A DNA stretch of 64,000 nucleotides. Origin: Crocinitomicaceae bacterium (GTDB lineage Bacteria > Bacteroidota > Bacteroidia > Flavobacteriales_D > Crocinitomicaceae). The position numbers and the translations under genes were made by a program. The stretch covers positions 1 through 64,000 of the forward strand of contig JABURP010000017.1 of the NCBI GenBank assembly GCA_014762645.1, given 5' to 3'. Below the pieces are notes generated by a model, which was not told where the DNA came from, made no database searches, and saw only the letters and a list, made by a program, of their open reading frames with translations. Below, one piece after another: positions 1-64,000 of this stretch; the stretch's first letter is position 1, and the number at the start of each line of letters is the position of its first letter.

Positions 1-416
1 GTTGGTTGATCCTCCTCCCCGTCAGCCCATGAATGATACAACCCAACATTAAATGTCTCTGGAAGATTTTTAAATAATTTGGAAGATTTTTCAAAAGTAC
101 AAGCTTCTGCAACACCGTGTTTTACTATTTCCTGGTTATAAATACTTCCATTAAAAAACTCAGCTAATGCCTGAAACCCCAAACACACACCTAAAATAGG
201 TTTGGATCTGTGAAAGTCCTCAATAATCTTAATCATTCCCGGAGCCTCAGAAGGCAAACCCGGACCTGGGGATAGAACTATTTTGTCGTATATATTGATA
301 TTAACCTCTTGTAATTCGTCGTTGCGATATACATCTACTTCACAATCAAATCCTTCAAAATAATGGACCAGGTTATAGGTGAAAGAATCATAGTTATCTA
401 CCAGCAGGATTTTCAA
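1..416 (-). CDS. Anthranilate/aminodeoxychorismate synthase component II (glutamine amidotransferase), 3' end cut by window edge
   Basis: Class I glutamine amidotransferase subunit that hydrolyses glutamine and passes ammonia to the chorismate-binding partner (TrpE or PabB). The reading frame on the minus strand begins KILLVDNYDSFTYNLVHYF, the classic TrpG/PabA start. An oxyanion-loop region SPGPGLPSEA and the nucleophile elbow GVCLGFQA, with its catalytic Cys, follow. The catalytic His-Glu pair would lie beyond the window. No ATG precedes the conserved start; a TTG at 416-414 is the best start and is 33 bp from the divergent ridA. TrpG and PabA cannot be told apart without the partner gene, so no symbol is given. 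Confidence 0.9.
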   Translation of the reverse strand, partial: MKILLVDNYDSFTYNLVHYFEGFDCEVDVYRNDELQEVNINIYDKIVLSPGPGLPSEAPGMIKIIEDFHRSKPILGVCLGFQALAEFFNGSIYNQEIVKHGVAEACTFEKSSKLFKNLPETFNVGLYHSWADGEEDQP

Positions 417-449
417 ATCATTTCTTATTTTCGCCTTAAAGATATTTAA

Positions 450-830
450 ATGAAAGAGATTATTTCAACTGTAAATGCTCCTGGTGCAATTGGCCCTTAT
501 TCACAAGCGGTTAAAGCCGGAAACATGCTTTTTACTTCAGGTCAAATAGCCATCAACCCTGCTAATGGTGAACTGGTACTAACCGATATAACGGCAGAAA
601 CGAAACAGGTAATGGAAAATTTAAGAGCAGTTTTGGACAAAGCAGGAATGAATTTTACGAACGTGATCAAAACTTCCATTTTTTTATCATCTATGGATGA
701 TTTTGCAACCGTTAACGAAGAGTACGCTTCTTACTTTGAATCTGATTTTCCGGCGAGAGAAACCGTGCAGGTTGCTAAGTTACCCAAGGGCGTGAATGTA
801 GAGATTTCTATGATTGCGGTAGACAATTAA
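450..830 (+). CDS. ridA: RidA family reactive intermediate (enamine/imine) deaminase
   Basis: A 126-residue protein of the usual RidA (YjgF/YER057c/UK114) length. The family hydrolyses reactive 2-aminoacrylate and related enamines released by PLP enzymes, in the cytoplasm. Family signatures are visible: an N-terminal APGAIGPYSQAV segment, FTSGQIAINP, a central NLRAVLDKAG helix followed by VIKTSIFLSSMDDF, and FPARETVQVAKLPKGVNVEI near the C-terminus, which includes the arginine that binds substrate carboxylate in the family. It is divergent from trpG/pabA, and its stop overlaps the convergent membrane-protein gene by 4 bp. Confidence 0.95.
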   Translation: MKEIISTVNAPGAIGPYSQAVKAGNMLFTSGQIAINPANGELVLTDITAETKQVMENLRAVLDKAGMNFTNVIKTSIFLSSMDDFATVNEEYASYFESDFPARETVQVAKLPKGVNVEISMIAVDN

Positions 831-1381
831 ACCTCTTCCGGTGTAAAAGAGTTTTCTTCTTCTTTTTTTGGTTTCCAACGGTAAAACCACAAGGCACCTA
901 TTCCAAAATAGAGTGTAGTTGAACCAATGAGTATTACATAAAGATAGGACATCTCGTATTGAAAGTACTTCATCTTCATAATGAGCAAGGTTGAAAGTAT
1001 GATAGATACATTACCAAAAATATAGATCAAAAATCCTATGCGTTTTCTGCGATAGATCAGTATAAGAGCTATAAGTACAATTAAGTAGGCGACTAACTGA
1101 ACAATATTGTGAAGCGTAAGAAGCTCAAGCGTGTTTCCTTCATAGTGATACAGTTTATTACCGACACGATTAAAGGCATTCTTAAGGTCTTCATATTGCG
1201 CCAGCGAGCTCATTAGCGTTAAAGCAAGAAATGTTAAAATTTGCCAGGAGGCCAGGTATACCCAAATCAGAAAACCAATACCAACAGAGATACGCGTTGC
1301 TAAATTGGGTTTATTCTTACCCAATATCAACCGACGAACCCGTTGCAATGCTGTGTATTTCTCTCGCTTTATTGTTGTCAT
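827..1381 (-). CDS. Small four-helix membrane protein, uncharacterised
   Basis: A 184-residue protein that I do not recognise. It has a basic N-terminus (residues 1-35, rich in Arg and Lys) followed by four hydrophobic segments near residues 33-58, 88-110, 114-132 and 143-165. It ends in a charged, Glu-rich cytoplasmic tail (KPKKEEEN). It starts at an ATG and ends in a 4-bp convergent overlap with ridA. No catalytic motif is visible. It resembles the generic small inner-membrane proteins common in Bacteroidota genomes. Confidence 0.7.
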   Translation of the reverse strand: MTTIKREKYTALQRVRRLILGKNKPNLATRISVGIGFLIWVYLASWQILTFLALTLMSSLAQYEDLKNAFNRVGNKLYHYEGNTLELLTLHNIVQLVAYLIVLIALILIYRRKRIGFLIYIFGNVSIILSTLLIMKMKYFQYEMSYLYVILIGSTTLYFGIGALWFYRWKPKKEEENSFTPEEV

Positions 1382-1447
1382 TTAGTTTGACCATTCATTT
1401 TTAGCCTCAAAGTTTTACTAAAAATCTTTACCCTGAGATAAATGTAT

Positions 1448-3169
1448 TTAAATCTCTTCCCAATCTGTTCCAATCCACTTTTTAAATATACGCTTTTGTA
1501 AGTTGCTCGGTGCCTTTGTCTTCTCCAGCTTGTAAATAGGGTAGAAGCTTTTGTTGGTGTGTGGACATATAATACTTACGGTTCTTCCACTACGATTGAG
1601 TATGAGTTCAATCTGATCATCTTTATAATACTCCACCCATTTGTCCAGATCATTATTGACTGTTTTTCCATTAACAGCCATCACGTCATCTCCAAGCATT
1701 ATACCGGCTAAATCTGCAGATGACCCCGGATATATATTTTGAACCGTTGTGCGGTTATTGTCTACTGAATATTTAATTCCCAGGATTTGTGCAGCATAGG
1801 ATTTATTATGCCTCAATTCTACTTTAAGACCGACTTGTTCAAGGGCTTTCGTCAAAACTGGTTCAAATGAATGTGTTCCGAAATAATAGTTCTTAAAAAA
1901 GTCAGATAAATTATCATCCGCATATTTTTCTACAATTCCTTGAAAATCTTCCGCGGTATAACCTTTTTCTTTTTTGGCAAAATTTTGATACAACTCTCTC
2001 ATTACATCATGAAGCGAAGCTTTGTTATTGCTGTTGGTCCTAATCAATGCATCCAGCATAAAGGCCAGTAATGCCCCTTCGTTATAGATAGAGACCTTTC
2101 TGTTGGGAACGCCAGCTACATAGCCATCCAGCCAGGTATCAAAACTGGATTCAGCCACTGAATAATTGAATCTACCAAAATTGTCAAAATGTCGTTGCAT
2201 CAGATTTTCAAACTCACCTTTGTACCAATCCCAATCTTTAACTCCGCTTTCAGCCAGGAATAGATCCCCCATATAGGTAGTCACGCCCTCAGCCACATAA
2301 CCCAAAACGGAATAATTTTCTTTTGAATAGTCATACGGAAACCATTCTACAGGTCTCAGAGCTTTTACGTTCCAGGTATGATACAATTCATGCGAACTTA
2401 CTCCCAGGAAATCATCATATAGTTTACTCATGAGATCATACGTTGGCCCCAGTGAAATGACAGTAGAAGTTTGATGTTCTACGCCATGATAGGCTCTGAT
2501 ATCTAGAATTTGATAGAGATAATGATATTCTTCAACTGGAAACTCACCAAATTTTTCTATTTGAGATTCCGTGTACCGCTCAATATCCGGAATGACCTTA
2601 TCGTCTAGTTTAACATCACCCTGAAACCAAAGGTGAAACAGAATGTTCTTGCAGCTAAATTGTAAGTGATGCAGGGAAGGGGAGGCGATAAATGGTGAAT
2701 CTACCAGTTCATGAAAGTCAGTAAATGTTGCTTTGTTCTTTTCAAATTTTACACCACAGGCAATCTTAAAGTTTTCCGGAATATCAAGCTCTAAGGAACA
2801 GGGTTGATCCATTTGTTCAATGATATACACCAGACAATTCACCTGATTAATATAAAGTTGCTTGTTATCCATATAGCACGAACCCGCGTTGAGTTCGGCT
2901 GCATAATATTTGTAGGATACTTCGAGATGATCGATCCCTTCACAATTCACTTCCCAACAGTCTTTACTCACTTTTTTAAAGGCAACTTTGTCTTTTCCGG
3001 ACAGAATGTTGAACCCATGAATGTTCTTCACAAAATCTGAACGCTCATATCTACCCGGTCGCCATACAGGAAATTGTAAAAGAACTTTCTTACTTTTTTT
3101 AACGTCAAATTCAGCCTTGATGGGGATGTATTGTGTGTTCGGGTTTTCGTATGATATCGTGTATTTCAT
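1448..3169 (-). CDS. M61 family metallopeptidase (glycyl aminopeptidase-like) with PDZ domain
   Basis: A 573-residue zinc aminopeptidase of peptidase family M61. An N-terminal beta-rich domain (about 1-170) precedes the catalytic domain, whose zinc motif HELYHTWNVK lies near residues 258-267 and matches the family HExxHxWxxK pattern. A downstream glutamate region (GYVAEGVTTYMGDL) supplies the third zinc ligand in this family. A PDZ domain follows at about 465-540, with YPGSSADLAGIMLGDDVMAVNGK typical of M61 members. I see no signal peptide, so it may be cytoplasmic; some relatives are exported. It is 55 bp downstream of the glycine-rich lipoprotein gene on the same strand, so the two may be co-transcribed. 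Confidence 0.92.
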   Translation of the reverse strand: MKYTISYENPNTQYIPIKAEFDVKKSKKVLLQFPVWRPGRYERSDFVKNIHGFNILSGKDKVAFKKVSKDCWEVNCEGIDHLEVSYKYYAAELNAGSCYMDNKQLYINQVNCLVYIIEQMDQPCSLELDIPENFKIACGVKFEKNKATFTDFHELVDSPFIASPSLHHLQFSCKNILFHLWFQGDVKLDDKVIPDIERYTESQIEKFGEFPVEEYHYLYQILDIRAYHGVEHQTSTVISLGPTYDLMSKLYDDFLGVSSHELYHTWNVKALRPVEWFPYDYSKENYSVLGYVAEGVTTYMGDLFLAESGVKDWDWYKGEFENLMQRHFDNFGRFNYSVAESSFDTWLDGYVAGVPNRKVSIYNEGALLAFMLDALIRTNSNNKASLHDVMRELYQNFAKKEKGYTAEDFQGIVEKYADDNLSDFFKNYYFGTHSFEPVLTKALEQVGLKVELRHNKSYAAQILGIKYSVDNNRTTVQNIYPGSSADLAGIMLGDDVMAVNGKTVNNDLDKWVEYYKDDQIELILNRSGRTVSIICPHTNKSFYPIYKLEKTKAPSNLQKRIFKKWIGTDWEEI

Positions 3170-3224
3170 TCGCTTGTGTCAATTATTCGTTTTAATTGTG
3201 AGGGTAATCTTTGTTACGCAACGT

Positions 3225-4250
3225 CTAAAAATCAATATCAAAATCTTCTACAGATATTTGAATGGGTTGTCCCGGGTTTCCAATCAAACCGGGGTTTCCG
3301 GGTACCCCTGGCACACCGTCTTCTGGTGCTTCTTCCCCTTCTAAAGGATCACCTGCCTTTCCTGCTTTGCCAGCTTTTCCACCTTCTCCGCCTGAACCAC
3401 CAATATTATAGGCGGTCAGTCTCTTTTGGATACCATCCGCATTTGGATGGATGAAAACATAAACGGTTCCGCCGTTTCCGCCAACGCCACCATTTCCGCC
3501 ATTACCGCCGTCACCACCAGCTCCGGCATCTTTCTCTTTCTTTTCATTTTTGAACCCGTCCTTTCCATCTCCGCCGTCACCACCGTCACCGCCGTCACCA
3601 CCTTCTCCGCCTATGACGTTGAATTTGACTGGATATCCGGTGTCTTTATTTTTGTAGTAATATATTTTTGAAGTCGTTATATCCATCACCCGAATATAAT
3701 AGAGTCCCGTAGCTTCGTCTTTATAAATATGAACGGAAAGATCATGTCCATTTTCACCAGGATTTCCAGGTCCACCGTCATCACCATCTTTTCCGTGTCG
3801 GAATAACAGGGCGGTTCCGCCATCTCCACCATCTGGTCCCTTTTCACCTTTTGCGCCAATAAGATTAATCTCTAAATCACCTTTATAATTAAAAGGGATG
3901 GCTTTAGACGTTTCAAAATTGAGGTCTTTCTTTTCGTAACGTGCGGTCACATAAACAGTATCATCTTGAAGTGATGTTGGGCAACATTTAAGTGTAATAA
4001 TATTTCCATCATGAACGGTACCGCCTTTGACAACATATTCTACATCTCGTGAATTTACTTCGCGTCTCTCCCCAGATGAATAAGTTAAGTAGGTATTGAT
4101 TTTAAAATCATGTCCGTAATTGATCTTTGCATCAACGTCTGGTACTACTACTATACCTGTGGGTGTACCAATGTTTCGGTTTCCGCAACTAAAGAGAATA
4201 AGCACTACCGTTAAATAGAATACCGCATGTTTCATGGATTTCAGCTTCAT
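3225..4250 (-). CDS. Lipoprotein with collagen-like glycine-rich repeats
   Basis: A 341-residue predicted lipoprotein. A short basic N-terminus and hydrophobic core end in a lipobox (LILFSCGN, Cys about residue 22), so it should be anchored in the outer or inner membrane. A second ATG five codons downstream is an equally good start. Residues about 30-130 look like a beta-rich Ig-type region. The rest is dominated by Gly-x-x and Gly-Gly-Asp repeats in four blocks, near residues 133-165, 213-235, 242-262 and 285-325. The last block has collagen-like GxxGxPG triplets. Non-repetitive strands (TVYVFIHPNADG, YIRVMDITTSKIYY) separate the blocks. The specific function is unknown. The repeats are encoded by near-identical codons, giving tandem DNA repeats around 3470-3605. 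Confidence 0.8.
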   Translation of the reverse strand: MKLKSMKHAVFYLTVVLILFSCGNRNIGTPTGIVVVPDVDAKINYGHDFKINTYLTYSSGERREVNSRDVEYVVKGGTVHDGNIITLKCCPTSLQDDTVYVTARYEKKDLNFETSKAIPFNYKGDLEINLIGAKGEKGPDGGDGGTALLFRHGKDGDDGGPGNPGENGHDLSVHIYKDEATGLYYIRVMDITTSKIYYYKNKDTGYPVKFNVIGGEGGDGGDGGDGGDGKDGFKNEKKEKDAGAGGDGGNGGNGGVGGNGGTVYVFIHPNADGIQKRLTAYNIGGSGGEGGKAGKAGKAGDPLEGEEAPEDGVPGVPGNPGLIGNPGQPIQISVEDFDIDF

Positions 4251-4341
4251 TTGTCCAAAAATAAAAAGAAAGAAGCCTGCACCAAATATTATTCAGATTT
4301 AGTTAAATTCGTGCCACAATTATTCCAGAAAAATTAATCAT

Positions 4342-5733
4342 ATGTCATACGATATTATAGTAGTTGGAAGTGGTCCCGGTGGATATGTTGCCGCGATCAG
4401 AGCTTCTCAACTGGGCTTAAAAACTGCAATTGTAGAAAAGGCTGAATTGGGAGGGATTTGCCTGAATTGGGGCTGTATTCCTACAAAAGCCTTATTAAAG
4501 AGTGCAAATGTATTTGATTATATCTCTCATGCAGAAGATTATGGTATTGAAGTAAAAGATGCCAAAATTGACTTTAAGGCGATCGTAAAGAGAAGTAGAG
4601 GAGTAGCGGATAAAATGTCCAAAGGGGTACAGTTCCTCATGAAAAAAAATAAAATTGATGTTCTAACAGGCTTCGGAAAAATTAAACCGGGTAAGAAGAT
4701 TGATGTTACAGATGATAAGAAAAAAACGACGGAGTACTCCGCTTCAAAAGGTATTATTTTAGCTACCGGAGCACGATCAAGAGTATTGCCTGCTCTTCCG
4801 CAGGATGGTAAAAAGATCATTGGATACAGAGAAGCAATGACGCTTGATAAGATGCCGAAATCTATGATTGTAGTTGGATCCGGTGCGATTGGAGTAGAGT
4901 TTGCTTACTTCTATCGATCAATGGGGGTAGATGTTACCGTTGTTGAATACATGCCAAATATTGTCCCAGTTGAGGATGAAGAAGTTTCCAAACAATTGGA
5001 ACGATCTTTCAAAAAACAGGGAATGAAGATCATGACAAATGCTTCTGTAGAATCTGTTGATACTAAAGGAAAAGGGTGCAAAGTTCAGGTTAAAACAAAA
5101 AAAGGAGAAGAAACCCTGGAGTGTGATATTGTGTTGTCAGCTGTGGGTATTGAGACAAACCTTGAAGGAATTGGCCTGGAAGAAGTTGGAATTGCTACAG
5201 ATAAAGGCAAGGTATTGGTGAATGATTTCTATCAAACTAATATTCCGGGATACTATGCAATTGGAGATATCACACACGGCCCGGCCTTGGCACACGTGGC
5301 ATCTGCTGAAGGAATTATATGTGTGGAGAAAATATCAGGGATGAATGTAGAACCACTGGATTACGGGAATATTCCTGGTTGTACGTATTGTTATCCGGAA
5401 GTAGCGTCAGTTGGAATGACCGAAAAGGCAGCAAAAGAGGCCGGTTATGAAGTTAAAGTTGGTAAATTTCCGTTTTCAGCTTCAGGTAAAGCTTCAGCTG
5501 CAGGTGCAAATGACGGCTTTATAAAACTCGTATTTGATGCCAAATATGGAGAACTACTAGGTGGTCACATGATTGGGATGAATGTAACAGAAATGATTGC
5601 AGAGATTGTAGCCATCAGAAAGTTGGAGACAACCGGCCATGAATTGATTAAAACAGTTCACCCACATCCAACCTTATCTGAAGCGGTGATGGAAGCCGCT
5701 GCTGCAGCGTATGATGAGGTGATTCATTTGTAA
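4342..5733 (+). CDS. lpdA: Dihydrolipoyl dehydrogenase (E3)
   Basis: A 463-residue flavoprotein disulfide reductase that reoxidises dihydrolipoamide in the 2-oxoacid dehydrogenase and glycine cleavage complexes. The FAD-binding GSGPGGYVAA motif (residues 9-18) is followed by the redox-active disulfide GGICLNWGCIPTK (Cys40 and Cys45). An NAD-binding VVGSGAIGVEFAYF motif lies near 177-190, the second FAD motif YAIGDITHGPALAHVAS near 311, and the C-terminal HPHPTLSEAVMEAA, with the catalytic His-Glu dyad, near 440. No E1 or E2 genes flank it, so it probably serves several complexes. A terminator follows directly. Confidence 0.97.
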   Translation: MSYDIIVVGSGPGGYVAAIRASQLGLKTAIVEKAELGGICLNWGCIPTKALLKSANVFDYISHAEDYGIEVKDAKIDFKAIVKRSRGVADKMSKGVQFLMKKNKIDVLTGFGKIKPGKKIDVTDDKKKTTEYSASKGIILATGARSRVLPALPQDGKKIIGYREAMTLDKMPKSMIVVGSGAIGVEFAYFYRSMGVDVTVVEYMPNIVPVEDEEVSKQLERSFKKQGMKIMTNASVESVDTKGKGCKVQVKTKKGEETLECDIVLSAVGIETNLEGIGLEEVGIATDKGKVLVNDFYQTNIPGYYAIGDITHGPALAHVASAEGIICVEKISGMNVEPLDYGNIPGCTYCYPEVASVGMTEKAAKEAGYEVKVGKFPFSASGKASAAGANDGFIKLVFDAKYGELLGGHMIGMNVTEMIAEIVAIRKLETTGHELIKTVHPHPTLSEAVMEAAAAAYDEVIHL

Positions 5734-5758
5734 AACCTAACCAGATATAACATACTAA

Positions 5759-5785
5759 GGTCGCAGTATATTGCGGCCTTTTTTT
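5759..5785 (+). terminator. Rho-independent terminator after lpdA
   Basis: A 7-bp stem with one G-U pair (5759-5765 with 5772-5778), a six-base loop and a run of seven T. It lies 25 bp past the lpdA stop. Confidence 0.8.
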
Positions 5786-5923
5786 ATGTCTGCTACTCTG
5801 CATTCTGCGCAAAATCAGCGGATCTATAGCAAAAAACATAAATAAGAAACAGCGCTTTCCTTTCCTATTTTGGACTTTAATCCTAAATTAGTATATTCTA
5901 AAACGAAGATTATTAGCGTTTTC

Positions 5924-7315
5924 ATGGCTGAAGAAGAAGTAGCGAATATTGAAGAATTGTTGAAAACCAATACACGGTTGAGTGAGCAGATTAAATCGCT
6001 TACGCAACATAACGAGGAATTACTAGAGACAATTCGTGAATTAGAGAAGGACATTTCAGATCTACATAAGAAAGTAAAAGCGAACGGTGAAAAACAGTCT
6101 GTCAAGAAGAAGGGTATTACCGTTATGTATATTTCTTTTACCGGATTTAAAGGAATTCAAGAGGGAGAGTCTACCGCAAATCTTTATGACCTTTTGGATG
6201 AAATTTACATTCGCTTTGATGAAATCGCTCATAAACATAAACTAGAGCGTATCAAGGCCATTGGTGATGATTATGTGGTTGCAGGTGGAATTACAGAAAA
6301 GAGAAGCACAAATCCTATTGATATTTGCTTAGCAGCTCTTGAGATTAGAGATTATCTGAAAACACTTCAAAAAGATACAGACCATGACGGTAAAGCATTT
6401 TGGAACCTTCACATAGGTATACATTCCGGTAATGGCATGGTGGAGGAAGTAAAAAGCAGGAAGAAGAAAGCCCTATTCAATCTATCTGGTGAAGTAATAA
6501 ATACCGCTCCACGAATCGCTGCTATGGCGCATCCAGGAGATATTTTTATTTCGGATTACACCTACGAGATTGTTAAAGGTTATTTTACTTGTGAATATTC
6601 AGGAGACCTTCCGGTAAAGTACAGAGGAAACCTGCAACTTTATCAACTTAAGCGTATCAAACGAATTTATTCAGTTGACCGTAAAAAAGGACTCAATCCA
6701 AACCGTGACTTTATTCTCAAGTATCACCTAAAGGAGTTTAACGATATTGAAGAAAAAGTGATTGATTTTCTAATAAAGCATTTACCTGATCACTTACATT
6801 ATCACGATTATACCCACACTATTGATGTAGTTAATCAGGCTGAACTTATTGGATACGGTGAAGGTGTTTCAGATGAGCAAATATTACTGTTGAAAACAGC
6901 CGCATTGTTTCATGATACCGGACACACTATTGAATCAAATGGGCATGAAGAACATTCGTGCACCATTGCAAGAGAATGGTTAACTGAATATAATTATACA
7001 GAAGAACAAATTGATGAGATTTGCAGCATCATCATGGCAACAAAAATGCCACCTGACCCTCAAAATCTCTTGCAATGCATCATGTGTGATTCAGACCTGG
7101 ATTACCTGGGGAGAACAGATTTTATTCCGACATCCAACGCTTTGTATAAAGAACTTGAAGCAATTGGTGTCATGAACGACATTAATGAATGGAATAAACT
7201 TCAGGTTAAATTTTTGTCTGCCCATCAGTTCTATACTGCAACTTCCAGAAGATTACGAGAAGTAAACAAACAAAGTCAAATTGAACGTATTGAAAAGTTG
7301 ATTAAAAAGGACTGA
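5924..7315 (+). CDS. Class III nucleotidyl cyclase-like domain fused to an HD phosphohydrolase domain
   Basis: A 463-residue signalling protein when started at the ATG before AEEEVANIEELL; an in-frame TTG at 5870 would add 18 residues. Residues about 5-70 form a coiled coil. A class III adenylate/guanylate cyclase-like domain follows (about 80-265) with IKAIGDDYVVAGG and GEVINTAPRIAAMAHPGDIFIS motifs. The first metal-binding Asp of the family (FxDxxGF) is replaced: the segment reads VMYISFTGFKG, with Ser at the Asp position. The second Asp (GDD) is kept. An HD domain follows (about 285-450) with HYHDYTHTIDVV, AALFHDTGHT and CDSDLDYLG. The cyclase half is therefore probably weak or purely a sensor, while the HD half keeps its His-Asp pair. 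The substrate is unknown. Confidence 0.85.
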   Translation: MAEEEVANIEELLKTNTRLSEQIKSLTQHNEELLETIRELEKDISDLHKKVKANGEKQSVKKKGITVMYISFTGFKGIQEGESTANLYDLLDEIYIRFDEIAHKHKLERIKAIGDDYVVAGGITEKRSTNPIDICLAALEIRDYLKTLQKDTDHDGKAFWNLHIGIHSGNGMVEEVKSRKKKALFNLSGEVINTAPRIAAMAHPGDIFISDYTYEIVKGYFTCEYSGDLPVKYRGNLQLYQLKRIKRIYSVDRKKGLNPNRDFILKYHLKEFNDIEEKVIDFLIKHLPDHLHYHDYTHTIDVVNQAELIGYGEGVSDEQILLLKTAALFHDTGHTIESNGHEEHSCTIAREWLTEYNYTEEQIDEICSIIMATKMPPDPQNLLQCIMCDSDLDYLGRTDFIPTSNALYKELEAIGVMNDINEWNKLQVKFLSAHQFYTATSRRLREVNKQSQIERIEKLIKKD

Positions 7316-7396
7316 CGAAATATCTAATTCTTTTAGACTGGTATACTTTTTCAAAACTAAAGGCTTAATTCGTATTTATTGAAATTTGTGGCTCCC

Positions 7397-7404
7397 TATA
7401 TTTG
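7397..7404 (+). promoter_or_regulatory. Bacteroidota-type -7 promoter element
   Basis: TATATTTG matches the Bacteroidota -7 consensus TAnnTTTG and lies 22 bp before the ATG of the T9SS protein at 7427. The -33 element is not convincing. Confidence 0.5.
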
Positions 7405-7426
7405 GGTGAACCTTAAATTATCAATT

Positions 7427-8953
7427 ATGAAATACTTTTCCCTTATTTTAATCTTTGTTACATACATTTCTTTTGGACAGAGTCTTTATCAATTGGAACA
7501 CAACAATGTCAGGGCGGTAGTTTCTGATGGTGGAGCATTTTTCGAAAATACCAACACCGCCGGATATGAAATACCAATTGGGAGTGGTCAAACAGCTATT
7601 TATTCTATGGGATTCTGGATGGCTGGCCAAGACACTAGTGGGCAGTTACATTCCTCATTTAGTAATTACCTAATTGAATCAGAATTATTCCCAGGACCTA
7701 TATCAGATGATTATGGCAGTTCTTATTATTCGAGCACTTTTCTTACCTCCCTTTGGGTGGTATCAAAAGCAGAGATTGATTATCATATAGCAAATTACAC
7801 TAATCAAGCGTACGTTACTCCAAATTCAATATTAGACTGGCCAGGAGATGGAAATACGAGTGAAGGCGTGGCAGCTAATCTTGCCCCTTATGTCGACGTG
7901 AACGCGAATGGAACGTATGACCCGGCTAATGGAGATTACCCATTTATTGAAGGTGATAAGGCTGTGTATGTTATCATGAATGATGAAAACGGTACGCATG
8001 CAATAACACCTGGCCAGGCACTGGGTGTAGAAGTGCATGTGATGTTTTATCAATTCGTTTCGTCAGATGATTTGAATAATACCACTTTCTTTCACGTGAA
8101 TGTATTTAACCGGCGTTCAGAAACATACGGAAACTTCAAATTTGGAATTTTTGCAGATTGTGATCTGGGCAACTATGTAGATGATTTCTGGGGAAGTGAT
8201 TCCGCTAAAAACTATATGTTCACGTACAATGGAGACAATATGGATGAAAACAATGCCGGAATTGTAGGCTATGGCTCCGCTCCACCTGCAATTGGAATTG
8301 TATCGCTCAGTCAGCCGCTGGATGCAGCAATTGGTTATAGCGATATTCAAGCACCAAGTACTGCGAATGATTATTATAACACACTACTCGGAATGCAACA
8401 ATCTGGAGCAGCGTATGTTCATCCGGATGGTTATGATACGAAATTTTTATTTTCTGAAAATCCCGATAGTTCTGGTTGGAATGAACCTTTTTATTCAAGT
8501 GTACCAGGAGATAGAAGAGGGGTGATGTCTTTATCAGAATCCAACCTGGCACCTGGAGATAACCTCTGCGCAGACTTTGCAATTGTCTATCACCGGAATC
8601 AGTCTTTAGACAATATTGAAAATGCGCAGGCATTAGATGGAGTGGTTGATTTTGTTCAAAATTACTTTGACAACAACATACAACCATGTAGTTCTATTGC
8701 CGTAGGTATGAATGAAAATACAGGGCAAAATGTTGCCGTTGAAATCTACCCAAATCCAACAACGGGAAATGTGACTTTGGAAGTTGATAAATCGGGGACG
8801 TTAGAAATTTTTGATGCAAGTGGTAAGCTTTTGGAAACAAAGCTGCTAGTTGAAGGAGTTAATTCACTATCCTTTAATTATACACCGGGGATTTATGTAT
8901 TGAAAATAAAAACTGACAACGGTTTTACTACGCGAAAATTGAATATTCGATAA
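7427..8953 (+). CDS. Secreted T9SS cargo protein, function unknown
   Basis: A 508-residue exported protein. It has a signal peptide (KYFSLILIFVTYISFGQS) and a C-terminal type A T9SS sorting domain (about 425-508), recognised by EIYPNPTTGNVTLEV, GTLEIFDASGKLLE and a final GIYVLKIKTDNGFTTRKLNI. Such proteins cross the outer membrane by T9SS and are usually attached to the surface. The middle is unfamiliar. It contains the Asp/Asn-rich segment DVNANGTYDPANGDYP, which looks like a calcium-binding loop of the kind common in secreted Bacteroidota proteins. The start is the ATG at 7427; an upstream TTG would place unrelated residues before the signal peptide. It has its own promoter and terminator, so it is monocistronic. 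Confidence 0.85.
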   Translation: MKYFSLILIFVTYISFGQSLYQLEHNNVRAVVSDGGAFFENTNTAGYEIPIGSGQTAIYSMGFWMAGQDTSGQLHSSFSNYLIESELFPGPISDDYGSSYYSSTFLTSLWVVSKAEIDYHIANYTNQAYVTPNSILDWPGDGNTSEGVAANLAPYVDVNANGTYDPANGDYPFIEGDKAVYVIMNDENGTHAITPGQALGVEVHVMFYQFVSSDDLNNTTFFHVNVFNRRSETYGNFKFGIFADCDLGNYVDDFWGSDSAKNYMFTYNGDNMDENNAGIVGYGSAPPAIGIVSLSQPLDAAIGYSDIQAPSTANDYYNTLLGMQQSGAAYVHPDGYDTKFLFSENPDSSGWNEPFYSSVPGDRRGVMSLSESNLAPGDNLCADFAIVYHRNQSLDNIENAQALDGVVDFVQNYFDNNIQPCSSIAVGMNENTGQNVAVEIYPNPTTGNVTLEVDKSGTLEIFDASGKLLETKLLVEGVNSLSFNYTPGIYVLKIKTDNGFTTRKLNIR

Positions 8954-8981
8954 CAAGTACAGTAGCAACTATAGATAAACG

Positions 8982-9014
8982 AAAATCCCCTTTACAAACT
9001 GTAAAGGGGATTTT
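8982..9014. terminator. Bidirectional rho-independent terminator
   Basis: A perfect inverted repeat: the 15-base arms 8982-8996 and 9000-9014 include a CCCCTTTACA/TGTAAAGGGG core, with A and T tracts on either side. It sits between the convergent genes ending at 8953 (+) and 9039 (-), so it can serve both. Confidence 0.9.
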
Positions 9015-9038
9015 TCATTATCTAAAGAAGATCAATTT

Positions 9039-10436
9039 TTACTTGATCATCAATTTATTTGTGATTTGTGTTCCATTAGTAGTAATAACAACCTGATAAA
9101 GACCCGCTTCTAATTCAGAAACATCAATAGTCTTATTTGAAACACCAGTTGCAACCAATGCTCCGGTCATGCTATAAATATTAACGATAGATCCTGGTGC
9201 AGTATTGATAACTACATTGTCAACTGCAGGGTTAGGATAGATAGTTACTTCGTTTGCAGTTTCTTCAATTCCACTAACACCGACAACCACGATATCTGCT
9301 CCTGTTCGCGGGTTAATTTTGTACTGACCAAATGAGAATGACATGATTCCAGAGATATCATACCAAGTTCCTAATGTTCCACTGTTGTCAAAGCAGTCAT
9401 CATCAACAACCAAAGTGTCTGTTCCATCATGTGCTACCCAAAGTCCAAATCCAGCATTGTCATTTGTACATTCTGCACTCGTAACAGTAACAAAAACTGA
9501 TTCGTACTCCTCCATTGAGCTGGCTTCAGCTGCAGTAATAGTAACATCAGCTGGGGTGTAAGTTGTCGGTAAACCGTGATTTGTAAATGCTGATACGTTG
9601 TTAATACGTGTAAAACTGAAGTTTTCTTCAACAGTACCTGTTACTTCAACAGAATCACCAACAGATGGAGTGTTAGTTGCATCTACCACCATAATTCCGT
9701 TCCATGCTCCATCAGCATCCTGAATGAAGTACCCTTGTCCGGATCCACCTCCAGCTAAAGCAATGGCAGTTACAACACCATGCGTTGTTACATCATTACC
9801 CATTTCAGGGGAGTCAGCAGGCATTGCTGTAGTATACTGTATATCATAAATTGATAGGGTAGGAATCACCGTAGGTCCTTCCTGAATAAGAATATTATCT
9901 ACTTCCCAGGTAGATCCGTCAGTCCCTGATCCGATATACTCAAATGCAATGTATGATGTTGCATTAGGGCTATAAGCTGAAAGATCTCCATCTCCGGATG
10001 GTACAAATGTCCATGAAGCTGTATTGGCATCAAGCGTAAATAGAGATGTAATATCAGTCCAGGTAGCTAAACCTGGGTCACCACTACCTGCGTAGTCAGT
10101 TGATAAGTGTACAACGATATCATCACCTGCATATCTCTTTGTCATGTCAAAGCTCATAGTTGGAGCTGTTGCACCTGAAAGATCAATAACCGGTGAAATT
10201 AACCATGTGTTTAACACATGATTTACTCCATCATAATTCGAGCATCTTGCATAGTTACCACCTACAGTTCCATAGTTCCAATCAAGACCCGTTACATCAG
10301 GGTCAGCTACTACGTAAGTTATCCAGGCATTATTACCTGTCAAAGATCCACCTTCAAAATCGTCTTGAAAGTAGGTTTGAGCGTGAGCTGCAACCATTAG
10401 GGTGCTGGCAGCAAAAAGTGTAAAGAATTTCTTCAT
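9039..10436 (-). CDS. Secreted T9SS protein: choice-of-anchor-J domain plus YhcR-like OB fold
   Basis: A 465-residue exported protein. A signal peptide (KKFFTLFAASTLMVAAHAQ) is followed by a choice-of-anchor-J-type jelly roll (about 22-190, with TWLISPVIDLSG, DIVVHLSTDYAGSGDP and STWEVDNILI). A second domain (about 200-385) carries THGVVTAI, GQGYFIQDADG, GIMVV and GDSVEVTGTVEE, the pattern of the OB-fold domain of Bacillus YhcR and other extracellular nucleases. A type A T9SS sorting domain (about 395-465) closes the protein. No nuclease active site is visible, so I infer a nucleic-acid-binding or structural role. It is the last gene of a four-gene leftward unit, 48 bp after the preceding lipoprotein gene. 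Confidence 0.82.
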   Translation of the reverse strand: MKKFFTLFAASTLMVAAHAQTYFQDDFEGGSLTGNNAWITYVVADPDVTGLDWNYGTVGGNYARCSNYDGVNHVLNTWLISPVIDLSGATAPTMSFDMTKRYAGDDIVVHLSTDYAGSGDPGLATWTDITSLFTLDANTASWTFVPSGDGDLSAYSPNATSYIAFEYIGSGTDGSTWEVDNILIQEGPTVIPTLSIYDIQYTTAMPADSPEMGNDVTTHGVVTAIALAGGGSGQGYFIQDADGAWNGIMVVDATNTPSVGDSVEVTGTVEENFSFTRINNVSAFTNHGLPTTYTPADVTITAAEASSMEEYESVFVTVTSAECTNDNAGFGLWVAHDGTDTLVVDDDCFDNSGTLGTWYDISGIMSFSFGQYKINPRTGADIVVVGVSGIEETANEVTIYPNPAVDNVVINTAPGSIVNIYSMTGALVATGVSNKTIDVSELEAGLYQVVITTNGTQITNKLMIK

Positions 10437-10484
10437 AATTTATTTTTTTAGTTCAAAGTTATTGGGGTAAACCAACTCTGGAAG

Positions 10485-11702
10485 TTACCCTTTTATTATT
10501 ATATTATCAAGTTCCCATGTACTTCCATCAGTAGTTGATCCCTGATATCTAAAGGCAATATGTACATTAGATCCTGTATAAGCAGATAGGTCTACATCTC
10601 CCGAAGTTACAAAGGCCCAGCTTCCACCAGACCAGTTAGCGGAAGAAGTAATATTTGTCCATAAGGCCGCGTTCGGATCACCCGATACGTAATCTGTAGA
10701 AACATACAGTTCAAGCGCAGGTCCATTGTAATTGTAAGCGTTGTCAAATGTGAGAATAGGAGACGTTGAACCACTTAAGTCGATAGATGGTGAAATAAGC
10801 CATGAATCGGTGTTATAATTAGAGCCACCGACATAGTTTGAAATCTGCACATACGGATTCGGAGCACCTCCGGCTGAACTAGTTTCCCAGGCGGCCGGTG
10901 ATGCTATAACGTCATAAGTTGACCAACCTCCTGAAGTTACTTCTCCATCATTAAAATCTTTGCTTAGGACCAATCCGTTAAATCGTGGACCATTCATGTT
11001 AATTTCACTGTATGAACGAATTAACATTTGCAGTTGTCCGTTAAAATGACTTACGATTAAGACAATTGAGCCATTTCCCTGGGCTACCTGCTGATCTGCA
11101 AAGCTGGCATAACCACTTGTTCTAACAACAAGGGTGTTTCCATTTATGTCTTCCAGCAATACATCACCACTTTGAAGATTGTCCTTATCGGCATAGGTTT
11201 TATCCAAATGCCAGCTTACAAACTGAACATTTTCCAGCTTTATCAATTCTGATTCTTTTGCGGTAGTGATTTGATCAATTGTTGTGACTTCAGGAGTGAT
11301 GCTTTTTTGCACTGCAATTTTAACTATGTTCCAGTCGGCATCAACCGAATCCAATTGCTGTACTCCACCAAATTGGTTAAGATAGCAACCCTTTAAAGCA
11401 ATTCTTACCGAATCACCTTCATATACTCCGCCACCGTTTAACATCCTTACATTAATGGCGCCGGTATTATCCTGTAAATAAACGCTTTTATAAATGTTTC
11501 CGTCATTTTCATCCATGGTGACCACACCATACAGGTCGAGATCCTGGGTAAAAACAGTAGGTCCCTGAGTTTGGTATAGTTGTCGCAAACTATCAATCGT
11601 AATGAATGATCCGCTATCAGGATAAGTCAATGGGGGAGTGTCATATTTTCTACATGACATGGCAATTGCCGCAATTCCGAATATGTATAGTAGTTTTTTC
11701 AT
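10485..11702 (-). CDS. DUF5689 / choice-of-anchor-J lipoprotein (copy 2)
   Basis: A 405-residue predicted lipoprotein (lipobox IAAIAMSC, Cys17). The first half (about 30-245) is DUF5689-like, with an OB-fold-type pattern: DLYGVVTMDENDGNIYKSVYLQD followed by GDSVRIALKG. The second half (about 255-405) is a choice-of-anchor-J jelly roll with DSWLISPSIDLSGSTSP and STWELDNIIIKG. It is a clear paralogue of the adjacent upstream gene, only 4 bp away, so the pair arose by tandem duplication. It lies downstream of a TonB-dependent receptor gene, which suggests a surface substrate-capture role. The ligand is unknown; nucleic acid is inferred from neighbours. Confidence 0.82.
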   Translation of the reverse strand: MKKLLYIFGIAAIAMSCRKYDTPPLTYPDSGSFITIDSLRQLYQTQGPTVFTQDLDLYGVVTMDENDGNIYKSVYLQDNTGAINVRMLNGGGVYEGDSVRIALKGCYLNQFGGVQQLDSVDADWNIVKIAVQKSITPEVTTIDQITTAKESELIKLENVQFVSWHLDKTYADKDNLQSGDVLLEDINGNTLVVRTSGYASFADQQVAQGNGSIVLIVSHFNGQLQMLIRSYSEINMNGPRFNGLVLSKDFNDGEVTSGGWSTYDVIASPAAWETSSAGGAPNPYVQISNYVGGSNYNTDSWLISPSIDLSGSTSPILTFDNAYNYNGPALELYVSTDYVSGDPNAALWTNITSSANWSGGSWAFVTSGDVDLSAYTGSNVHIAFRYQGSTTDGSTWELDNIIIKG

Positions 11703-11706
11703 TGGT

Positions 11707-12933
11707 TTATCCTGTAATTAAAATATTGTCTATTTCCCAGGTGCTTCCGCTAAAATTTGTGCCTGTATACTTAAACCCAACATATACAGTATTTCCTGTA
11801 TACGCTGAAAGATCAACAGATCCTGAGGGATGAAATCCCCAACTGGAACCATTCGGGTCCCAACTAACTGATGAAGAGATATCTACCCATGTTGCAAGAT
11901 TTGGATCACCCGAACCGGAATAATCAGTTGAGACTAATAGCTGCAAAGGATCTCCCGAATAATTCACGTCATTATCAAAAGATATGGATGCACTACTGGA
12001 AGCAGTTAGATCTAGCTCTGGTGATATATACCAACTTTCACAGGCGTTATTATTTGCACCGTCCCAATTGGTGATCTTTGCAAAGTTGTTACCGCTAAAT
12101 ACGTCTACTATCCAGGGAACTGTACCTGAAACCATTACTACGCTCCATCCACCTGAATTAATGTCTCCATCTTCAAAGTCTTTAGATACGATTTGACCAG
12201 CACATCTCGGTCCATCCAATGTAAGTTCCGGAAGTGAACGAATGTAAAGCTGCAATTCAGAATTATAACGACTAACAATTGCAACTATGCTACCGTTTCC
12301 TTGTTTTACCGTTTGACCTGCATAGTCTGCGAAACCAGAGGTTCTAACCAAAATAGTGTTCCCTTGACAATCTTCAAGAATTCTGTTTTGTGCACTCTGG
12401 CTGATGTGATCTGCATACGTATTTGAAAGCTCTGCGGTAGTAAATTGAACACTGTCAATCACAATTAGTAAACCTTCATGATCTACGGTAATATCTGAAA
12501 TATCCATATTGGCAGGAGCAAAGCCATTTCCGGAAGATTGCTTGACGATCATCAGGTCAGGGTCAATTGAATCCAACTGAATCACTCCTGCATATTCACT
12601 AAGGTATGCGCCCGTCAAATTAATCCGAACGGAATCGCCAACTGCATAATCAGAAGTTGCTGTCAGCCTTATTTGAATACCTGCAGTGTGATCCTGCATA
12701 TATAAATTTTTATAAAGATTACCGTCCGATTCATCCATGGTAATAATTCCATAAACATGTAAAGAATCTGTAATGGATACGCCATTTGGTGATACGGATT
12801 GCTGCCAGGTTCTCAAGCTGTCTATAGTGACAGCATTGGCTTCATTCAGTAAGTTCTCTGGTGGAGAATCAGGCTCTTTCCTACAAGCGGTTGCAAGTGA
12901 GAGAATCGATATGATGATAAATAGTCTTTTCAT
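11707..12933 (-). CDS. DUF5689 / choice-of-anchor-J lipoprotein (copy 1)
   Basis: A 408-residue predicted lipoprotein (lipobox ILSLATAC, Cys17) with the same architecture as the following gene. A DUF5689 half (about 30-245) contains HVYGIITMDESDGNLYKNLYMQD and GDSVRINLTGAYLSEYAGVIQLDS. A choice-of-anchor-J half (about 255-408) contains ESWYISPELDLTASSSA, LLVSTDYSGSGDPN and STWEIDNILITG. The two copies share domain order and motifs but have diverged clearly in sequence, so the duplication is not recent. It starts 9 bp after the TonB-dependent receptor stop and is presumably co-translated with it. Confidence 0.82.
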   Translation of the reverse strand: MKRLFIIISILSLATACRKEPDSPPENLLNEANAVTIDSLRTWQQSVSPNGVSITDSLHVYGIITMDESDGNLYKNLYMQDHTAGIQIRLTATSDYAVGDSVRINLTGAYLSEYAGVIQLDSIDPDLMIVKQSSGNGFAPANMDISDITVDHEGLLIVIDSVQFTTAELSNTYADHISQSAQNRILEDCQGNTILVRTSGFADYAGQTVKQGNGSIVAIVSRYNSELQLYIRSLPELTLDGPRCAGQIVSKDFEDGDINSGGWSVVMVSGTVPWIVDVFSGNNFAKITNWDGANNNACESWYISPELDLTASSSASISFDNDVNYSGDPLQLLVSTDYSGSGDPNLATWVDISSSVSWDPNGSSWGFHPSGSVDLSAYTGNTVYVGFKYTGTNFSGSTWEIDNILITG

Positions 12934-12942
12934 TGGTAGTTT

Positions 12943-15483
12943 TTAAAATCTCAAGGTGGCCATTACAAAGTAGTTCAATCCTAGCATGTATCCAACCCTT
13001 GGTGGAAATTTGTCAATATTAGTTTTGTCGTAGCGCAACTGTTCGAAACCGCCAGTGATAAAGTTTTGATTATTTGTCAGGTTGGTTATGTTACCAAAAA
13101 GACTTAGGAAGTAATCCCCAATTTTGAAGGATTTTCCTCCCATAATATTCACTGTGTAACCGTTGTCCAGTCGAGTTTGGTCAAGAATTTCATTCCATTG
13201 TGGGTCAGATGTGGTAAAGCCTTCCACTGCCTCTGCTGTTCGTTTGTCTGGTGAAGGATCAAGGTAGATATCAATAAAATAATTGAAGTTTACTGCTACA
13301 AACCAGTAGTTCTTTCCGGAGTATTTTAACCCTACAGAAGCAGCAGATTGAGGCATGCCACCAATCTTGTAATTTCTTAAATAAACAGTTTTGTTAGAAT
13401 CTATCATTTCTGCTGAGTTGTCACGATAAACATAGGCCGTAGGTCTGGAGTTGTACAGGTGCTGCCCCCAAGCCATTACTCCGTTAGCACTTAATCCTCC
13501 TACTAAATTACCATCTACTCCAAATTCAATACCCTGGTGCCAGTAATCAACGCCTTCCATTACATAATTGACAAAGGTGTTGTACTCATCATGGTAAAAA
13601 CTTCGCGACCAAATCGCATCCTTGCGCTCCATATAATAGTAGGTGGCACGCATTTTCAATTTTGGATAACTCAGGATATAACTGATGTCACCCGTATAAA
13701 TGGTTTCATTCATTAGGTTATTTACAGTAAAATCGCGTGTTCGAGGTGAAATAAATGCAGCTCTTGAAGTTGGTGCTTCTGTTAAATATGCCGCATTTGC
13801 TGTAACAAACATACGCCCTGAAATTTTGTAAACGATTCCAGCTTTACCTGCATAATTGAAAAAGTTATAGGTTTTTGATTTCCCTAGTGAATTTGCCAGG
13901 AATCGTCCATTTTGCCAAAGACCTTCTCGGTAGAATATTTGGTCCGATAATTCAGCTGCCACGTACCAGTCAATTTTTTTGAGCTTGTATTGGATTTGGG
14001 CAAAAGCTGTTGCTTCATGGTTGTGCATATAGTAGTTCCATCCAAATTTGTCTCCTACGCGAACGGTATTGTTGGTTATTGCAAGATTGTTTTGTGCAGC
14101 AATCGGATCCAGGAAATCTTGTTCTGCAAACTGATCAACATCCACCCAATAATCTCCTCCTAAAAGGTCTGAAATTGTCTTGTAGACATGATTTCTCTGG
14201 TATTGGTGATAAACTCCCGCTGTCAGTTGCATTTTATCAATTGTTTTATTGAGAACTGAGGCAAAGGCAATGGACAATTCGTTGTTCCATTGGTTCTCCA
14301 TAATGTATTTCGAACGTTTCCCGGTTACTGTATTACCTGTAATGCCATCCGCATCTTCCTGTGCGAACAAATTGTTATCATTGGCACGATATAATCTCGT
14401 CCAGTCTATTTGTGTATACCTTGTATTCCCACTGGTCCATCTTTGTCTCCACAAGTCTGCCATAGCTTGATTATTCAAATCTTCCCAGTAAGAAGGCAAC
14501 TTTCTGTAATAGTCAGGTCGAGGGTCTTGAGCATCATACCAGTTCAACCGTTCTCTACCGCTCTTACCAAATGACGTTAAAAGGGAGGTCTTTAGTTTGG
14601 TCTGGTCATCAATTTCCCATTCATGGTTAAGTGTAATTATCGGAACATGCTCTCTTTTAATGTTCGCATTTCGCTTTATCGAATCCCCTGATGATAATAC
14701 CTGCCATCCCCAATTGGTATTGTGGTAATTGTTACCGGTAAGCTGGTAAACTTCATTGACAAAGATGTTTGTTCGACCTCTTTCTCTGGCAGATCCTAAT
14801 ACACTCAGGTTTAAGGAATGTCTTTCGTTGAACTTCTTTTTAGCTGAAAGGAAGTAGCCAGCAGCATTGTAGTGTGTTCCTTCAATATATCCTTCTTTAG
14901 CATATCTCCCTGAAAGAGATACTGCGAATGCCCATCCATTGGCCTGCATTCCGGTTCCCCAGGTAGCCATTAATCGGTGACTGTATGCTCTGTTGGCGTT
15001 GGCGTAAGATATTCTCCAGCCTTTTCGTATTGCCGTGGCAGATGCATCAATATTTGAATATCCACCTATTCCACCAAAATGATAAGGATTGGCGGTTAAC
15101 CATTTTTTAGTCTCTGCGTAACGGGTAACATCATTTAATCCACCCCATTTGTAGTACTGGCTCCATCCATTGACCAGGTCACCAGTTGGAATACCATTGA
15201 CAAAAATGGTGGTTTTGTCTCCATTATAGCCTCTAATTCTGAAACGTGCAGCAAAGAAGTTAAACCCTGCAGTAGAGGCGAATACATCTCTTGAAGATTG
15301 AAGTAACCCTGATACGTTACCGGTAGATGAATTTGGATCAATGTCATCTAATGTGGTGACAAATACGGGTGTATTGTCATTTAAGGTATCTTCAAATGTA
15401 CTTAGCTTGGTAGTGTCCGGTTGGGCGTTAGCGTTTAAACACGAAAATCCGAGGACGGCGATTAAGGAAAAGTTCTTCAGCAT
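12943..15483 (-). CDS. TonB-dependent outer-membrane receptor
   Basis: An 846-residue outer-membrane receptor. A signal peptide ends near NANAQ. A plug domain (about 40-150) includes LLQSSRDVFASTAGFNFFAARFRIRGY-type sequence and the VNGIPTGDL segment. The remaining about 690 residues are rich in amphipathic aromatic strands typical of a 22-strand barrel and end in a terminal Phe (NYFVMATLRF). It lacks the N-terminal carboxypeptidase-like domain of SusC proteins and has no SusD partner. Downstream lie two lipoproteins and a T9SS protein; divergently encoded are a nuclease and a 5'-nucleotidase. I infer import of nucleic-acid-derived or phosphorus-containing compounds. Confidence 0.88.
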   Translation of the reverse strand: MLKNFSLIAVLGFSCLNANAQPDTTKLSTFEDTLNDNTPVFVTTLDDIDPNSSTGNVSGLLQSSRDVFASTAGFNFFAARFRIRGYNGDKTTIFVNGIPTGDLVNGWSQYYKWGGLNDVTRYAETKKWLTANPYHFGGIGGYSNIDASATAIRKGWRISYANANRAYSHRLMATWGTGMQANGWAFAVSLSGRYAKEGYIEGTHYNAAGYFLSAKKKFNERHSLNLSVLGSARERGRTNIFVNEVYQLTGNNYHNTNWGWQVLSSGDSIKRNANIKREHVPIITLNHEWEIDDQTKLKTSLLTSFGKSGRERLNWYDAQDPRPDYYRKLPSYWEDLNNQAMADLWRQRWTSGNTRYTQIDWTRLYRANDNNLFAQEDADGITGNTVTGKRSKYIMENQWNNELSIAFASVLNKTIDKMQLTAGVYHQYQRNHVYKTISDLLGGDYWVDVDQFAEQDFLDPIAAQNNLAITNNTVRVGDKFGWNYYMHNHEATAFAQIQYKLKKIDWYVAAELSDQIFYREGLWQNGRFLANSLGKSKTYNFFNYAGKAGIVYKISGRMFVTANAAYLTEAPTSRAAFISPRTRDFTVNNLMNETIYTGDISYILSYPKLKMRATYYYMERKDAIWSRSFYHDEYNTFVNYVMEGVDYWHQGIEFGVDGNLVGGLSANGVMAWGQHLYNSRPTAYVYRDNSAEMIDSNKTVYLRNYKIGGMPQSAASVGLKYSGKNYWFVAVNFNYFIDIYLDPSPDKRTAEAVEGFTTSDPQWNEILDQTRLDNGYTVNIMGGKSFKIGDYFLSLFGNITNLTNNQNFITGGFEQLRYDKTNIDKFPPRVGYMLGLNYFVMATLRF

Positions 15484-15534
15484 CTATAATAAAGTGTGTA
15501 GTGTGTGCCTTATTTTATTTGCGAAAAGGCCTGT

Positions 15535-15542
15535 CAAAATTA
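15535..15542 (-). promoter_or_regulatory. Putative -7 promoter element for the TonB receptor operon
   Basis: TAATTTTG on the minus strand matches TAnnTTTG, 51 bp before the receptor ATG. No clear -33 element is visible at the usual distance. Confidence 0.4.
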
Positions 15543-15650
15543 CAAACTTTCAAGAGACTAGGCCTAAATTTAGCCGTAAGTTTTCCAATGTTATAAACAG
15601 TTGTTAACATTCTGTTCATCTCTTTTGGCTTGGGTTTTGATTAGAATAAA

Positions 15651-15658
15651 TAACTTTG
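15651..15658 (+). promoter_or_regulatory. Putative -7 promoter element for the nuclease/5'-nucleotidase operon
   Basis: TAACTTTG matches TAnnTTTG, with a TTG triplet 18 bases upstream (15630-15632) as a possible -33 core. It lies 24 bp before the ATG at 15683. With the minus-strand element at 15535 it makes this 200-bp region a divergent promoter for the whole inferred locus. Confidence 0.5.
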
Positions 15659-15682
15659 AATCGTTTTAATTCAACACTATTC

Positions 15683-16741
15683 ATGAAGAAACCAATTCTA
15701 TATTTATCGTTTACCGTTTTATTTGTATTACTAAGTTTTCAATCAAATGCACAGGGAGAACAAAGACCTTATAAAGTAGCTTGTGTAGGTTTTTACAACT
15801 TAGAAAACCTTTTTGATTACTGGGATGATACCTTAATACATGATGAAGAGTATATGCCAGATGGAGCCAAAGCCTGGGATTCATTGAAATATGCCAGCAA
15901 ACTGGAGAATATGTCTCGTGTAGTCAGTGAAATTGGAACCAGTATAACTCCAGATGGCGCGGCAGTGCTTGGCGTTTGTGAAGTTGAAAACCGTGGTGTT
16001 TTGGAAGACCTTGTGGCAATGCCTAAATTAAAAGATAGAAATTATCAGATAGTTCATTTTGATTCGCCCGATAGGAGAGGTGTGGATGTAGGTTTTCTTT
16101 ATCAGGAGAAATATTTTCAGTTAAAACATGCCGATAAATATCCGCTCATTTTTACGGATGATGATGGAAGAAAGCGTTTTACCCGTGACCAATTGGTGGT
16201 GACTGGTGATATGGATGGAGAAGAAATATCATTCATAGTTTGTCACTGGCCTTCAAGATGGGGAGGGCAAAAAGCGTCAGAACCCAGAAGAATTGAAGCT
16301 GCCAAAGTCAGTCGAAGAATAATTGATTCATTGCAAAACCTGGATCCAAATGCGAAGATCATTCTCATGGGAGATTTAAATGATGATCCGGTAGATGTAT
16401 CAATGACGGAGTACGTCAGAGCAAAAGGGAAAAAGAACAAGTTAAAAGAAGGCGATCTTTTCAATACTATGTGGAAGCATTATAAAAAAGGAAATGGAAC
16501 ATTGGCGTATAGAGACGCCTGGAATCTATTTGATCAAATTGTGATTTCACAACCATTCCTGTCTAATGATGCATCCAGTTACATTCTGCATCAGGCGTAT
16601 GTTTTTAAAAGAGATTACATGCTTCAGAAAGAAGGGCAATATGCCGGTTATCCATTACGTACGCATGCAGGCGGAAAGTGGATGAATGGGTATTCAGATC
16701 ATTTCCCCGCCTTTATTATCCTTAAAAAATACGCGGATTAA
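15683..16741 (+). CDS. Secreted endonuclease/exonuclease/phosphatase (EEP) family protein
   Basis: A 352-residue exported enzyme of the DNase I/exonuclease III-like EEP superfamily. A signal peptide (KPILYLSFTVLFVLLSFQSNAQG) is followed by the expected metal and catalytic motifs in order: VGFYNLENLFD (Asn), LGVCEVENRG (metal-binding Glu), RGVDVGFLY, VCHWPSRWGG (His), LMGDLNDDP (Asp/Asn) and GYSDHFPAF (terminal Asp-His). All key residues are present. The start is the ATG at 15683; an earlier TTG would add nine residues before the signal peptide. It is followed after 5 bp by the 5'-nucleotidase C-domain gene. It is probably periplasmic or extracellular, cutting nucleic acid or a phosphodiester. 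Confidence 0.9.
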   Translation: MKKPILYLSFTVLFVLLSFQSNAQGEQRPYKVACVGFYNLENLFDYWDDTLIHDEEYMPDGAKAWDSLKYASKLENMSRVVSEIGTSITPDGAAVLGVCEVENRGVLEDLVAMPKLKDRNYQIVHFDSPDRRGVDVGFLYQEKYFQLKHADKYPLIFTDDDGRKRFTRDQLVVTGDMDGEEISFIVCHWPSRWGGQKASEPRRIEAAKVSRRIIDSLQNLDPNAKIILMGDLNDDPVDVSMTEYVRAKGKKNKLKEGDLFNTMWKHYKKGNGTLAYRDAWNLFDQIVISQPFLSNDASSYILHQAYVFKRDYMLQKEGQYAGYPLRTHAGGKWMNGYSDHFPAFIILKKYAD

Positions 16742-16746
16742 AACGT

Positions 16747-17502
16747 ATGAACAGATTCCTTTACCTCATATTTATATTTCTGCTTGCGTGTGGAACGCAA
16801 AAGATTGCAGAATATGAGGATAAGAGTGTTCGAATTGATTCATCCCTTGCAGAGGGTAACCTTGATTCGTTAATTGATCCGTATAGAGAAGCTATGGAAG
16901 AAGAGATGAATCAGGTAATTGGGGAAGCTACAGTTGCCCTGGAAAAAAGTGTTCCGGAATCTCCTCTAGGGAATTTTGCTGCAGAGGCCACGTATTTAGC
17001 AGGAGTAGCGTATGGATCTCGCACAAAAGATGTTGGTGGACCAAATGCCATGATTAAATCATTTGCCTTGTTAAACTATGGAGGTTTGCGGGCTCCTATC
17101 AGTAAGGGTGATATCACAATAGGGAACATGTATGAATTAATGCCTTTTGATAATACCTTGGTCCTGGTGAAACTTTCAGGTGATCAGGTAAGGGCTTGTG
17201 CAAAGTATTTATTTGGTGTACATGGACAGCCTGTTTACAATGCCCGTTTCAGACTCTCAAGTAATTCGGAAACCATGTGGATTGGAGAAAAAGAATACAA
17301 CTTTGACGAGGAAATTATTGTTATTACATCAAATTATTTGGCGGATGGAGGTGATAATATGACTTTCTTTAATGAACCTCTACGCAAATGGGATTCTGGA
17401 ATATTTCTAAGAGATATTTTTATTGATTATGTCAAGGAGAAGAAGGTTTTGGGCAGATATCCTACTACCGGTAAGTTTCACTTTGTAAAAACCGGAGAAT
17501 AA
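16747..17502 (+). CDS. 5'-nucleotidase C-terminal (substrate-binding) domain as a stand-alone lipoprotein
   Basis: A 251-residue predicted lipoprotein (lipobox FIFLLACG). The body matches the C-terminal domain of UshA-type 5'-nucleotidases: SPLGNFAAEA near the start, LLNYGGLRAPISKGDITIGNMYELMPFDNTL, LVKLSGDQV, and VITSNYLADGGDNMTFF. This domain stacks the nucleoside base in UshA. No metallophosphatase domain is present here; it is encoded by the next gene, whose start overlaps this stop by 1 bp. The two products therefore probably work as a heterodimer, with this partner fixed to a membrane. Confidence 0.9.
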   Translation: MNRFLYLIFIFLLACGTQKIAEYEDKSVRIDSSLAEGNLDSLIDPYREAMEEEMNQVIGEATVALEKSVPESPLGNFAAEATYLAGVAYGSRTKDVGGPNAMIKSFALLNYGGLRAPISKGDITIGNMYELMPFDNTLVLVKLSGDQVRACAKYLFGVHGQPVYNARFRLSSNSETMWIGEKEYNFDEEIIVITSNYLADGGDNMTFFNEPLRKWDSGIFLRDIFIDYVKEKKVLGRYPTTGKFHFVKTGE

Positions 17503-18419
17503 TGGATAGGCGCCGATTTATAACAAAGATGGCAACAGGTGGTGTGGCATTGGTAGCATTGCCTTCAATCGCAGCTGGTAATAAAGAAAATAAGCTTACT
17601 ATCCTTCATACGAATGACACCCATTCACATATCGATCCGTTTCCAGCTAATCACAAACGGTATCCCGGACAAGGAGGTGTAAACAGGAGGAAGGCACTGA
17701 TCGATCAGATTAGAAAAGAAGAAGAACAGGTACTGTTGTTGGATGCCGGTGATATCTTTCAGGGAACCCCCTATTTTAACATGCATGGGGGAGAACTAGA
17801 GTTTAAAGTAATGTCGGCAATGAAATATGATGCCGCAACAATGGGGAATCATGATTTTGATGCTGGTTTAGATGGATTTGTAAACATGTTGCCACATGCT
17901 GAATTTCCATTTTTGTGTACCAATTACGATTTTGATAACACGGTTGCTAAAGGTAGAACACAACCTTATAAAATATTCAATAAAGGCCCACTGAGAATTG
18001 GTGTTTTTGGTGTGGGTGTCGAGTTAGAAGGACTGGTATCCAAAGAGCTTTACAAAGACACTGTTTATTTAAACCCAGTTGAACAGGCAAATCATTACGC
18101 AACAATTCTGAAAAATGACGAAAAGTGTGATTTGGTGATTTGCTTATCCCATCTCGGTTTTAAAAAGCGTCATAATGATATGTGCGACCCTATTTTTGCA
18201 ACTGAAACAGAAAACATAGACCTGATTATTGGTGGTCATTCACATACGTTTATGGACAAGCCCGAAATGCACAAAAATAAAGCAGGTAAATCCGTTTTGA
18301 TTAACCAGGTAGGATGGGCCGGACTCATTTTAGGAAGAATCGACTTTTATTTTGATGCCAAAGGGAATCCGGACGTATGGGCATCAAACGTACTAAGTAC
18401 GAATTATGAAATTGCTTAA
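17502..18419 (+). CDS. 5'-nucleotidase N-terminal metallophosphatase domain, Tat-exported
   Basis: A 305-residue calcineurin-like metallophosphatase corresponding to the N-terminal catalytic domain of UshA-type 5'-nucleotidases. The dimetal motifs are intact: ILHTNDTHSHIDPF, DAGDIFQGTP, TMGNHDFDAGLDGF, CLSHLGFKKRH and IIGGHSHTFMD. The N-terminus DRRRFITKMATGGVALVALP is a twin-arginine signal, so it is exported folded, probably with metal loaded in the cytoplasm, whereas its C-domain partner is a Sec lipoprotein. It is translationally coupled to the partner by a 1-bp overlap. The stop overlaps the convergent GNAT gene by 4 bp. Confidence 0.92.
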   Translation: MDRRRFITKMATGGVALVALPSIAAGNKENKLTILHTNDTHSHIDPFPANHKRYPGQGGVNRRKALIDQIRKEEEQVLLLDAGDIFQGTPYFNMHGGELEFKVMSAMKYDAATMGNHDFDAGLDGFVNMLPHAEFPFLCTNYDFDNTVAKGRTQPYKIFNKGPLRIGVFGVGVELEGLVSKELYKDTVYLNPVEQANHYATILKNDEKCDLVICLSHLGFKKRHNDMCDPIFATETENIDLIIGGHSHTFMDKPEMHKNKAGKSVLINQVGWAGLILGRIDFYFDAKGNPDVWASNVLSTNYEIA

Positions 18420-18931
18420 GCGAAGGCCCTGAAAATAATTACGTTCATATCTTTCCAAACGGTTCTTTTATCGACAGACATTCCATTCCTTTTAGCAACC
18501 GCTTGAGAAGGTAGGTTGTGCTCATGAATAATAGAGATGATAGAATCAGCAAGATTTTGTTTAAAGGCATATTCTTTAAAATGACGCGAGGCTTCGGTGG
18601 CATATCCCATACCACAAAATTGGCGAAACAAATGGTACCCAACTTCTACTTCGGGTATGCCATCCACTTCCTGTTTTAACAGTCCGCACTGGCCAACAAA
18701 TGTGTTGTCTTTTTTTCGGATGATTGCCGTCATCCCATAAGAACCTTCATTATAGCGTAGTAACTGTGATTTTATCCAGGATTGAGCCCTTTCTTCCACA
18801 GATAATGGCAGTTTAGGAAAATACTTTGTACTTATCGGGTCGTCCAGAAATTTCATCCATAACGAAATATCGGCCTCATTTAAAGGGCGATATTTTAATC
18901 TTTCCGATTCTGCATCTTTCAAATAAAACAA
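18416..18931 (-). CDS. GNAT family N-acetyltransferase (RimJ/RimL type)
   Basis: An acetyl-CoA-dependent N-acyltransferase of about 171 residues. The N-terminal RLKYRPLNEADISLWMKFL is typical of the RimJ/RimL subgroup. The acetyl-CoA-binding region reads VEVGYHLFRQFCGMGYATEASRHF (Q/RxxGxG/A-like), followed by HEHNLPSQAVAKRNGM. The substrate is unknown. The frame can be opened from a TTG at 19018, but that would overlap the antiporter gene by 83 bp with non-conserved sequence. I prefer the TTG at 18931, five bases after the antiporter stop. No ATG is available near this point. Confidence 0.82.
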   Translation of the reverse strand: MFYLKDAESERLKYRPLNEADISLWMKFLDDPISTKYFPKLPLSVEERAQSWIKSQLLRYNEGSYGMTAIIRKKDNTFVGQCGLLKQEVDGIPEVEVGYHLFRQFCGMGYATEASRHFKEYAFKQNLADSIISIIHEHNLPSQAVAKRNGMSVDKRTVWKDMNVIIFRAFA

Positions 18932-18935
18932 TGTA

Positions 18936-21311
18936 CTAAACTTTTTCTTTCGGTTCTTCCCGATTCTGATCTTCTTTAGACATACGTTCTTTACTAAGAG
19001 CCTGCATCCTGCTTTCAATGTCTGCTACCATAGCAGTTGCTTCTTCTCCAGTAATTCTCCCAGCACTCAATAACTCATTCACTTTGGACTTTTCAGTGTT
19101 CAATAGTGTACGAATAGCCTGTCTTGTGGAAACGTGTCGATAAATATTCGGATACTGATTTTTAAAGTTTCGCAGGAAGGTTAATGCCTGAATGTTGTTT
19201 TCTTCAATCTCACCTTCAATTTCCTTTAGAATAGCACTTTCTCTGTCATTTGCAGCAGCAGCCTGCATTCCTTTTAACATTTTCAAACACTTCTGTTGTG
19301 CCGTGTAAAATCCTTTCGCGGCATCAAATGATGCGGCCAATCTATCAATATATCGTTTGGAGAAAAATCGACCTAGAATTCCGAACTTCCTTAAAGAGTT
19401 TTTAGTATCCAACAAGGCATCCAAATCCCCTCGATCTGAGAGTAACTTTTCTCCACCTGAATCAATAATTTCGTTGATCTCAGAAATTAGTAGGTTGTAA
19501 GCCCCTGAAGATATCAACCCTTCTTTAAATTGTGACCAATACGAACTCTTCTCTTTTTCGAGTATCCTTCTTCTGGATTCTTCCTTAAAGTTATCAATGT
19601 CCTGGATATCTTCAGTTCTGGATTCAGGCGGTAAATAGGTGCCAACGGCTTCCCAGTTAACTTTTCTAAAGAACCGGTCTTTTTCCAGGTTGTCAATTGT
19701 TGCAACAGTTTCATTAAAGACATAATCCTTAGCTGTTTCCAACACATATTTTTTTGTTTTCGAAACTGCAGTAAGACCAAGTTTATTAGCGACCCATTTC
19801 ATAGTGGTCGCGTTAATCATTAGGGTCATGGTCACAATCCCGGCTGTTAGAAACAAGAACTGATCTCGAATTTCTTGTGGAATTGCTTCTGTTGATTCCA
19901 CAATCAGGGCTAGTGCCAATCCGATTGCTCCCCTCAATGCTCCCCACCACATAGCTTGAGGATGGTTTTTGCCGATACCATATCCCGCTCGTTTCATTAC
20001 TGGTAGTAGTATAATGATCACTACTGCTCTCACTAAATGGATGATGACGTAAACGATCAATAGCATCCAAATATCATTCGTTGTAAAGGTTGTTCTTTCT
20101 GCAATTACCACACCTACTATTAAGAAAATCAAGGTGTTGGCCGTAAAGGCTGTGAATTCCCAAAATTCATGAATAAAGTGTTGTACTTCCGGGGATATTT
20201 TTGTTCGTCCCGGTCCGGCCATTATTAAACCTAAGGTTACCAGTCCAAGTACTCCTGATACTGCAAAGGCATGCTCACATACAAAGAAAGTCAGGAATGC
20301 AAGGGCCACGATTATGGTAATTTCTATTAACATATCGTTGAAAACAGCTCTCATCCAACGCAAACCAAAGAAGCCAAATACAGCACCAATAGCAACACCA
20401 CCAAAAGAAACTCTAAAGAATTCAAGGAGCGGGTGAAGACCTTCTTCTCCACCTGAACCAGCCGTTGAGGTTAGAATACCCGCAAAGATTACATTAAAGA
20501 TCACGATTGCTGTACCATCATTGAGCAGTGATTCTCCCTCAATCAAAGTCCCCAATTTTTTACTGGCTCCTAATTCCTTCAAAATAGCAACTACAGCAAC
20601 GGGGTCAGTAGCAGAAATCACCGTACCAAAAAGCAATACCATTGGCCAGGTCCACTCGTTTAGTCCTACACCAAATTCTATGAGTGCCCACATCAAACCA
20701 GCCGTAGCAAAGAGTGCCATTAAAATTCCTGGAATCGCCAGCAATACGGAGTTTACAAATGATTTTTTAAAGGTGTGCACATCCATGGCAAATGCAGCCT
20801 CAAAGATCAAAATAGGCAGGAAGACGGTCAGAATAACATGAGCATCCAATGAAGAGGCCCAGTCAAATGAACGATCAAGCATGGAGGCATCAAATGTGGT
20901 TCCTAAAAACTCCATTTCAATTAACCAATCGTTTCGACCGACAAATCCCAAAACTAAACCAATGATCAATAATGCTACGGTAAAAGGTATATTGACTTTG
21001 GCTAATAAAAACCGTGTAGCTGCTCCAATAATTAAAGCAAGTATGACAAATAAAATTGGTGCAAAATCTGTGTGATGACCACCACCGTGCTCTTCGTGTT
21101 TATCCGGTCCGCCGGCATGCATTTCTTCATGCTCGTGCTGATCAGTATGTGTTTGATTATCTTGAGTTACAACCGAATCATGGTGATCTTGTGTGTTCTC
21201 AATTGAATCGTGTTGATCTGGAATCGAATCTTCCTGGGCGAATGAATTTCCCGTAAATAATGCAATTGCTGTGAAAGATAAAAATACAGCCTTACGAAGA
21301 GACTTAAGCAT
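18936..21311 (-). CDS. CPA1-type Na+(K+)/H+ antiporter with His-rich N-terminal extension and long cytoplasmic domain
   Basis: A 791-residue cation:proton antiporter. A cleavable signal-like segment (KSLRKAVFLSFTAIALFTG) is followed by an extracytoplasmic extension (about 27-75) with around a dozen His plus many Asp and Glu. Twelve or so transmembrane segments span about 80-480, with the CPA1 core motifs FGTVISATDPVAVVAIL and EGESLLNDGTAIVIFNV (ion-binding Asp). A cytoplasmic region of about 300 residues rich in charged helices completes the protein. It would exchange Na+ or K+ for H+ at the inner membrane. The start is the ATG at 21311; an earlier start at 21350 would put residues before the signal segment. 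Confidence 0.9.
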   Translation of the reverse strand: MLKSLRKAVFLSFTAIALFTGNSFAQEDSIPDQHDSIENTQDHHDSVVTQDNQTHTDQHEHEEMHAGGPDKHEEHGGGHHTDFAPILFVILALIIGAATRFLLAKVNIPFTVALLIIGLVLGFVGRNDWLIEMEFLGTTFDASMLDRSFDWASSLDAHVILTVFLPILIFEAAFAMDVHTFKKSFVNSVLLAIPGILMALFATAGLMWALIEFGVGLNEWTWPMVLLFGTVISATDPVAVVAILKELGASKKLGTLIEGESLLNDGTAIVIFNVIFAGILTSTAGSGGEEGLHPLLEFFRVSFGGVAIGAVFGFFGLRWMRAVFNDMLIEITIIVALAFLTFFVCEHAFAVSGVLGLVTLGLIMAGPGRTKISPEVQHFIHEFWEFTAFTANTLIFLIVGVVIAERTTFTTNDIWMLLIVYVIIHLVRAVVIIILLPVMKRAGYGIGKNHPQAMWWGALRGAIGLALALIVESTEAIPQEIRDQFLFLTAGIVTMTLMINATTMKWVANKLGLTAVSKTKKYVLETAKDYVFNETVATIDNLEKDRFFRKVNWEAVGTYLPPESRTEDIQDIDNFKEESRRRILEKEKSSYWSQFKEGLISSGAYNLLISEINEIIDSGGEKLLSDRGDLDALLDTKNSLRKFGILGRFFSKRYIDRLAASFDAAKGFYTAQQKCLKMLKGMQAAAANDRESAILKEIEGEIEENNIQALTFLRNFKNQYPNIYRHVSTRQAIRTLLNTEKSKVNELLSAGRITGEEATAMVADIESRMQALSKERMSKEDQNREEPKEKV

Positions 21312-21404
21312 TTGTATTGATTTGAGTTTCGGTAAATGTAATGAAATCAATTTATTATCCGAACTCGAGGCAAAAAAAGTGGTTTGTTCCTGGTAAATTC
21401 TGAC

Positions 21405-22235
21405 CTAGGGAATTTCGTATTCGATACCTTCCTTCATCTCACCGATTAGTTTCGATTTGAGGTTTTTGAAGTCATAGAGGTCCTCATCCAGCATGTGCGT
21501 TGGAGATATGTTCTTAAGGGCGGTAAACATTATCTCTGATCTTCCTGGATATTTTTCATCCCAAGTACGAAGCATTTTTTTCACAACTTGCCGTTGAAGG
21601 TTGTCCTGTGATCCACATAAATTGCACGGTATAATCGGATAGTCACGGATTTGCGAAAGTTGTTCGATATCTGCTTCTTTCACAAAAGCTAAAGGTCGCA
21701 GAATAACAAAACGATCATCATTGGTTCGGTACTTCGCCGGCATGGTTTCAATCTTTCCAGCAAAGAAGAGGTTGAGAAAAAAGGTTTCCAAAATATCGTC
21801 CCGGTGATGGCCCAGCGCTAGTTTATTACAGCCTAATCGTTCTGCTGCAGTATATAATGTGCCTCTCCTGAGTCTTGAACAAAGGCTGCATGTCGTTTTA
21901 CCTTCCGGCGTTTTTTCTTTGACAATGGAGTATGTGTCACGCTCTACTACTTCAAATGGAACTCCAACTCCGGTGAGATAATTAGGAAGCACTTCTTCTG
22001 GAAATCCGGGTTGTTTCTGGTCTAAATTAACAGCAACGATTTCAAAGTTGAAAACAGATGCCTTCTGTATTTGCATGAGAATATCAAGCATGGTGTAGCT
22101 GTCTTTACCTCCGGATAGACATACCATAATCTTATCCCCATCTTCGATCATGTTGTAATCGTTGATAGCGTTCCATACCGTTTTCTTGATCTTACGGTTG
22201 AGCTTTTCTTCTATCGCTGCTTTTTCGTCCTTCAA
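21405..22235 (-). CDS. ttcA: TtcA family tRNA 2-thiocytidine biosynthesis protein
   Basis: A 276-residue PP-loop ATPase that activates cytidine 32 of tRNA for thiolation. It contains the PP-loop [12 protein letters not shown] (about 39-50), the paired cysteines [15 protein letters not shown] typical of the iron-sulfur TtcA group, the [18 protein letters not shown] motif, and a later [12 protein letters not shown] Cys pair. The start is a TTG directly after the stop of the upstream methyltransferase gene (TAATTG), so translation is probably coupled. An RNA-modification pairing with the upstream gene is likely. Confidence 0.88.
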
Positions 22236-22700
22236 TTAAAGTTCTTGTTTGTTTATCCGATCGTACATCACGATACTCCCGCTAACCGCCACATTCAATG
22301 AATGTTCACCAGGAAGTTGAATCAAATGATGACACCGTGTTAATACCTTATCCGGCAAACCATTATTTTCAGCTCCCAAGAGGTAGGCGGCCCTTCTTGG
22401 GTGCGCAAAGGTACGAATAGGAGTTGAATTTTCATAGAGTTCTACTCCAACCAACTGGGTGGAGTGAGGGAGGGACTTGTAGAAATGATCAAAATCCTCG
22501 TATTTGTAAAACGGAATTTTGGACCAGGTTTTATGCGTGTCAGAGGTCTGATCATTGTATTTACCGTCAATAATAAAAATAAATTGGGCACCCAGGCAGT
22601 AAGCTGACCTCCAAAGGGTACCAATGTTGTGATGGGTTTTAGGTTGATAGACACCAATGCCAAAAAATTGTTCATCTTCTAGTTTCCAGCGCTTCTTCAT
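22236..22700 (-). CDS. SpoU/TrmH (SPOUT) family RNA methyltransferase
   Basis: A 154-residue SAM-dependent RNA 2'-O-methyltransferase with the SPOUT knot. The motifs are NIGTLWRSAYCLGAQF (motif 1), AAYLLGAENNGLPDKVL (motif 2) and LPGEHSLNVAVSGSIVMYDR (motif 3). It lacks an N-terminal substrate-binding domain, like the minimal TrmL-type enzymes. Specificity is not deducible. Its ATG overlaps the ABC transporter stop by 1 bp and its stop abuts the ttcA start. Confidence 0.88.
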   Translation of the reverse strand: MKKRWKLEDEQFFGIGVYQPKTHHNIGTLWRSAYCLGAQFIFIIDGKYNDQTSDTHKTWSKIPFYKYEDFDHFYKSLPHSTQLVGVELYENSTPIRTFAHPRRAAYLLGAENNGLPDKVLTRCHHLIQLPGEHSLNVAVSGSIVMYDRINKQEL

Positions 22701-24478
22701 TACATTTCTTTGGATTCTGCAGCATCTATTAGCTCCTGTTTACGAAAGATAGTTTCATACTGTCCATGCAATTGCATCAACTCATCATGTGTGCCTTCTT
22801 CAATGATTTCTCCATCCTCCAGTACTACAATTTTATCAGCATACTTAATACTGGAAATCCGGTGAGAGATAATGAGGGCCGTTTTATTTTTTAGATCTTT
22901 TCTAATGGAATTCAGAATTACTTCTTCTGTTTCATTATCCACTGCGGACAGGCAATCATCAAGCACAAGAATTTCAGGGTTCTTAATCAGTGCTCTGGCA
23001 ATGGAGATTCTTTGTTTTTGACCACCTGATACATTAATTCCTCTCTCGCCCAAACGAGTTTCGTATTTTTTAGGGAATTGCATGATATTGTCATGAATGC
23101 CGGCATCCTTTGCAGCCTTAACAACAGTGCTTTCTGAAACATCTGCTGCATCTACACCAAAGGCTATATTGTTTTTAATCGTATCAGAAAATAAAAAATG
23201 CTCCTGAGGTACATAGCCAAGATGCTTACGCCAGGATTCTAAATCTACATCCCGAAGGTCTTTTCCATCCACCGTGATACTTCCTTTGCTTGGGTCCACA
23301 AGGCGCATTAGTAAATATGCAAGGGCAGATTTGCCACTTCCGGTCCTTCCCAATATCCCGATAGTAGATCCTTTGTCAATTTCAAGATTAATGTTTCTCA
23401 AAGCACGTACTCCTGAATTTTCAAAGGTGAGGTCAACATTTTTAAAAATGATTTTATCTTTCAATTCAAGTGTATCCTTACTCGTAGAAACAATATCCGG
23501 TTTTTCTTTGAGGAATTCATTGATACGTTTCTGTGATGCTGCCGCGCGTTGAACCAGGGAAGTTACCCAACCAACTGATGCAAACGGCCATGTAAGCAAG
23601 TTTACGTAAAGCACAAATTCAGCAATTTCTCCAGCTTGTATGGTTCCAGCCTGCGCTTGTGACCCACCAATATATATGGTTAAAATTGTACTGACACCGA
23701 TTAACAACACGATTGTAGGCATAAAGAATGCCTGCGTTCTAACAAGGGTTAGCGATCTGTTTTTGTATTCATCTGCCTCGGCATTAAAGCGTTCTTCTGA
23801 TTCTGCTTCCTTAACGTGAGATTTAATAACCCGGATTCCTGAAAAGGTTTCCTGTATCATAGTAGACAAATATGATTGTTGCTCCTGAACGCGCTCACTT
23901 TTTTTATTGAGAATCTTACTGACAAAGTAAATCAGAACAGACATAACAGGTAAAGGTGCCAAAACATACATGGTTAACGTTGGGTTTATCGCTAACATAA
24001 TATACAGGGCCATTCCGAACCGAACAATGAGCCCAAGGGTGTACATAATAGCCGGACCAAGATACATGCGTACTTTACTGACATCCTCTGTAATTCGGTT
24101 CATTAAGTCACCGGTAGAATTCTTTTTATAGAAGTTGAACGAAAGATTTTGGTACTGCTCGTAGATCTCATTCTTCAGGTCATATTCCATATATCTGGAT
24201 GCTCTGATGATGGTTTGCCGTTGAAAAAATAAAAAGACGCCAGAGATCAGAGAGTAGAGAGCATAAAGTCCTGCAGATAGTAAGGCTACTTCTAATAATT
24301 TGTCGGGAGCAATGAAATCTGTGTCTTTACTTGACTCAACCATTTTATTGATGGAATCCCTCACGACGCCTGGCATACTCATTACAAAAATGTTTTGACC
24401 AACAATAAATGCCAAACCAAGTAGCAGATGCCACTTATATTTAAGTAAATATTTATTTAAATAGGATAATGATGACAT
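22700..24478 (-). CDS. ABC transporter ATP-binding/permease protein (exporter half-transporter)
   Basis: A 592-residue type IV ABC half-transporter. Six hydrophobic segments within residues 15-320 form the membrane domain. The nucleotide-binding domain (about 345-585) has Walker A GRTGSGKSALAYLL, signature NVSGGQKQRISIARAL, Walker B PEILVLDDCLSAVD and the switch His in ALIISHRIS. The residue after the Walker B Asp is Asp rather than the usual catalytic Glu, as in the degenerate site of some heterodimeric exporters. This protein may homodimerise or pair with a subunit encoded elsewhere. The substrate (lipid or drug) is unknown. It is the first gene of the ABC-spoU-ttcA unit. Confidence 0.9.
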   Translation of the reverse strand: MSSLSYLNKYLLKYKWHLLLGLAFIVGQNIFVMSMPGVVRDSINKMVESSKDTDFIAPDKLLEVALLSAGLYALYSLISGVFLFFQRQTIIRASRYMEYDLKNEIYEQYQNLSFNFYKKNSTGDLMNRITEDVSKVRMYLGPAIMYTLGLIVRFGMALYIMLAINPTLTMYVLAPLPVMSVLIYFVSKILNKKSERVQEQQSYLSTMIQETFSGIRVIKSHVKEAESEERFNAEADEYKNRSLTLVRTQAFFMPTIVLLIGVSTILTIYIGGSQAQAGTIQAGEIAEFVLYVNLLTWPFASVGWVTSLVQRAAASQKRINEFLKEKPDIVSTSKDTLELKDKIIFKNVDLTFENSGVRALRNINLEIDKGSTIGILGRTGSGKSALAYLLMRLVDPSKGSITVDGKDLRDVDLESWRKHLGYVPQEHFLFSDTIKNNIAFGVDAADVSESTVVKAAKDAGIHDNIMQFPKKYETRLGERGINVSGGQKQRISIARALIKNPEILVLDDCLSAVDNETEEVILNSIRKDLKNKTALIISHRISSIKYADKIVVLEDGEIIEEGTHDELMQLHGQYETIFRKQELIDAAESKEM

Positions 24479-24489
24479 TTAAAAATTCG

Positions 24490-24548
24490 TACTTTTGTCA
24501 CGCCTAAAAAAGGGTACATATTGTGCCAGGGGCTTTTCGCCGGCACAA
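24490..24548 (+). promoter_or_regulatory. Promoter element and structured 5' leader of ldh
   Basis: TACTTTTG at 24490-24497 matches the TAnnTTTG -7 consensus and would give a leader of about 85 bases. The leader contains a strong hairpin: TTGTGCC at 24521-24527 pairs perfectly with GGCACAA at 24542-24548. An inner GGC/GCC stem (24531-24533 with 24539-24541) caps it, with three unpaired bases on one side. No T-run follows, so it is not a simple terminator. Confidence 0.45.
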
Positions 24549-24591
24549 AGTTAGTTATAAGATTGAGTTTAATATTTAAATCCCCTCATTT

Positions 24592-25689
24592 ATGTTTGAA
24601 GTGAAAGATATTAAGGAGACGTCCCTAAGTGAGAATCCTGTTATTGCACGAATGTCACAGTATGATCACGAACAATTATTATTTTGTAATGACAACGCTA
24701 CAGGCCTGAGGGCAATCATAGCCGTACATAATACTACATTGGGTCCTGCACTGGGAGGAACAAGAATGTGGGCGTATAACAATGAGATCGAAGCATTGAC
24801 AGATGTTTTGCGATTATCTAGAGGGATGACCTACAAAAATTCAATCTCAGGACTAAATCTTGGAGGAGGTAAGGCTGTTATTATAGGAGATTCTAGAAAA
24901 CATAAGAGTGAAGCGCTCTTCAGAAGATTTGGGAAGTTTGTGGATAGTCTTGCAGGGAAATACATTACAGCTGAAGACGTAGGGATTTCGCCGACTGACA
25001 TGACCTGGGTGAGTATGGAAACAGATCATGTGGTTGGGTTGCCTGGAAAAAGTGGAGACCCATCACCAGTGACGGCTTATGGCGTATACATGGGGATGAA
25101 AGCAGCTGCTAAAGTGAAGTACGGAACAGATTCACTTAATGGAAAGAAAATTGCGGTTCAGGGAGTTGGACATGTGGGAGAATATTTGGTAGATCATTTG
25201 GCCAATGAAGGAGCGGAAATATTTATTTCTGATATTCATGATGAAACACTAAAAGCGGTTGCAGATAAATACAAAGCCAAAGTAGTAGGACTTGAAGAAA
25301 TCTACGAAATAGATATGGATATTTATGCGCCATGTGCCTTGGGAGCAACTGTAAATGATGAAACGCTTGCCAAATTGAAGTGTTCTATTATCGCAGGAGC
25401 TGCGAATAATCAGCTGCAAGACGAAAGCGTACATGGAGTAACCGTAAAGGATAAAGATATTTTATACGTGCCTGATTTCATGGTCAACGCCGGAGGTGTT
25501 ATCAACTGTTATGCAGAAGTGAAAGGACTTTCAGCTGAATGGGCCATGACAAAGGCAGAAGAAATTTACAATAGAACTATAGATATATTATACAGAGCTT
25601 CGCAAGAAGGAATACCAACTTATCAAATTGCCAATACCATGGCTGAAGAACGAATTGAAGCCATGGGTAAAGTCAAACTACCCTATTAA
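24592..25689 (+). CDS. ldh: Leucine/valine/phenylalanine dehydrogenase (Glu/Leu/Phe/Val family)
   Basis: A 365-residue NAD-dependent amino-acid dehydrogenase that reversibly deaminates branched-chain amino acids. The dinucleotide- and substrate-binding features are clear: GPALGGTRMWAY, the catalytic-Lys motif GLNLGGGKAVIIGD, EDVGISPTDMTW, and the Rossmann motif VAVQGVGHVGEYL-type sequence near residue 185. NEG-type distal motifs AGAANNQL and PDFMVNAGGVINCY follow. It leads an apparent operon with nusB, a DUF1573 gene and yajC, with gaps of 2 to 10 bp. Flavobacterial and related genomes often use this enzyme in branched-chain fatty acid precursor supply. Confidence 0.93.
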   Translation: MFEVKDIKETSLSENPVIARMSQYDHEQLLFCNDNATGLRAIIAVHNTTLGPALGGTRMWAYNNEIEALTDVLRLSRGMTYKNSISGLNLGGGKAVIIGDSRKHKSEALFRRFGKFVDSLAGKYITAEDVGISPTDMTWVSMETDHVVGLPGKSGDPSPVTAYGVYMGMKAAAKVKYGTDSLNGKKIAVQGVGHVGEYLVDHLANEGAEIFISDIHDETLKAVADKYKAKVVGLEEIYEIDMDIYAPCALGATVNDETLAKLKCSIIAGAANNQLQDESVHGVTVKDKDILYVPDFMVNAGGVINCYAEVKGLSAEWAMTKAEEIYNRTIDILYRASQEGIPTYQIANTMAEERIEAMGKVKLPY

Positions 25690-25691
25690 AA

Positions 25692-26645
25692 ATGTTGAAC
25701 AGACGACACCTTAGAATTAAGGTATTACAGATTTTATACGCCTATTATCAAACCGAGGATAAAGATCCCGTTCAGGTTGAGAAGGAATTGTACAGGTCTA
25801 TTAACAAGATGTATGAATTATACCTGTATTTTCTATTGACCTTTGAAGAACTCGTGCATTTTGCAGAGCAGCAAATTGAAGATAGACAGAAAAAAATTAG
25901 ACCTTCTGAGTCGGATCTGGAACCCAACAGAAAATTTGTAGATAATGCAATCTTCAACTATTTCCAAAAAAATCTGGAATTGCGTAAAAAGTCTGAAGAG
26001 CTGAAAATCAACTGGGGTGGAGCAGTTAAGAACGATTTAATGAGAAAATTATTCGTTCATATAAAAGATTCTGAACTCTACACCGACTACCTAAATACAA
26101 GAGATGCTTCTTTTGAAGATGACAAACACTTTGCTATTTCACTTTTTAAAGCAGAAATAGCCAATTTTGAACTCTTACACGATTTCTTTGAAAGTGAAAG
26201 TATTTACTGGATGGACGATATTGACCTCATTTGTTCTATGGTATTAAAAACCATTAAGTCTATTCAGGAAGGAGAAGACGAAAAAACACCAATTCTCCCA
26301 TTGTATAAAGATGAGGAAGATGAAAAAGAGTTTATTACATCTCTCGTTCGAAAAACACTGGAAAAAGATGAGGAGAACACAAAGACAATTGATGAGTTAA
26401 CGCAAAACTGGGAGTTGGACAGAATTGCCAAGATGGATATAATCTTGTTAAAGATGGCTTTGACTGAGTTAACGGAGTTGCGATCTATTCCTAAAAAAGT
26501 AACTTTGAACGAATATATTGAAATATCAAAATATTACAGTACACCGAAAAGTCAGGTGTTTATTAATGGCATCCTTGATAAAGCGGTGGAACAACTTGGT
26601 AAGGAAGGTAAATTAATAAAAACTGGAAGAGGACTAATAGATTGA
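25692..26645 (+). CDS. nusB: Transcription antitermination factor NusB (long Bacteroidota form)
   Basis: A 317-residue protein; classical NusB has about 140 residues. The opening RRHLRIKVLQILYAYY matches the N-terminal helix of NusB. The C-terminal half contains WELDRIAKMDIILLKMALTEL and LNEYIEISKYYSTPKSQVFINGILDKAV, the conserved NusB core that binds BoxA RNA with NusE. The extra length is a charged helical insertion (about 40-210) found in Bacteroidota NusB proteins. It acts in rRNA transcription antitermination. The gene begins two bases after the ldh stop. Confidence 0.92.
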   Translation: MLNRRHLRIKVLQILYAYYQTEDKDPVQVEKELYRSINKMYELYLYFLLTFEELVHFAEQQIEDRQKKIRPSESDLEPNRKFVDNAIFNYFQKNLELRKKSEELKINWGGAVKNDLMRKLFVHIKDSELYTDYLNTRDASFEDDKHFAISLFKAEIANFELLHDFFESESIYWMDDIDLICSMVLKTIKSIQEGEDEKTPILPLYKDEEDEKEFITSLVRKTLEKDEENTKTIDELTQNWELDRIAKMDIILLKMALTELTELRSIPKKVTLNEYIEISKYYSTPKSQVFINGILDKAVEQLGKEGKLIKTGRGLID

Positions 26646-26649
26646 TAGT

Positions 26650-27078
26650 ATGAAAAAAATGAAATTTTTATTGTTTGTTCCGTTTTTAGGTTTGGCATGT
26701 ACAACGGATGCTGGCGCAGATACGGAACAGAGAAGAACAGACTATGCTGAGTATATTGATGACCCGACGGAAATTTCCTTTGAATCTATGGAATATGATT
26801 TCGGGACGGTTAAGGAAGGAACTCAGGTAAAACATACCTACAAGTTTAAAAATACTGGTGACAAGAGTTTAATTCTGGTCAATGTGAAAGGTTCGTGCGG
26901 TTGTACAGTGCCTGAAGATTGGCCTAGAAACCCTATAGAACCAGGAGGAACAGGAGAAATAAAAGTTGTTTTTGACTCGCATGATCGGGTTGGAAATGTA
27001 AGAAAGAATGTAAGGGTTGAAGCAAATACAAATCCTTCTATGAGCGTACTTACCCTTACAGGTGTTGTAGAAGAATAA
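26650..27078 (+). CDS. DUF1573 domain lipoprotein
   Basis: A 142-residue exported protein with a lipobox-like signal end (PFLGLACTT). The body is a DUF1573 Ig-like (ASH/MSP-type) domain recognised by SMEYDFGTVKEGTQVKHTYKFKNTG, VKGSCGCTVPEDWP and PGGTGEIKVVFDS. The family is widespread in Bacteroidota envelopes; its role is not established. It sits between nusB and yajC in the same operon, spaced 4 and 10 bp from them. Confidence 0.88.
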   Translation: MKKMKFLLFVPFLGLACTTDAGADTEQRRTDYAEYIDDPTEISFESMEYDFGTVKEGTQVKHTYKFKNTGDKSLILVNVKGSCGCTVPEDWPRNPIEPGGTGEIKVVFDSHDRVGNVRKNVRVEANTNPSMSVLTLTGVVEE

Positions 27079-27088
27079 AAACTACTGA

Positions 27089-27415
27089 ATGAATTTATTG
27101 ACAATTTTATTACAAGAGGGCGGCGGTGAACAAGGCGGCGGTCCAATGACTCTTATTATGTGGGGTGCGATTATCGTAATCATGTATTTTTTCATGTTGC
27201 GTCCCCAAATTAAACGAAGTAAAGAAGCGCGTAAGTTTCGTGAAAATCTGGCAAAAGGCGACAAGGTTGTTACCGCAGGTGGTATCCACGGAACGGTTCT
27301 TGAAATCAACGAAAACACCGTTGTAATTTCTACCGAAGGAGCAGGAAAACTGAGAGTTGAAAAGAACTCATTGAACCTGAACCCTGATAACAATTTACAG
27401 GCTCCAAAGCGATAA
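27089..27415 (+). CDS. yajC: Preprotein translocase accessory subunit YajC
   Basis: A 108-residue single-span inner-membrane protein that associates with SecDF. One transmembrane segment (about 20-38, MTLIMWGAIIVIMYFFML) is followed by the family motif RPQIKRSKEARKFRENLAKGDKVVTAGGIHGTV. The first residues (LLQEGGGEQGGG) are a short Gly-rich head common in Bacteroidota YajC. It ends the ldh-nusB operon before a terminator. Confidence 0.95.
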   Translation: MNLLTILLQEGGGEQGGGPMTLIMWGAIIVIMYFFMLRPQIKRSKEARKFRENLAKGDKVVTAGGIHGTVLEINENTVVISTEGAGKLRVEKNSLNLNPDNNLQAPKR

Positions 27416-27426
27416 GCTAACAAATT

Positions 27427-27579
27427 TTAAAAGGTGGCAGTCGGATTATACGGCTGCCCCTTTGCCTTTTTCACAATATTTTTGAGGCTCTCCAGGTATT
27501 GGCCCCACTGGAAATTACAGTGGGCAAAAAAGTCTGTGATTTCTCGCCATAGTTCTGGTGACCAAACCGCAATACACAT
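27427..27579 (-). CDS. Possible small protein or gene remnant (50 residues), doubtful
   Basis: An ATG-started minus-strand frame in the gap between yajC and dnaX. It encodes a Trp-rich peptide beginning CIAVWSPELWREITDFF and continuing with a basic helix-like ESLKNIVKKAKG. It is preceded by GAGG five to eight bases before the ATG region. It overlaps the terminator hairpin of yajC at its 3' end, which argues against a strongly expressed gene. I recognise no family. It could be a remnant of a larger gene, because the frame is open for a further eight codons upstream before a stop. Confidence 0.2.
   Translation of the reverse strand: MCIAVWSPELWREITDFFAHCNFQWGQYLESLKNIVKKAKGQPYNPTATF
27430..27471 (+). 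terminator. Rho-independent terminator after yajC
   Basis: An 8-bp stem (27436-27443 with 27451-27458, one G-T pair) is extended past a single bulged T by five more pairs to 27430/27463. A GCC and five T follow. It ends the ldh operon. Confidence 0.75.
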
Positions 27580-27662
27580 TTGCCTCTTACGTTCTCTAGT
27601 TCAAATGTGATATTGGTTATTACTCATTCAGGATCAGCTTCCAGACACAATTATTGAATCGC

Positions 27663-28298
27663 TTAAAACTCAATATCCAGATTAAAGAGTTTTCGAAATT
27701 TATGGAGGGATGAGTTTTCCTCTGCCAGTTTTTCGAAGGTAGATTTACTGTCCAAAATACTGACAGTTTCTGTCTCTTCCATAACATACTTCAGGCTGAT
27801 CTTTGTATTTTTCAGATTCTGCCTCAGATAACGTAGAAGCTTTGCTTTTTCAGCATCCAGTTCGTTTGATTGAACAGAATTTTTAATCTTCAAGGTGATG
27901 ATGTGATTCGAATCAACCTTCATGTCTGAATTCATCAGAGTAGAGAAAAGGCTGTCCCTCTTTTCATGTTTGAGTTGATACGCATATTTTTTCCACAGAG
28001 CTTCTAAATCGGCTACCTCATAGGTTTCATTCTGCTCTGCAAGTTGTTCTTCATTGTCCTGTTGTTTTCGGACACGTGGGTTTAAAGTAGATTTTATGCC
28101 AATATTATTGCTCGACAATTTACCTACAGGTTGGGACGCCGTTTTGCGTTCTGGCTGAACCATTACTACAGATTCCTTTTTATCAGCAATTACATGTGTT
28201 TTTTCTTTTGCTTCGGAAGAAGTGACCAACTCTCTTGGCTCATGTTGCCCTGCATAAGGCAAAATTTCTATTTCGAGATAACTTAAGATACCGCCTCC
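27663..28298 (-). CDS. dnaX: dnaX tau-specific C-terminal extension, reached by -1 frameshift
   Basis: A 211-codon extension in the -1 frame relative to the upstream dnaX frame. It is open without a stop from the slip site at 28298 to 27663. It begins GGGILSYLEIEILPYAG, passes through a low-complexity charged linker (about 25-115), and ends in a compact domain with EALWKKYAYQLKHEKRDSL and LRQNLKNTKISLKYV. That domain resembles the C-terminal domain of Bacteroidota DnaX. Joined to the first 369 codons it gives a 580-residue tau-like protein. There is no ATG of its own; a TTG at 28262 is the only near start. It is therefore best read as part of dnaX rather than as a separate gene. Confidence 0.8.
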   Translation of the reverse strand, partial: GGGILSYLEIEILPYAGQHEPRELVTSSEAKEKTHVIADKKESVVMVQPERKTASQPVGKLSSNNIGIKSTLNPRVRKQQDNEEQLAEQNETYEVADLEALWKKYAYQLKHEKRDSLFSTLMNSDMKVDSNHIITLKIKNSVQSNELDAEKAKLLRYLRQNLKNTKISLKYVMEETETVSILDSKSTFEKLAEENSSLHKFRKLFNLDIEF

Positions 28299-29404
28299 TT
28301 TTTTTGAAGAGTACTAACAATACTACAGAACTTCATCAGTCCTACCTCTACGTGCAGACGTTTATTTTTACTTGCTTTATATTGCCCTTCAAGCGCTCTT
28401 AAAAGGTCAAGAGCAGTAAGTAAAAAACTTTGAGGTGCCTTTTCAGCTTGAGAAACATACGTTTCTTTTAAGTCTTCCGGAACATCTAAAATCTGAAGAG
28501 TTCTGGGGTCCTTGCAAACCAATAGGTTTCTCAAATGCTCTGCTAAACCAAGAATAAATTGGCTACCATCAAATCCATTCGAAAGGATCTCATCATAAAT
28601 GAGAAGGTTGTCGGGAATATTGCCCTCAAGGGCATGGTCAGTAACTTTGAAGTAATAATCGTAATCCAAAACATTCAGGTTTTGGAGTACGGATTCGTAG
28701 GTAATGTTATTGTTACTAAACGAGACGATTTGATCAAAAATTGAGAGGGCATCTCTCAGGGCACCATCTGCCTTTTGTGCTATAATGTGTAGTGCCTTGT
28801 CATCTGCATCAATTCCTTCTTTTTCGGCAATCCCCTTAAGGTGATCTACAATATCCTGAATTTGTATCCGGTGAAAATCAAATATCTGGCACCTGGATAA
28901 GATGGTTGGAAGAATTTTGTGCTTCTCCGTTGTGGCAAGAATGAAAATCGCGTGTTTGGGTGGTTCTTCCAGTGTCTTCAGAAAAGCATTAAAAGCTGAA
29001 GAAGACAACATGTGCACCTCGTCTATGATAAAGATCTTGTATTTTCCTACCTGGGGCGCAATTCTAACCTGATCAATCAGGTTACGAATATCATCTACAG
29101 AGTTATTTGATGCGGCATCCAACTCAAGAATATTAAAGGAGTGTCCTTCATTAAATGATTTGCAGGACTCGCACTCATTGCAAGGTTCAATATCTTCTTT
29201 GAGATCAAAACAGTTGAGTGTTTTCGCCAGAATTCTGGCTGTAGTGGTTTTTCCTACTCCTCTTGAACCAAAAAATAGAAAGGCCTGTGCCAGATGATCA
29301 TTTTTAATGGCATTTTTTAAGGTAGTAGTAATCGCAGATTGACCTACGACAGAATCAAAGGTTTGTGGGCGATACTTTCGTGCCGATACTACAAATTCAC
29401 TCAT
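28283..29404 (-). CDS. dnaX: DNA polymerase III subunit gamma (short form of DnaX)
   Basis: A 373-residue clamp-loader ATPase in the zero frame. It has ARKYRPQTFDSVVGQ at the start, Walker A FGSRGVGKTTTARILA, a zinc-binding cluster (Cys residues in LNCFDLKEDIEPCNECESC), Walker B KIFIIDEVHML, and the sensor 1 region ILATTEKHKILPTILSRCQIFDF. A domain III follows up to STLQKKEAVS. The frame closes just after an A AAA AAG heptamer at 28298-28304, while the -1 frame stays open for the tau extension. This short product would keep the ATPase and pentamer-forming domains but lack the polymerase- and helicase-binding part. Confidence 0.93.
   Translation of the reverse strand: MSEFVVSARKYRPQTFDSVVGQSAITTTLKNAIKNDHLAQAFLFFGSRGVGKTTTARILAKTLNCFDLKEDIEPCNECESCKSFNEGHSFNILELDAASNNSVDDIRNLIDQVRIAPQVGKYKIFIIDEVHMLSSSAFNAFLKTLEEPPKHAIFILATTEKHKILPTILSRCQIFDFHRIQIQDIVDHLKGIAEKEGIDADDKALHIIAQKADGALRDALSIFDQIVSFSNNNITYESVLQNLNVLDYDYYFKVTDHALEGNIPDNLLIYDEILSNGFDGSQFILGLAEHLRNLLVCKDPRTLQILDVPEDLKETYVSQAEKAPQSFLLTALDLLRALEGQYKASKNKRLHVEVGLMKFCSIVSTLQKKEAVS
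28298..28304 (-). promoter_or_regulatory. dnaX: Programmed -1 ribosomal frameshift slip site in dnaX
   Basis: On the minus strand the zero-frame codons are CAA AAA AAG GAG, giving the heptamer A AAA AAG in the exact X XXY YYZ phase used by Escherichia coli dnaX. A -1 slip enters the open tau frame. A GGAGG block follows directly, but I see no strong hairpin immediately downstream. The run of seven A could also allow transcriptional slippage. Confidence 0.75.
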
Positions 29405-29568
29405 AAGAAAAATTGATGAACAAATATACCAAATTAAGTAGCGAAAAGGGGGCTCAAAAGGCTATAGTTATTAACATTTTCAATGCAAAAAACACGATTA
29501 AATTGAATCGTTAAATTTGTATCCCTGTGATTTCATAAATATCGATTAAAAAGCTTCTTCCTGAAATC

Positions 29569-29598
29569 TTTGTTTTTCACAATAAATACGTATCTTTG
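29569..29598 (+). promoter_or_regulatory. Promoter of the rpsF-rpsR-rplI operon
   Basis: TTTG at 29569-29572 and TATCTTTG at 29591-29598, spaced 18 bases, match the Bacteroidota -33/-7 promoter consensus closely. The expected leader of about 52 bases (29605-29656) contains a GCAC/GTGC inverted repeat followed by CCGAAGC. That may be a form of the S6:S18-binding leader found before rpsF in many bacteria, but I cannot confirm it. Confidence 0.7.
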
Positions 29599-29656
29599 CA
29601 CCCGCGTCAGCTGAAGCACGGTGCCGAAGCAGGCCTTAATTAAAAATAATTTTAGT

Positions 29657-30022
29657 ATGAATAGGTACGAAACTGTTTTCATTTTAACTCCCGTTTTGTC
29701 TGAAGAACAGGCAAAGGAAGCAGTAAAAGAGTACGAGAATTATATCACCAAAAATGGTGGTAAGATTAAGCACAACGAATTCTGGGGCTTGAAAAAGCTT
29801 GCTTATCAGATCCAGAAAAAATCTACAGGCTTTTATAATCTCGTGGAGTTTGAAAATGAAGGTGAATTAATTAAAAAACTGGAAATTGAATTCAAAAGGG
29901 ATGAACGCATCATGCGTTTCCTAACGGTGAAGATGGATAAACATCACATTGCTTTTGCCGAAAAAACAAGGAATTCAAAATCAAATGTTAAAACTCCAGA
30001 GGAGACGAAAACAGAAGCTTAG
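29657..30022 (+). CDS. rpsF: 30S ribosomal protein S6
   Basis: A 121-residue S6, which pairs with S18 on the 30S platform. It starts NRYETVFILTPVLSEEQ, the universal S6 opening. WGLKKLAYQIQKKSTGFYNLVEFE is the conserved core, and a charged C-terminal tail (KSNVKTPEETKTEA) is typical. The ATG at 29657 is chosen over an upstream TTG because homology begins here. It is the first gene of the S6-S18-L9 operon. Confidence 0.97.
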   Translation: MNRYETVFILTPVLSEEQAKEAVKEYENYITKNGGKIKHNEFWGLKKLAYQIQKKSTGFYNLVEFENEGELIKKLEIEFKRDERIMRFLTVKMDKHHIAFAEKTRNSKSNVKTPEETKTEA

Positions 30023-30046
30023 TGTTTAATCCGAAAATAGTATAAA

Positions 30047-30310
30047 ATGGCACAATCAGATATAAGATACTTAACGCCGATCAATATTGAGATCAAAAAA
30101 GACAAGTATTGTCGGTTCAAAAAAAGTGGAATCAAATATGTGGATTACAAAAATCCCGATTTCCTTTTGAAGTTCATCAATGAACAAGGTAAGATTCTTC
30201 CTCGTCGTGTGACTGGAACATCTCAGAAGTATCAGAAAAAAGTCAACAAAGCGGTAAAAAGAGCAAGACACCTTGCTATTCTTCCGTATGTAGCTGACTT
30301 ATTGAAGTAA
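30047..30310 (+). CDS. rpsR: 30S ribosomal protein S18
   Basis: An 87-residue S18 with the family core [36 protein letters not shown]-type sequence and a basic C-terminus [17 protein letters not shown]. It forms a heterodimer with S6, encoded 24 bp upstream. Confidence 0.97.
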
Positions 30311-30337
30311 TTGTTAAATGAAATTAATCCATATATC

Positions 30338-30784
30338 ATGGAAGTTATATTAAAGAAAAACGTTGATAAGTTGGGATACGAAGGTGAGATCGTTACCGTA
30401 AAACCAGGATATGGAAGAAACTTCCTTATTCCACAAGGGTATGCAGTTCTTGCTACTGCAACGGCTAAAAAAGCCCACACCGAGGTGATGAGACAAAAAT
30501 CCCACAAAGAAAATCAAATCAAAGAAGAAGCTGAAACTATTGCTTCTAAACTGGATGGACTAACCGTTACTGTGAAAGCGAAAGTTGGTGAGAATGAAAA
30601 GATCTTCGGATCAATCACAACGATTGCACTTTCAGACGCATTGAAAGCAGAAGGAATTGAAGTGGATAGAAAATCGCTTAAAATTCACACAGAACCGGTA
30701 AAAGAATTAGGTACGTATGACGCAACAGCAAACTTGCACAAAGAAGTGTCGCAAGACTTTAAATTTGAGGTTGTAGCAGAGTAA
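30338..30784 (+). CDS. rplI: 50S ribosomal protein L9
   Basis: A 148-residue L9. The N-terminal domain reads EVILKKNVDKLGYEGEIVTVKPGYGRNFLIP, a charged connecting helix (about 45-75) follows, and the C-terminal domain contains KIFGSITTIALSDAL. The ATG at 30338 is preferred to an upstream TTG. It is last in the operon, with a strong terminator 23 bp later. Confidence 0.97.
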   Translation: MEVILKKNVDKLGYEGEIVTVKPGYGRNFLIPQGYAVLATATAKKAHTEVMRQKSHKENQIKEEAETIASKLDGLTVTVKAKVGENEKIFGSITTIALSDALKAEGIEVDRKSLKIHTEPVKELGTYDATANLHKEVSQDFKFEVVAE

Positions 30785-30806
30785 CTTAAGACCAAATTTT
30801 ATTATT

Positions 30807-30843
30807 AAACCCTGATAAGCAATGCTTCATCAGGGTTTTTTTT
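30807..30843 (+). terminator. Rho-independent terminator after rplI
   Basis: A ten-base arm AAACCCTGAT pairs with ATCAGGGTTT. An inner AAGC/GCTT extension, one bulged C and an AAT loop complete the stem, and a run of eight T follows. Confidence 0.92.
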
Positions 30844-30912
30844 GGCCTTTGTCTAAAGGTCGTCGCTCGTGCTACCTATTTTGTTAACTTTAGTAGCATT
30901 CAAAATTCAAAC

Positions 30913-33900
30913 TTGAAAGTAACGAAATCACATCATCTTAAATCATTTCTGATCATTGCTTTATTCCTCGGGATAGTAATTTCCCCTTTTGATTGTCATG
31001 GACAAAACCGCAATGAACAAAAGGTCGATTCTCTGATTACTATTCTCATTACATTGGATAAATCTGAGAAGAAAGCTGATGTACTGAATGAAATTGCTCG
31101 TCTGACGCTCAAAGATGATTTCGAAAAAGCATTGAATTACGCACAGCGTTCACTGGCTATTGCGGAAGAACTGGACTATAAAACCGGAATACTTCGCGCA
31201 TCATCTACACTTGGAAATATCTATACCAATTATTACCTGGATTACTTCGAGGGCAAGCAGCACTTGTCAGTAGCACTGGAGATTGCAGAAGGTCTTGACG
31301 CAGGTCCATTACAAATGAGCGTGTTTCAGGATTATGGCTACCTGATGCACATGATGGGAAACTGCAATTACAGCATTAACTATTATCGAAAAGCTATTAA
31401 AATTGCTGAAGAATTTAAAAACTATGACAAGTTAGCTGAACTGTATGCTTATGTTGCAGATGTTTACCTTGATTGTGGTGATAAAAAAAATGCAGTTGAT
31501 CATTACTCGTTAACCTATGCCCTGTTCAATTCCAAAAAGATTCGGGAAATTCATCCTCAAGTTTATCTTTCATCTGCGAAATATCTTAGAATAAAAGGGG
31601 ATCATAAAGAGGCAAAGGAAATTTATAAGGATGCGATTTTAACCTTTAAAACGAATAAACTTCCACGGTTTGAATCATTTGCTTATTCACAATTGGCTCA
31701 AACAGAGCTTATTTCAGGTGATTATTACTCTGCAAAAAATAGTGTGAATACAGGCCTTGAAATCGCAAATAAAAATTATCTCATCCGTGAAAAACTGGCG
31801 AATTATGAAGTTCAGGTAAGTATATATGACTCTATTGGAGATTACAAAAAAACGTATATATCCCTCATAAAATATACAAAGCTGAAGGACTCCTTAAGCA
31901 CAGCTCAGTTCAGAGAACAAAACCGAAAATTTCAGACGAATTATGAGGAGATGCTGAATAAGAACAAGTTTGAGAAACTGAAGGAACAGCAATTGAACCA
32001 TCAGCTCGAACTAGAAAATCAGCGGCTGAACAGAAATATTATTATTGGCATTCTATGCTTTGTGACAATTCTGGTCATCCTGATGATTCTGAGGTTGCGC
32101 TACATTCGTAAAAAAGAGCGTGAAATGAAGGTGCTCACGCTCGCTACATCCCATACCACGAACTCCATTATTTTATTTGATAAGAATATCTGTGTAGAAT
32201 GGGTGAATAGAGGATTTGAACGCTTAACCGGTTTAGCACTGGAAGAAGTTAAAGGCAAATATTTTCTTGAGTTTTATAATGGTCCGGAGTTAGGTACATC
32301 TAAAATAGAAGAGTTTAAAAATAACTTTCTATCGGGAAAAGCCTTTACAATGGAAATGACCAGCTATCATCATGAAACGGATGAAGATTTCCGTATTTCC
32401 ATTTCTGTAACACCATTGTATGAAGGTGAATTTTTGAAAGGTTATGTTAGTGTTGCGACTGATATTACTGCGCTCCATAATGCTCAGGTAGAACTACAGA
32501 AAGTACATGATGAGACGATACTTCTGAACGAAATTGGCCGACAAATCACATCCACCTTATCCGTTTCAGAAATCATTGAGAAGGTCTATGAAAACGTTAA
32601 TAAGTTGATGGATGCCCAAAATCTTGGGATTGGGATTTATGTGGAAGATAAAAATGAAATATTCTTTCCAGAGCCTATAGAAAAAGGGAATAAATTAAAA
32701 TCATTTTCATATTCTGTTGATAAGAGTGATCGCCTGGCCATTCAATGTTTCCGTGATAATAAAGAGATACGCGTTGGAAGTATTGAAGAGATTGAAATGC
32801 TCACGGGTGTGGTTCCGTCACCATTAGAAGGTGACCAGCCAGAGTCTGTAATCTACGTGCCTCTAATTTCTAAATGGAAGACCATGGGAGTTATCTCTGT
32901 TCAGTCATTTTCGAAAACCGCTTATGGTGTAAAGGAGATGGACATGGTGCGTACACTGGCCACTTATGTGGCAATTGCAATGGAAAATGCCGGCTTGTAT
33001 GAGAACATGGAGGAGATAGTAGAAGAGAGAACAAAGGAAGTGATTAAGCAAAAAGAACAGCTGGAAACCAACTTTGCCAATATTAAATTACTCAGTGAAA
33101 TAGGCGTGGAGATTGCTTCTAGCCTTAATTTTGAAGATGTATTTGAAACTTTATATGAAGCGGTAGCCAAAATGATGGATGCCGAGATCTTCGGCGTACG
33201 CTTGTATCATGAAGATAAAAACGAAATTGAATATAAATACGAGATTGAAAGTGGCAAACGAGATCCGGTGATTTCGGTTTCCATGGATGACAAGGCTAAT
33301 TATTCGGTCTGGTGTGTTGAACACAGAAAGGAGATTCTGATTAGCGACAATCTCAAAGAGTACAATAAGTACATCAATGATTTAGTTGTTCCGTCGGGTG
33401 GTATGCCTTCTTCACTTATTTTTTATCCTATGATCGCTGAAGGCCGCGTATTCGGTGTTATTACGGTTCAAAGTTTCAAGAAAAACGCGTATACGCCTTA
33501 TCACGTGGCAATGGTAAAAACGCTTTCAGCCTATACAGCAGAGGCACTCAGTAATGCCGAAATGATTGATACGCTAGAGCATAAGGTTCAGGAAAGAACC
33601 AAAGAATTAGCGCAGAAAAACAAGGATATACTGGCCAGTATTAACTATGCCAAACGAATTCAACGCGGTATTTTACCTACAGACTCCTTTATGAGTTCTT
33701 TGCTACCAGAGAGTTTCGTGCTTTATCGACCAAGAGATATTATTTCAGGGGACTTTTACTGGGTAGAACGTAGTCAGGGGAAAGTGTTCTTTGCTGTAGT
33801 GGATTGTACAGGTCATGGTGTACCGGGAGCCTTGATGAGTATTATTGGTAAGAACATCCTGGACCAGGCGGTAAATGAAAAAGATATAGACGATCCTTCA

Positions 33901-34383
33901 ATGATATTAACCTATTTAAGAGCTGGATTACGCGTTGCTTTCTCTGCGGATGAAACATTGGAAGGTACAGAAGTAGAAGATGGTATGGACCTGGGTGTAT
34001 GTGTATGGGATCAGAAAAAGAATACGGTAAATTTTGCGGGTGCCAATAGTAATCTCTACCTGGTGCATGACGGAGCACTTGAAATAGTAAAAGGAGATAA
34101 AACCGGAGTAAGTGCAAGTAATTTTGATATGCGAAATTATAGTTCGCATGAATTTGATATTCTGGAGGGTGATATCATTTATCTTTCTTCAGATGGATAC
34201 CCGGATCAGTTTGGTGGAGATCGAATGAAGAAGTATTCGCAAAGAAGGTTTCAGGAGTTATTGCTCAGGTTAAGTGCACTTCCTATCAACACACAGCTGG
34301 ATGAACTGGAGCAGGAACTGGAAAGCTGGATGCGGGAATATGATCAGTTGGATGATATTTGCGTGATGGGTGTGAAATTCTAA
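30913..34383 (+). CDS. TPR-PAS-GAF-GAF-SpoIIE (PP2C-type) phosphatase, membrane-anchored sensor
   Basis: A 1156-residue signalling phosphatase. It has a signal segment (about 1-31), a periplasmic TPR-rich region (about 45-340), a coiled coil, and one transmembrane helix (about 374-393). A PAS domain (about 405-520), two GAF domains (about 536-695 and 724-885) and linker coiled coils follow. A C-terminal SpoIIE/RsbU-type PP2C domain (about 910-1156) carries the metal motifs DIISGDFYW, FFAVVDCTGHGVPGALMS, IIYLSSDGYPDQFGG and LDDICVMGVKF. Such enzymes dephosphorylate anti-sigma-factor antagonists or similar STAS or SiaC proteins. The start is a TTG with no in-frame ATG before the signal segment. 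A SiaC-like protein is encoded at 58963 in this window. Confidence 0.92.
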   Translation: MKVTKSHHLKSFLIIALFLGIVISPFDCHGQNRNEQKVDSLITILITLDKSEKKADVLNEIARLTLKDDFEKALNYAQRSLAIAEELDYKTGILRASSTLGNIYTNYYLDYFEGKQHLSVALEIAEGLDAGPLQMSVFQDYGYLMHMMGNCNYSINYYRKAIKIAEEFKNYDKLAELYAYVADVYLDCGDKKNAVDHYSLTYALFNSKKIREIHPQVYLSSAKYLRIKGDHKEAKEIYKDAILTFKTNKLPRFESFAYSQLAQTELISGDYYSAKNSVNTGLEIANKNYLIREKLANYEVQVSIYDSIGDYKKTYISLIKYTKLKDSLSTAQFREQNRKFQTNYEEMLNKNKFEKLKEQQLNHQLELENQRLNRNIIIGILCFVTILVILMILRLRYIRKKEREMKVLTLATSHTTNSIILFDKNICVEWVNRGFERLTGLALEEVKGKYFLEFYNGPELGTSKIEEFKNNFLSGKAFTMEMTSYHHETDEDFRISISVTPLYEGEFLKGYVSVATDITALHNAQVELQKVHDETILLNEIGRQITSTLSVSEIIEKVYENVNKLMDAQNLGIGIYVEDKNEIFFPEPIEKGNKLKSFSYSVDKSDRLAIQCFRDNKEIRVGSIEEIEMLTGVVPSPLEGDQPESVIYVPLISKWKTMGVISVQSFSKTAYGVKEMDMVRTLATYVAIAMENAGLYENMEEIVEERTKEVIKQKEQLETNFANIKLLSEIGVEIASSLNFEDVFETLYEAVAKMMDAEIFGVRLYHEDKNEIEYKYEIESGKRDPVISVSMDDKANYSVWCVEHRKEILISDNLKEYNKYINDLVVPSGGMPSSLIFYPMIAEGRVFGVITVQSFKKNAYTPYHVAMVKTLSAYTAEALSNAEMIDTLEHKVQERTKELAQKNKDILASINYAKRIQRGILPTDSFMSSLLPESFVLYRPRDIISGDFYWVERSQGKVFFAVVDCTGHGVPGALMSIIGKNILDQAVNEKDIDDPSMILTYLRAGLRVAFSADETLEGTEVEDGMDLGVCVWDQKKNTVNFAGANSNLYLVHDGALEIVKGDKTGVSASNFDMRNYSSHEFDILEGDIIYLSSDGYPDQFGGDRMKKYSQRRFQELLLRLSALPINTQLDELEQELESWMREYDQLDDICVMGVKF

Positions 34384-34392
34384 ACTAGGTTC

Positions 34393-35238
34393 CTACATCT
34401 TATTCATCATTTCCTTGGCTTTTTTATTCGCTAACACCTTTAAAAAACTGAAGTTATACGTAACTCCAATCTCTGCGAACCAACGGTTATATTCATCCTC
34501 AATATTCAGCAGACCACCAAAAACATCCAGTTGTAAACTACGAATTGGCACATAGGAAAAACCACCATCAACATTTAGGTTCATATTTCTGAATTCGCCA
34601 AATCCCTCTATAAATGTTCCTACTTTATCACCAAGCATCCATCCAAAATTCAACACCCAAGGATAGGTAGGTTGTCGGGATGCATCACCGGTAAAACGAA
34701 TACCAAAATTGGTATTGATGGACATAATATCAAAACGATTGCTTGTAGCAAGTATGAATGAACATCCATATTGTTGTTGCTGAAAATCTCCCTTGTGGGA
34801 AAGAAAAGACAGATTAGACTGCAAAGCCAGATAAGGTTTCCAGCGATCACCAGACATAAATGCATAACGTATACCAACTTCCGGACTTAAAAAACCGGAT
34901 GTTTTTGTAGTTGCCACGGTATCCATCATTTGCTGGTTGAGATAATAAAAACTTGTGTTGAACTCCCATTTTCGTGTAAGTCCAAATCTCAAATTAGTTG
35001 GCACATAGTAATGCTGATATTTGTACAACTTATCATCATTCTTCGAAGAATAACTAAAACCGGTTTGAAGTTGAACTGCTAATATTCCAGCAGTTACTGG
35101 ATTTAAAGCTTGTCCCGGTCTGTCTGATTCAACCGGTCCAATTAACTTGTCAATAAATGATCCCGGATCAAACTCAAATTGAGCATTTGCAAAATTCAAA
35201 GTAAACAGGCTGATAAGGAGTAATGCAATCTTATTCAT
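34393..35238 (-). CDS. Outer-membrane beta-barrel protein, Phenol_MetA_deg/transporter-like
   Basis: A 281-residue exported protein with a signal peptide (NKIALLLISLFTLNFANAQ). The mature start SDRPGQALNPVTAGILAVQLQTGFSY matches the opening of the transporter/phenol MetA-type outer-membrane family common in Bacteroidota. The rest alternates short amphipathic strands (RKWEFNTSFYYLNQQ, WFAEIGVTYNFSFL). The ligand is unknown. The ATG at 35238 is chosen at the signal peptide. It converges on the SpoIIE gene with a 9-bp gap. Confidence 0.75.
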   Translation of the reverse strand: MNKIALLLISLFTLNFANAQFEFDPGSFIDKLIGPVESDRPGQALNPVTAGILAVQLQTGFSYSSKNDDKLYKYQHYYVPTNLRFGLTRKWEFNTSFYYLNQQMMDTVATTKTSGFLSPEVGIRYAFMSGDRWKPYLALQSNLSFLSHKGDFQQQQYGCSFILATSNRFDIMSINTNFGIRFTGDASRQPTYPWVLNFGWMLGDKVGTFIEGFGEFRNMNLNVDGGFSYVPIRSLQLDVFGGLLNIEDEYNRWFAEIGVTYNFSFLKVLANKKAKEMMNKM

Positions 35239-35287
35239 GATGTCGAATCTGAAGATAAAAGTATAGAAATCCAACTAATATTCAGTT

Positions 35288-35295
35288 TATCTTTG
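35288..35295 (+). promoter_or_regulatory. Putative -7 promoter element, near-leaderless
   Basis: TATCTTTG matches TAnnTTTG and ends only 10 bases before the ATG of the deacetylase gene, so the mRNA would be leaderless or nearly so. Confidence 0.45.
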
Positions 35296-35305
35296 TGTCT
35301 CAGTT

Positions 35306-36208
35306 ATGCGCATAGCTTTCAGTCCGATATACCGATATAAGAAATTGCCAGCCGAACACCGGTTTCCAATGGAAAAATACGAACTGTTACCCGATCAGTT
35401 ATTGTATGACGGAACGATAACCAGGTCAAATTTCTTTCATCCTGACCCTGTCACTGAGCCTGAAATATTGCGTACACATACACAAGAATTTTGGGGGAAA
35501 TTAAAGACCGGCACACTCACACGCCAGGAGATTCGGGCAATGGGATTTCCCTTTCATGAGAGTCTGGTTACCAGAGCAAGACATATAGCGGGAGGTACTT
35601 TACAAGCTTATTACTTTGCAAAAGAAGATGGAGTAGCGCTGAATATAGCAGGAGGTACGCATCATTCTTATGCTGATAGAGGAGAAGGGTTTTGTTTGTT
35701 CAATGATTTTGCCATTGCAGCGAATGAACTTTTGTACAGAAAAGATGTTCGTCAAGTCCTTATTGTAGACCTTGACGTTCATCAGGGAAATGGTACTGCG
35801 AAGATTTTTGAAGATAATCCCAACGTATTCACTTTCAGTATGCACGGTGAACACAATTATCCACTAAAAAAAGAACGATCGGATAAGGATGTAGGATTAC
35901 CTGATAACACGACTGATGGTTTATACCTTCAAACGCTTCATAAGGAGTTGCCTCCAATAATTGAACAAGTGAAACCAGATGTTGTATTTTATCTGAGTGG
36001 AGTTGACATTTTGGAAACGGATAAACTGGGTCGTCTCTCCTGTACGAAGAATGGTTGTCGCTTGCGGGATGAGTTTGTATTTGAGCTTTGTCGGTCAAAA
36101 AATATCCCTGTTGTGGTGGCAATGGGAGGTGGTTACTCCAAACAAATAGCAGATATAATTGATGCACATGCAAATACCTATCGAGTTGCAAAGCATGTCT
36201 ATGGTTAA
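35306..36208 (+). CDS. Histone deacetylase family (AcuC/HDAC-like) protein
   Basis: A 300-residue zinc-dependent deacetylase-fold enzyme. The active-site elements are present: GGTHHSYADRGEGFCLFND (the tandem His pair and tyrosine region), the zinc-binding VDLDVHQGNGTA (Asp and His) and LSGVDILETDKLGRL (second Asp). A glycine-rich VAMGGGYSK loop follows. The bacterial substrates may be acetylated polyamines, acetoin-related compounds or proteins, which cannot be told from sequence. No partner gene is obvious. Confidence 0.92.
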   Translation: MRIAFSPIYRYKKLPAEHRFPMEKYELLPDQLLYDGTITRSNFFHPDPVTEPEILRTHTQEFWGKLKTGTLTRQEIRAMGFPFHESLVTRARHIAGGTLQAYYFAKEDGVALNIAGGTHHSYADRGEGFCLFNDFAIAANELLYRKDVRQVLIVDLDVHQGNGTAKIFEDNPNVFTFSMHGEHNYPLKKERSDKDVGLPDNTTDGLYLQTLHKELPPIIEQVKPDVVFYLSGVDILETDKLGRLSCTKNGCRLRDEFVFELCRSKNIPVVVAMGGGYSKQIADIIDAHANTYRVAKHVYG

Positions 36209-36304
36209 AGGACTGAAAAACCTAAGAAAATTGCGTGTTCATCAGCGGAAAATTCATATCTTGCCAGCCGCAAATTTTTGACAACTACTTACACAACATA
36301 TAAT

Positions 36305-36982
36305 ATGACACTAGAACATAAAGATTGGAATGAAATAAAAACGAATGATAGTTGGGCGATTTTTAAAATCATGTCCGAATTTGTTGAAGGATATGAGAAG
36401 ATGGCAGCTATCGGCCCTTGTATTTCAGTATTTGGATCAGCCAGAACAACAAAAGAAAATCCTTACTATCAACAAGCAGTAGAAACTTCAAAGCAGTTAG
36501 TAGAGGCTGGATACGGAGTGATTACCGGTGGAGGTCCGGGTATAATGGAAGCGGGAAATAAAGGTGCGGATGATAATGAAGGAATTTCTGTAGGACTAAA
36601 TATTGTTTTACCCTTTGAACAGTCGTGTAACCAATTTGTCAATCACCCGGTAGACTTCGATTATTTCTTTGTGAGAAAGGTGATGTTCGTAAAATATACC
36701 CAGGGATTTATTGCGTTTCCAGGTGGATTTGGAACACTTGATGAATTGTTTGAGGCGATTACCTTAATGCAAACTGAAAAAATTGAAAGAAAACCTATCA
36801 TCCTTTTCGGAACCAAATACTGGAGAGGATTAGTTGATTGGGTGGAAAAAGTAATGCTTGGAGAAGAGGGAAATATATCTCCTGAAGATTTGAGCTTCCT
36901 GAAAATGACGGATGATCCTGCTGAAGCGGTTCAGTATATCAAAGATTTCTACAAGGAACACAAGCTACGACCAAACTTCTAA
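36305..36982 (+). CDS. LOG family (TIGR00730-type) Rossmann-fold protein
   Basis: A 225-residue protein of the LOG/lysine-decarboxylase-like family, members of which are cytokinin riboside 5'-monophosphate phosphoribohydrolases or related nucleotide hydrolases. Its nucleotide motifs are VFGSARTTKENPYY, GGGPGIMEAGNKGA and the hallmark PGGFGTLDELFEAITLMQ with its catalytic Glu. The ATG at 36305 is preferred over a TTG at 36278. A strong terminator follows. Confidence 0.88.
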   Translation: MTLEHKDWNEIKTNDSWAIFKIMSEFVEGYEKMAAIGPCISVFGSARTTKENPYYQQAVETSKQLVEAGYGVITGGGPGIMEAGNKGADDNEGISVGLNIVLPFEQSCNQFVNHPVDFDYFFVRKVMFVKYTQGFIAFPGGFGTLDELFEAITLMQTEKIERKPIILFGTKYWRGLVDWVEKVMLGEEGNISPEDLSFLKMTDDPAEAVQYIKDFYKEHKLRPNF

Positions 36983-37009
36983 GGCTAAATTACTTAAAAC
37001 GGTTAGACA

Positions 37010-37030
37010 GGGGCTTTCGCCCCTTTTTTT
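37010..37030 (+). terminator. Rho-independent terminator after the LOG gene
   Basis: GGGGC (37010-37014), a TTTC loop, GCCCC (37019-37023), then seven T. Confidence 0.88.
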
Positions 37031-37141
37031 ACGCCTTTTTTAAACAGTTGTTAACACTTTGGTTCAAAAATTAACAAAATCAAGGTGTTTTTAGATTACG
37101 GAACGATTGTTGGGAATCCACAAGAAATTAAAATTCACGTT

Positions 37142-37726
37142 ATGAAAAAATTGCTACTAATTAGCTTGCTCGCAGTATCAAGTACTGGGCTGGCTCAAGA
37201 GAACTTTTTTAGATTGGATGGAGGTATTGGTTTCGCTACGACTTTCGGTAATGTTCGTTCGTATGGTATATCTGCCTCAACTGAACCTAAGTTTTTCTTC
37301 AACCCCAATATTTCGGTTGGTTTAAGGCTTGAGGGAAATGTGTTATTTGGGGCTAAGATTAAAACTTCAACGGAAGATGTCAATGCCGCAATGTCTGCAA
37401 GATCTGCCTATTTATTAAAAGGTGAATATTATCTTGGAGATGGTAATACAAAACCTTTTTTTGGCCTAATGGGTGGATATTATGTTCAGGCCAATGTTGG
37501 TGGAGGAACATCTGGAGTAAGTGCGTATGGAGGAAAGACCTGGGGGGGAGCACCTGAAATAGGTGTGACCTTTGGTAACTTCAGAATGTCTGCGCTTTAC
37601 CATTTTGTTGCAGGTAAAGATTTAGTGAGTGCATCTACAAGTGTAGGTACCGAAACTATTGAAGTAGGACGAAGCTACTTCATATTCCAACTCGGCTTTA
37701 GAGTATTCGGTGTTGGAGATCAATAA
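37142..37726 (+). CDS. Small outer-membrane beta-barrel protein
   Basis: A 194-residue exported protein with a signal peptide (KKLLLISLLAVSSTGLAQ). Eight or so amphipathic strands follow (RLDGGIGFATTFGN, NISVGLRLEGNVLFG, AYLLKGEYYLGDG, PEIGVTFGNFRMSALYHFVAG) and it ends in YFIFQLGFRVFG, fitting an OmpA- or OmpW-size barrel. I assign no specific function. The ATG at 37142 sits at the signal peptide; an upstream start would precede it by 19 residues. Confidence 0.78.
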   Translation: MKKLLLISLLAVSSTGLAQENFFRLDGGIGFATTFGNVRSYGISASTEPKFFFNPNISVGLRLEGNVLFGAKIKTSTEDVNAAMSARSAYLLKGEYYLGDGNTKPFFGLMGGYYVQANVGGGTSGVSAYGGKTWGGAPEIGVTFGNFRMSALYHFVAGKDLVSASTSVGTETIEVGRSYFIFQLGFRVFGVGDQ

Positions 37727-37748
37727 AAGAAGTTAAAAGAATCAATGG

Positions 37749-37779
37749 AAAGCCTGACTCATGAGAGTTGGGCTTTTTT
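37749..37779 (+). terminator. Rho-independent terminator after the beta-barrel gene
   Basis: AAAGCC/GGCTTT and inner ACTC/GAGT stems are separated by a 2x2 internal mismatch, with an ATGA loop. A run of six T follows. It lies directly beside the convergent lipoprotein gene stop. Confidence 0.78.
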
Positions 37780-37783
37780 ATTT

Positions 37784-38848
37784 CTATGGACAATACCAGG
37801 TTTCACTGGCGTGTTCCGGATAATCCGAGCAAAAAAGTAAACCGCCAGTATACAGTCCGGTACACAATTCTTTTACAGAAGCCGGATTCAAATTAAAATT
37901 ATTCATTTTAAAAATGATCCGAGAGGAAAACAATCCTCGACCACCTGTTAAATTGGTGAATTCTGGCTGTACCTGAGCAATTCCTGTAACCGGTTGCGAA
38001 ACTTCCATAAATTGATTGAGGTCATCATGAGCGATTGCAATCTGAAGGTCCAGTCCATCCATTTTCCGTTGAATAACATCAGGATCTTGAACTATAGCAT
38101 CTGCCACAAACTGGTAAAAGTCTAGTCCGGCAAAACTTGCGCCGTGTTGTCCGGGTTTATCAGGAGAAGATTGAAATACATCACCGTTGTTCCGCGTTGC
38201 ACTAAATGATGCCGTTGACATATCACTATAAGTTTCGGTCCAACGGAATGTGTATTTATAATTGTATCTGGCGGCATGTAATCCCTCTGATACTGTAAAT
38301 GTCCAATTATCGTAATCAGCATCTTCGTTTACAGTATTAGGAGCAAATTGTATTTTGTATGACGGGTTGGTTACCGTCCCTGTGATTTTAAATTCAGGAA
38401 TAAGTGTAGTTTTTCCTGTGACAACATGTGCACCATCATTGATGATTACTGTCAATTCGTATTCAGCGGTTGAATCAAGTGCTGATTCATAGAATACATA
38501 CGCTTTTTGTTCAGGAGCGTAAAAAAGTCCATCTTCACTCTTGTTGGTTACAATTGTATCGGTAAGAGTCCATGATCTCCCGGTAGCCACATCATTTTTG
38601 AATTCAACGATCTCGGCTTCTACTTTTTCAAAGTAGTTAGAATCAGGGTTTTGGGCGTACGTCAGGTTATCACCATCTCCTAAAAAGGCTTTTGTAATTT
38701 TTATCATGTGAACATCCTGTCTGTGATCCAATAATCCAAAAACAACAGGCTGTATCTGATAATCACCATTCAGACTAAAATCACTTTCGCAGGAATTAAA
38801 TCCGACAACGGTAATTACTAGAAATAAAAGTACTCCTCTCTTCAGCAT
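37784..38848 (-). CDS. Lipoprotein, DUF4249-like
   Basis: A 354-residue predicted lipoprotein (signal LKRGVLLFLVITVVGFNSC, lipobox Cys about residue 20). The mature part begins QPVVFGLLDHRQDVHMIKITKAFLG and has an Ig-like strand pattern with ALDSTAEYELTVIINDGAHVVTGKTTL. This resembles DUF4249 lipoproteins, which in Bacteroidota often accompany TonB-dependent receptors, though none is adjacent here. The C-terminus has four Cys (CTGLYTGGLLFCSDYPE plus two), perhaps disulfide-bonded. The ATG at 38848 is chosen at the signal peptide. Confidence 0.65.
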   Translation of the reverse strand: MLKRGVLLFLVITVVGFNSCESDFSLNGDYQIQPVVFGLLDHRQDVHMIKITKAFLGDGDNLTYAQNPDSNYFEKVEAEIVEFKNDVATGRSWTLTDTIVTNKSEDGLFYAPEQKAYVFYESALDSTAEYELTVIINDGAHVVTGKTTLIPEFKITGTVTNPSYKIQFAPNTVNEDADYDNWTFTVSEGLHAARYNYKYTFRWTETYSDMSTASFSATRNNGDVFQSSPDKPGQHGASFAGLDFYQFVADAIVQDPDVIQRKMDGLDLQIAIAHDDLNQFMEVSQPVTGIAQVQPEFTNLTGGRGLFSSRIIFKMNNFNLNPASVKELCTGLYTGGLLFCSDYPEHASETWYCP

Positions 38849-38863
38849 GTGAAAAATTTGATA

Positions 38864-38871
38864 CAAAAGTA
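38864..38871 (-). promoter_or_regulatory. Putative -7 promoter element
   Basis: TACTTTTG on the minus strand matches TAnnTTTG and ends 15 bases before the lipoprotein ATG at 38848. No clear -33 element was seen. Confidence 0.4.
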
Positions 38872-38933
38872 CGAAATAAATAGGGATGGTCTCTTACCGT
38901 TGAGTCAACAAGTTGGACCGTTCAGAATATATT

Positions 38934-39863
38934 TTAAATACCTTGAAGGTGTCTTTCTTTCTTGAAATCATAGATATCCGCCACAGTTACAAGAATTCCT
39001 GTTTCTTCTACGCCTCCAAAATCAGGGTTTTGGGCAGTTCCGAAAGATTTCATAGTTGGTGATAATTGCATATAATTATTGATAAGTGGAGGTATATTCT
39101 CATTCTTTTCCCGACAATATTTCTGCAACTCTTTTAATCCATCTTTGAATTCAAGACCTTTTAAGGTATCAATAATAGGATGTTCACCAACGTCTGTGTA
39201 AATAGCTTTTTTCGGCCAGGCCAATTTTTCACGGTCAGGAAAATAATATTGCATAAAACCCAAGACAGCTTTTTTTGCATCTTCATTGTAGTTGGTATAC
39301 ATGGTTACTTTACCGAAAAAGTATCTCATGTGTGGATGCCTGATTACTATTGCACCCAAGCCGTCCCAAAGGTTATCCAGGGCAAAAAGCCCTTTTCTTG
39401 GATTTACAGCTGGCTGGTAGTCCGGGTGCACCCAGGATCTCCCAAGTTCAATGGAATAGGGGAGGTAATTCGTGATGAATTTTTCTGAAAAATTGAAATA
39501 ATGGGCTGTGGACAATTCGTGTTGATCGGGACTTGTTGATTTAGCGCAATCAAAAAACCTGTACCCTCCGGTAATTACTTCATCTTCCGGACTCCAAACG
39601 ATAAGTTGTTCATAGCAGTTTTCTGCGGTATCCTTCTCGTCTATATCTACTTCAAGACCTGTTCCTCCACCAGCAAGTGTGAAGGTTAATTCACGGAGTC
39701 TCCCAATTTCTTGCATGACATTAGGAGAGTTGTGATGATTGATAATAAAAACTTTGTTTTCACCTTTGTTAACATCCCTGACGAAACGTTCATCATTAAG
39801 TTCCTTTTTAAGAATTTCCACCGGTACTGGTGGAATAATATGATCAACAGATTTGTTCGTCAT
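38934..39863 (-). CDS. glsB: GlsB/OlsB-like N-acyltransferase (GNAT hemolysin-type) for amino-acid lipids
   Basis: A 309-residue acyltransferase of the OlsB/Acetyltransf_5 group. In Bacteroides the homologue GlsB N-acylates glycine to begin glycine lipid synthesis; in proteobacteria OlsB acylates ornithine. Visible motifs are EIGRLRELTFTLAGGGTGLEVDIDEKD, the strand-turn ITGGYRFFDCA, SIELGRSWVHPDYQ, and GLFALDNLWDGLGAIV. It starts directly at the glsA stop (TAAATG) and so is co-translated with it. The pairing with a PlsC-like gene supports the aminolipid role; the amino-acid head group (glycine, serine or ornithine) is not determined. Confidence 0.8.
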   Translation of the reverse strand: MTNKSVDHIIPPVPVEILKKELNDERFVRDVNKGENKVFIINHHNSPNVMQEIGRLRELTFTLAGGGTGLEVDIDEKDTAENCYEQLIVWSPEDEVITGGYRFFDCAKSTSPDQHELSTAHYFNFSEKFITNYLPYSIELGRSWVHPDYQPAVNPRKGLFALDNLWDGLGAIVIRHPHMRYFFGKVTMYTNYNEDAKKAVLGFMQYYFPDREKLAWPKKAIYTDVGEHPIIDTLKGLEFKDGLKELQKYCREKNENIPPLINNYMQLSPTMKSFGTAQNPDFGGVEETGILVTVADIYDFKKERHLQGI

Positions 39864-40688
39864 TTATTTGTCATCTTTCAATTCATAAACCTTTGATTTC
39901 ACCCATTGCGCCCATTCAATGTCTTTTTTAGAACGATCAAATGTGGTATATGGTATAGGTTTTCCGAATCGTACCCGAATTGTTTTATTTTCTTGTTTAA
40001 ATAATTCGTCTACCAAATATAACATTTCAATGTTTGCTTTGATGCCAATTGTGGTTCTGAAATTGGCTAAACGGTAGAAAAAGTTGGTTAATTCGCCATC
40101 AATGTGGCATGGAATCACATCTTGCTTATACTTTCGGGCTCTTGTTACAAAAGTTTTTTTCCACTCCAAATCTTTTACTTTCCCTTTCTTTTTACGGCTC
40201 ACTAAGCCTGCAGGGAAAACGAAAACAGCCTGATCAGATGCGTAAAGTCTGTCTACTTCAGCCAGCGCTTCCTTCGTATTTACACCGTGTTTATTTACCC
40301 CGACAAACATCTCATTTAAATTTTCCAGGTTCATGAGTAAATCGTTTACCACAAACTTGAAATCCTGTCTAATTGGGTAGATATCTTTTATAATCGCAAT
40401 GGCATCCATACCACCCAGTGGGTGGTTCAGGGTAAAAATAACGCCACCTTTCTTCGGGACGTTCTCAAGCCCTTTAGACACTATTTTAACCTTGAAGTAT
40501 TTAATGACATCAATTGAAAAATCATATCCGGAAGCCCCTTTTTGTCCCCGAAGAAATTCGTTTATTTTTTCCTGATGAAGTTTTCGCTTTAAATAATTGA
40601 TGAAAAATTTAGGTGTTCGCTTCAGCAATTTGGGATTTTTGCTGGCAATGAGCTTTTCTACATCAATAAATTTGTCCTCTTCTTCCAT
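39864..40688 (-). CDS. glsA: GlsA/OlsA-like O-acyltransferase (PlsC family)
   Basis: A 274-residue membrane-associated acyltransferase of the lysophosphatidate acyltransferase (PlsC) superfamily. In the Bacteroides glycine-lipid pathway the GlsA O-acyltransferase adds the second acyl chain. The catalytic motif reads NHPLGGMDA, with five residues between His and Asp rather than the usual four of HX4D. A second family block follows at FVFPAGLVSRKK (replacing the usual EGTRS), and IPCHIDGE is block IV. The unusual spacing is shared with OlsA-like enzymes as I remember them, but this needs checking. It is the first gene of the pair. Confidence 0.82.
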   Translation of the reverse strand: MEEEDKFIDVEKLIASKNPKLLKRTPKFFINYLKRKLHQEKINEFLRGQKGASGYDFSIDVIKYFKVKIVSKGLENVPKKGGVIFTLNHPLGGMDAIAIIKDIYPIRQDFKFVVNDLLMNLENLNEMFVGVNKHGVNTKEALAEVDRLYASDQAVFVFPAGLVSRKKKGKVKDLEWKKTFVTRARKYKQDVIPCHIDGELTNFFYRLANFRTTIGIKANIEMLYLVDELFKQENKTIRVRFGKPIPYTTFDRSKKDIEWAQWVKSKVYELKDDK

Positions 40689-40804
40689 TTATGTAAAGTA
40701 ATCGGAACAACAAAAATATAAAAATGTGCTTTAGCCCTTATCTTAAGTCTTATTGTAATTTAAACGATCGGTGGTGGACAACTATTTGATGAGATAAAGA
40801 ATAC

Positions 40805-41620
40805 CTAATTTTTAACCTGAAATTGTTTTCTGATTAGACCTTGATTGGTAGAAATACATAAAAAATAAAATCCATCTTGTAAGCCATCTATTGTTATAGA
40901 TGGAGGAATGGTTGTAAACTCTTTAACACATTGACCAGAAGAATTAAAGATTTGAATCTCCGATATGATTATGTCTCCAGTATATTCTAAATTCAAAACA
41001 CTATTCGCAGGATTTGGATAAACCGAAAATTCAAATCGGTTACCAGTCGTTTTTGTTCCGAGTATCGCATCCGCTGTAATACTTAAATCATCAAACTTAG
41101 CATCTAGCCAGTTTACAGTGGTTTCGTACCTAAAAGCTATATAGGATGTTCCCGAAGTAGGAGGGATAGTAATGTTGGAATCTTTTCTCCAGGTGTTGTC
41201 GTTTTGATATAGAGAATCTGTATAACTATAAAGAATAGTTTTCGAAGCCAAATCCGGATCTGGAGAACCGTTTAACAGGTAAATAGCTATTGTATCATCC
41301 GTCATTGGAGTGCCAAATCCACCGAACCATGACCAAATAGTGTCAATTGAACCACCAGAAGAAAAGTCAAATCCCGGGGATACATACCAGTCATCTGTTG
41401 GAACTGATCCTCCGACGGGATAATAATGAGCGATATTGTTTGGTGCAGAAAGCGAAGTTCCCGTTTCAACTGACCATTCATACAAAGAATTGTCTCCCTT
41501 TCTGATTTGCTGCCAACCTGATTGCTGGTTTGCGTCATCCCATCCGGTATAATAGTTAACCTGCCCAACTGATAGTTTGCAAACCAATAGAAAAACTGAA
41601 ATGGTAAATAAGTGATTCAT
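40805..41620 (-). CDS. Secreted T9SS protein with choice-of-anchor-J-like domain
   Basis: A 271-residue exported protein. A signal peptide (FTISVFLLVCKLSVGQ) is followed by a choice-of-anchor-J-type jelly roll (about 22-185, with TDDWYVSPGFDFSSGG, TIAIYLLNGSPDPDLAS and KFDDLSITADA). A type A T9SS sorting domain (about 195-271) with FSVYPNPANSVLNLEY and GFYFLCISTNQGLIRKQFQV closes the protein. It is smaller than the proteins at 9039-12933 but shares the jelly roll. The ligand is unknown. About 115 bp of unremarkable sequence separate it from glsA. Confidence 0.8.
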   Translation of the reverse strand: MNHLFTISVFLLVCKLSVGQVNYYTGWDDANQQSGWQQIRKGDNSLYEWSVETGTSLSAPNNIAHYYPVGGSVPTDDWYVSPGFDFSSGGSIDTIWSWFGGFGTPMTDDTIAIYLLNGSPDPDLASKTILYSYTDSLYQNDNTWRKDSNITIPPTSGTSYIAFRYETTVNWLDAKFDDLSITADAILGTKTTGNRFEFSVYPNPANSVLNLEYTGDIIISEIQIFNSSGQCVKEFTTIPPSITIDGLQDGFYFLCISTNQGLIRKQFQVKN

Positions 41621-41668
41621 AACTTCTTTTCCCTAATTAATGCAATATAGGGCAAAAGGGTTGCACGA

Positions 41669-41700
41669 AGAAAAAAAAGCACCTCTGAGTGAGGTGCTTT
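41669..41700 (-). terminator. Rho-independent terminator after pruA
   Basis: A perfect 10-bp stem (41676-41685 with 41691-41700, AAAGCACCTC arm) and a five-base loop; on the minus strand a T tract follows. Confidence 0.9.
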
Positions 41701-41706
41701 AAACTT

Positions 41707-43335
41707 TTATCCTAAAAACGGATATCGGTAATCCGTTGGTGGGTTGAACGTTTCCTTAATGGTTCTTGGCGTAACCCATCTAATAAGATTTAAATAGGAA
41801 CCAGCCTTGTCATTTGTTCCGGAACCTCTTGAACCTCCGAAGGGTTGTTGTCCAACCACAGCTCCTGTAGGTTTATCATTGATATAGAAGTTACCTGCTG
41901 CATGCTCAAGTACTTGTGAAGCATGAACAATGGCGTAACGATCTGTTGAGAATACAGCTCCTGTTAATGCATATTCAGAAGTGCTGTCCAACAGCTCTAA
42001 TGTTGCGTCCCATTCATTTTCAGGGTACACGTAAACAGTAATTACCGGTCCAAAAATCTCTTCGCACATAGTACGGAACTTTGGATTGGTTGTTTTAACC
42101 ACTGTTGGGGAAATAAAATATCCTTCAGACTTATCATAAGTTCCTCCCACTAAAATCTCGGCGTCATCTTGTTCTTTAATGTAGTCTATATATCCCGCGA
42201 TTTTGTCAAATGCTTTTTCGTCAATTACTGCATTAATAAAATTGCTGAAATCAACCGGGCTCCCCATTTTAAATGATTTTACGTCTTCCACTACAGATTT
42301 CAAAATTTCATCTGCAATATTAGATGGAAGGTAAGCCCTTGAAGCTGCGGAACATTTCTGCCCCTGGAACTCAAAAGCACCTCTTGAAATGGCTGTAGCC
42401 ACTTGTTCAGGATTAGAAGACTTATGGGCAATGATAAAATCTTTACCTCCTGTTTCACCAACAATTCTTGGGTAGGTTTTGTAGTTACCTATATTGGCAC
42501 CAATTTCTTTCCAAAGGTGTTTGAAAACTGCTGTAGAACCTGTAAAGTGTAATCCTGCAAAATCAGGATGTTTGAATATAACATCTCCTGCCACAGGTCC
42601 ATCAACTGTAATCATATTGATAACACCATCAGGAACACCAGCTTCTTTAAATAATTCCATGATGACCTGAGCAGAGTAAACTTGCGAATCTGCCGGTTTC
42701 CAAACCACTACATTACCCATCATTGCCGGTGCTGCACAAAGGTTTGCACAGATAGAGGTAAAGTTAAACGGTGATATAGCAAAAATAAAACCTTCCAAAC
42801 CTCTATAGTCTAAACGGTTCCACATTCCTGGGTTTGATTCAGGTTGATCGGTATAAATTTGTTGCATATACGCAACGTTAAATCTGAAAAAGTCTATCAA
42901 CTCACAAGCCGCATCAATTTCAGCCTGGAAAGCATTCTTTGATTGACCCAGCATGGTTGCTGCGTTCATTCGGTCTCTGTACGGTCCTTCAAGTAGATCG
43001 GCACACTTTAAAAAGATAGCTGCCCGGTGTTCCCACGGCATTGCGGCCCAATCTTTTCTTGCTTTTAAAGCCGCGTCAATTGCTGCATTTACATGTGAAG
43101 CATCACCGTAATTAAATTTACCTAAAACATGTTTATGATCGTGTGGAGGGGATATCGTCTTCTTCTCGGATGTTCTGACTTCTTCTCCTCCTATATACAT
43201 AGGAACGTCAATTGGATCCTGACTTCTTAAGGCTTTGTAAGTTTCTAAGAGTCGCTCTTTTTCCGGTGAATTCGGGGCATAACTTTTTACCGGTTCGTTT
43301 ACCGGGTAAGGTACATTGTAAATAGCGTTTGGCAT
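41707..43335 (-). CDS. pruA: L-glutamate gamma-semialdehyde dehydrogenase (1-pyrroline-5-carboxylate dehydrogenase)
   Basis: A 542-residue aldehyde dehydrogenase of the P5CDH type that oxidises glutamate semialdehyde to glutamate with NAD+ in proline catabolism. The markers are FAISPFNFTSICANL, VVWKPADSQVYSAQ, the catalytic glutamate region IVGETGGKDFI, the active-site Cys in EFQGQKCSAASRAYLP (about residue 328), CEEIFGPVITVYVYP, and FGGSRGSGTNDKAG near the end. The N-terminal KRLL-like region matches stand-alone P5CDH rather than bifunctional PutA. No proline dehydrogenase gene is in the window. A TAATTTTG -7-like element lies at 43360-43367. Confidence 0.95.
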   Translation of the reverse strand: MPNAIYNVPYPVNEPVKSYAPNSPEKERLLETYKALRSQDPIDVPMYIGGEEVRTSEKKTISPPHDHKHVLGKFNYGDASHVNAAIDAALKARKDWAAMPWEHRAAIFLKCADLLEGPYRDRMNAATMLGQSKNAFQAEIDAACELIDFFRFNVAYMQQIYTDQPESNPGMWNRLDYRGLEGFIFAISPFNFTSICANLCAAPAMMGNVVVWKPADSQVYSAQVIMELFKEAGVPDGVINMITVDGPVAGDVIFKHPDFAGLHFTGSTAVFKHLWKEIGANIGNYKTYPRIVGETGGKDFIIAHKSSNPEQVATAISRGAFEFQGQKCSAASRAYLPSNIADEILKSVVEDVKSFKMGSPVDFSNFINAVIDEKAFDKIAGYIDYIKEQDDAEILVGGTYDKSEGYFISPTVVKTTNPKFRTMCEEIFGPVITVYVYPENEWDATLELLDSTSEYALTGAVFSTDRYAIVHASQVLEHAAGNFYINDKPTGAVVGQQPFGGSRGSGTNDKAGSYLNLIRWVTPRTIKETFNPPTDYRYPFLG

Positions 43336-43429
43336 TTGATCTTAATTTTTTTGTGCGATCAAAATTAATCAAATTTTTAGCATAGCTAAGTGCCAAATGT
43401 TACAGAAGAAATAAGGAATTCTTGTGAAC

Positions 43430-43816
43430 TCAGTTAAGCTTTGGCTTCGTGAACAAATCGAATTTAGGAACCTCTACTTTAAAAGTTTCTTTGGTATCCA
43501 CTTTCTCAAAAATATAATGTCCTTTCATGTAGCCAATTTCAGAATGAAGATCACATCCTGAAACATACACGTGCTTACGTCCCGGTGATAAAACGGGTTG
43601 TTCACCAACAATGCCTTCACCTTCTACTTCACGCGCCGGATTTAGTGAATCAAATATATACCAGTATCTTGTCTTTAACTGAATGTCAAAATCGTTCTTG
43701 TTTTCAATTACAATGCGGTAATTAAAAAAGAACAAACCATTCTCAGTATTGGACAAATCCTTGCGGTAAATACTCTCTACACTGATTTTTACGCCATATG
43801 TTAATCCAGTAATCAC
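43430..43816 (-). CDS. apaG: ApaG domain protein
   Basis: A 128-residue ApaG (FN3-like fold), known from Salmonella for effects on cobalt and magnesium efflux. The family motifs are GVKISVESIYRKDLS, FFFNYRIVIEN, TRYWYIFDSLNPAREVEGEGIVGEQPVL-type sequence, and YVSGCDLHSEIGYMKGHYIF. It starts at a GTG. Its function in this organism is not implied by neighbours. Confidence 0.9.
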   Translation of the reverse strand: MITGLTYGVKISVESIYRKDLSNTENGLFFFNYRIVIENKNDFDIQLKTRYWYIFDSLNPAREVEGEGIVGEQPVLSPGRKHVYVSGCDLHSEIGYMKGHYIFEKVDTKETFKVEVPKFDLFTKPKLN

Positions 43817-43909
43817 TTGTTTAAATATACAAGATTAAATTATTATTAATTCACTTTTTTAATAAAAAGCTTTCAACAATAAGAACGTTATAAGTAGTTA
43901 AATGGTTTG

Positions 43910-44854
43910 CTATGATTGCATAAAAGCTAAAAATTCCATTCCCCACGCTACGCCCAGATGCGCTATGAGACCGCCAAAAATATTGCGGGATTGATAGGCT
44001 AAAATTCCAAGAGCATACCCACCAAAAATCGAACTAACTGCTTCACCTGCTGGTTTTCCGAAATGTAAAAAGCAATAAACCGCCACCATAGGTAAAATGG
44101 CATCTCTTCCAATAAATCTGGATAAACCAACGACCATAAACCCTCTGAAAAATAATTCTACAGAAATGAAATCAAATCCGTACGTAAATTCGTAAATAGC
44201 AACTGTTTGCCATTGTTCAAGCGGTAAATGTTCATATTCGTAATGATCGGTATAAGTAGGGTAGTGGTCCAAAAAATCCGGACGCAAAGAAGCAAGAAAT
44301 ATGAGTGGAATCATGAACAAAATCAACCACAGGTAAGGCTTTACCCTTGCTCCGTTTAATTTAAAGCCGTAAAGTTCAGGTTTGAATGCGGTGGTGAAGG
44401 CATAAATGAGAAAAAGTGGAATGATTACAGTTAATGTACTGGATAAATTGCTGAAACATGCATGGGACCACCCATAAATAAAGGGGTTGTCGGAAAACCA
44501 TTCGTTGGCGTACTGCATGATGTAATAACTACTATCTACCGCTAAAAACAGAATTCCAATCAAGCCAAAAAGAATATATTTTTTATTAATGATATTGGCT
44601 TTCTTTTGGCTAAATCGAACAACATATAAGGTGAATAAAAGAGGCGTAGCGTAGAATAAAAGAAGATAAAAAATGGATTCCAATGACTTATAATTAGCAT
44701 GTACCATCTCGTCGTATAAGGAATCGTATTCACCAATTTGAATACCGTAATTTAAATAAAGACAAACTGCGAGGAAAATTCCGATTATTGCATGTGATTG
44801 CCAATGGAATTCTTCAATAAAGTAGTTTTTAATATATTCGACGAAAGTGCGCAC
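43910..44854 (-). CDS. CPBP family intramembrane protein (Rce1-like)
   Basis: A 314-residue multi-spanning membrane protein of the CPBP (Abi/Rce1-like) family, with about eight hydrophobic segments. Motif 1 reads SVELFFRGFM, so the first of the two Glu in the usual EExxxR is Val. The later motifs are FLHFGKPAGEA and GGLIAHLGVAWGMEF, which keep the His residues. I choose the GTG at 44854, because RTFVEYIKNYFIEEFHW resembles the start of relatives. An ATG at 44905 would leave only 10 bp to the divergent gene. The substrate is unknown and protease activity is doubtful. Confidence 0.8.
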   Translation of the reverse strand: MRTFVEYIKNYFIEEFHWQSHAIIGIFLAVCLYLNYGIQIGEYDSLYDEMVHANYKSLESIFYLLLFYATPLLFTLYVVRFSQKKANIINKKYILFGLIGILFLAVDSSYYIMQYANEWFSDNPFIYGWSHACFSNLSSTLTVIIPLFLIYAFTTAFKPELYGFKLNGARVKPYLWLILFMIPLIFLASLRPDFLDHYPTYTDHYEYEHLPLEQWQTVAIYEFTYGFDFISVELFFRGFMVVGLSRFIGRDAILPMVAVYCFLHFGKPAGEAVSSIFGGYALGILAYQSRNIFGGLIAHLGVAWGMEFLAFMQS

Positions 44855-44861
44855 AGGGGCG

Positions 44862-44869
44862 CAAATGTA
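44862..44869 (-). promoter_or_regulatory. Putative -7 promoter element, near-leaderless
   Basis: TACATTTG on the minus strand matches TAnnTTTG and ends seven bases before the GTG at 44854. This supports that start and a leaderless transcript. Confidence 0.4.
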
Positions 44870-44915
44870 TGATAATAAATTATGGAATAGGATCAATTTT
44901 TGCATCCAGATTAAT

Positions 44916-46241
44916 ATGACACTACTCAAGCACTTACCGTTAGTTATTTTTCTTCTCTTTGTTCAATATGCAAACAGTCAGGAGATAACCTTTTATGGTA
45001 AGGTGGTGGATATAGATGGGGATCCAGCGCATAATGTGACCTATTTCTTAAAGAGTCGGCCTGAAGAAAAAATGAAAACCGATCGGGAAGGTAATTTCGA
45101 GGTAAAACTGGATTTTAAGGATTATGACTCACTCATTTTCAAAAGTGTTCAGTTTGAACGCCAGGCCATTTATCTGGGTAAGAGATTGCATAAGCGCGCC
45201 ATTCGAAATAATCGGTCGTATAGCTTCCGGGTGGAGTTGGAGGACCGGCAATTCAATATTTTAACGGTCCGGCCAAACGTGCCCGATACACTGTTCGGAA
45301 CACAAGAGTATAGTGTAGAGGATTTTGAGTTTTTGGAAGATGGGAGGATGATTCTGCTTACATACGAGAAAACATTGAAAAAAGGCGGTGTTTTACGATT
45401 ATTGGATGAGGATATGGTTGAAATTGATAAACATTACATTGCCGGAGATGCCATAGAGTTGCGTAAGGACTTTAGAAATAAAATTCACCTGTTAGCAGAA
45501 GAACGCGTTTTTCTGGTTTATGTTGATGAGAATGAGCTTCACATAGCTATGGAAAACAGGGATTATTACTTCAAATATGTGGCGCCACTTATTGATACAA
45601 TAGGGTCCAACATCTATTTCTCTAATTATTCCGATATCTATCCCGCATTTGATTACTTTGAATTTAATAGGGATGATTCCACCTACAATGTGTTGCTTAA
45701 AGTAGAAGATACATTGATGATGGAATTGTACCGTTCAGAATTCAAATATGTAGACGTCAGAACCAAACTTTGGGCCCACCAAAAGCAAATAGAAACTGGC
45801 ATTGATAAAGAGATTTGGGTAGGGGCAACTGTTTTTACGAACTCTATTTATTATGAACCGTTGTATGCTCCCTTGTTTAAAACAGGGCAGGACAGCCTAT
45901 TGGTTTTTGACCATTACAAAAATCGGATGTTTCGCTATACCCCACAGGATGGATTTGTAGACAGTACACGGATTTCATATCATCTTGATCACAGAAGATC
46001 AGGTTGGGAGCAACCGCTCATTCAGGATGAGAAAACCGGAAGAGTATATGCCCTGTTTTTGAAAGGTGGTTATACTTATCTCAGTGAGATAGATAAGAAT
46101 ACAGGACATGTTAAGAAGTCTTTTAAACTCTATTTTAAATACGTTGAACGCATTCGTATCATTGATCAAAAGGTGTATTACATTTACCGTCCTTTTGAAT
46201 CTGTACAAAAGAAATATATTTATCAGGAAAAACTGAGCTAA
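44916..46241 (+). CDS. Secreted protein, uncharacterised, with N-terminal carboxypeptidase-regulatory-like domain
   Basis: A 441-residue exported protein with a signal peptide (LKHLPLVIFLLFVQYANSQ). Residues about 22-115 look like a CarboxypepD_reg-type Ig fold (EITFYGKVVDIDGDPAHNVTYFL, TDREGNFEVKLDF). The remaining about 320 residues show repeating strand-turn units of the form DDGRMILLTYE and DYYFKYVAPLIDTI that could be a beta-propeller. I recognise no catalytic motif. It converges with the next gene, overlapping it by 4 bp. Confidence 0.7.
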   Translation: MTLLKHLPLVIFLLFVQYANSQEITFYGKVVDIDGDPAHNVTYFLKSRPEEKMKTDREGNFEVKLDFKDYDSLIFKSVQFERQAIYLGKRLHKRAIRNNRSYSFRVELEDRQFNILTVRPNVPDTLFGTQEYSVEDFEFLEDGRMILLTYEKTLKKGGVLRLLDEDMVEIDKHYIAGDAIELRKDFRNKIHLLAEERVFLVYVDENELHIAMENRDYYFKYVAPLIDTIGSNIYFSNYSDIYPAFDYFEFNRDDSTYNVLLKVEDTLMMELYRSEFKYVDVRTKLWAHQKQIETGIDKEIWVGATVFTNSIYYEPLYAPLFKTGQDSLLVFDHYKNRMFRYTPQDGFVDSTRISYHLDHRRSGWEQPLIQDEKTGRVYALFLKGGYTYLSEIDKNTGHVKKSFKLYFKYVERIRIIDQKVYYIYRPFESVQKKYIYQEKLS

Positions 46242-47332
46242 TCGGCACCAATAGCGGATCTTGGTTTTTTCTTGCGTTTAAAAAGGTCTTTAAACTTTCT
46301 TCGTCCTTTTTTAGATTTCTTCTTGCCGTTTCGTTTGTCCTTACTGTCGCGAACATCCTCTACAGGAGCAGTGGCATCTGCACCACCGCCTACTGGCGAG
46401 TTGGGATCAACCGGATTGATCCAAAAATCTCTGACTTCGTCATACTCTGAACTGTCACCACCATCTGTTGGGTGCCATTGCCTGATTCTTTTATTCTCAT
46501 TGTTGTAGGCAATCACATCTTCTTCATATCTCCAGATTTTTCCATCCCACTTGTAGGCATCATAGGTCATGTCAGGAATATAAAAATCGTACATACCTTT
46601 TAGGTTTTCTTGCTCCGGTACCAGGTGGTCAAAAACAATACCTCCGAGTTTTTCATTCATATTCAGGGAGATCATGGCACGTTGTGAATACTGAAAAAAT
46701 ACTCGTCTTACCAGCCGTTTCGAATCTTTTGCTTCCTGAAACATAGGGTAACCCATTCTCAACGTTCTTCCTTTAAAGTAAAAGACGTCGATTAATTTTT
46801 GATTGGTCATTCTATCTTCGCCACTAAAGCCAAGAACTGTATAAAATGTCTTATTTCCTCTGGGCACGGGAATTATCTTGTAATAAAGCGCTCCATACCA
46901 CATGTCTGGTGTAAGTGTATTTGTAGGACGGGGAGGCAGTTCTACTGTGTTTTCCTTGAATTTGTAAACGTAGTTTGGTTTGTTGCTACGTGTTCGTCTC
47001 ACTAAATAACAATAATGGGAGTGGTTGAGGTTTTCATCCTCTATGTTCCAGTTAAAAATTCTAAACTCACCATCTGGTGACGTTATGGTAGACATAGTAG
47101 TCCATGATTCAAATGGATAATCCAAAACACGTGGATCCTCCAAAATTTGCTCTAGTTCAGATTGGAGTTCAATGTTATAAAGTTCTCTGGTTCCATCATC
47201 TTCAGCACCTCTAAGTTTGGATAAGGCTTCGCCAATCACTTTTTCTTTGTGCACTAAAAAAGTGTCGATTTCTCCGTCCTCTGCAAAAAGCAGTGAAGGA
47301 ACAAACAATAATATGGCTAAGAGTATTCTCAT
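46238..47332 (-). CDS. Secreted protein of unknown function with polybasic C-terminal tail
   Basis: A 364-residue exported protein with a short signal peptide (RILLAILLFVPSLLFAE). The body (about 20-300) has WTTMSTITSPDGEFRIFNWNI and GKTFYTVLGFSGEDRMTNQKLIDVFYF-like strands, resembling unnamed Bacteroidota secreted proteins. The last 35 residues are extraordinarily basic, including KDKRNGKKKSKKGRRKFK and a further KRKKK. Such tails may bind anionic polymers or membranes; I do not know the function. Confidence 0.7.
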   Translation of the reverse strand: MRILLAILLFVPSLLFAEDGEIDTFLVHKEKVIGEALSKLRGAEDDGTRELYNIELQSELEQILEDPRVLDYPFESWTTMSTITSPDGEFRIFNWNIEDENLNHSHYCYLVRRTRSNKPNYVYKFKENTVELPPRPTNTLTPDMWYGALYYKIIPVPRGNKTFYTVLGFSGEDRMTNQKLIDVFYFKGRTLRMGYPMFQEAKDSKRLVRRVFFQYSQRAMISLNMNEKLGGIVFDHLVPEQENLKGMYDFYIPDMTYDAYKWDGKIWRYEEDVIAYNNENKRIRQWHPTDGGDSSEYDEVRDFWINPVDPNSPVGGGADATAPVEDVRDSKDKRNGKKKSKKGRRKFKDLFKRKKKPRSAIGAD

Positions 47333-47557
47333 CTGTACAAATAACGCACTACCTTATAAAGGTAACACTGCAAAGTTACAAGGTTTTACGCGAGTCACAA
47401 ATAAAAGTTTATTCGTTCTATATCCACCTCACTTTTAAGTGTTTTGAGTTCTAAGTCAGTATTTATAGGTTCGAATAGTACTTAGACGCTCACGCAGCAC
47501 CTAAATTACAAACCGCTCGTGCTCATTAGAACTAAACAATTTAACTAAATTCGCCGC

Positions 47558-48424
47558 ATGGACACAGTCAAAATAAGAATTGGAGGCGTTCCGGAACATT
47601 ATAACCTACCCATTCATTTAGCCAAAGAACAAGGGGCTTTTTCGAAGCGGGGTATCGACCTTGAATGGACGGATTTTGGAGGTGGAACCGGGCAGATGAC
47701 CAAGGCGCTTAGAGATAATGAAGTAGATGTTTGTATCCTTTTAACCGAAGGGGTTATTGCAGACCTAATTAAAGGAAACCCATCCAAGATTATTTCTGAA
47801 TATGTATTAACGCCATTAACCTGGGGAGTTCATACCGGAGTTAATAACCCTTTGGAAGACTATAGAGATATTTACGATAAACAATACGCCATTTCCAGAT
47901 TTGGATCCGGTTCTCATCTTATGGCAATTGTGGACGCCGAGAGCAAAGGATTTCGTCTTAAAAAAGAACAGTTTACTATTGTTAAAGACATCAACGGTGC
48001 ATTACCCTCATTGGCTAATAACGAAACAGATGTATTTTATTGGGAGAAGTATACCACCAAACCTTATGTAGATGAAGGAAAATTGAAGCGCATTGGAGAA
48101 TACAGAACGCCGTGGCCATGTTTTGTTATTGCAGCAAGAGATGAGCTGTTGGAGAAACACCCGGAGCATGTCATTCGAATGTTACGGATTATACACGATC
48201 AATGTGACAGGTTTATGGAAAGCCGGGATGCACCGGCCATAGCTGCAAGTCGGTACGGGCTGCAGGTAAAAGATGCCGAAAGATGGTTCAACAGTACTGA
48301 ATGGGCCATCCATGGTTGGGTGTCAGATAAAATGTTAGAGAACGTTATTTATCACCTGAGAACGGCTGAAATTATTGATCAGAACCAGGAAGTACCTGAG
48401 CTGATCTGGAAGAGAAATAAATGA
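47558..48424 (+). CDS. NMT1/THI5-like periplasmic-binding-fold protein without signal peptide
   Basis: A 288-residue protein of the type 2 periplasmic binding fold, related to NMT1/SsuA-type substrate-binding proteins: YNLPIHLAKEQGAFSKRGIDLEW, GGTGQMTKALRDNEVDVCILL, and SRFGSGSHLMAIVDAESKGF. It has no signal peptide and starts DTVKIRIGG, so it is apparently cytoplasmic and may be an enzyme or sensor rather than a transporter component. The CCCFC iron motif of yeast THI5 is absent. No permease or ATPase gene is adjacent. The stop overlaps the amidohydrolase start by 4 bp (ATGA). Confidence 0.82.
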   Translation: MDTVKIRIGGVPEHYNLPIHLAKEQGAFSKRGIDLEWTDFGGGTGQMTKALRDNEVDVCILLTEGVIADLIKGNPSKIISEYVLTPLTWGVHTGVNNPLEDYRDIYDKQYAISRFGSGSHLMAIVDAESKGFRLKKEQFTIVKDINGALPSLANNETDVFYWEKYTTKPYVDEGKLKRIGEYRTPWPCFVIAARDELLEKHPEHVIRMLRIIHDQCDRFMESRDAPAIAASRYGLQVKDAERWFNSTEWAIHGWVSDKMLENVIYHLRTAEIIDQNQEVPELIWKRNK

Positions 48425-49218
48425 CAAAACCATTTTACATAAAAGAAGCAGAGACGGAAATGGTTCCCCTGGTGCTAAGTATCCCTCATTGTGGTACAGA
48501 ATTCCCAGAAGAATTAGAAGAAGACTTTATTACTGAGCAGAAAAAATCTATAGACGATACCGACTGGTTTTTACAGGACCTGTATGATTTTGCTCCTTCT
48601 ATGGGGATTACAGTGATATACGCAAAGTATAATCGCTGGGTAATTGATTTAAACAGGGACCCCGATAGTGAACCGTTATATGATGATGGGAGAATTATTA
48701 CTGGATTGTGTACCACGACTGATTTTGAAGGAAATCCAATCTACAGGGAAGGGAGGGAACCGGATCAGGTAGAAATAGAAAGACGTCTAAGTGCATACTA
48801 TTGGCCATATTATCAGCAAATTAAAACAGAGTTAAAAAAGAGGGTTGACAAATTTGGGAAGGTTCTTTTATGGGATGCACATTCTATTCGTCACCACGTA
48901 CCTACCATTCGAAAAGATCCTTTTCCGGAGATGATATTGGGTGATAATGATGAAACATCTGCTGATCCTGAATTAATTGGTGTTGCTTTAAAAAATCTGG
49001 CGTCAAATTACCAGTTGAATCACAATGACCCGTTTAAAGGAGGGCACATCACACGCTATTTTGGACAACCTGATAAAAACGCGCACGCACTCCAGCTAGA
49101 AAGAAACAAAAATCTCTACATGGATGATTCTGAACGCGAGTTTCATCAGGAACGTGCCGATAAAATGCGTAAAGTACTCAGGAAAAATTTCCAGGATTTA
49201 ATTGATATCCTTAGCTAA
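48421..49218 (+). CDS. N-formylglutamate amidohydrolase family protein
   Basis: A 265-residue zinc hydrolase of the HutG2/FGase family, which cleaves N-formylglutamate to formate and glutamate at the end of one histidine degradation route. The motifs are LVLSIPHCGTEFPEE, DTDWFLQDLYDF, YAKYNRWVIDLNRDP, LLWDAHSIRHHVPTI and KGGHITRYFGQPDKNAHALQLE. The rest of the hut pathway is not in the window. Close coupling to a binding-fold protein suggests a different or broader N-acyl amino acid role. Confidence 0.88.
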   Translation: MTKPFYIKEAETEMVPLVLSIPHCGTEFPEELEEDFITEQKKSIDDTDWFLQDLYDFAPSMGITVIYAKYNRWVIDLNRDPDSEPLYDDGRIITGLCTTTDFEGNPIYREGREPDQVEIERRLSAYYWPYYQQIKTELKKRVDKFGKVLLWDAHSIRHHVPTIRKDPFPEMILGDNDETSADPELIGVALKNLASNYQLNHNDPFKGGHITRYFGQPDKNAHALQLERNKNLYMDDSEREFHQERADKMRKVLRKNFQDLIDILS

Positions 49219-49328
49219 AGTGTACTTTTTAATCCTTTTAGATTTTATAGGAAAAATTTTGATATCTCTAAAAATATTTTATTTCTTTAGTGTAAATATT
49301 ACAATTCTATTTACCAAATACTTACACT

Positions 49329-50015
49329 ATGAAAAACATAAATATATCTGTATTCTTAGCATTGATTTTTCTCGTTTTCACCTCATGTAAGAAAACACCA
49401 AATGCAAACTTTACACTGGATGATAATTACGACAGTCACTATATCGAAAAAGGTGAAGAAATAATTATGACACCAGATTACATGGATGCAAAATCTTACC
49501 ATTGGGATTTTGGTGATGGCAATATTTCAGAGGAACAAGTGGCAAAACATTCATGGTCCGAACCAGGTGACTATACAGTTACACTCACTGCGAAAAACGG
49601 AAACAAAGAAAGCTCGTATGAAAGACAGGTAAGAGTTACCGGTTATGCATACAAATTTGACGGAGTTTATACTGGAATCACCATTAATAATTCTACTGGT
49701 TGTGGTCAAACTACAGAGTCTATGAGTTTGGTGATTTCTGCTTCACTTACTTCGGATAGTTTGAATATCATTAATTTATCCAATCGTGTTCCATACTCAC
49801 TTTATGCTGAAGTGACACAGGCTAACAGTTTTACTCTAAGCCCTTTAAATGGTGTGACATTCAACGATAACTCCCAGTGGGATATGGATGCATGTACGGT
49901 TACATGGGTAGAAGAATACAATGACTTAACAGTATCGGCGACCTTTTCAGATGCTAATTTTCTCAATTCTTGTGGAACTATGACTTCCGTCATGACACTG
50001 GCAAGAGCAAACTAA
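49329..50015 (+). CDS. PKD-domain lipoprotein
   Basis: A 228-residue predicted lipoprotein (lipobox LVFTSCKK). Residues about 30-105 form a PKD domain, recognised by SYHWDFGDGNISEEQVAKHSW and PGDYTVTLTAKNGNK. The C-terminal half (about 110-228) is a beta-rich unknown domain with four Cys (GCGQTTES, MDACTVTW, NSCGTMTS). The function is unknown; PKD domains often mediate surface binding. A strong terminator follows. Confidence 0.82.
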   Translation: MKNINISVFLALIFLVFTSCKKTPNANFTLDDNYDSHYIEKGEEIIMTPDYMDAKSYHWDFGDGNISEEQVAKHSWSEPGDYTVTLTAKNGNKESSYERQVRVTGYAYKFDGVYTGITINNSTGCGQTTESMSLVISASLTSDSLNIINLSNRVPYSLYAEVTQANSFTLSPLNGVTFNDNSQWDMDACTVTWVEEYNDLTVSATFSDANFLNSCGTMTSVMTLARAN

Positions 50016-50041
50016 GGTAGTTAACAGTACTAAATCACATG

Positions 50042-50072
50042 AGGTCTTCCAGCTAAATGGAAGACCTTTTTT
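50042..50072 (+). terminator. Rho-independent terminator after the PKD lipoprotein
   Basis: A perfect 10-bp stem (50042-50051 with 50058-50067), a six-base loop, then a run of six T. Confidence 0.92.
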
Positions 50073-50127
50073 GTTAAAAAAATGAAGGTTCATATTACAT
50101 TAATACGCGCTCTTTACTGTAGAAGCT

Positions 50128-50135
50128 TACCTTTG
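50128..50135 (+). promoter_or_regulatory. Putative -7 promoter element for the lpxK operon, near-leaderless
   Basis: TACCTTTG matches TAnnTTTG and ends six bases before the GTG of lpxK, so the operon mRNA may begin at or next to the start codon. Confidence 0.5.
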
Positions 50136-50141
50136 TAGGCT

Positions 50142-51185
50142 GTGAAAATCTTACGCTTCATATTTTTTCCTATTGCATTTATTTACTGGGTTATAACCAG
50201 TGTACGCAACCGCTTTTATGAGAAGGGAATCATGAAGTCTTCAAAGTTTGGCGTGCCCGTAATAAATGTTGGTAATCTCAATATGGGAGGAACCGGTAAG
50301 ACACCACACGTGGAGTACCTCATTCGTTTGTTGCAAGACAACCATAAAGTAGCCACACTGAGTCGCGGATTTGGCAGAAAGCAAAGAGGATTTATTATTG
50401 CGGATGAGAATTCCACGGCAGAGCAAATTGGAGACGAACCGTTACAATATTATCGCAAGTTTGGTGATCGTGTAATTGTTTCGGTAGAGGCCGACAGGGT
50501 ACTTGGAGCTATGGATCTCTTCAGAGAACACGAAGATATTGAAGTCCTTTTATTGGATGACGCTTTTCAACACCGGAAAATATTTGCAGGGGTAAATATT
50601 CTTTTAACGGATTATTCAGATCCCTATTATAAAGACTTCATTCTACCCGTAGGCAACTTACGTGAAAGTAGATCAGGAAAAAAACGAGCGGATATTATTA
50701 TCGTAACGAAATGTCCACAAGATCTTACAGAAGAAGATAAAACGCGCATGAAACTCCGTATTAAACCTGAAAATCATCAGAAAATCTTCTTTTCAAAAAT
50801 TAGGTATGGTGACGTGGTAGATTTTAAAGGAAATCAACTTTCCTTAGACGGCAAAAAGGTTGTGGTTGTGACTGGTATAGCAAATCCTACTCCTTTGATT
50901 GAAAAAATATCCGCCAATACGGAGATCATTCAACACTTCAAATTCGGGGATCACCATAAATTTAAGGCTACGGAGCTTAAGGAGATTCATAATTTATTTA
51001 ATAAATTCGCGCATGAAAATTCGGTGATCGTCACCACTGAAAAAGACGCTATGCGATTAATGTCTCCTGAACTTATGGAGTGTATCAAAGATTATCCGTG
51101 GTGTTACCAAAGAATTGAGGTTAAAATAGATGAAGAGGACGCTTTTAACAAACTTATCCTAAACTATGTGGAAGAAAATAATTGA
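50142..51185 (+). CDS. lpxK: Tetraacyldisaccharide 4'-kinase
   Basis: A 347-residue inner-membrane kinase that phosphorylates the 4' position of the lipid A disaccharide. It has an N-terminal membrane-associated helix (FIFFPIAFIYWVITSVRN), the P-loop NVGNLNMGGTGKTPHVEYL, TLSRGFGRKQRGF, the VLLLDDAFQHRKI motif and a long Rossmann-like core ending in EKDAMRL. The start is a GTG just after a promoter element. The following pnp gene overlaps its 3' end by 20 bp. Confidence 0.93.
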   Translation: MKILRFIFFPIAFIYWVITSVRNRFYEKGIMKSSKFGVPVINVGNLNMGGTGKTPHVEYLIRLLQDNHKVATLSRGFGRKQRGFIIADENSTAEQIGDEPLQYYRKFGDRVIVSVEADRVLGAMDLFREHEDIEVLLLDDAFQHRKIFAGVNILLTDYSDPYYKDFILPVGNLRESRSGKKRADIIIVTKCPQDLTEEDKTRMKLRIKPENHQKIFFSKIRYGDVVDFKGNQLSLDGKKVVVVTGIANPTPLIEKISANTEIIQHFKFGDHHKFKATELKEIHNLFNKFAHENSVIVTTEKDAMRLMSPELMECIKDYPWCYQRIEVKIDEEDAFNKLILNYVEENN

Positions 51186-51978
51186 GACAACAGAATATAT
51201 ACACGAAAGAGTGCCGGAACAACCGGAAATTGGTATTGTACTTGGAACTGGTTTAGGAGGTTTAGGAAACGAAATAGACGTTAAATACAGTCTTGAATAT
51301 AAGGATATCCCAAATTTCCCGGTATCTACAGTTGAGTCTCATTCAGGAAAATTACTGTTCGGTGAATTAGGCGGGAAGATGGTGGTTGCTATGCAGGGTA
51401 GATTTCATTATTACGAAGGTTACTCCATGCAGGAAGTTACGTTCCCTATCCGTGTCATGAAAATGCTGGGGATTAAAAAGTTGTTCCTTTCAAATGCTTC
51501 AGGTGGTGTAAATCCTGATTTTGAAGTTGGTGAGATTATGATTATCAATGATCATATCAATATTTTTCCATCTCACCCGTTAATCGGTCCTAATATTGAT
51601 GAATTGGGACCACGCTTTCCGGATATGAGAGAGCCTTATGACAAGAAAATGGTAAGTATGGCAATCGAAATAGCCAGGGAGAAAGGGATTAAAGTGTCAC
51701 AAGGTGTATATACGGCTATGACGGGTCCAACGCTTGAAACGCCAGCTGAATACAGATTTGTTAGAGCAATTGGTGCTGATGCTGTTGGTATGTCAACGAT
51801 ACCTGAAGTAATTGTAGCCAGACATATGGATATTCCGTGTTTTGCCATTTCAATTGTTACAGATTTAGGGGTAGAAGGCAAAATTGAAGAAGTAACTGTG
51901 GAGCAGGTAATTGCAATTGCAAAAGGTAAAGAGCCTCAGATGACTACCATTATGAAAGAATTGATTAGTCGGATATAA
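51166..51978 (+). CDS. Purine-nucleoside phosphorylase (class I, trimeric type)
   Basis: A 270-residue PNP that phosphorolyses purine nucleosides for salvage. The phosphate and base pocket motifs are VLGTGLGGLGNEI, VESHSGKLLFGELGG, MQGRFHYYEGYSMQEVTFP, LFLSNASGGVNPDFEVG, GPTLETPAEYRF and DAVGMSTIPEV. Residue 233 in SIVTDLGVEG is Asp where mammalian PNP has the base-selecting Asn (Asn243). The start overlaps the lpxK 3' end by 20 bp. Confidence 0.9.
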   Translation: MWKKIIETTEYIHERVPEQPEIGIVLGTGLGGLGNEIDVKYSLEYKDIPNFPVSTVESHSGKLLFGELGGKMVVAMQGRFHYYEGYSMQEVTFPIRVMKMLGIKKLFLSNASGGVNPDFEVGEIMIINDHINIFPSHPLIGPNIDELGPRFPDMREPYDKKMVSMAIEIAREKGIKVSQGVYTAMTGPTLETPAEYRFVRAIGADAVGMSTIPEVIVARHMDIPCFAISIVTDLGVEGKIEEVTVEQVIAIAKGKEPQMTTIMKELISRI

Positions 51979-53438
51979 TGACATTGAGTAAAGAAATACG
52001 AGATAAATATCAAGCTATTATTGGTTTGGAAGTTCACGCGCAGATGTTGACCGCATCCAAGGCGTACTCAAATGATAAAAATGAGTACGGTTCAAAACCC
52101 AATACCAACGTTAGCGTAATTACGCTCGGGCATCCGGGTACTTTACCAAAAATGAATCGAAAAACGATAGATTATGCCATAAAAATGGGAATAGCCTGTC
52201 GTTGCGATATTTCTGAATTTCAACACTTTGCTCGTAAAAATTACTTTTATCCGGATTTGCCAAAAGGATACCAAATTACACAGGACACAACCCCAATTTG
52301 TTCGGGTGGATCAGTGTTAATAAAGGATGATGAGGGCAAGGAAAAGGAGATTGGTTTAACGCGTATCCACATGGAGGAAGATGCCGGTAAAAGTATTCAT
52401 GATATTGATCCGTTCAATACTTTAATCGATCTGAATCGGGCCGGAGTTCCGTTGATTGAAATTGTTTCTGAACCGGATATCCGAACCTCCACAGAAGCGT
52501 ACAATTACCTTTCAGAAATAAGAAAATTGGTGCGGTACCTGGATATTTGTGATGGGAATATGGAGGAAGGTTCCTTGCGTTGTGATGCCAACGTTTCGGT
52601 GATGCTTAAAGATGCCGGTGAATTTGGTGTTAAAGTGGAGGTAAAGAACATGAACTCCATTAGAAATGTTCAACGCGCAATTGAGCATGAGATAGAACGA
52701 CAGATTCTGGCTATTGAAAAGGGAGAAAAAATTTACCAGGAAACCCGAAATTTTAATGCGTTAACTGGCGAAACAGTAGCCATGAGAACAAAAGAGGCGG
52801 CTATGGATTACCGTTACTTTCCTGAGCCAGATCTTCAACCAATAAAGGTAACTCAAGAACATATCCAAAGAATTACGGCAGATATGCCACCGCTTCCTAA
52901 TGAATTGTTCAAAAAGTATGTCAATGAATTGGGATTATCAGAGTATGATGCAGGAATCTTAACGGATCAAAAGCATATTGCCCTTTATTTTGAAGATATA
53001 ATAGCACATACAGATAATTACAAAGCTGCAGCCAACTGGTTGATGGGGGATGTTAAATCGTACCTCAATGAAAAAGCCATTGATATTCGTGAATTTCCAA
53101 TCACTGCACAACGAATAGCAGAGCTAATAGTGCTCATTGATTCCGGAAAGGTATCCAATAACCTGGCGTCTCAAAAGTTGTTTCCGGTAATGTTGCTGGA
53201 AGATGCCTCACCACTCTCATTGGCAGAAAAGAATGACTGGATTCAGGATTCAAATGAAGACAGTATTAAAGGACTAATTGAGGAGGTGTTTGCAGAGAAT
53301 CCGGATGAATTTGAACGGTTTAAAGCCGGTGAAAAAAAATTAATGGGATTCCTGATGGGACAACTCATGAAGAAAAGTAAAGGGAAAGCAGACCCCAAGT
53401 CAGCTAGTAAACTAATTAACGAAATGGTAGAATCATGA
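51978..53438 (+). CDS. gatB: Asp-tRNA(Asn)/Glu-tRNA(Gln) amidotransferase subunit B
   Basis: A 486-residue kinase/tRNA-binding subunit of GatCAB, which amidates misacylated Glu-tRNA(Gln) and Asp-tRNA(Asn). It begins with the GatB signature YQAIIGLEVHAQMLT and has GHPGTLPKMN, FARKNYFYPDLPKGYQI, HMEEDAGKSIHD, DLNRAGVPLIEIVSEPD, and the YqeY-type tail. Subunits A and C are not in the window. It has a 1-bp overlap with pnp and a 4-bp overlap with the next gene. Confidence 0.96.
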   Translation: MTLSKEIRDKYQAIIGLEVHAQMLTASKAYSNDKNEYGSKPNTNVSVITLGHPGTLPKMNRKTIDYAIKMGIACRCDISEFQHFARKNYFYPDLPKGYQITQDTTPICSGGSVLIKDDEGKEKEIGLTRIHMEEDAGKSIHDIDPFNTLIDLNRAGVPLIEIVSEPDIRTSTEAYNYLSEIRKLVRYLDICDGNMEEGSLRCDANVSVMLKDAGEFGVKVEVKNMNSIRNVQRAIEHEIERQILAIEKGEKIYQETRNFNALTGETVAMRTKEAAMDYRYFPEPDLQPIKVTQEHIQRITADMPPLPNELFKKYVNELGLSEYDAGILTDQKHIALYFEDIIAHTDNYKAAANWLMGDVKSYLNEKAIDIREFPITAQRIAELIVLIDSGKVSNNLASQKLFPVMLLEDASPLSLAEKNDWIQDSNEDSIKGLIEEVFAENPDEFERFKAGEKKLMGFLMGQLMKKSKGKADPKSASKLINEMVES

Positions 53439-54640
53439 AAAGTATAGGAAGTTTTATTGGAATAGGTATCGTGTTGTGTGGTTTTACAAGCTGTAGTGGA
53501 GAAGGCGAGGGGCAAGATGCTGACGAATCGAGAGAAGGCATTAAAATAACTGGCGAAATTTCCGGAGCAGAAAATCAAAAAGTGAGAATGTGGGTATTTG
53601 ATGAGGAAAGTGGCAACAGAATGGTGGATTCTGCACTCATAGAAAATGGAACATTCGAACTTTGGACAGATACTGAGGAAATGAGAGAGTATATGATTCA
53701 GTTTGGACCAAACAACCCTTCATTAACAAATACGGTAAATAACAAAATTTACATTTTTCCGGATGAAACAGCTGACGATATCGAGATCACAGGCTCGTTC
53801 CCTGGTATAGGTGACAATTATACAATTACTGGCGATCAGAACTCTGAAGATTACAAGGAATATACAGCCTTTTGTAAACCTTATTACGATCAGATCTATG
53901 CATTCCATGAACAAGCATCTGCGGCAACGGATACTGTCGCAAAGAACCGTTTTTATAAGCAGATGGATAGTTTGAATTTGATCTGCAGGAATTATTCCAT
54001 TGAATTTATTGAAGAAAATCCGGCTTCTCCTGTATCATGGATTATGCTTCGTGATTTTTATCCGCCTTCTGGAATGACAAATTTTGATTCAACACACCTT
54101 GCATACTTCGAAAAGGTTTCTGCTGCCATGAAAGAGAAGTATCCGTATTCAGCCTATCCTTCATATATTGACAGGAGCATAGATAACACGCTAGCTCAAC
54201 TTGAAGAGTTGAATAAAGCACCGTTGACGGATTTGGCACCTGAACTTGCTTTTAATGACCCGGATGGGAATGAAATTAAATTATCCTCCCTCAGAGGTAA
54301 AGTTGTCCTGATTGATTTTTGGGCCTCTTGGTGTGGGCCTTGCCGCATGGAAAATCCAAACGTCGTTAAAACATATAACAAATACAAGGATAAAGGATTC
54401 ACCATTTACTCGGTGTCTTTAGATTCTAAAAAGGATGATTGGGTCAAAGCCATTGAAAATGACAACCTTTCATGGCCTTATCACGTCTCAGACCTGAAAG
54501 GATGGCAGTCTGAAGCTGCGGCTATTTATGGAGTAAATTCTATACCGGCCACCTTCTTATTGGATAAAGAAGGGCACATTATTGACCAAAACCTACGAGG
54601 TGAACAATTGGAACAAAAATTGCAGGAAATCTTAGGGTAA
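53435..54640 (+). CDS. TlpA/ResA-type thiol-disulfide oxidoreductase lipoprotein
   Basis: A 401-residue predicted lipoprotein (lipobox CGFTSCSG). A DUF4369-like N-terminal beta domain (about 28-130), which matches GITGEISGAENQKVRMWVFDEESG-like sequence, precedes a helical spacer. A thioredoxin-like domain (about 265-401) has ELAFNDPDGNEIKLSSLRGK and the redox motif WASWCGPCRMENPNV. A cis-Pro loop follows in GVNSIPATFLLDKEG. It probably reduces or isomerises disulfides or matures cytochrome c in the periplasm. It is translationally coupled to gatB. Confidence 0.88.
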   Translation: MKSIGSFIGIGIVLCGFTSCSGEGEGQDADESREGIKITGEISGAENQKVRMWVFDEESGNRMVDSALIENGTFELWTDTEEMREYMIQFGPNNPSLTNTVNNKIYIFPDETADDIEITGSFPGIGDNYTITGDQNSEDYKEYTAFCKPYYDQIYAFHEQASAATDTVAKNRFYKQMDSLNLICRNYSIEFIEENPASPVSWIMLRDFYPPSGMTNFDSTHLAYFEKVSAAMKEKYPYSAYPSYIDRSIDNTLAQLEELNKAPLTDLAPELAFNDPDGNEIKLSSLRGKVVLIDFWASWCGPCRMENPNVVKTYNKYKDKGFTIYSVSLDSKKDDWVKAIENDNLSWPYHVSDLKGWQSEAAAIYGVNSIPATFLLDKEGHIIDQNLRGEQLEQKLQEILG

Positions 54641-54650
54641 AAACTACATT

Positions 54651-55793
54651 ATGCTTAAACAATTGACACTTATTTTTTTGATCGCGATTTCAGGGTCCGT
54701 ACTGGCACAGCAAATCGGACCGCAAAATAAGAACGTTGTTGGCAAAGTGCATATCTCCGGTCAAATTGTGGGAGCCGGAGATCAAAATGTAGATTTTGGA
54801 AATCAAAACAAAGGAGGGGTAAGAGCTCCTTTACTAACTGTAAAGCTGGATGAAGACGGAAAATTTGCGTTTGATTATGACCTTCCTTTTGAAGATTATT
54901 ATTTCTTGAAATTTGAAAATAATCAATTGCTCAACTTAATTCTTCACGCTGGTGATAGCCTAAAAGTCTATGGCGACATTAAGGATATCATGGATCTTTC
55001 AAATGTTGTTGGTTCTGAAGATTCTGAAGTGATGAATCAATTTATATCCACTTATGCCTCATTTAATAAGGTAAAAGACTCATTGACGCGCGTTATACGA
55101 GTGGATAGAACCAAAGGACCTGAAGTTGATGCTTACTTTAAACCTATTGCGGAAGACTTCTATCAAAAGCGAAATAACTTCATCAATAAATTTTCATCCT
55201 CACCAGCTATAGTGGTAACATTAAACGCAATAGATCAGGATAGAGAATGGAAATTGTACAAAACGGTGGTGGAACTCTTGACAAAATCATTCCCGCAGTC
55301 ACCGACTATTCAGAATATTGCTAAACAGACCACAGAGATTATAAAGCAAAAAGAAGCAAGGAAATTTTTAGAACCGGGTAATTTGGCAAAAGATATCGCA
55401 CTGCCAAATCCTGAAGGAGATACTTTACGACTGTCAGAACTTAAAGGAAGCGTTGTTCTCCTTGATTTCTGGGCATCCTGGTGTGCGCCTTGCCGAAGAG
55501 AAAATCCGAATGTTGTAAATCTTTATCATACATACAAAGATGAAGGATTTACCGTTTATTCAGTTTCTCTGGATAAAGACGGTCAAAAGTGGAAAGGTGC
55601 AATTGAACAGGATGGACTGGTTTGGCCATATCATGTCAGCGATTTAAAATACTGGAATTCAGTAGCAGCGAAAGCGTATATGGTAAAAACAATTCCCTTT
55701 ACGGTGTTGATAGACAGGGAAGGGAAAATTATTGGCACCAACATACGCGGTGCTGAGTTGGTAAATCAATTAAAAACTATCTTTGGGCATTAA
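54651..55793 (+). CDS. TlpA-type thiol-disulfide oxidoreductase (second copy)
   Basis: A 380-residue exported protein with a normal signal peptide (LKQLTLIFLIAISGSVLAQ), not a lipoprotein. It shares the architecture of the preceding gene: an N-terminal DUF4369-like domain, a helical spacer, and a C-terminal thioredoxin-like domain with ALPNPEGDTLRLSELKGS and the redox motif WASWCAPCRRENPNV. A cis-Pro loop follows in MVKTIPFTVLIDREG. It is a paralogue of the 53435 product with CAPC in place of CGPC. It overlaps lpxH by 1 bp. Confidence 0.87.
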   Translation: MLKQLTLIFLIAISGSVLAQQIGPQNKNVVGKVHISGQIVGAGDQNVDFGNQNKGGVRAPLLTVKLDEDGKFAFDYDLPFEDYYFLKFENNQLLNLILHAGDSLKVYGDIKDIMDLSNVVGSEDSEVMNQFISTYASFNKVKDSLTRVIRVDRTKGPEVDAYFKPIAEDFYQKRNNFINKFSSSPAIVVTLNAIDQDREWKLYKTVVELLTKSFPQSPTIQNIAKQTTEIIKQKEARKFLEPGNLAKDIALPNPEGDTLRLSELKGSVVLLDFWASWCAPCRRENPNVVNLYHTYKDEGFTVYSVSLDKDGQKWKGAIEQDGLVWPYHVSDLKYWNSVAAKAYMVKTIPFTVLIDREGKIIGTNIRGAELVNQLKTIFGH

Positions 55794-56548
55794 TGTCAAA
55801 AAAGATATTCTTCGCATCAGACTTTCACTTGGGCGCTCCTGATCGGGAAAGTAGCCTGTTAAGAGAGAAAAAAATCATCCGCTGGTTGGACAGTATTAAG
55901 GATGAAGCGGAGGAAATTTATTTGATGGGGGATGTCTTTGATTTCTGGTTTGAATATAAACGATCGATACCCAAAGGTTTTGTACGATTACAGGGAAAAA
56001 TAGCTGAAATTACAGATAGTGGAATTCCGGTTCATTGGTTTATCGGTAATCATGATATGTGGATCTTTGACTATATCCCAGAAGAACTGGGAGTAGAGTT
56101 ACATAAAACAGAAATACAACGGGAATATTCAGGTAAAAAGTTTTTTATTGGCCATGGAGATGGCCTTGGGCCAGGGGATAGGGGCTATAAATTCATCAAA
56201 AAAGTTTTTAGAAATCGAGTTTGCCAATGGTTGTTTGCAAGATTACACCCCAATTTTGGTATCGGCCTGGCAAATTTTTTCTCACGAAAAAGTCGAGCGG
56301 CAACGGCAGAAAAAGATGATACCTTTTACGGAGAAAAAGAAATGCTGATTCAGTATTCAAAATCAATTCTAGAAAAGGAGCATTTTGACTATTTCATTTT
56401 TGGACACCGGCATCTGCCCATGGAAATCGACTTACCGAACAATGCTAAATACATGAACCTGGGAGACTGGATCAATCATTTTACGTATGCTGTCTTTGAC
56501 GGTGAGAAGCTGGAGTTAAAGACGTTTGAAGACTCTCCCCAACATTAG
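55793..56548 (+). CDS. lpxH: UDP-2,3-diacylglucosamine diphosphatase
   Basis: A 251-residue calcineurin-like metallophosphoesterase that makes lipid X in lipid A synthesis. The dimetal motifs are FASDFHLGAPD, YLMGDVFDFWFEY, FIGNHDMWIFDY, FIGHGDGLGPGDRGY and FIFGHRHLPMEI. The length fits LpxH better than the LpxI type. It closes the lpxK operon. Confidence 0.92.
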   Translation: MSKKIFFASDFHLGAPDRESSLLREKKIIRWLDSIKDEAEEIYLMGDVFDFWFEYKRSIPKGFVRLQGKIAEITDSGIPVHWFIGNHDMWIFDYIPEELGVELHKTEIQREYSGKKFFIGHGDGLGPGDRGYKFIKKVFRNRVCQWLFARLHPNFGIGLANFFSRKSRAATAEKDDTFYGEKEMLIQYSKSILEKEHFDYFIFGHRHLPMEIDLPNNAKYMNLGDWINHFTYAVFDGEKLELKTFEDSPQH

Positions 56549-56580
56549 ACGATTATTTAATCTGGTTATATCTAAAATGT

Positions 56581-56668
56581 ATTTCAATAATATTGAAATT
56601 CGTTTAGATAAAATTAATCTAAAGTGAAACCTTTATTTCTCATTTCCGTTTATAAGACTGTAAACGGA
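56581..56668 (+). other. Cluster of three inverted repeats downstream of lpxH (possible structured 3' UTR or small RNA)
   Basis: Three successive inverted repeats precede a strong terminator. ATTTCAATA at 56581-56589 is mirrored at 56591-56599. TTTAGAT at 56603-56609 pairs with 56617-56623. TCCGTTTA at 56645-56652 pairs with 56661-56668. No reading frame spans them. This could be a structured 3' UTR of the lpx operon, an sRNA, or operator sites for the next gene. Confidence 0.4.
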
Positions 56669-56698
56669 TCAATTATGACGATTACAGGTTAAGGGTTA

Positions 56699-56727
56699 GG
56701 GGGCAACTTGTTTGCCCCCTTTTTTTA
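56699..56727 (+). terminator. Rho-independent terminator downstream of lpxH
   Basis: GGGGGCAA (56699-56706), a five-base loop, TTGCCCCC (56712-56719), then seven or eight T. It lies about 150 bp after the lpxH stop. Confidence 0.93.
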
Positions 56728-56774
56728 TTTATCCGTTTATTTCCGTACCTTCACGCCAAATAATGTTATTATCA

Positions 56775-56966
56775 ATGAATAAAGGAAAAGTAAAATTCTT
56801 TAATGAAACAAAAGGTTTTGGTTTCATTATAGACAATGAAACGAAGAAAGAACATTTTGTTCACATTTCAGGATTAATTGACGCCATCCAGGAAGACGAC
56901 GAAGTAGAGTACGAACTTCAGGAAGGCAAAAAAGGTTTAAATGCGGTCAATGTTAAAGTAGTTTAA
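56775..56966 (+). CDS. Cold-shock domain protein
   Basis: A 63-residue CspA-like RNA chaperone. It starts NKGKVKFFNETKGFGFI with RNP1 (KGFGFI) and contains RNP2-like HFVHISG. The C-terminus EYELQEGKKGLNAVNVKVV is typical of the family. The ATG at 56775 is chosen because residues upstream of it do not match the fold. It is monocistronic, between two strong terminators. Confidence 0.94.
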   Translation: MNKGKVKFFNETKGFGFIIDNETKKEHFVHISGLIDAIQEDDEVEYELQEGKKGLNAVNVKVV

Positions 56967-56988
56967 TTTTTTACCCATATAAATTTAC

Positions 56989-57024
56989 ATCCCGGAATCA
57001 CAAGGTGGCTCCGGGATTTTTTTT
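56989..57024 (+). terminator. Rho-independent terminator after the cold-shock gene
   Basis: ATCCCGGA (56989-56996) pairs with TCCGGGAT (57010-57017), with a 13-base loop, followed by eight T. It lies just before the convergent gene ending at 57043. Confidence 0.9.
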
Positions 57025-57042
57025 GCCCATAAATTGCGCAAA

Positions 57043-58122
57043 TTATAATGCCAAAAACCAATTCAGTTTACCGGTCATTAAATCAAACTCAAACAGGACA
57101 TTCGCAGACGTGATATAACACTTATCAAAAGCTAAAATAGAGCGGTGAATGTATTTTAGATCACTGCGTCCGGATAATTTTTTGAGTTGTTCGAGATTTA
57201 CTTCCCATAGGAGTTGGCCTGAGTGGTTCACCAGGCTGAGCTTGGGATTCGTTTTTTTCAAACTGTTCAATGAATAAATCATGGCAAAAGACTTTCCATT
57301 ATAGTTATGCTGGTTGACCAGATTACCTTGTAAGAAGCTTAAATCTGTGGCTTCACCATCAATTGCCAGGTCTTTATTATCTGGATGAAGTTGATTGGAA
57401 TAGAGATAGTATTTAACACCGGCTTCTTCTCGCATCTCCTGGGTTAACCAATGAAAGACAGGTTCATTTTCACTGAGTTCAGCTACTTTACCTACAGAAG
57501 TTTTAATTCGAATTCTGTCCTTATCCTCATAAATGTCAAAAACTTCGGCCTCCTCTCCATCAATTTGGATTATTAAGCCATCCTCTGCAAGCAGTTCCGT
57601 TTTCTTTTTGTCAACATTATAACGCACTACGGATTGAATTTCATCCCGTGCGGTGTAGTCAGAATAGGTATTGTTCTCAATTATAATCGCTTGACGACCA
57701 ATCTGTCTTGGGAAATAGTAATCGCCAATATGATCAGTATATAATTTTTTTCGTTGCACCGGATCTACCACGTGCGCCCGTAAATTGGGAACCTCAGTTG
57801 CATGATTATCACTGCTGTTTCTTTCTTCATGGTAAGAATACTGTTGATCATACAAAAGAACATGGTCATCTGTAACCTGAATGTATGAAAAATAGAGTGG
57901 GTTACCGTAACCCCAGTATTCTGGATTAATCCAATTTAATAATGGAATATTTATAACCAGTAAAAGTGTACCTGTCCAATACCACCATTTTTTCTGGAGC
58001 TGCTTGAATCCACCCAGTTTCTTTGAAACAACCATCATGGAAAACATCCAAACCATGAGCAATCCAACTGCGAGCACAATACTATACCTCCATGAAAAGT
58101 ACCAGTTTAAGAAATCCTCCAT
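57043..58122 (-). CDS. Membrane-anchored protein of unknown function
   Basis: A 359-residue protein with two N-terminal hydrophobic segments (about 12-34 and 47-66) followed by a large extracytoplasmic domain. Repeating strand units are seen (VVRYNVDKKKTELL, LSLVNHSGQLLWEVNLEQL, VLFEFDLMTGKLNWF). The final repeats resemble a PQQ-like beta-propeller, in which a W or F follows a TGKL turn. No catalytic residues are recognised. The start at 58122 is an ATG. Confidence 0.65.
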   Translation of the reverse strand: MEDFLNWYFSWRYSIVLAVGLLMVWMFSMMVVSKKLGGFKQLQKKWWYWTGTLLLVINIPLLNWINPEYWGYGNPLYFSYIQVTDDHVLLYDQQYSYHEERNSSDNHATEVPNLRAHVVDPVQRKKLYTDHIGDYYFPRQIGRQAIIIENNTYSDYTARDEIQSVVRYNVDKKKTELLAEDGLIIQIDGEEAEVFDIYEDKDRIRIKTSVGKVAELSENEPVFHWLTQEMREEAGVKYYLYSNQLHPDNKDLAIDGEATDLSFLQGNLVNQHNYNGKSFAMIYSLNSLKKTNPKLSLVNHSGQLLWEVNLEQLKKLSGRSDLKYIHRSILAFDKCYITSANVLFEFDLMTGKLNWFLAL

Positions 58123-58292
58123 ATCAGAATTTGTGTGTCTCTAATCTAAGAAATTGTTATTGGATTTGTTTAAGAGATTCACCTTTAATTGATTCAAGGA
58201 CCAAGTTCTCTGATCCTATTAAGAGGTTGGTTGAAAAGATGTGTAGTTTTTTTAAATGTCTTAGTATATTTCGCACATTCTAATTAGATCCA

Positions 58293-58583
58293 ATGATTGA
58301 AAGAAAATGCCTGAACTGCGGCACCTGGAATAAGGATGAGGATTATTGCGTTGAGTGTAAAAAGCCTCTATCCCCCAAAGCTCTGGATAAAGAGAAAGAA
58401 ATTCAGCTTCGGCAAGAACAGAAAGAAGCGAAACCCTCTAAAATGGAAGTATATCTCAACCGCGCACGATCTTCCAGGTATCTGCTCGTCCGTTGGGGGT
58501 ACTATGCGCTCTATTCGCTTTTTGTTTTTGTAGGCTTAATGGGGGCTGTAGTAGCCTGGATGGCAGCAATGGCCAATGCTTGA
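58293..58583 (+). CDS. Small zinc-ribbon membrane protein
   Basis: A 96-residue protein with an N-terminal zinc ribbon (ERKCLNCGTWNKDEDYCVECKKPL, two CxxC pairs). A charged linker and one hydrophobic helix (about 70-93) follow. Its function is unknown. Its stop overlaps the next start by 1 bp (TGATG), so the pair is co-translated. Confidence 0.75.
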   Translation: MIERKCLNCGTWNKDEDYCVECKKPLSPKALDKEKEIQLRQEQKEAKPSKMEVYLNRARSSRYLLVRWGYYALYSLFVFVGLMGAVVAWMAAMANA

Positions 58584-58975
58584 TGAGAATTTTAAATCAT
58601 CCATATTTTGTTTCGTGTACAGTTGCCTATTTTACTGTGCGAATAATGCTGCTGAGTGGTATTCAGATAACCGGAGTCTTTAAGAATTATATAACGGATC
58701 TACTATGTATGCCGATTGTCTTTTGTTTGATCTTGTTTCTGGTTCAAAGGGTCCCCTTTTTTCAGCGTCAGGGAAAAAGAAGCCCCAGGTTTTTACCTGT
58801 AGGAGCGGTGTTGTTTGTTACCTTGTATTGGTCCGTTTACTTTGAATATTATTTACCCGCTCAAAGTAATAGCTACACAGCAGATCCGTATGATATAGTC
58901 ATGTACGTCACTGGTGCGTGCACATTTTTATGCTGGCAATATCTGCAAAAGAGAAAACTACTTCAAGACGCCTGA
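58583..58975 (+). CDS. Small four-helix membrane protein, magnesium-citrate-transporter-like annotation family
   Basis: A 130-residue membrane protein with about four hydrophobic segments. The segment DLLCMPIVFCLILFLVQR, followed by FEYYLPAQSNSYTADPYDIVMYVTG, matches small Bacteroidota proteins often labelled magnesium citrate secondary transporter. That label is not well supported for this size, so I do not adopt a symbol. It overlaps the convergent SiaC-like gene by 13 bp. Confidence 0.7.
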   Translation: MRILNHPYFVSCTVAYFTVRIMLLSGIQITGVFKNYITDLLCMPIVFCLILFLVQRVPFFQRQGKRSPRFLPVGAVLFVTLYWSVYFEYYLPAQSNSYTADPYDIVMYVTGACTFLCWQYLQKRKLLQDA

Positions 58976-59367
58976 GCATCCAAAATGTTATCCGTGGGAT
59001 ACACCTTAAAGTCAATTGACTCGGCGTACTCCATCACTCTTGAAATGTAATCTTTCATTCCTTTGTCCGACTCCTCGTAATACCACGCACACTTCACTTT
59101 TGTCTTGCCACTTTTCTGCAACCTGTCAAAGCATTGGAACATTTTAAAGATCATGCTCGAACTGGCAGAGTTCAAATACCTGAAAGAAACCGTTATGAAC
59201 GTTTCCTTGCTCGGGTCGCGGTAATAATCGCTTACCCAGTCTAATATTTTAAAGTAAAAATCAGCGGCATCTTCTGGCATAGATACACCACCAAAGCTGA
59301 TGTCGCCATTGGTCAATAGATTGAAGTGTGGAGTTTTCTCAGAGCCATGTAAAATCAGGTTTTCCAT
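58963..59367 (-). CDS. SiaC/DUF1987 family regulatory phosphoprotein
   Basis: A 134-residue DUF1987 protein. The family name comes from SiaC of Pseudomonas, which is phosphorylated by SiaB, dephosphorylated by the PP2C phosphatase SiaA, and controls a diguanylate cyclase. The family features are SEKTPHFNLLTNGDISFGGVSMPEDAADFY, YYRDPSKETFITVSFRYLNSASSSMIFKMF, in which a Thr/Ser-rich patch around RYLNSASSS holds the phosphosite in the family, and a C-terminal WYYEESDKGMKDYISRV. The ATG at 59367 is preferred to a start 12 residues upstream. A SpoIIE/PP2C phosphatase gene is at 30913 in this window. Confidence 0.85.
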   Translation of the reverse strand: MENLILHGSEKTPHFNLLTNGDISFGGVSMPEDAADFYFKILDWVSDYYRDPSKETFITVSFRYLNSASSSMIFKMFQCFDRLQKSGKTKVKCAWYYEESDKGMKDYISRVMEYAESIDFKVYPTDNILDAQAS

Positions 59368-59496
59368 AGGGTCGAGATTTAGGGATTGAATGTTAATATA
59401 CAAAAGTATTGTTGAAAGGAACAGGATTTGTATATTTAATCTGCTGAATTTTCGACGGATACCGCGATTTATATAATAAAAATCTAAAAGTTTTAG

Positions 59497-62400
59497 ATGA
59501 AACTAAAATTATTGAATATTAGTGTGTTAACATGTGTGTTAACCCTAAATTTTGCAGCAAAAGCACAAGAAGATAATGTTCAGGTAGTCATTGCTACGGG
59601 CTTATCTATGTCTCAAGCTTCTGCCTTTAGTTCGGATAATCGCTTTGTTGCACAGGCGCTTTATGATGCCGTCACTATCTGGGATGTGAAGACAGGACGC
59701 ATGATCAGAAATGTCAATTATGCAGACAATATTTCCAAATCTGCTGATTCCATTTGGTTCTCTGAAGATAATACCAAATTGATAGTGGGCATGATGATGA
59801 CTCATGACACCTATGAAGTAGATATCGCAACAGGCAAATCAACCCTGATTACAGGACCTGCTTTTGACTATAACAACTATACGTATCAACAGCCTATTCG
59901 AATCACATCTAACATTCACTTGTATAGTGGAAAGAAAACTCCTCTTGAATATAAAGCACCGGACGGAAAAAGTTCTCTGGTTTATAAAATCATCCCCAAT
60001 CCTTATGGCAATACGAACCTTGTTCCACATGCCTATGAAGTTCACACAAAATATAAAGGCAAACTAGGACCTGCGGTTGACACGGTTATGCACGCAATTT
60101 TTGCCTTTAGTCCTGATTCTAAATACGCGTTTTTAGAATCGCATATCGTTGATTTGGAAACCGCAAAAACGATTAGTGCGCTTAAAATTGTTCCGTATTC
60201 TGGATGGGGGGTTATTTTTTTACCAGGGACCCGGACAGCGGTCACTTGTGGTGTTGAGAATATCCGAATTTGGGATTTTCCTGATGTTCAAAATGTGAAA
60301 GTAAAAGGGTTGATAAACTTTATGCCTTCGGCTGATAAGAAATATGTGATTTGTGAGACATATAACGAAAATATGGCGCACCGAGAATATTTCCCTGTTG
60401 ATGTAGAAAAGAAGAAAAAAGCGGGAAGATCTGTTAAAACGAATGAGACCAGTTATTTGCTAGATGTTTCTCCGGATGGTAAGTATTATGCGTTTCTTGA
60501 GCAGGGAAAAGCAAAAATCGGTGATATGCAGGTGCATTTCAAAGTAAAAATCTGTGAGAGTAAATCAGGAAAGATAGTCCGCGAAATAGATAATGCAAAT
60601 AAGGTTTTGTTTACTGCTGATCCTAACATTATCATTACAGATTCAATCGGTATGATTAACCGTAAATTGAACTTGGAAACAGGTGAAGTGAAGATATTTC
60701 CGAATGAAAAAAATGGGGTGGGTTCGGCGAGCCGTTTGGTTGATGACAGCAATAAATACCTAATGGGATCCACAATGGTGAGAGATGAAAATGGAGATTA
60801 TCATACACAAATTATAGTATGGGATATTCTTACCGAAGAACGTGTTTTTGAAACTTCTTGCCAGGGAATTGATGTATCCGCATTTAATGTCAGCCAGGAT
60901 GAAAAATACGTTTCTTTCGCTACATCTGCCGGGTTTAATATATATGTTCATAATTTTCAAACGGGTGAACGTCTACATACATTAGAAGCGCATACTTCTT
61001 TTGTTCAACAAACGCGATTCTCGGATGATGGTCTTCGACTTATTTCTAGCTCTTATGATGGAAGTAGGAGAGTGTGGAATCTTGAAAAGGGTTATGAAAT
61101 GGTTAGCCTCATTAATACTGGTCCGAATGACTATGCGATTGTCACGCCTTCACAATATTATTACGCTACAAAAGGAGCGAAGCGACTTATCCATTTTGTT
61201 AAGGGAATCAACATTTATCCTTTCAGTCAGTTTGATTTAAAATACAACCGACCGGATATTATCATTCAGAGTATGGAAGCAAGCAATCAGGATTTGATCA
61301 AACCCTTCTACTATGCGTATAAAAAACGTTTAAAACGCCTTGGGTTTACGGAGGAGATGTTAGACGGAACCTTCCATTTACCAACGGCTTCGATAACAAA
61401 TAGCATGGAAATTCCTGTAAAAACTGAAGAGGGCAAGTTAAAGCTCAATATCGCTGCTGTTGATGAAAAATATAACTTGGATAGGCTGCTTGTGAGAGTC
61501 AATGAGGTACCAATTCATGGAAAAAATGGTATTCCACTCAGAAGTAAATCTTTAAAAGATTATAATAATGAGATTGACATCATCCTTTCTGAAGGGAAGA
61601 ATTTTATAGATGTTTCTGTTATGAATGAAAAAGGGGTTGAGTCCGTCCCATCAAATGTGGTTATTGATTACCAACCGGAAAAGAGCAGAAAACCTAACCT
61701 TTACCTGTATACTATCGGCGTTTCTGAATACGAACAATCCGACTTTAATTTAACCTATGCAGCAAAAGATGCAAGCGATATCCAAAGTCTCTATAACGGT
61801 CCTGTTGAGCCATTCAGCCAAGTGATAACAAAGGAACTGACCAATGAACAAGTGACCCTGGAGTCAATTAAAGGGATCAAAGAAGAATTGATGAAGACTC
61901 ATGTTGATGATGCCGTGTGTGTGTTTTTCGCTGGTCATGGTATCCTGGATGTTGAATTAAATTATTTTCTGGCATCTTATGATATTGATTTTAAAGACCC
62001 GGCAAACAGAGGTATACCCTATGAAGTATTTGAGGATATTTTGGATGAAATACCTGCCCGAAAAAAGTTAATAATGATAGACGCCTGTCATTCTGGTGAA
62101 ATTGACAAGGAAGAAGTGGCCATGGTTGAAGAGGAAAATGCTACAGATGCCGGAAGTGATGTCAATTTCAGAGCGGTAAATTCAACCAGCCTTAAACGTG
62201 TTGGACTCAACAATAGTTTTGAACTGATGAAGGAGTTATTTAATGATGTTCGCAAATCTTCAGGTACGGTGATTATTTCTTCCGCTGGAGGTATGGAATA
62301 TGCTATGGAAGGAGGAGAATGGAATAACGGCGTATTTACGTACTGCTTTTTAAATGGGATTAAGAATGGTAAGGCTGATATTAATTCAGATGGAAAAATT

Positions 62401-62514
62401 ATGCTGAGTGAGATGAATAGTTTTGTTCGGACAGAAGTATTTAATTTAACTGACGGTAGACAACAGCCGACCAACAGGGCAGAAGTGCTGGAAAATGACT
62501 GGCGTATTTGGTAG
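59497..62514 (+). CDS. Secreted WD40-repeat protein with caspase-like (C14) peptidase domain
   Basis: A 1005-residue exported protein with a signal peptide (KLLNISVLTCVLTLNFAAKAQ). A beta-propeller region (about 25-560) has WD40-type units such as AVTIWDVKTGRMIRNV and SSYDGSRRVWNLEKG. A linker follows (about 600-740). A caspase-like domain (about 745-1000) starts LYTIGVSEYEQSDFNL. It has the catalytic His in VCVFFAGHGI (His814) and catalytic Cys in LIMIDACHSGEI (Cys864). The dyad is intact, so it should be an active cysteine peptidase, probably acting outside the inner membrane. The partner and substrate are unknown. Confidence 0.9.
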   Translation: MKLKLLNISVLTCVLTLNFAAKAQEDNVQVVIATGLSMSQASAFSSDNRFVAQALYDAVTIWDVKTGRMIRNVNYADNISKSADSIWFSEDNTKLIVGMMMTHDTYEVDIATGKSTLITGPAFDYNNYTYQQPIRITSNIHLYSGKKTPLEYKAPDGKSSLVYKIIPNPYGNTNLVPHAYEVHTKYKGKLGPAVDTVMHAIFAFSPDSKYAFLESHIVDLETAKTISALKIVPYSGWGVIFLPGTRTAVTCGVENIRIWDFPDVQNVKVKGLINFMPSADKKYVICETYNENMAHREYFPVDVEKKKKAGRSVKTNETSYLLDVSPDGKYYAFLEQGKAKIGDMQVHFKVKICESKSGKIVREIDNANKVLFTADPNIIITDSIGMINRKLNLETGEVKIFPNEKNGVGSASRLVDDSNKYLMGSTMVRDENGDYHTQIIVWDILTEERVFETSCQGIDVSAFNVSQDEKYVSFATSAGFNIYVHNFQTGERLHTLEAHTSFVQQTRFSDDGLRLISSSYDGSRRVWNLEKGYEMVSLINTGPNDYAIVTPSQYYYATKGAKRLIHFVKGINIYPFSQFDLKYNRPDIIIQSMEASNQDLIKPFYYAYKKRLKRLGFTEEMLDGTFHLPTASITNSMEIPVKTEEGKLKLNIAAVDEKYNLDRLLVRVNEVPIHGKNGIPLRSKSLKDYNNEIDIILSEGKNFIDVSVMNEKGVESVPSNVVIDYQPEKSRKPNLYLYTIGVSEYEQSDFNLTYAAKDASDIQSLYNGPVEPFSQVITKELTNEQVTLESIKGIKEELMKTHVDDAVCVFFAGHGILDVELNYFLASYDIDFKDPANRGIPYEVFEDILDEIPARKKLIMIDACHSGEIDKEEVAMVEEENATDAGSDVNFRAVNSTSLKRVGLNNSFELMKELFNDVRKSSGTVIISSAGGMEYAMEGGEWNNGVFTYCFLNGIKNGKADINSDGKIMLSEMNSFVRTEVFNLTDGRQQPTNRAEVLENDWRIW

Positions 62515-62518
62515 AGAA

Positions 62519-63154
62519 TCAGTAAGTAATTGAGTAGAAAATCGTATCGTTCGGTGTCATGTAAATTGAATCGGTTGTAGATTGTCCACCGGAAACATCT
62601 ATATACGTGAACTTCAAGTATTGTGCAGCTGTATTGGCATAAGTAATCGTTGTGTCAACCACACCCGAAAAATAATTGTAATCTGACGCTATACACCCGT
62701 TACATCCCTTTCGGTATTCATAAAAAATCAGGGTGAGATCATCTCCCGGATCGGCAGGTACCACATTTTTAATCGTAAACTGTGCCCAGGATTTACCATC
62801 CATGTTGGCATTGAATACATTGGTGTTCTCTGAAGAAACATCTGCTGAACCAACAATCATTTCGTAATTGAAATACCCCTCTTTTGTAATTAATATTTTG
62901 AATTCAGTGACCTTCTCGCGGTCAAAAATTACAGTATAATGTCCATTTGCATCAGTATTGTCAGTGCCGACAAGTTCAAAGGTATTGGATGAAACCGAAT
63001 TATTAAATGGCTTTTGATAAACTTTAACGGTAGCACCAGACAATCCTGATCCGGAGGTATTATCTGTCACTGTTCCTTCAAAGGAATACTGAATAGTATC
63101 TTTTTTACAAGACACAATTAGTAGGATACAACAAAGCAATAGCAGATTTTTCAT
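62519..63154 (-). CDS. Lipoprotein with carboxypeptidase-regulatory-like Ig domain
   Basis: A 211-residue predicted lipoprotein (lipobox CILLIVSCKK). Residues about 25-110 are a CarboxypepD_reg-like Ig fold (FEGTVTDNTSGSGLSGATVKVY, NGHYTVIF, FKILITKEGYF). The rest is a second beta domain with a GCNGC Cys pair (about 155-159). No enzyme signature is visible. It probably has a surface role. It converges with the WD40-caspase gene, 4 bp apart. Confidence 0.75.
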   Translation of the reverse strand: MKNLLLLCCILLIVSCKKDTIQYSFEGTVTDNTSGSGLSGATVKVYQKPFNNSVSSNTFELVGTDNTDANGHYTVIFDREKVTEFKILITKEGYFNYEMIVGSADVSSENTNVFNANMDGKSWAQFTIKNVVPADPGDDLTLIFYEYRKGCNGCIASDYNYFSGVVDTTITYANTAAQYLKFTYIDVSGGQSTTDSIYMTPNDTIFYSITY

Positions 63155-63347
63155 CTTGTAACAAATTTATATCGTTTTTTTTCTGAAAACAAGCTTGTAA
63201 GTAAGTCACTGATTAATAATTCGCTCACCAATTACAATTTTGGCAAAATTTTTGATTTATATTGTATGGCTATTTTTAAAGTTTTCGTTTGATTATGAAA
63301 GCTGATTAAAATCGCTTAAATTAGTAGTAAACCTATCCCATATTATA

Positions 63348-63752
63348 ATGAAAAGATTGTTCATACTCGGCATTGCGCTATTATCCTCTCAATTTACTAA
63401 CGCAATGGACTTGCCTCAGGACACCACAAAAACTGAGATGGTTTATGATATGCCTGAGCAGATGCCCCAGTTTCCTGGTGGAGCAGAAGCCATGGAAAGA
63501 TTCATTAGTGAACATATAAAGTATCCGCCAACGGCAAAAGAAAAGCGTATCCAAGGAAAAGTTTATGTGCAGTTTATTGTGGAGAAGGATGGGAGTTTGA
63601 CCGATATTAAGATCAGACGTGGAGCGCATCAGTTGTTGGATGATGAGGCCATTCGTGTCATCAAATTGATGCCGAAATGGAAACCAGGCTCTATGCGCGG
63701 TAAAATTGTAAGGGTGCGTTATACAATTCCTATTACGTTTGCGCTTTCTTAG
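63348..63752 (+). CDS. TonB C-terminal domain protein, periplasmic
   Basis: A 134-residue exported protein with a signal peptide (KRLFILGIALLSSQFTNA). The mature part is a TonB C-terminal domain: PQFPGGAEAMERFISEHIKYPPTAKEKRIQGKVYVQFIVEKDG-like sequence, then DDEAIRVIKLMPKWKPGSMRGKIVRVRYTIPITF. There is no N-terminal transmembrane anchor of a true TonB, so it is not an obvious energy transducer and may act as a binding or regulatory protein. Confidence 0.85.
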   Translation: MKRLFILGIALLSSQFTNAMDLPQDTTKTEMVYDMPEQMPQFPGGAEAMERFISEHIKYPPTAKEKRIQGKVYVQFIVEKDGSLTDIKIRRGAHQLLDDEAIRVIKLMPKWKPGSMRGKIVRVRYTIPITFALS

Positions 63753-63769
63753 GTAAATTGACCCTTGTA

Positions 63770-64000
63770 TTATTCTCCATTATTGAACAAATCCGGTCGC
63801 TTTTCCTTCGTGCGTTTAACGCTCTCTTCATGACGCCAATCTTCAATTTTAGCTGTATTACCAGATAATAAAATTTCAGGAACTTTATGTCCCTTGTATT
63901 CTTCGGGTCGTGTGTAAACAGGCGGAGCTAATAGTGAATCCTGAAATGAATCGGTGAGGGCAGAGGTCTCATCATTCAACACACCTGGAATGAGGCGCAC
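63770..64000 (-). CDS. trmD: tRNA (guanine(37)-N1)-methyltransferase, C-terminal part (5' end beyond window)
   Basis: The final about 76 residues of TrmD, a SPOUT methyltransferase that makes m1G37 in tRNA. Visible family features are [18 protein letters not shown], in which the PGV-loop precedes the catalytic Asp region, [26 protein letters not shown] and the tail [21 protein letters not shown]. The frame continues past the window edge, so this entry covers only the 3' part. Confidence 0.95.

Follow-up and report, generated by a model that had tools for sequence, protein, structure and literature searches.

The window, as we call the whole stretch of 64,000 nucleotides analysed here, is contig 43 of the 4.23 Mb genome G000 of a Crocinitomicaceae bacterium (128 contigs, 99% complete), and on its minus strand it carries a dnaX gene laid out in two reading frames (Table 1). 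The zero frame encodes a gamma-like product whose length of 373 residues agrees with the first-pass annotation of this DNA, and it ends CAA AAA AAG GAG GCG GTA TCT TAA. The frame downstream, displaced by −1, aligns with the C-terminal part of PRK14971, a dnaX model (E 3.8e-21), and the match to this model is pieced together from both frames, residues 1–368 lying in the zero frame and the C-terminal part in the −1 frame. The gene is dnaX, with an AAA+ clamp-loader ATPase and domain III followed by the tau C-terminal part (tau-C), and the −1-frame ORF downstream of gamma is a real coding sequence. This ORF has a single match in its own genome, and no second dnaX tau part was found elsewhere in G000. 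A second PF13177 match in G000 belongs to a separate 377-aa frame, which was taken as another clamp-loader subunit.

Table 1. Features of the dnaX locus in the window.
Feature	Coordinates	Strand	Remarks
dnaX zero-frame ORF, gamma-like, 373 aa (AAA+ ATPase, lid, domain III)	28283..29404	-	PF13177, PF22608, PF12169 over cut-off; NCBIfam PRK14971 696 bits
A_AAA_AAG heptamer (end of A7 run + G)	28298..28304	-	shared with G001 and G010; G040 has it inside its A10 run
AAAGGAGG, 8 bases complementary to the 16S tail, 4 bases before AUC	28294..28301	-	16S tail from G001
AUC codon of tau frame overlapping gamma stop (AUCUUAA), proposed near-cognate start	28287..28289	-	
Gamma zero-frame stop TAA	28283..28285	-	
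tau-C reading frame (−1), 208 codons from AUC + stop	27663..28289	-	
tau-C head: conserved short motif, roughly IxxxxEIxI[LI]P[FY]xGQ, in predicted disordered linker	28242..28289	-	
tau-C folded C-terminal domain (predicted), residues about 86–205	27675..28034	-	most ten-residue blocks pLDDT >90

The frame change coincides with an exact A_AAA_AAG in the phase X_XXY_YYZ, and a −1 shift on it would join 369 residues of the zero frame to 211 of the −1 frame, which gives the 580-residue tau described previously. As also described, no other run of seven A occurs in the gene (dnaX has three of six A as well), GGAGG follows the heptamer, and there is no strong stem-loop (z 0.17). At the scale of the window AAAAAAAG as such occurs at chance frequency, with 15 copies found vs. 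13.4 expected, and A_AAA_AAG occurs in frame four times, dnaX included, in the 19,835 codons of the window's stop-to-stop frames of at least 150 codons. The heptamer alone is therefore unremarkable, and what is remarkable is its position at the frame change.

To place this arrangement among its relatives, dnaX was searched for in 150 same-family genomes and found in 146. The open frames are mostly of 359–409 aa; longer ones occur in G051 (595), G009 (448) and G056 (488), of which only G051 reads as a single frame at the junction, and a few fall short of this range, several of which lie at a contig end or contain an internal stop. Removal of duplicates left 101 distinct two-frame dnaX genes, nearly all from Bacteroidota, 84 of which lie outside the clade of the window. 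The longest A run in these 84 is of ten A in 70 genes, eleven in 10 and twelve in 1 (A10–A12 in 81/84), the exceptions being three irregular loci with 3–4 A only (L072, L127, L148). Single-ORF dnaX genes (64 distinct, again nearly all from Bacteroidota) carry A9–A12 at the end of domain III in 47 cases, 37 of them A10. The counts in two-frame and single-ORF genes together show that an A10 run at the end of domain III is widespread in the phylum, which fits the proposal of transcriptional slippage in two-ORF dnaX made in the available part of Antonov et al. (2013; PMC3711429), where nine of the 17 genes of a GeneTack cluster of two-ORF dnaX with poly-A are A10. The usual signal of two-ORF dnaX in the phylum is A10, probably acting by transcriptional slippage. 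Outside the clade the tau frame is −1 in 76/84 genes and +1 in 8/84, and the occurrence of both directions at one A run argues for transcriptional slippage there.

Several further observations from this survey concern individual genes. Seven two-frame genes with an A run have tau in +1 beside −1 relatives (L184, L186, L196, L197 (family f3), L143, L180 and L183), and the eighth +1 gene, L127, has no A run. At most 5 A are found in 17 of the 64 single-ORF genes, many of them titled Bacteroidales, Prevotella or Bacteroidaceae, and these may make only tau. The single-frame dnaX of G051 (L064 / L167) has A11 and sits inside an otherwise two-frame family, which suggests that one architecture can turn into the other; a single base may be enough for the switch, or an assembly error may account for this gene. 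L148 (G006) and L171 (G130) have extra frame breaks inside the gamma part, unlike their relatives, and these are probably assembly errors. The dnaX of two MAG records, L063 (titled Chryseobacterium gleum) and L106 (titled Chitinophaga pinensis), belongs to the window's family, and the titles look wrong: the gamma of L063 is 97% identical to that of a same-family genome, and L106 has a family-type junction and a tau-C match of 218 bits.

The clade of the window comprises 17 genomes (g1 with four, the window's own included; g8; g11 with nine; g20; g23; g24) and is monophyletic with support of 100/99. All 17 keep tau in the −1 frame, so the comparison of relatives that the first-pass annotation proposed bears out its two-frame layout; the exact heptamer, in contrast, is present in 4/17 only (G000, G001, G010 and, within its A10, G040). 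In the remaining 13, the interval from the last −1-frame stop to the gamma stop contains no X_XXY_YYZ heptamer, two of the 17 genomes having no −1-frame stop within 60 bases. Even in the window's genus the heptamer is absent from two of four genomes, G002 and G003, which read CAA AAA CAG and CAA AAC AAA. The A run itself measures 3–7 A in 16/17 genomes, and G040 alone has A10; the tree does not fix its place inside the clade, and a single loss and several losses of A10 both fit. In six g11 genomes (G104, G070, G059, G096, G013, G088) the open part of the −1 frame ahead of the gamma stop is only 10 bases long, which leaves no codon pair for ordinary −1 slippage and confines any shift to the last few codons, e.g., CAG GCA TCC TAA. 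No conserved RNA structure was found at the clade junctions (per-genome z of −1.7 to 1.3 with simple shuffles; no conserved pair).

A homopolymer or assembly error, raised earlier as an alternative, is ruled out because the two-frame layout is common to all 17 clade genomes, including the single-contig G001, in which A7 itself is also present. Single-frame relatives with A8, which the first-pass annotation had named as contrary to its reading, do not occur in the clade. The tau-C sequence is under purifying selection although the slip site has been lost in most of the clade: dN/dS is 0.095 in g11 (G059 vs. G032), and the other seven pairs tested have pN of 0.10–0.46 vs. a near-saturated pS of 0.75–0.88. 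The junction run expected of a slippage-type two-ORF gene is about nine or ten A long, against A7 in the window. Most likely the heptamer in the window is what remains of the family's A10 run; it may work in the window species, and across the relatives of the window it is dispensable. The claim of a programmed −1 frameshift is accordingly upheld in its conserved gamma/tau layout and in the legitimacy of the −1 site, and it is not supported in the role of the heptamer as a general joiner of the two frames.

A second feature of the junction is the overlap between the gamma stop and a start-like codon of the tau frame. An AUC of the tau frame overlaps the stop as AUC-N-UAR in 13/17 clade genomes, although these genomes are related and junction counts are not independent. 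The other four are G040 with its A10 and three genomes with canonical starts overlapping the upstream stop, namely G025 with UAAUG, G047 with AUGA and G088 with GUGA followed by AUC. The AUG of G025 aligns with the codon that is AUC elsewhere, and the AUG and GUG of G047 and G088 lie one codon earlier; outside the clade a canonical start occupies these positions in 1/76 of the −1 genes. Overlaps such as AUGA and UGAUG are a hallmark of termination-reinitiation (PMC6728339, in the part available). In the junction column AUC makes up 14/16 Ile codons vs. 17.5% of the Ile codons in these genes, with synonymous sites near saturation. The next conserved Ile column, which lies outside the overlap, is also biased (ATA in 14/17), so the uniformity of AUC alone proves little and is supportive rather than decisive. 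An excess of ATH codons at the junction (a start-like codon in 16/16 clade rows vs. 12/76) was set aside as weak evidence because Ile is conserved there.

Within the 30 bases before the AUC, the 16S tail matches best at AAAGGAGG, which shares bases with the 3' end of the heptamer. The tail sequence is that of G001, no 16S match having been found in the G000 assembly. Complementarity of 8–9 bases, four bases before the AUC, is seen in G000, G001 and G010 (9 bases in the latter two), and no match of this kind was found at the junction in the rest of the clade. AAAGGAGG occurs in the window at chance frequency (3 vs. 2.36 expected) and for that reason was not used as decisive evidence of initiation; AAAGGAGGNNNNATC occurs six times in the genome vs. 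once for its reversed control. Bacteroidia ribosomes are described as mostly not using Shine-Dalgarno sequences (accessible parts of PMC9976891 and PMC6728339), and an extended Shine-Dalgarno sequence is reported to drive rpsU in Flavobacterium johnsoniae (PMC9976891, in excerpt).

Near-cognate starts look to be in use elsewhere in the clade genomes. Infc was read in 15 clade genomes; in 14 of them the stretch from the in-frame stop upstream to the conserved core contains no ATG, GTG or TTG, and all 14 carry a conserved ATA-GCN, which in G000 comes after AAAGGAGG. The exception is G025, with TTG, which also has AUG and not AUC at dnaX. Outside the clade, infC was read in four same-family genomes (G085, G054, G031, G146), and all four have ATG. 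The infC loci are L236 (G000 contig 17, 59244–59744) and L237–L255, and in the 14 clade genomes the start is apparently AUA. G153, from another family, was considered as an infC control and proved ambiguous because it has ATG but also ATA-GCT after AAAGGAGG. The infC of E. coli starts with AUU. The infC gene provides a precedent inside the genome for a near-cognate start, although not proof of one at dnaX.

With these observations in mind, it seems somewhat probable, on balance, that tau-C is made in the window by termination-reinitiation at a near-cognate AUC. The window gene would then be a two-ORF dnaX in which the A10 slippage signal usual in the family has decayed and the zero frame makes gamma. 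After termination at the gamma stop, ribosomes would begin anew in the −1 frame, a few bases back, on the AUC of AUCUUAA, perhaps helped in the window species by AAAGGAGG four bases upstream, and this would be the main route to the tau C-terminal part. The products would be gamma, with a C-terminus ending EAVS, and a separate tau-C protein of about 208 aa (a disordered linker and a folded domain) beginning with the N-terminal peptide (f)MLSYLEIEILPYAGQHEPR, in place of a fused tau. We favour this reading because the slip site is lost with tau kept, the open stretch in six g11 genomes is only 10 bases long, canonical stop/start overlaps occur, the junction is biased to AUC, infC offers its precedent, and RNA structure is lacking at the junctions. 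Reinitiation, using AUG or GUG in three lineages and AUC in thirteen genomes including the window, would also be the simplest single account of the clade. There are points against it: AUC is a poor start codon, the next Ile column is biased too, Shine-Dalgarno sequences are little used and AAAGGAGG is at chance frequency. With tau split, moreover, its C-terminal domain would no longer be coupled to the clamp loader, barring an interaction between the pieces. Further points against it are that the window keeps a good −1 heptamer and that the only tRNA-Lys found in G000 reads UUU, both of which lend weight to another explanation.

That explanation, −1 programmed ribosomal frameshifting at A_AAA_AAG, is a serious rival, albeit one we consider rather unlikely. 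Most ribosomes would make gamma and a fraction would slip to give the fused 580-aa tau, which would carry the tryptic peptide GGGILSYLEIEILPYAGQHEPR, and the relatives that have no heptamer would have switched mechanism. The heptamer of the window lies in the right phase shortly before the stop, and it recurs in G001, G010 and inside the A10 of G040, but it is absent in G002, G003 and altogether 13/17 of the clade genomes that keep the layout, and in the window in-frame copies of it are not rare. Two-ORF dnaX genes with tau made by a shift are known, including a seven-A case in Chlorobium phaeobacteroides (PMC3711429, available part) that is credited with potential stimulators like those of E. 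coli (PMC5009743, in excerpt). At the window junction neither a 3' structure nor a Shine-Dalgarno-like stimulator just 5' of the heptamer was seen.

It is improbable that the stop is itself the place of an unconventional shift, in which a ribosome holding UCN in the P site and UAR in the A site would enter the tau frame by a −1 or +2 move. The 13/17 genomes with the AUC also have UCN UAR, since both readings share these bases, and the permitted stretch of just 10 bases in six g11 genomes suits this possibility; however, we reason that −1 (AUC) and +2 (UUA) would both be poor re-pairings for tRNA-Ser, the third base of UCN varies, and three genomes with neither UCN UAR nor A10 have stop/start overlaps. 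Least probable of all is transcriptional slippage at A7, in which RNA polymerase would add one A in some transcripts and standard translation would yield tau: the runs outside the clade with tau in −1 or +1 (one of the latter genes having no run) fit it, and slippage is predicted for A10 and argued for shorter runs in the available part of PMC3711429, but the window has only A7, runs this long are common there (15 AAAAAAAG), and the 3–6 A in 14 of the other 16 clade genomes are not expected to act.

In the AlphaFold2 model of tau-C the first 70 or so residues are disordered and a confident folded domain follows; the break lies at the head of this linker, so that a split would cut through neither folded part. 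The first 16 residues hold a motif that occurs in this or a similar form in the 17 clade genomes, within disordered sequence; it is possibly a binding peptide. Pfam gave no model over the cut-off on the window tau-C, a PDB sequence search gave nothing credible, and Foldseek gave no match below E 0.001. VIA-align placed 4tps_B first (Z 8.2), an entry that holds SirA and DnaA domain I; the N-terminal domain of DnaA came next, with DciA lower. These model-based matches are middling ones to a common small fold, and we claim no function from them.

It is useful to compare the window with systems already described. It resembles the two-ORF poly-A dnaX genes of the accessible part of PMC3711429 in that gamma ends at a zero-frame stop and the tau C-terminus follows in another frame, conserved in 17/17 clade genomes, and most of the window's family has A10; unlike them, the window lineage has lost A10 (A7 in the window, 3–6 A in most relatives) and kept the two ORFs. 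In the same available part, 5/17 two-ORF dnaX genes have no described poly-A, and these may resemble the arrangement of the window. With E. coli dnaX the window shares the heptamer and its phase, as well as a gamma and tau with a common N-terminal part, but the roles are reversed, since in the window it is tau and not gamma that needs a shift. The window heptamer is also not conserved (4/17, one within A10), and neither a stem-loop (no conserved pair) nor an upstream Shine-Dalgarno-like stimulator was found in the window; its GGAGG lies 3' of the heptamer and so is no upstream stimulator of the E. coli kind. Transcriptional slippage in dnaX is reported for Thermus (PMC3711429, in excerpt). The A9 of Thermus thermophilus dnaX resembles the window in placing an A run at the end of domain III; it differs in that the Thermus gene is a single ORF and the run is shorter in the window. 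Termination-reinitiation pairs (AUGA, UGAUG; PMC6728339, in the part available) likewise have a stop overlapping a start, as proposed for the window and as seen in the AUGA, GUGA and UAAUG of three clade members, but in the window the start would be a near-cognate AUC with an overlap of 7 bases, and the two halves are pieces of one ancestral protein.

Two-ORF dnaX is already known; no description was found, in the literature searched, of such a gene that has outlived its slip signal and has stop/start overlaps instead. That search, with most subscription papers outside its reach, found no dnaX start of the AUC-overlap kind. In the available part of PMC3711429, translational coupling and recoding are suggested to be interchangeable at such frame changes. 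A clade with a decaying slip signal beside a family with a near-invariant one offers a natural series for testing such a switch. The comparison also carries a caution, in that an exact heptamer, taken without its relatives, is insufficient to call a programmed frameshift. Should the AUC serve as a start, dnaX would offer a conserved near-cognate start in a gene other than infC, and a two-piece tau in the clamp loader, if true, would question the need for gamma and tau to be joined. We tentatively suggest the possibility that in this flavobacterial lineage dnaX frameshifting has been lost and replaced by a stop-restart at a conserved near-cognate AUC, so that tau would consist of gamma plus tau-C and the synthesis of tau-C may respond to initiation factor 3, as that of infC is thought to; a recoded gene would here be becoming a split gene.
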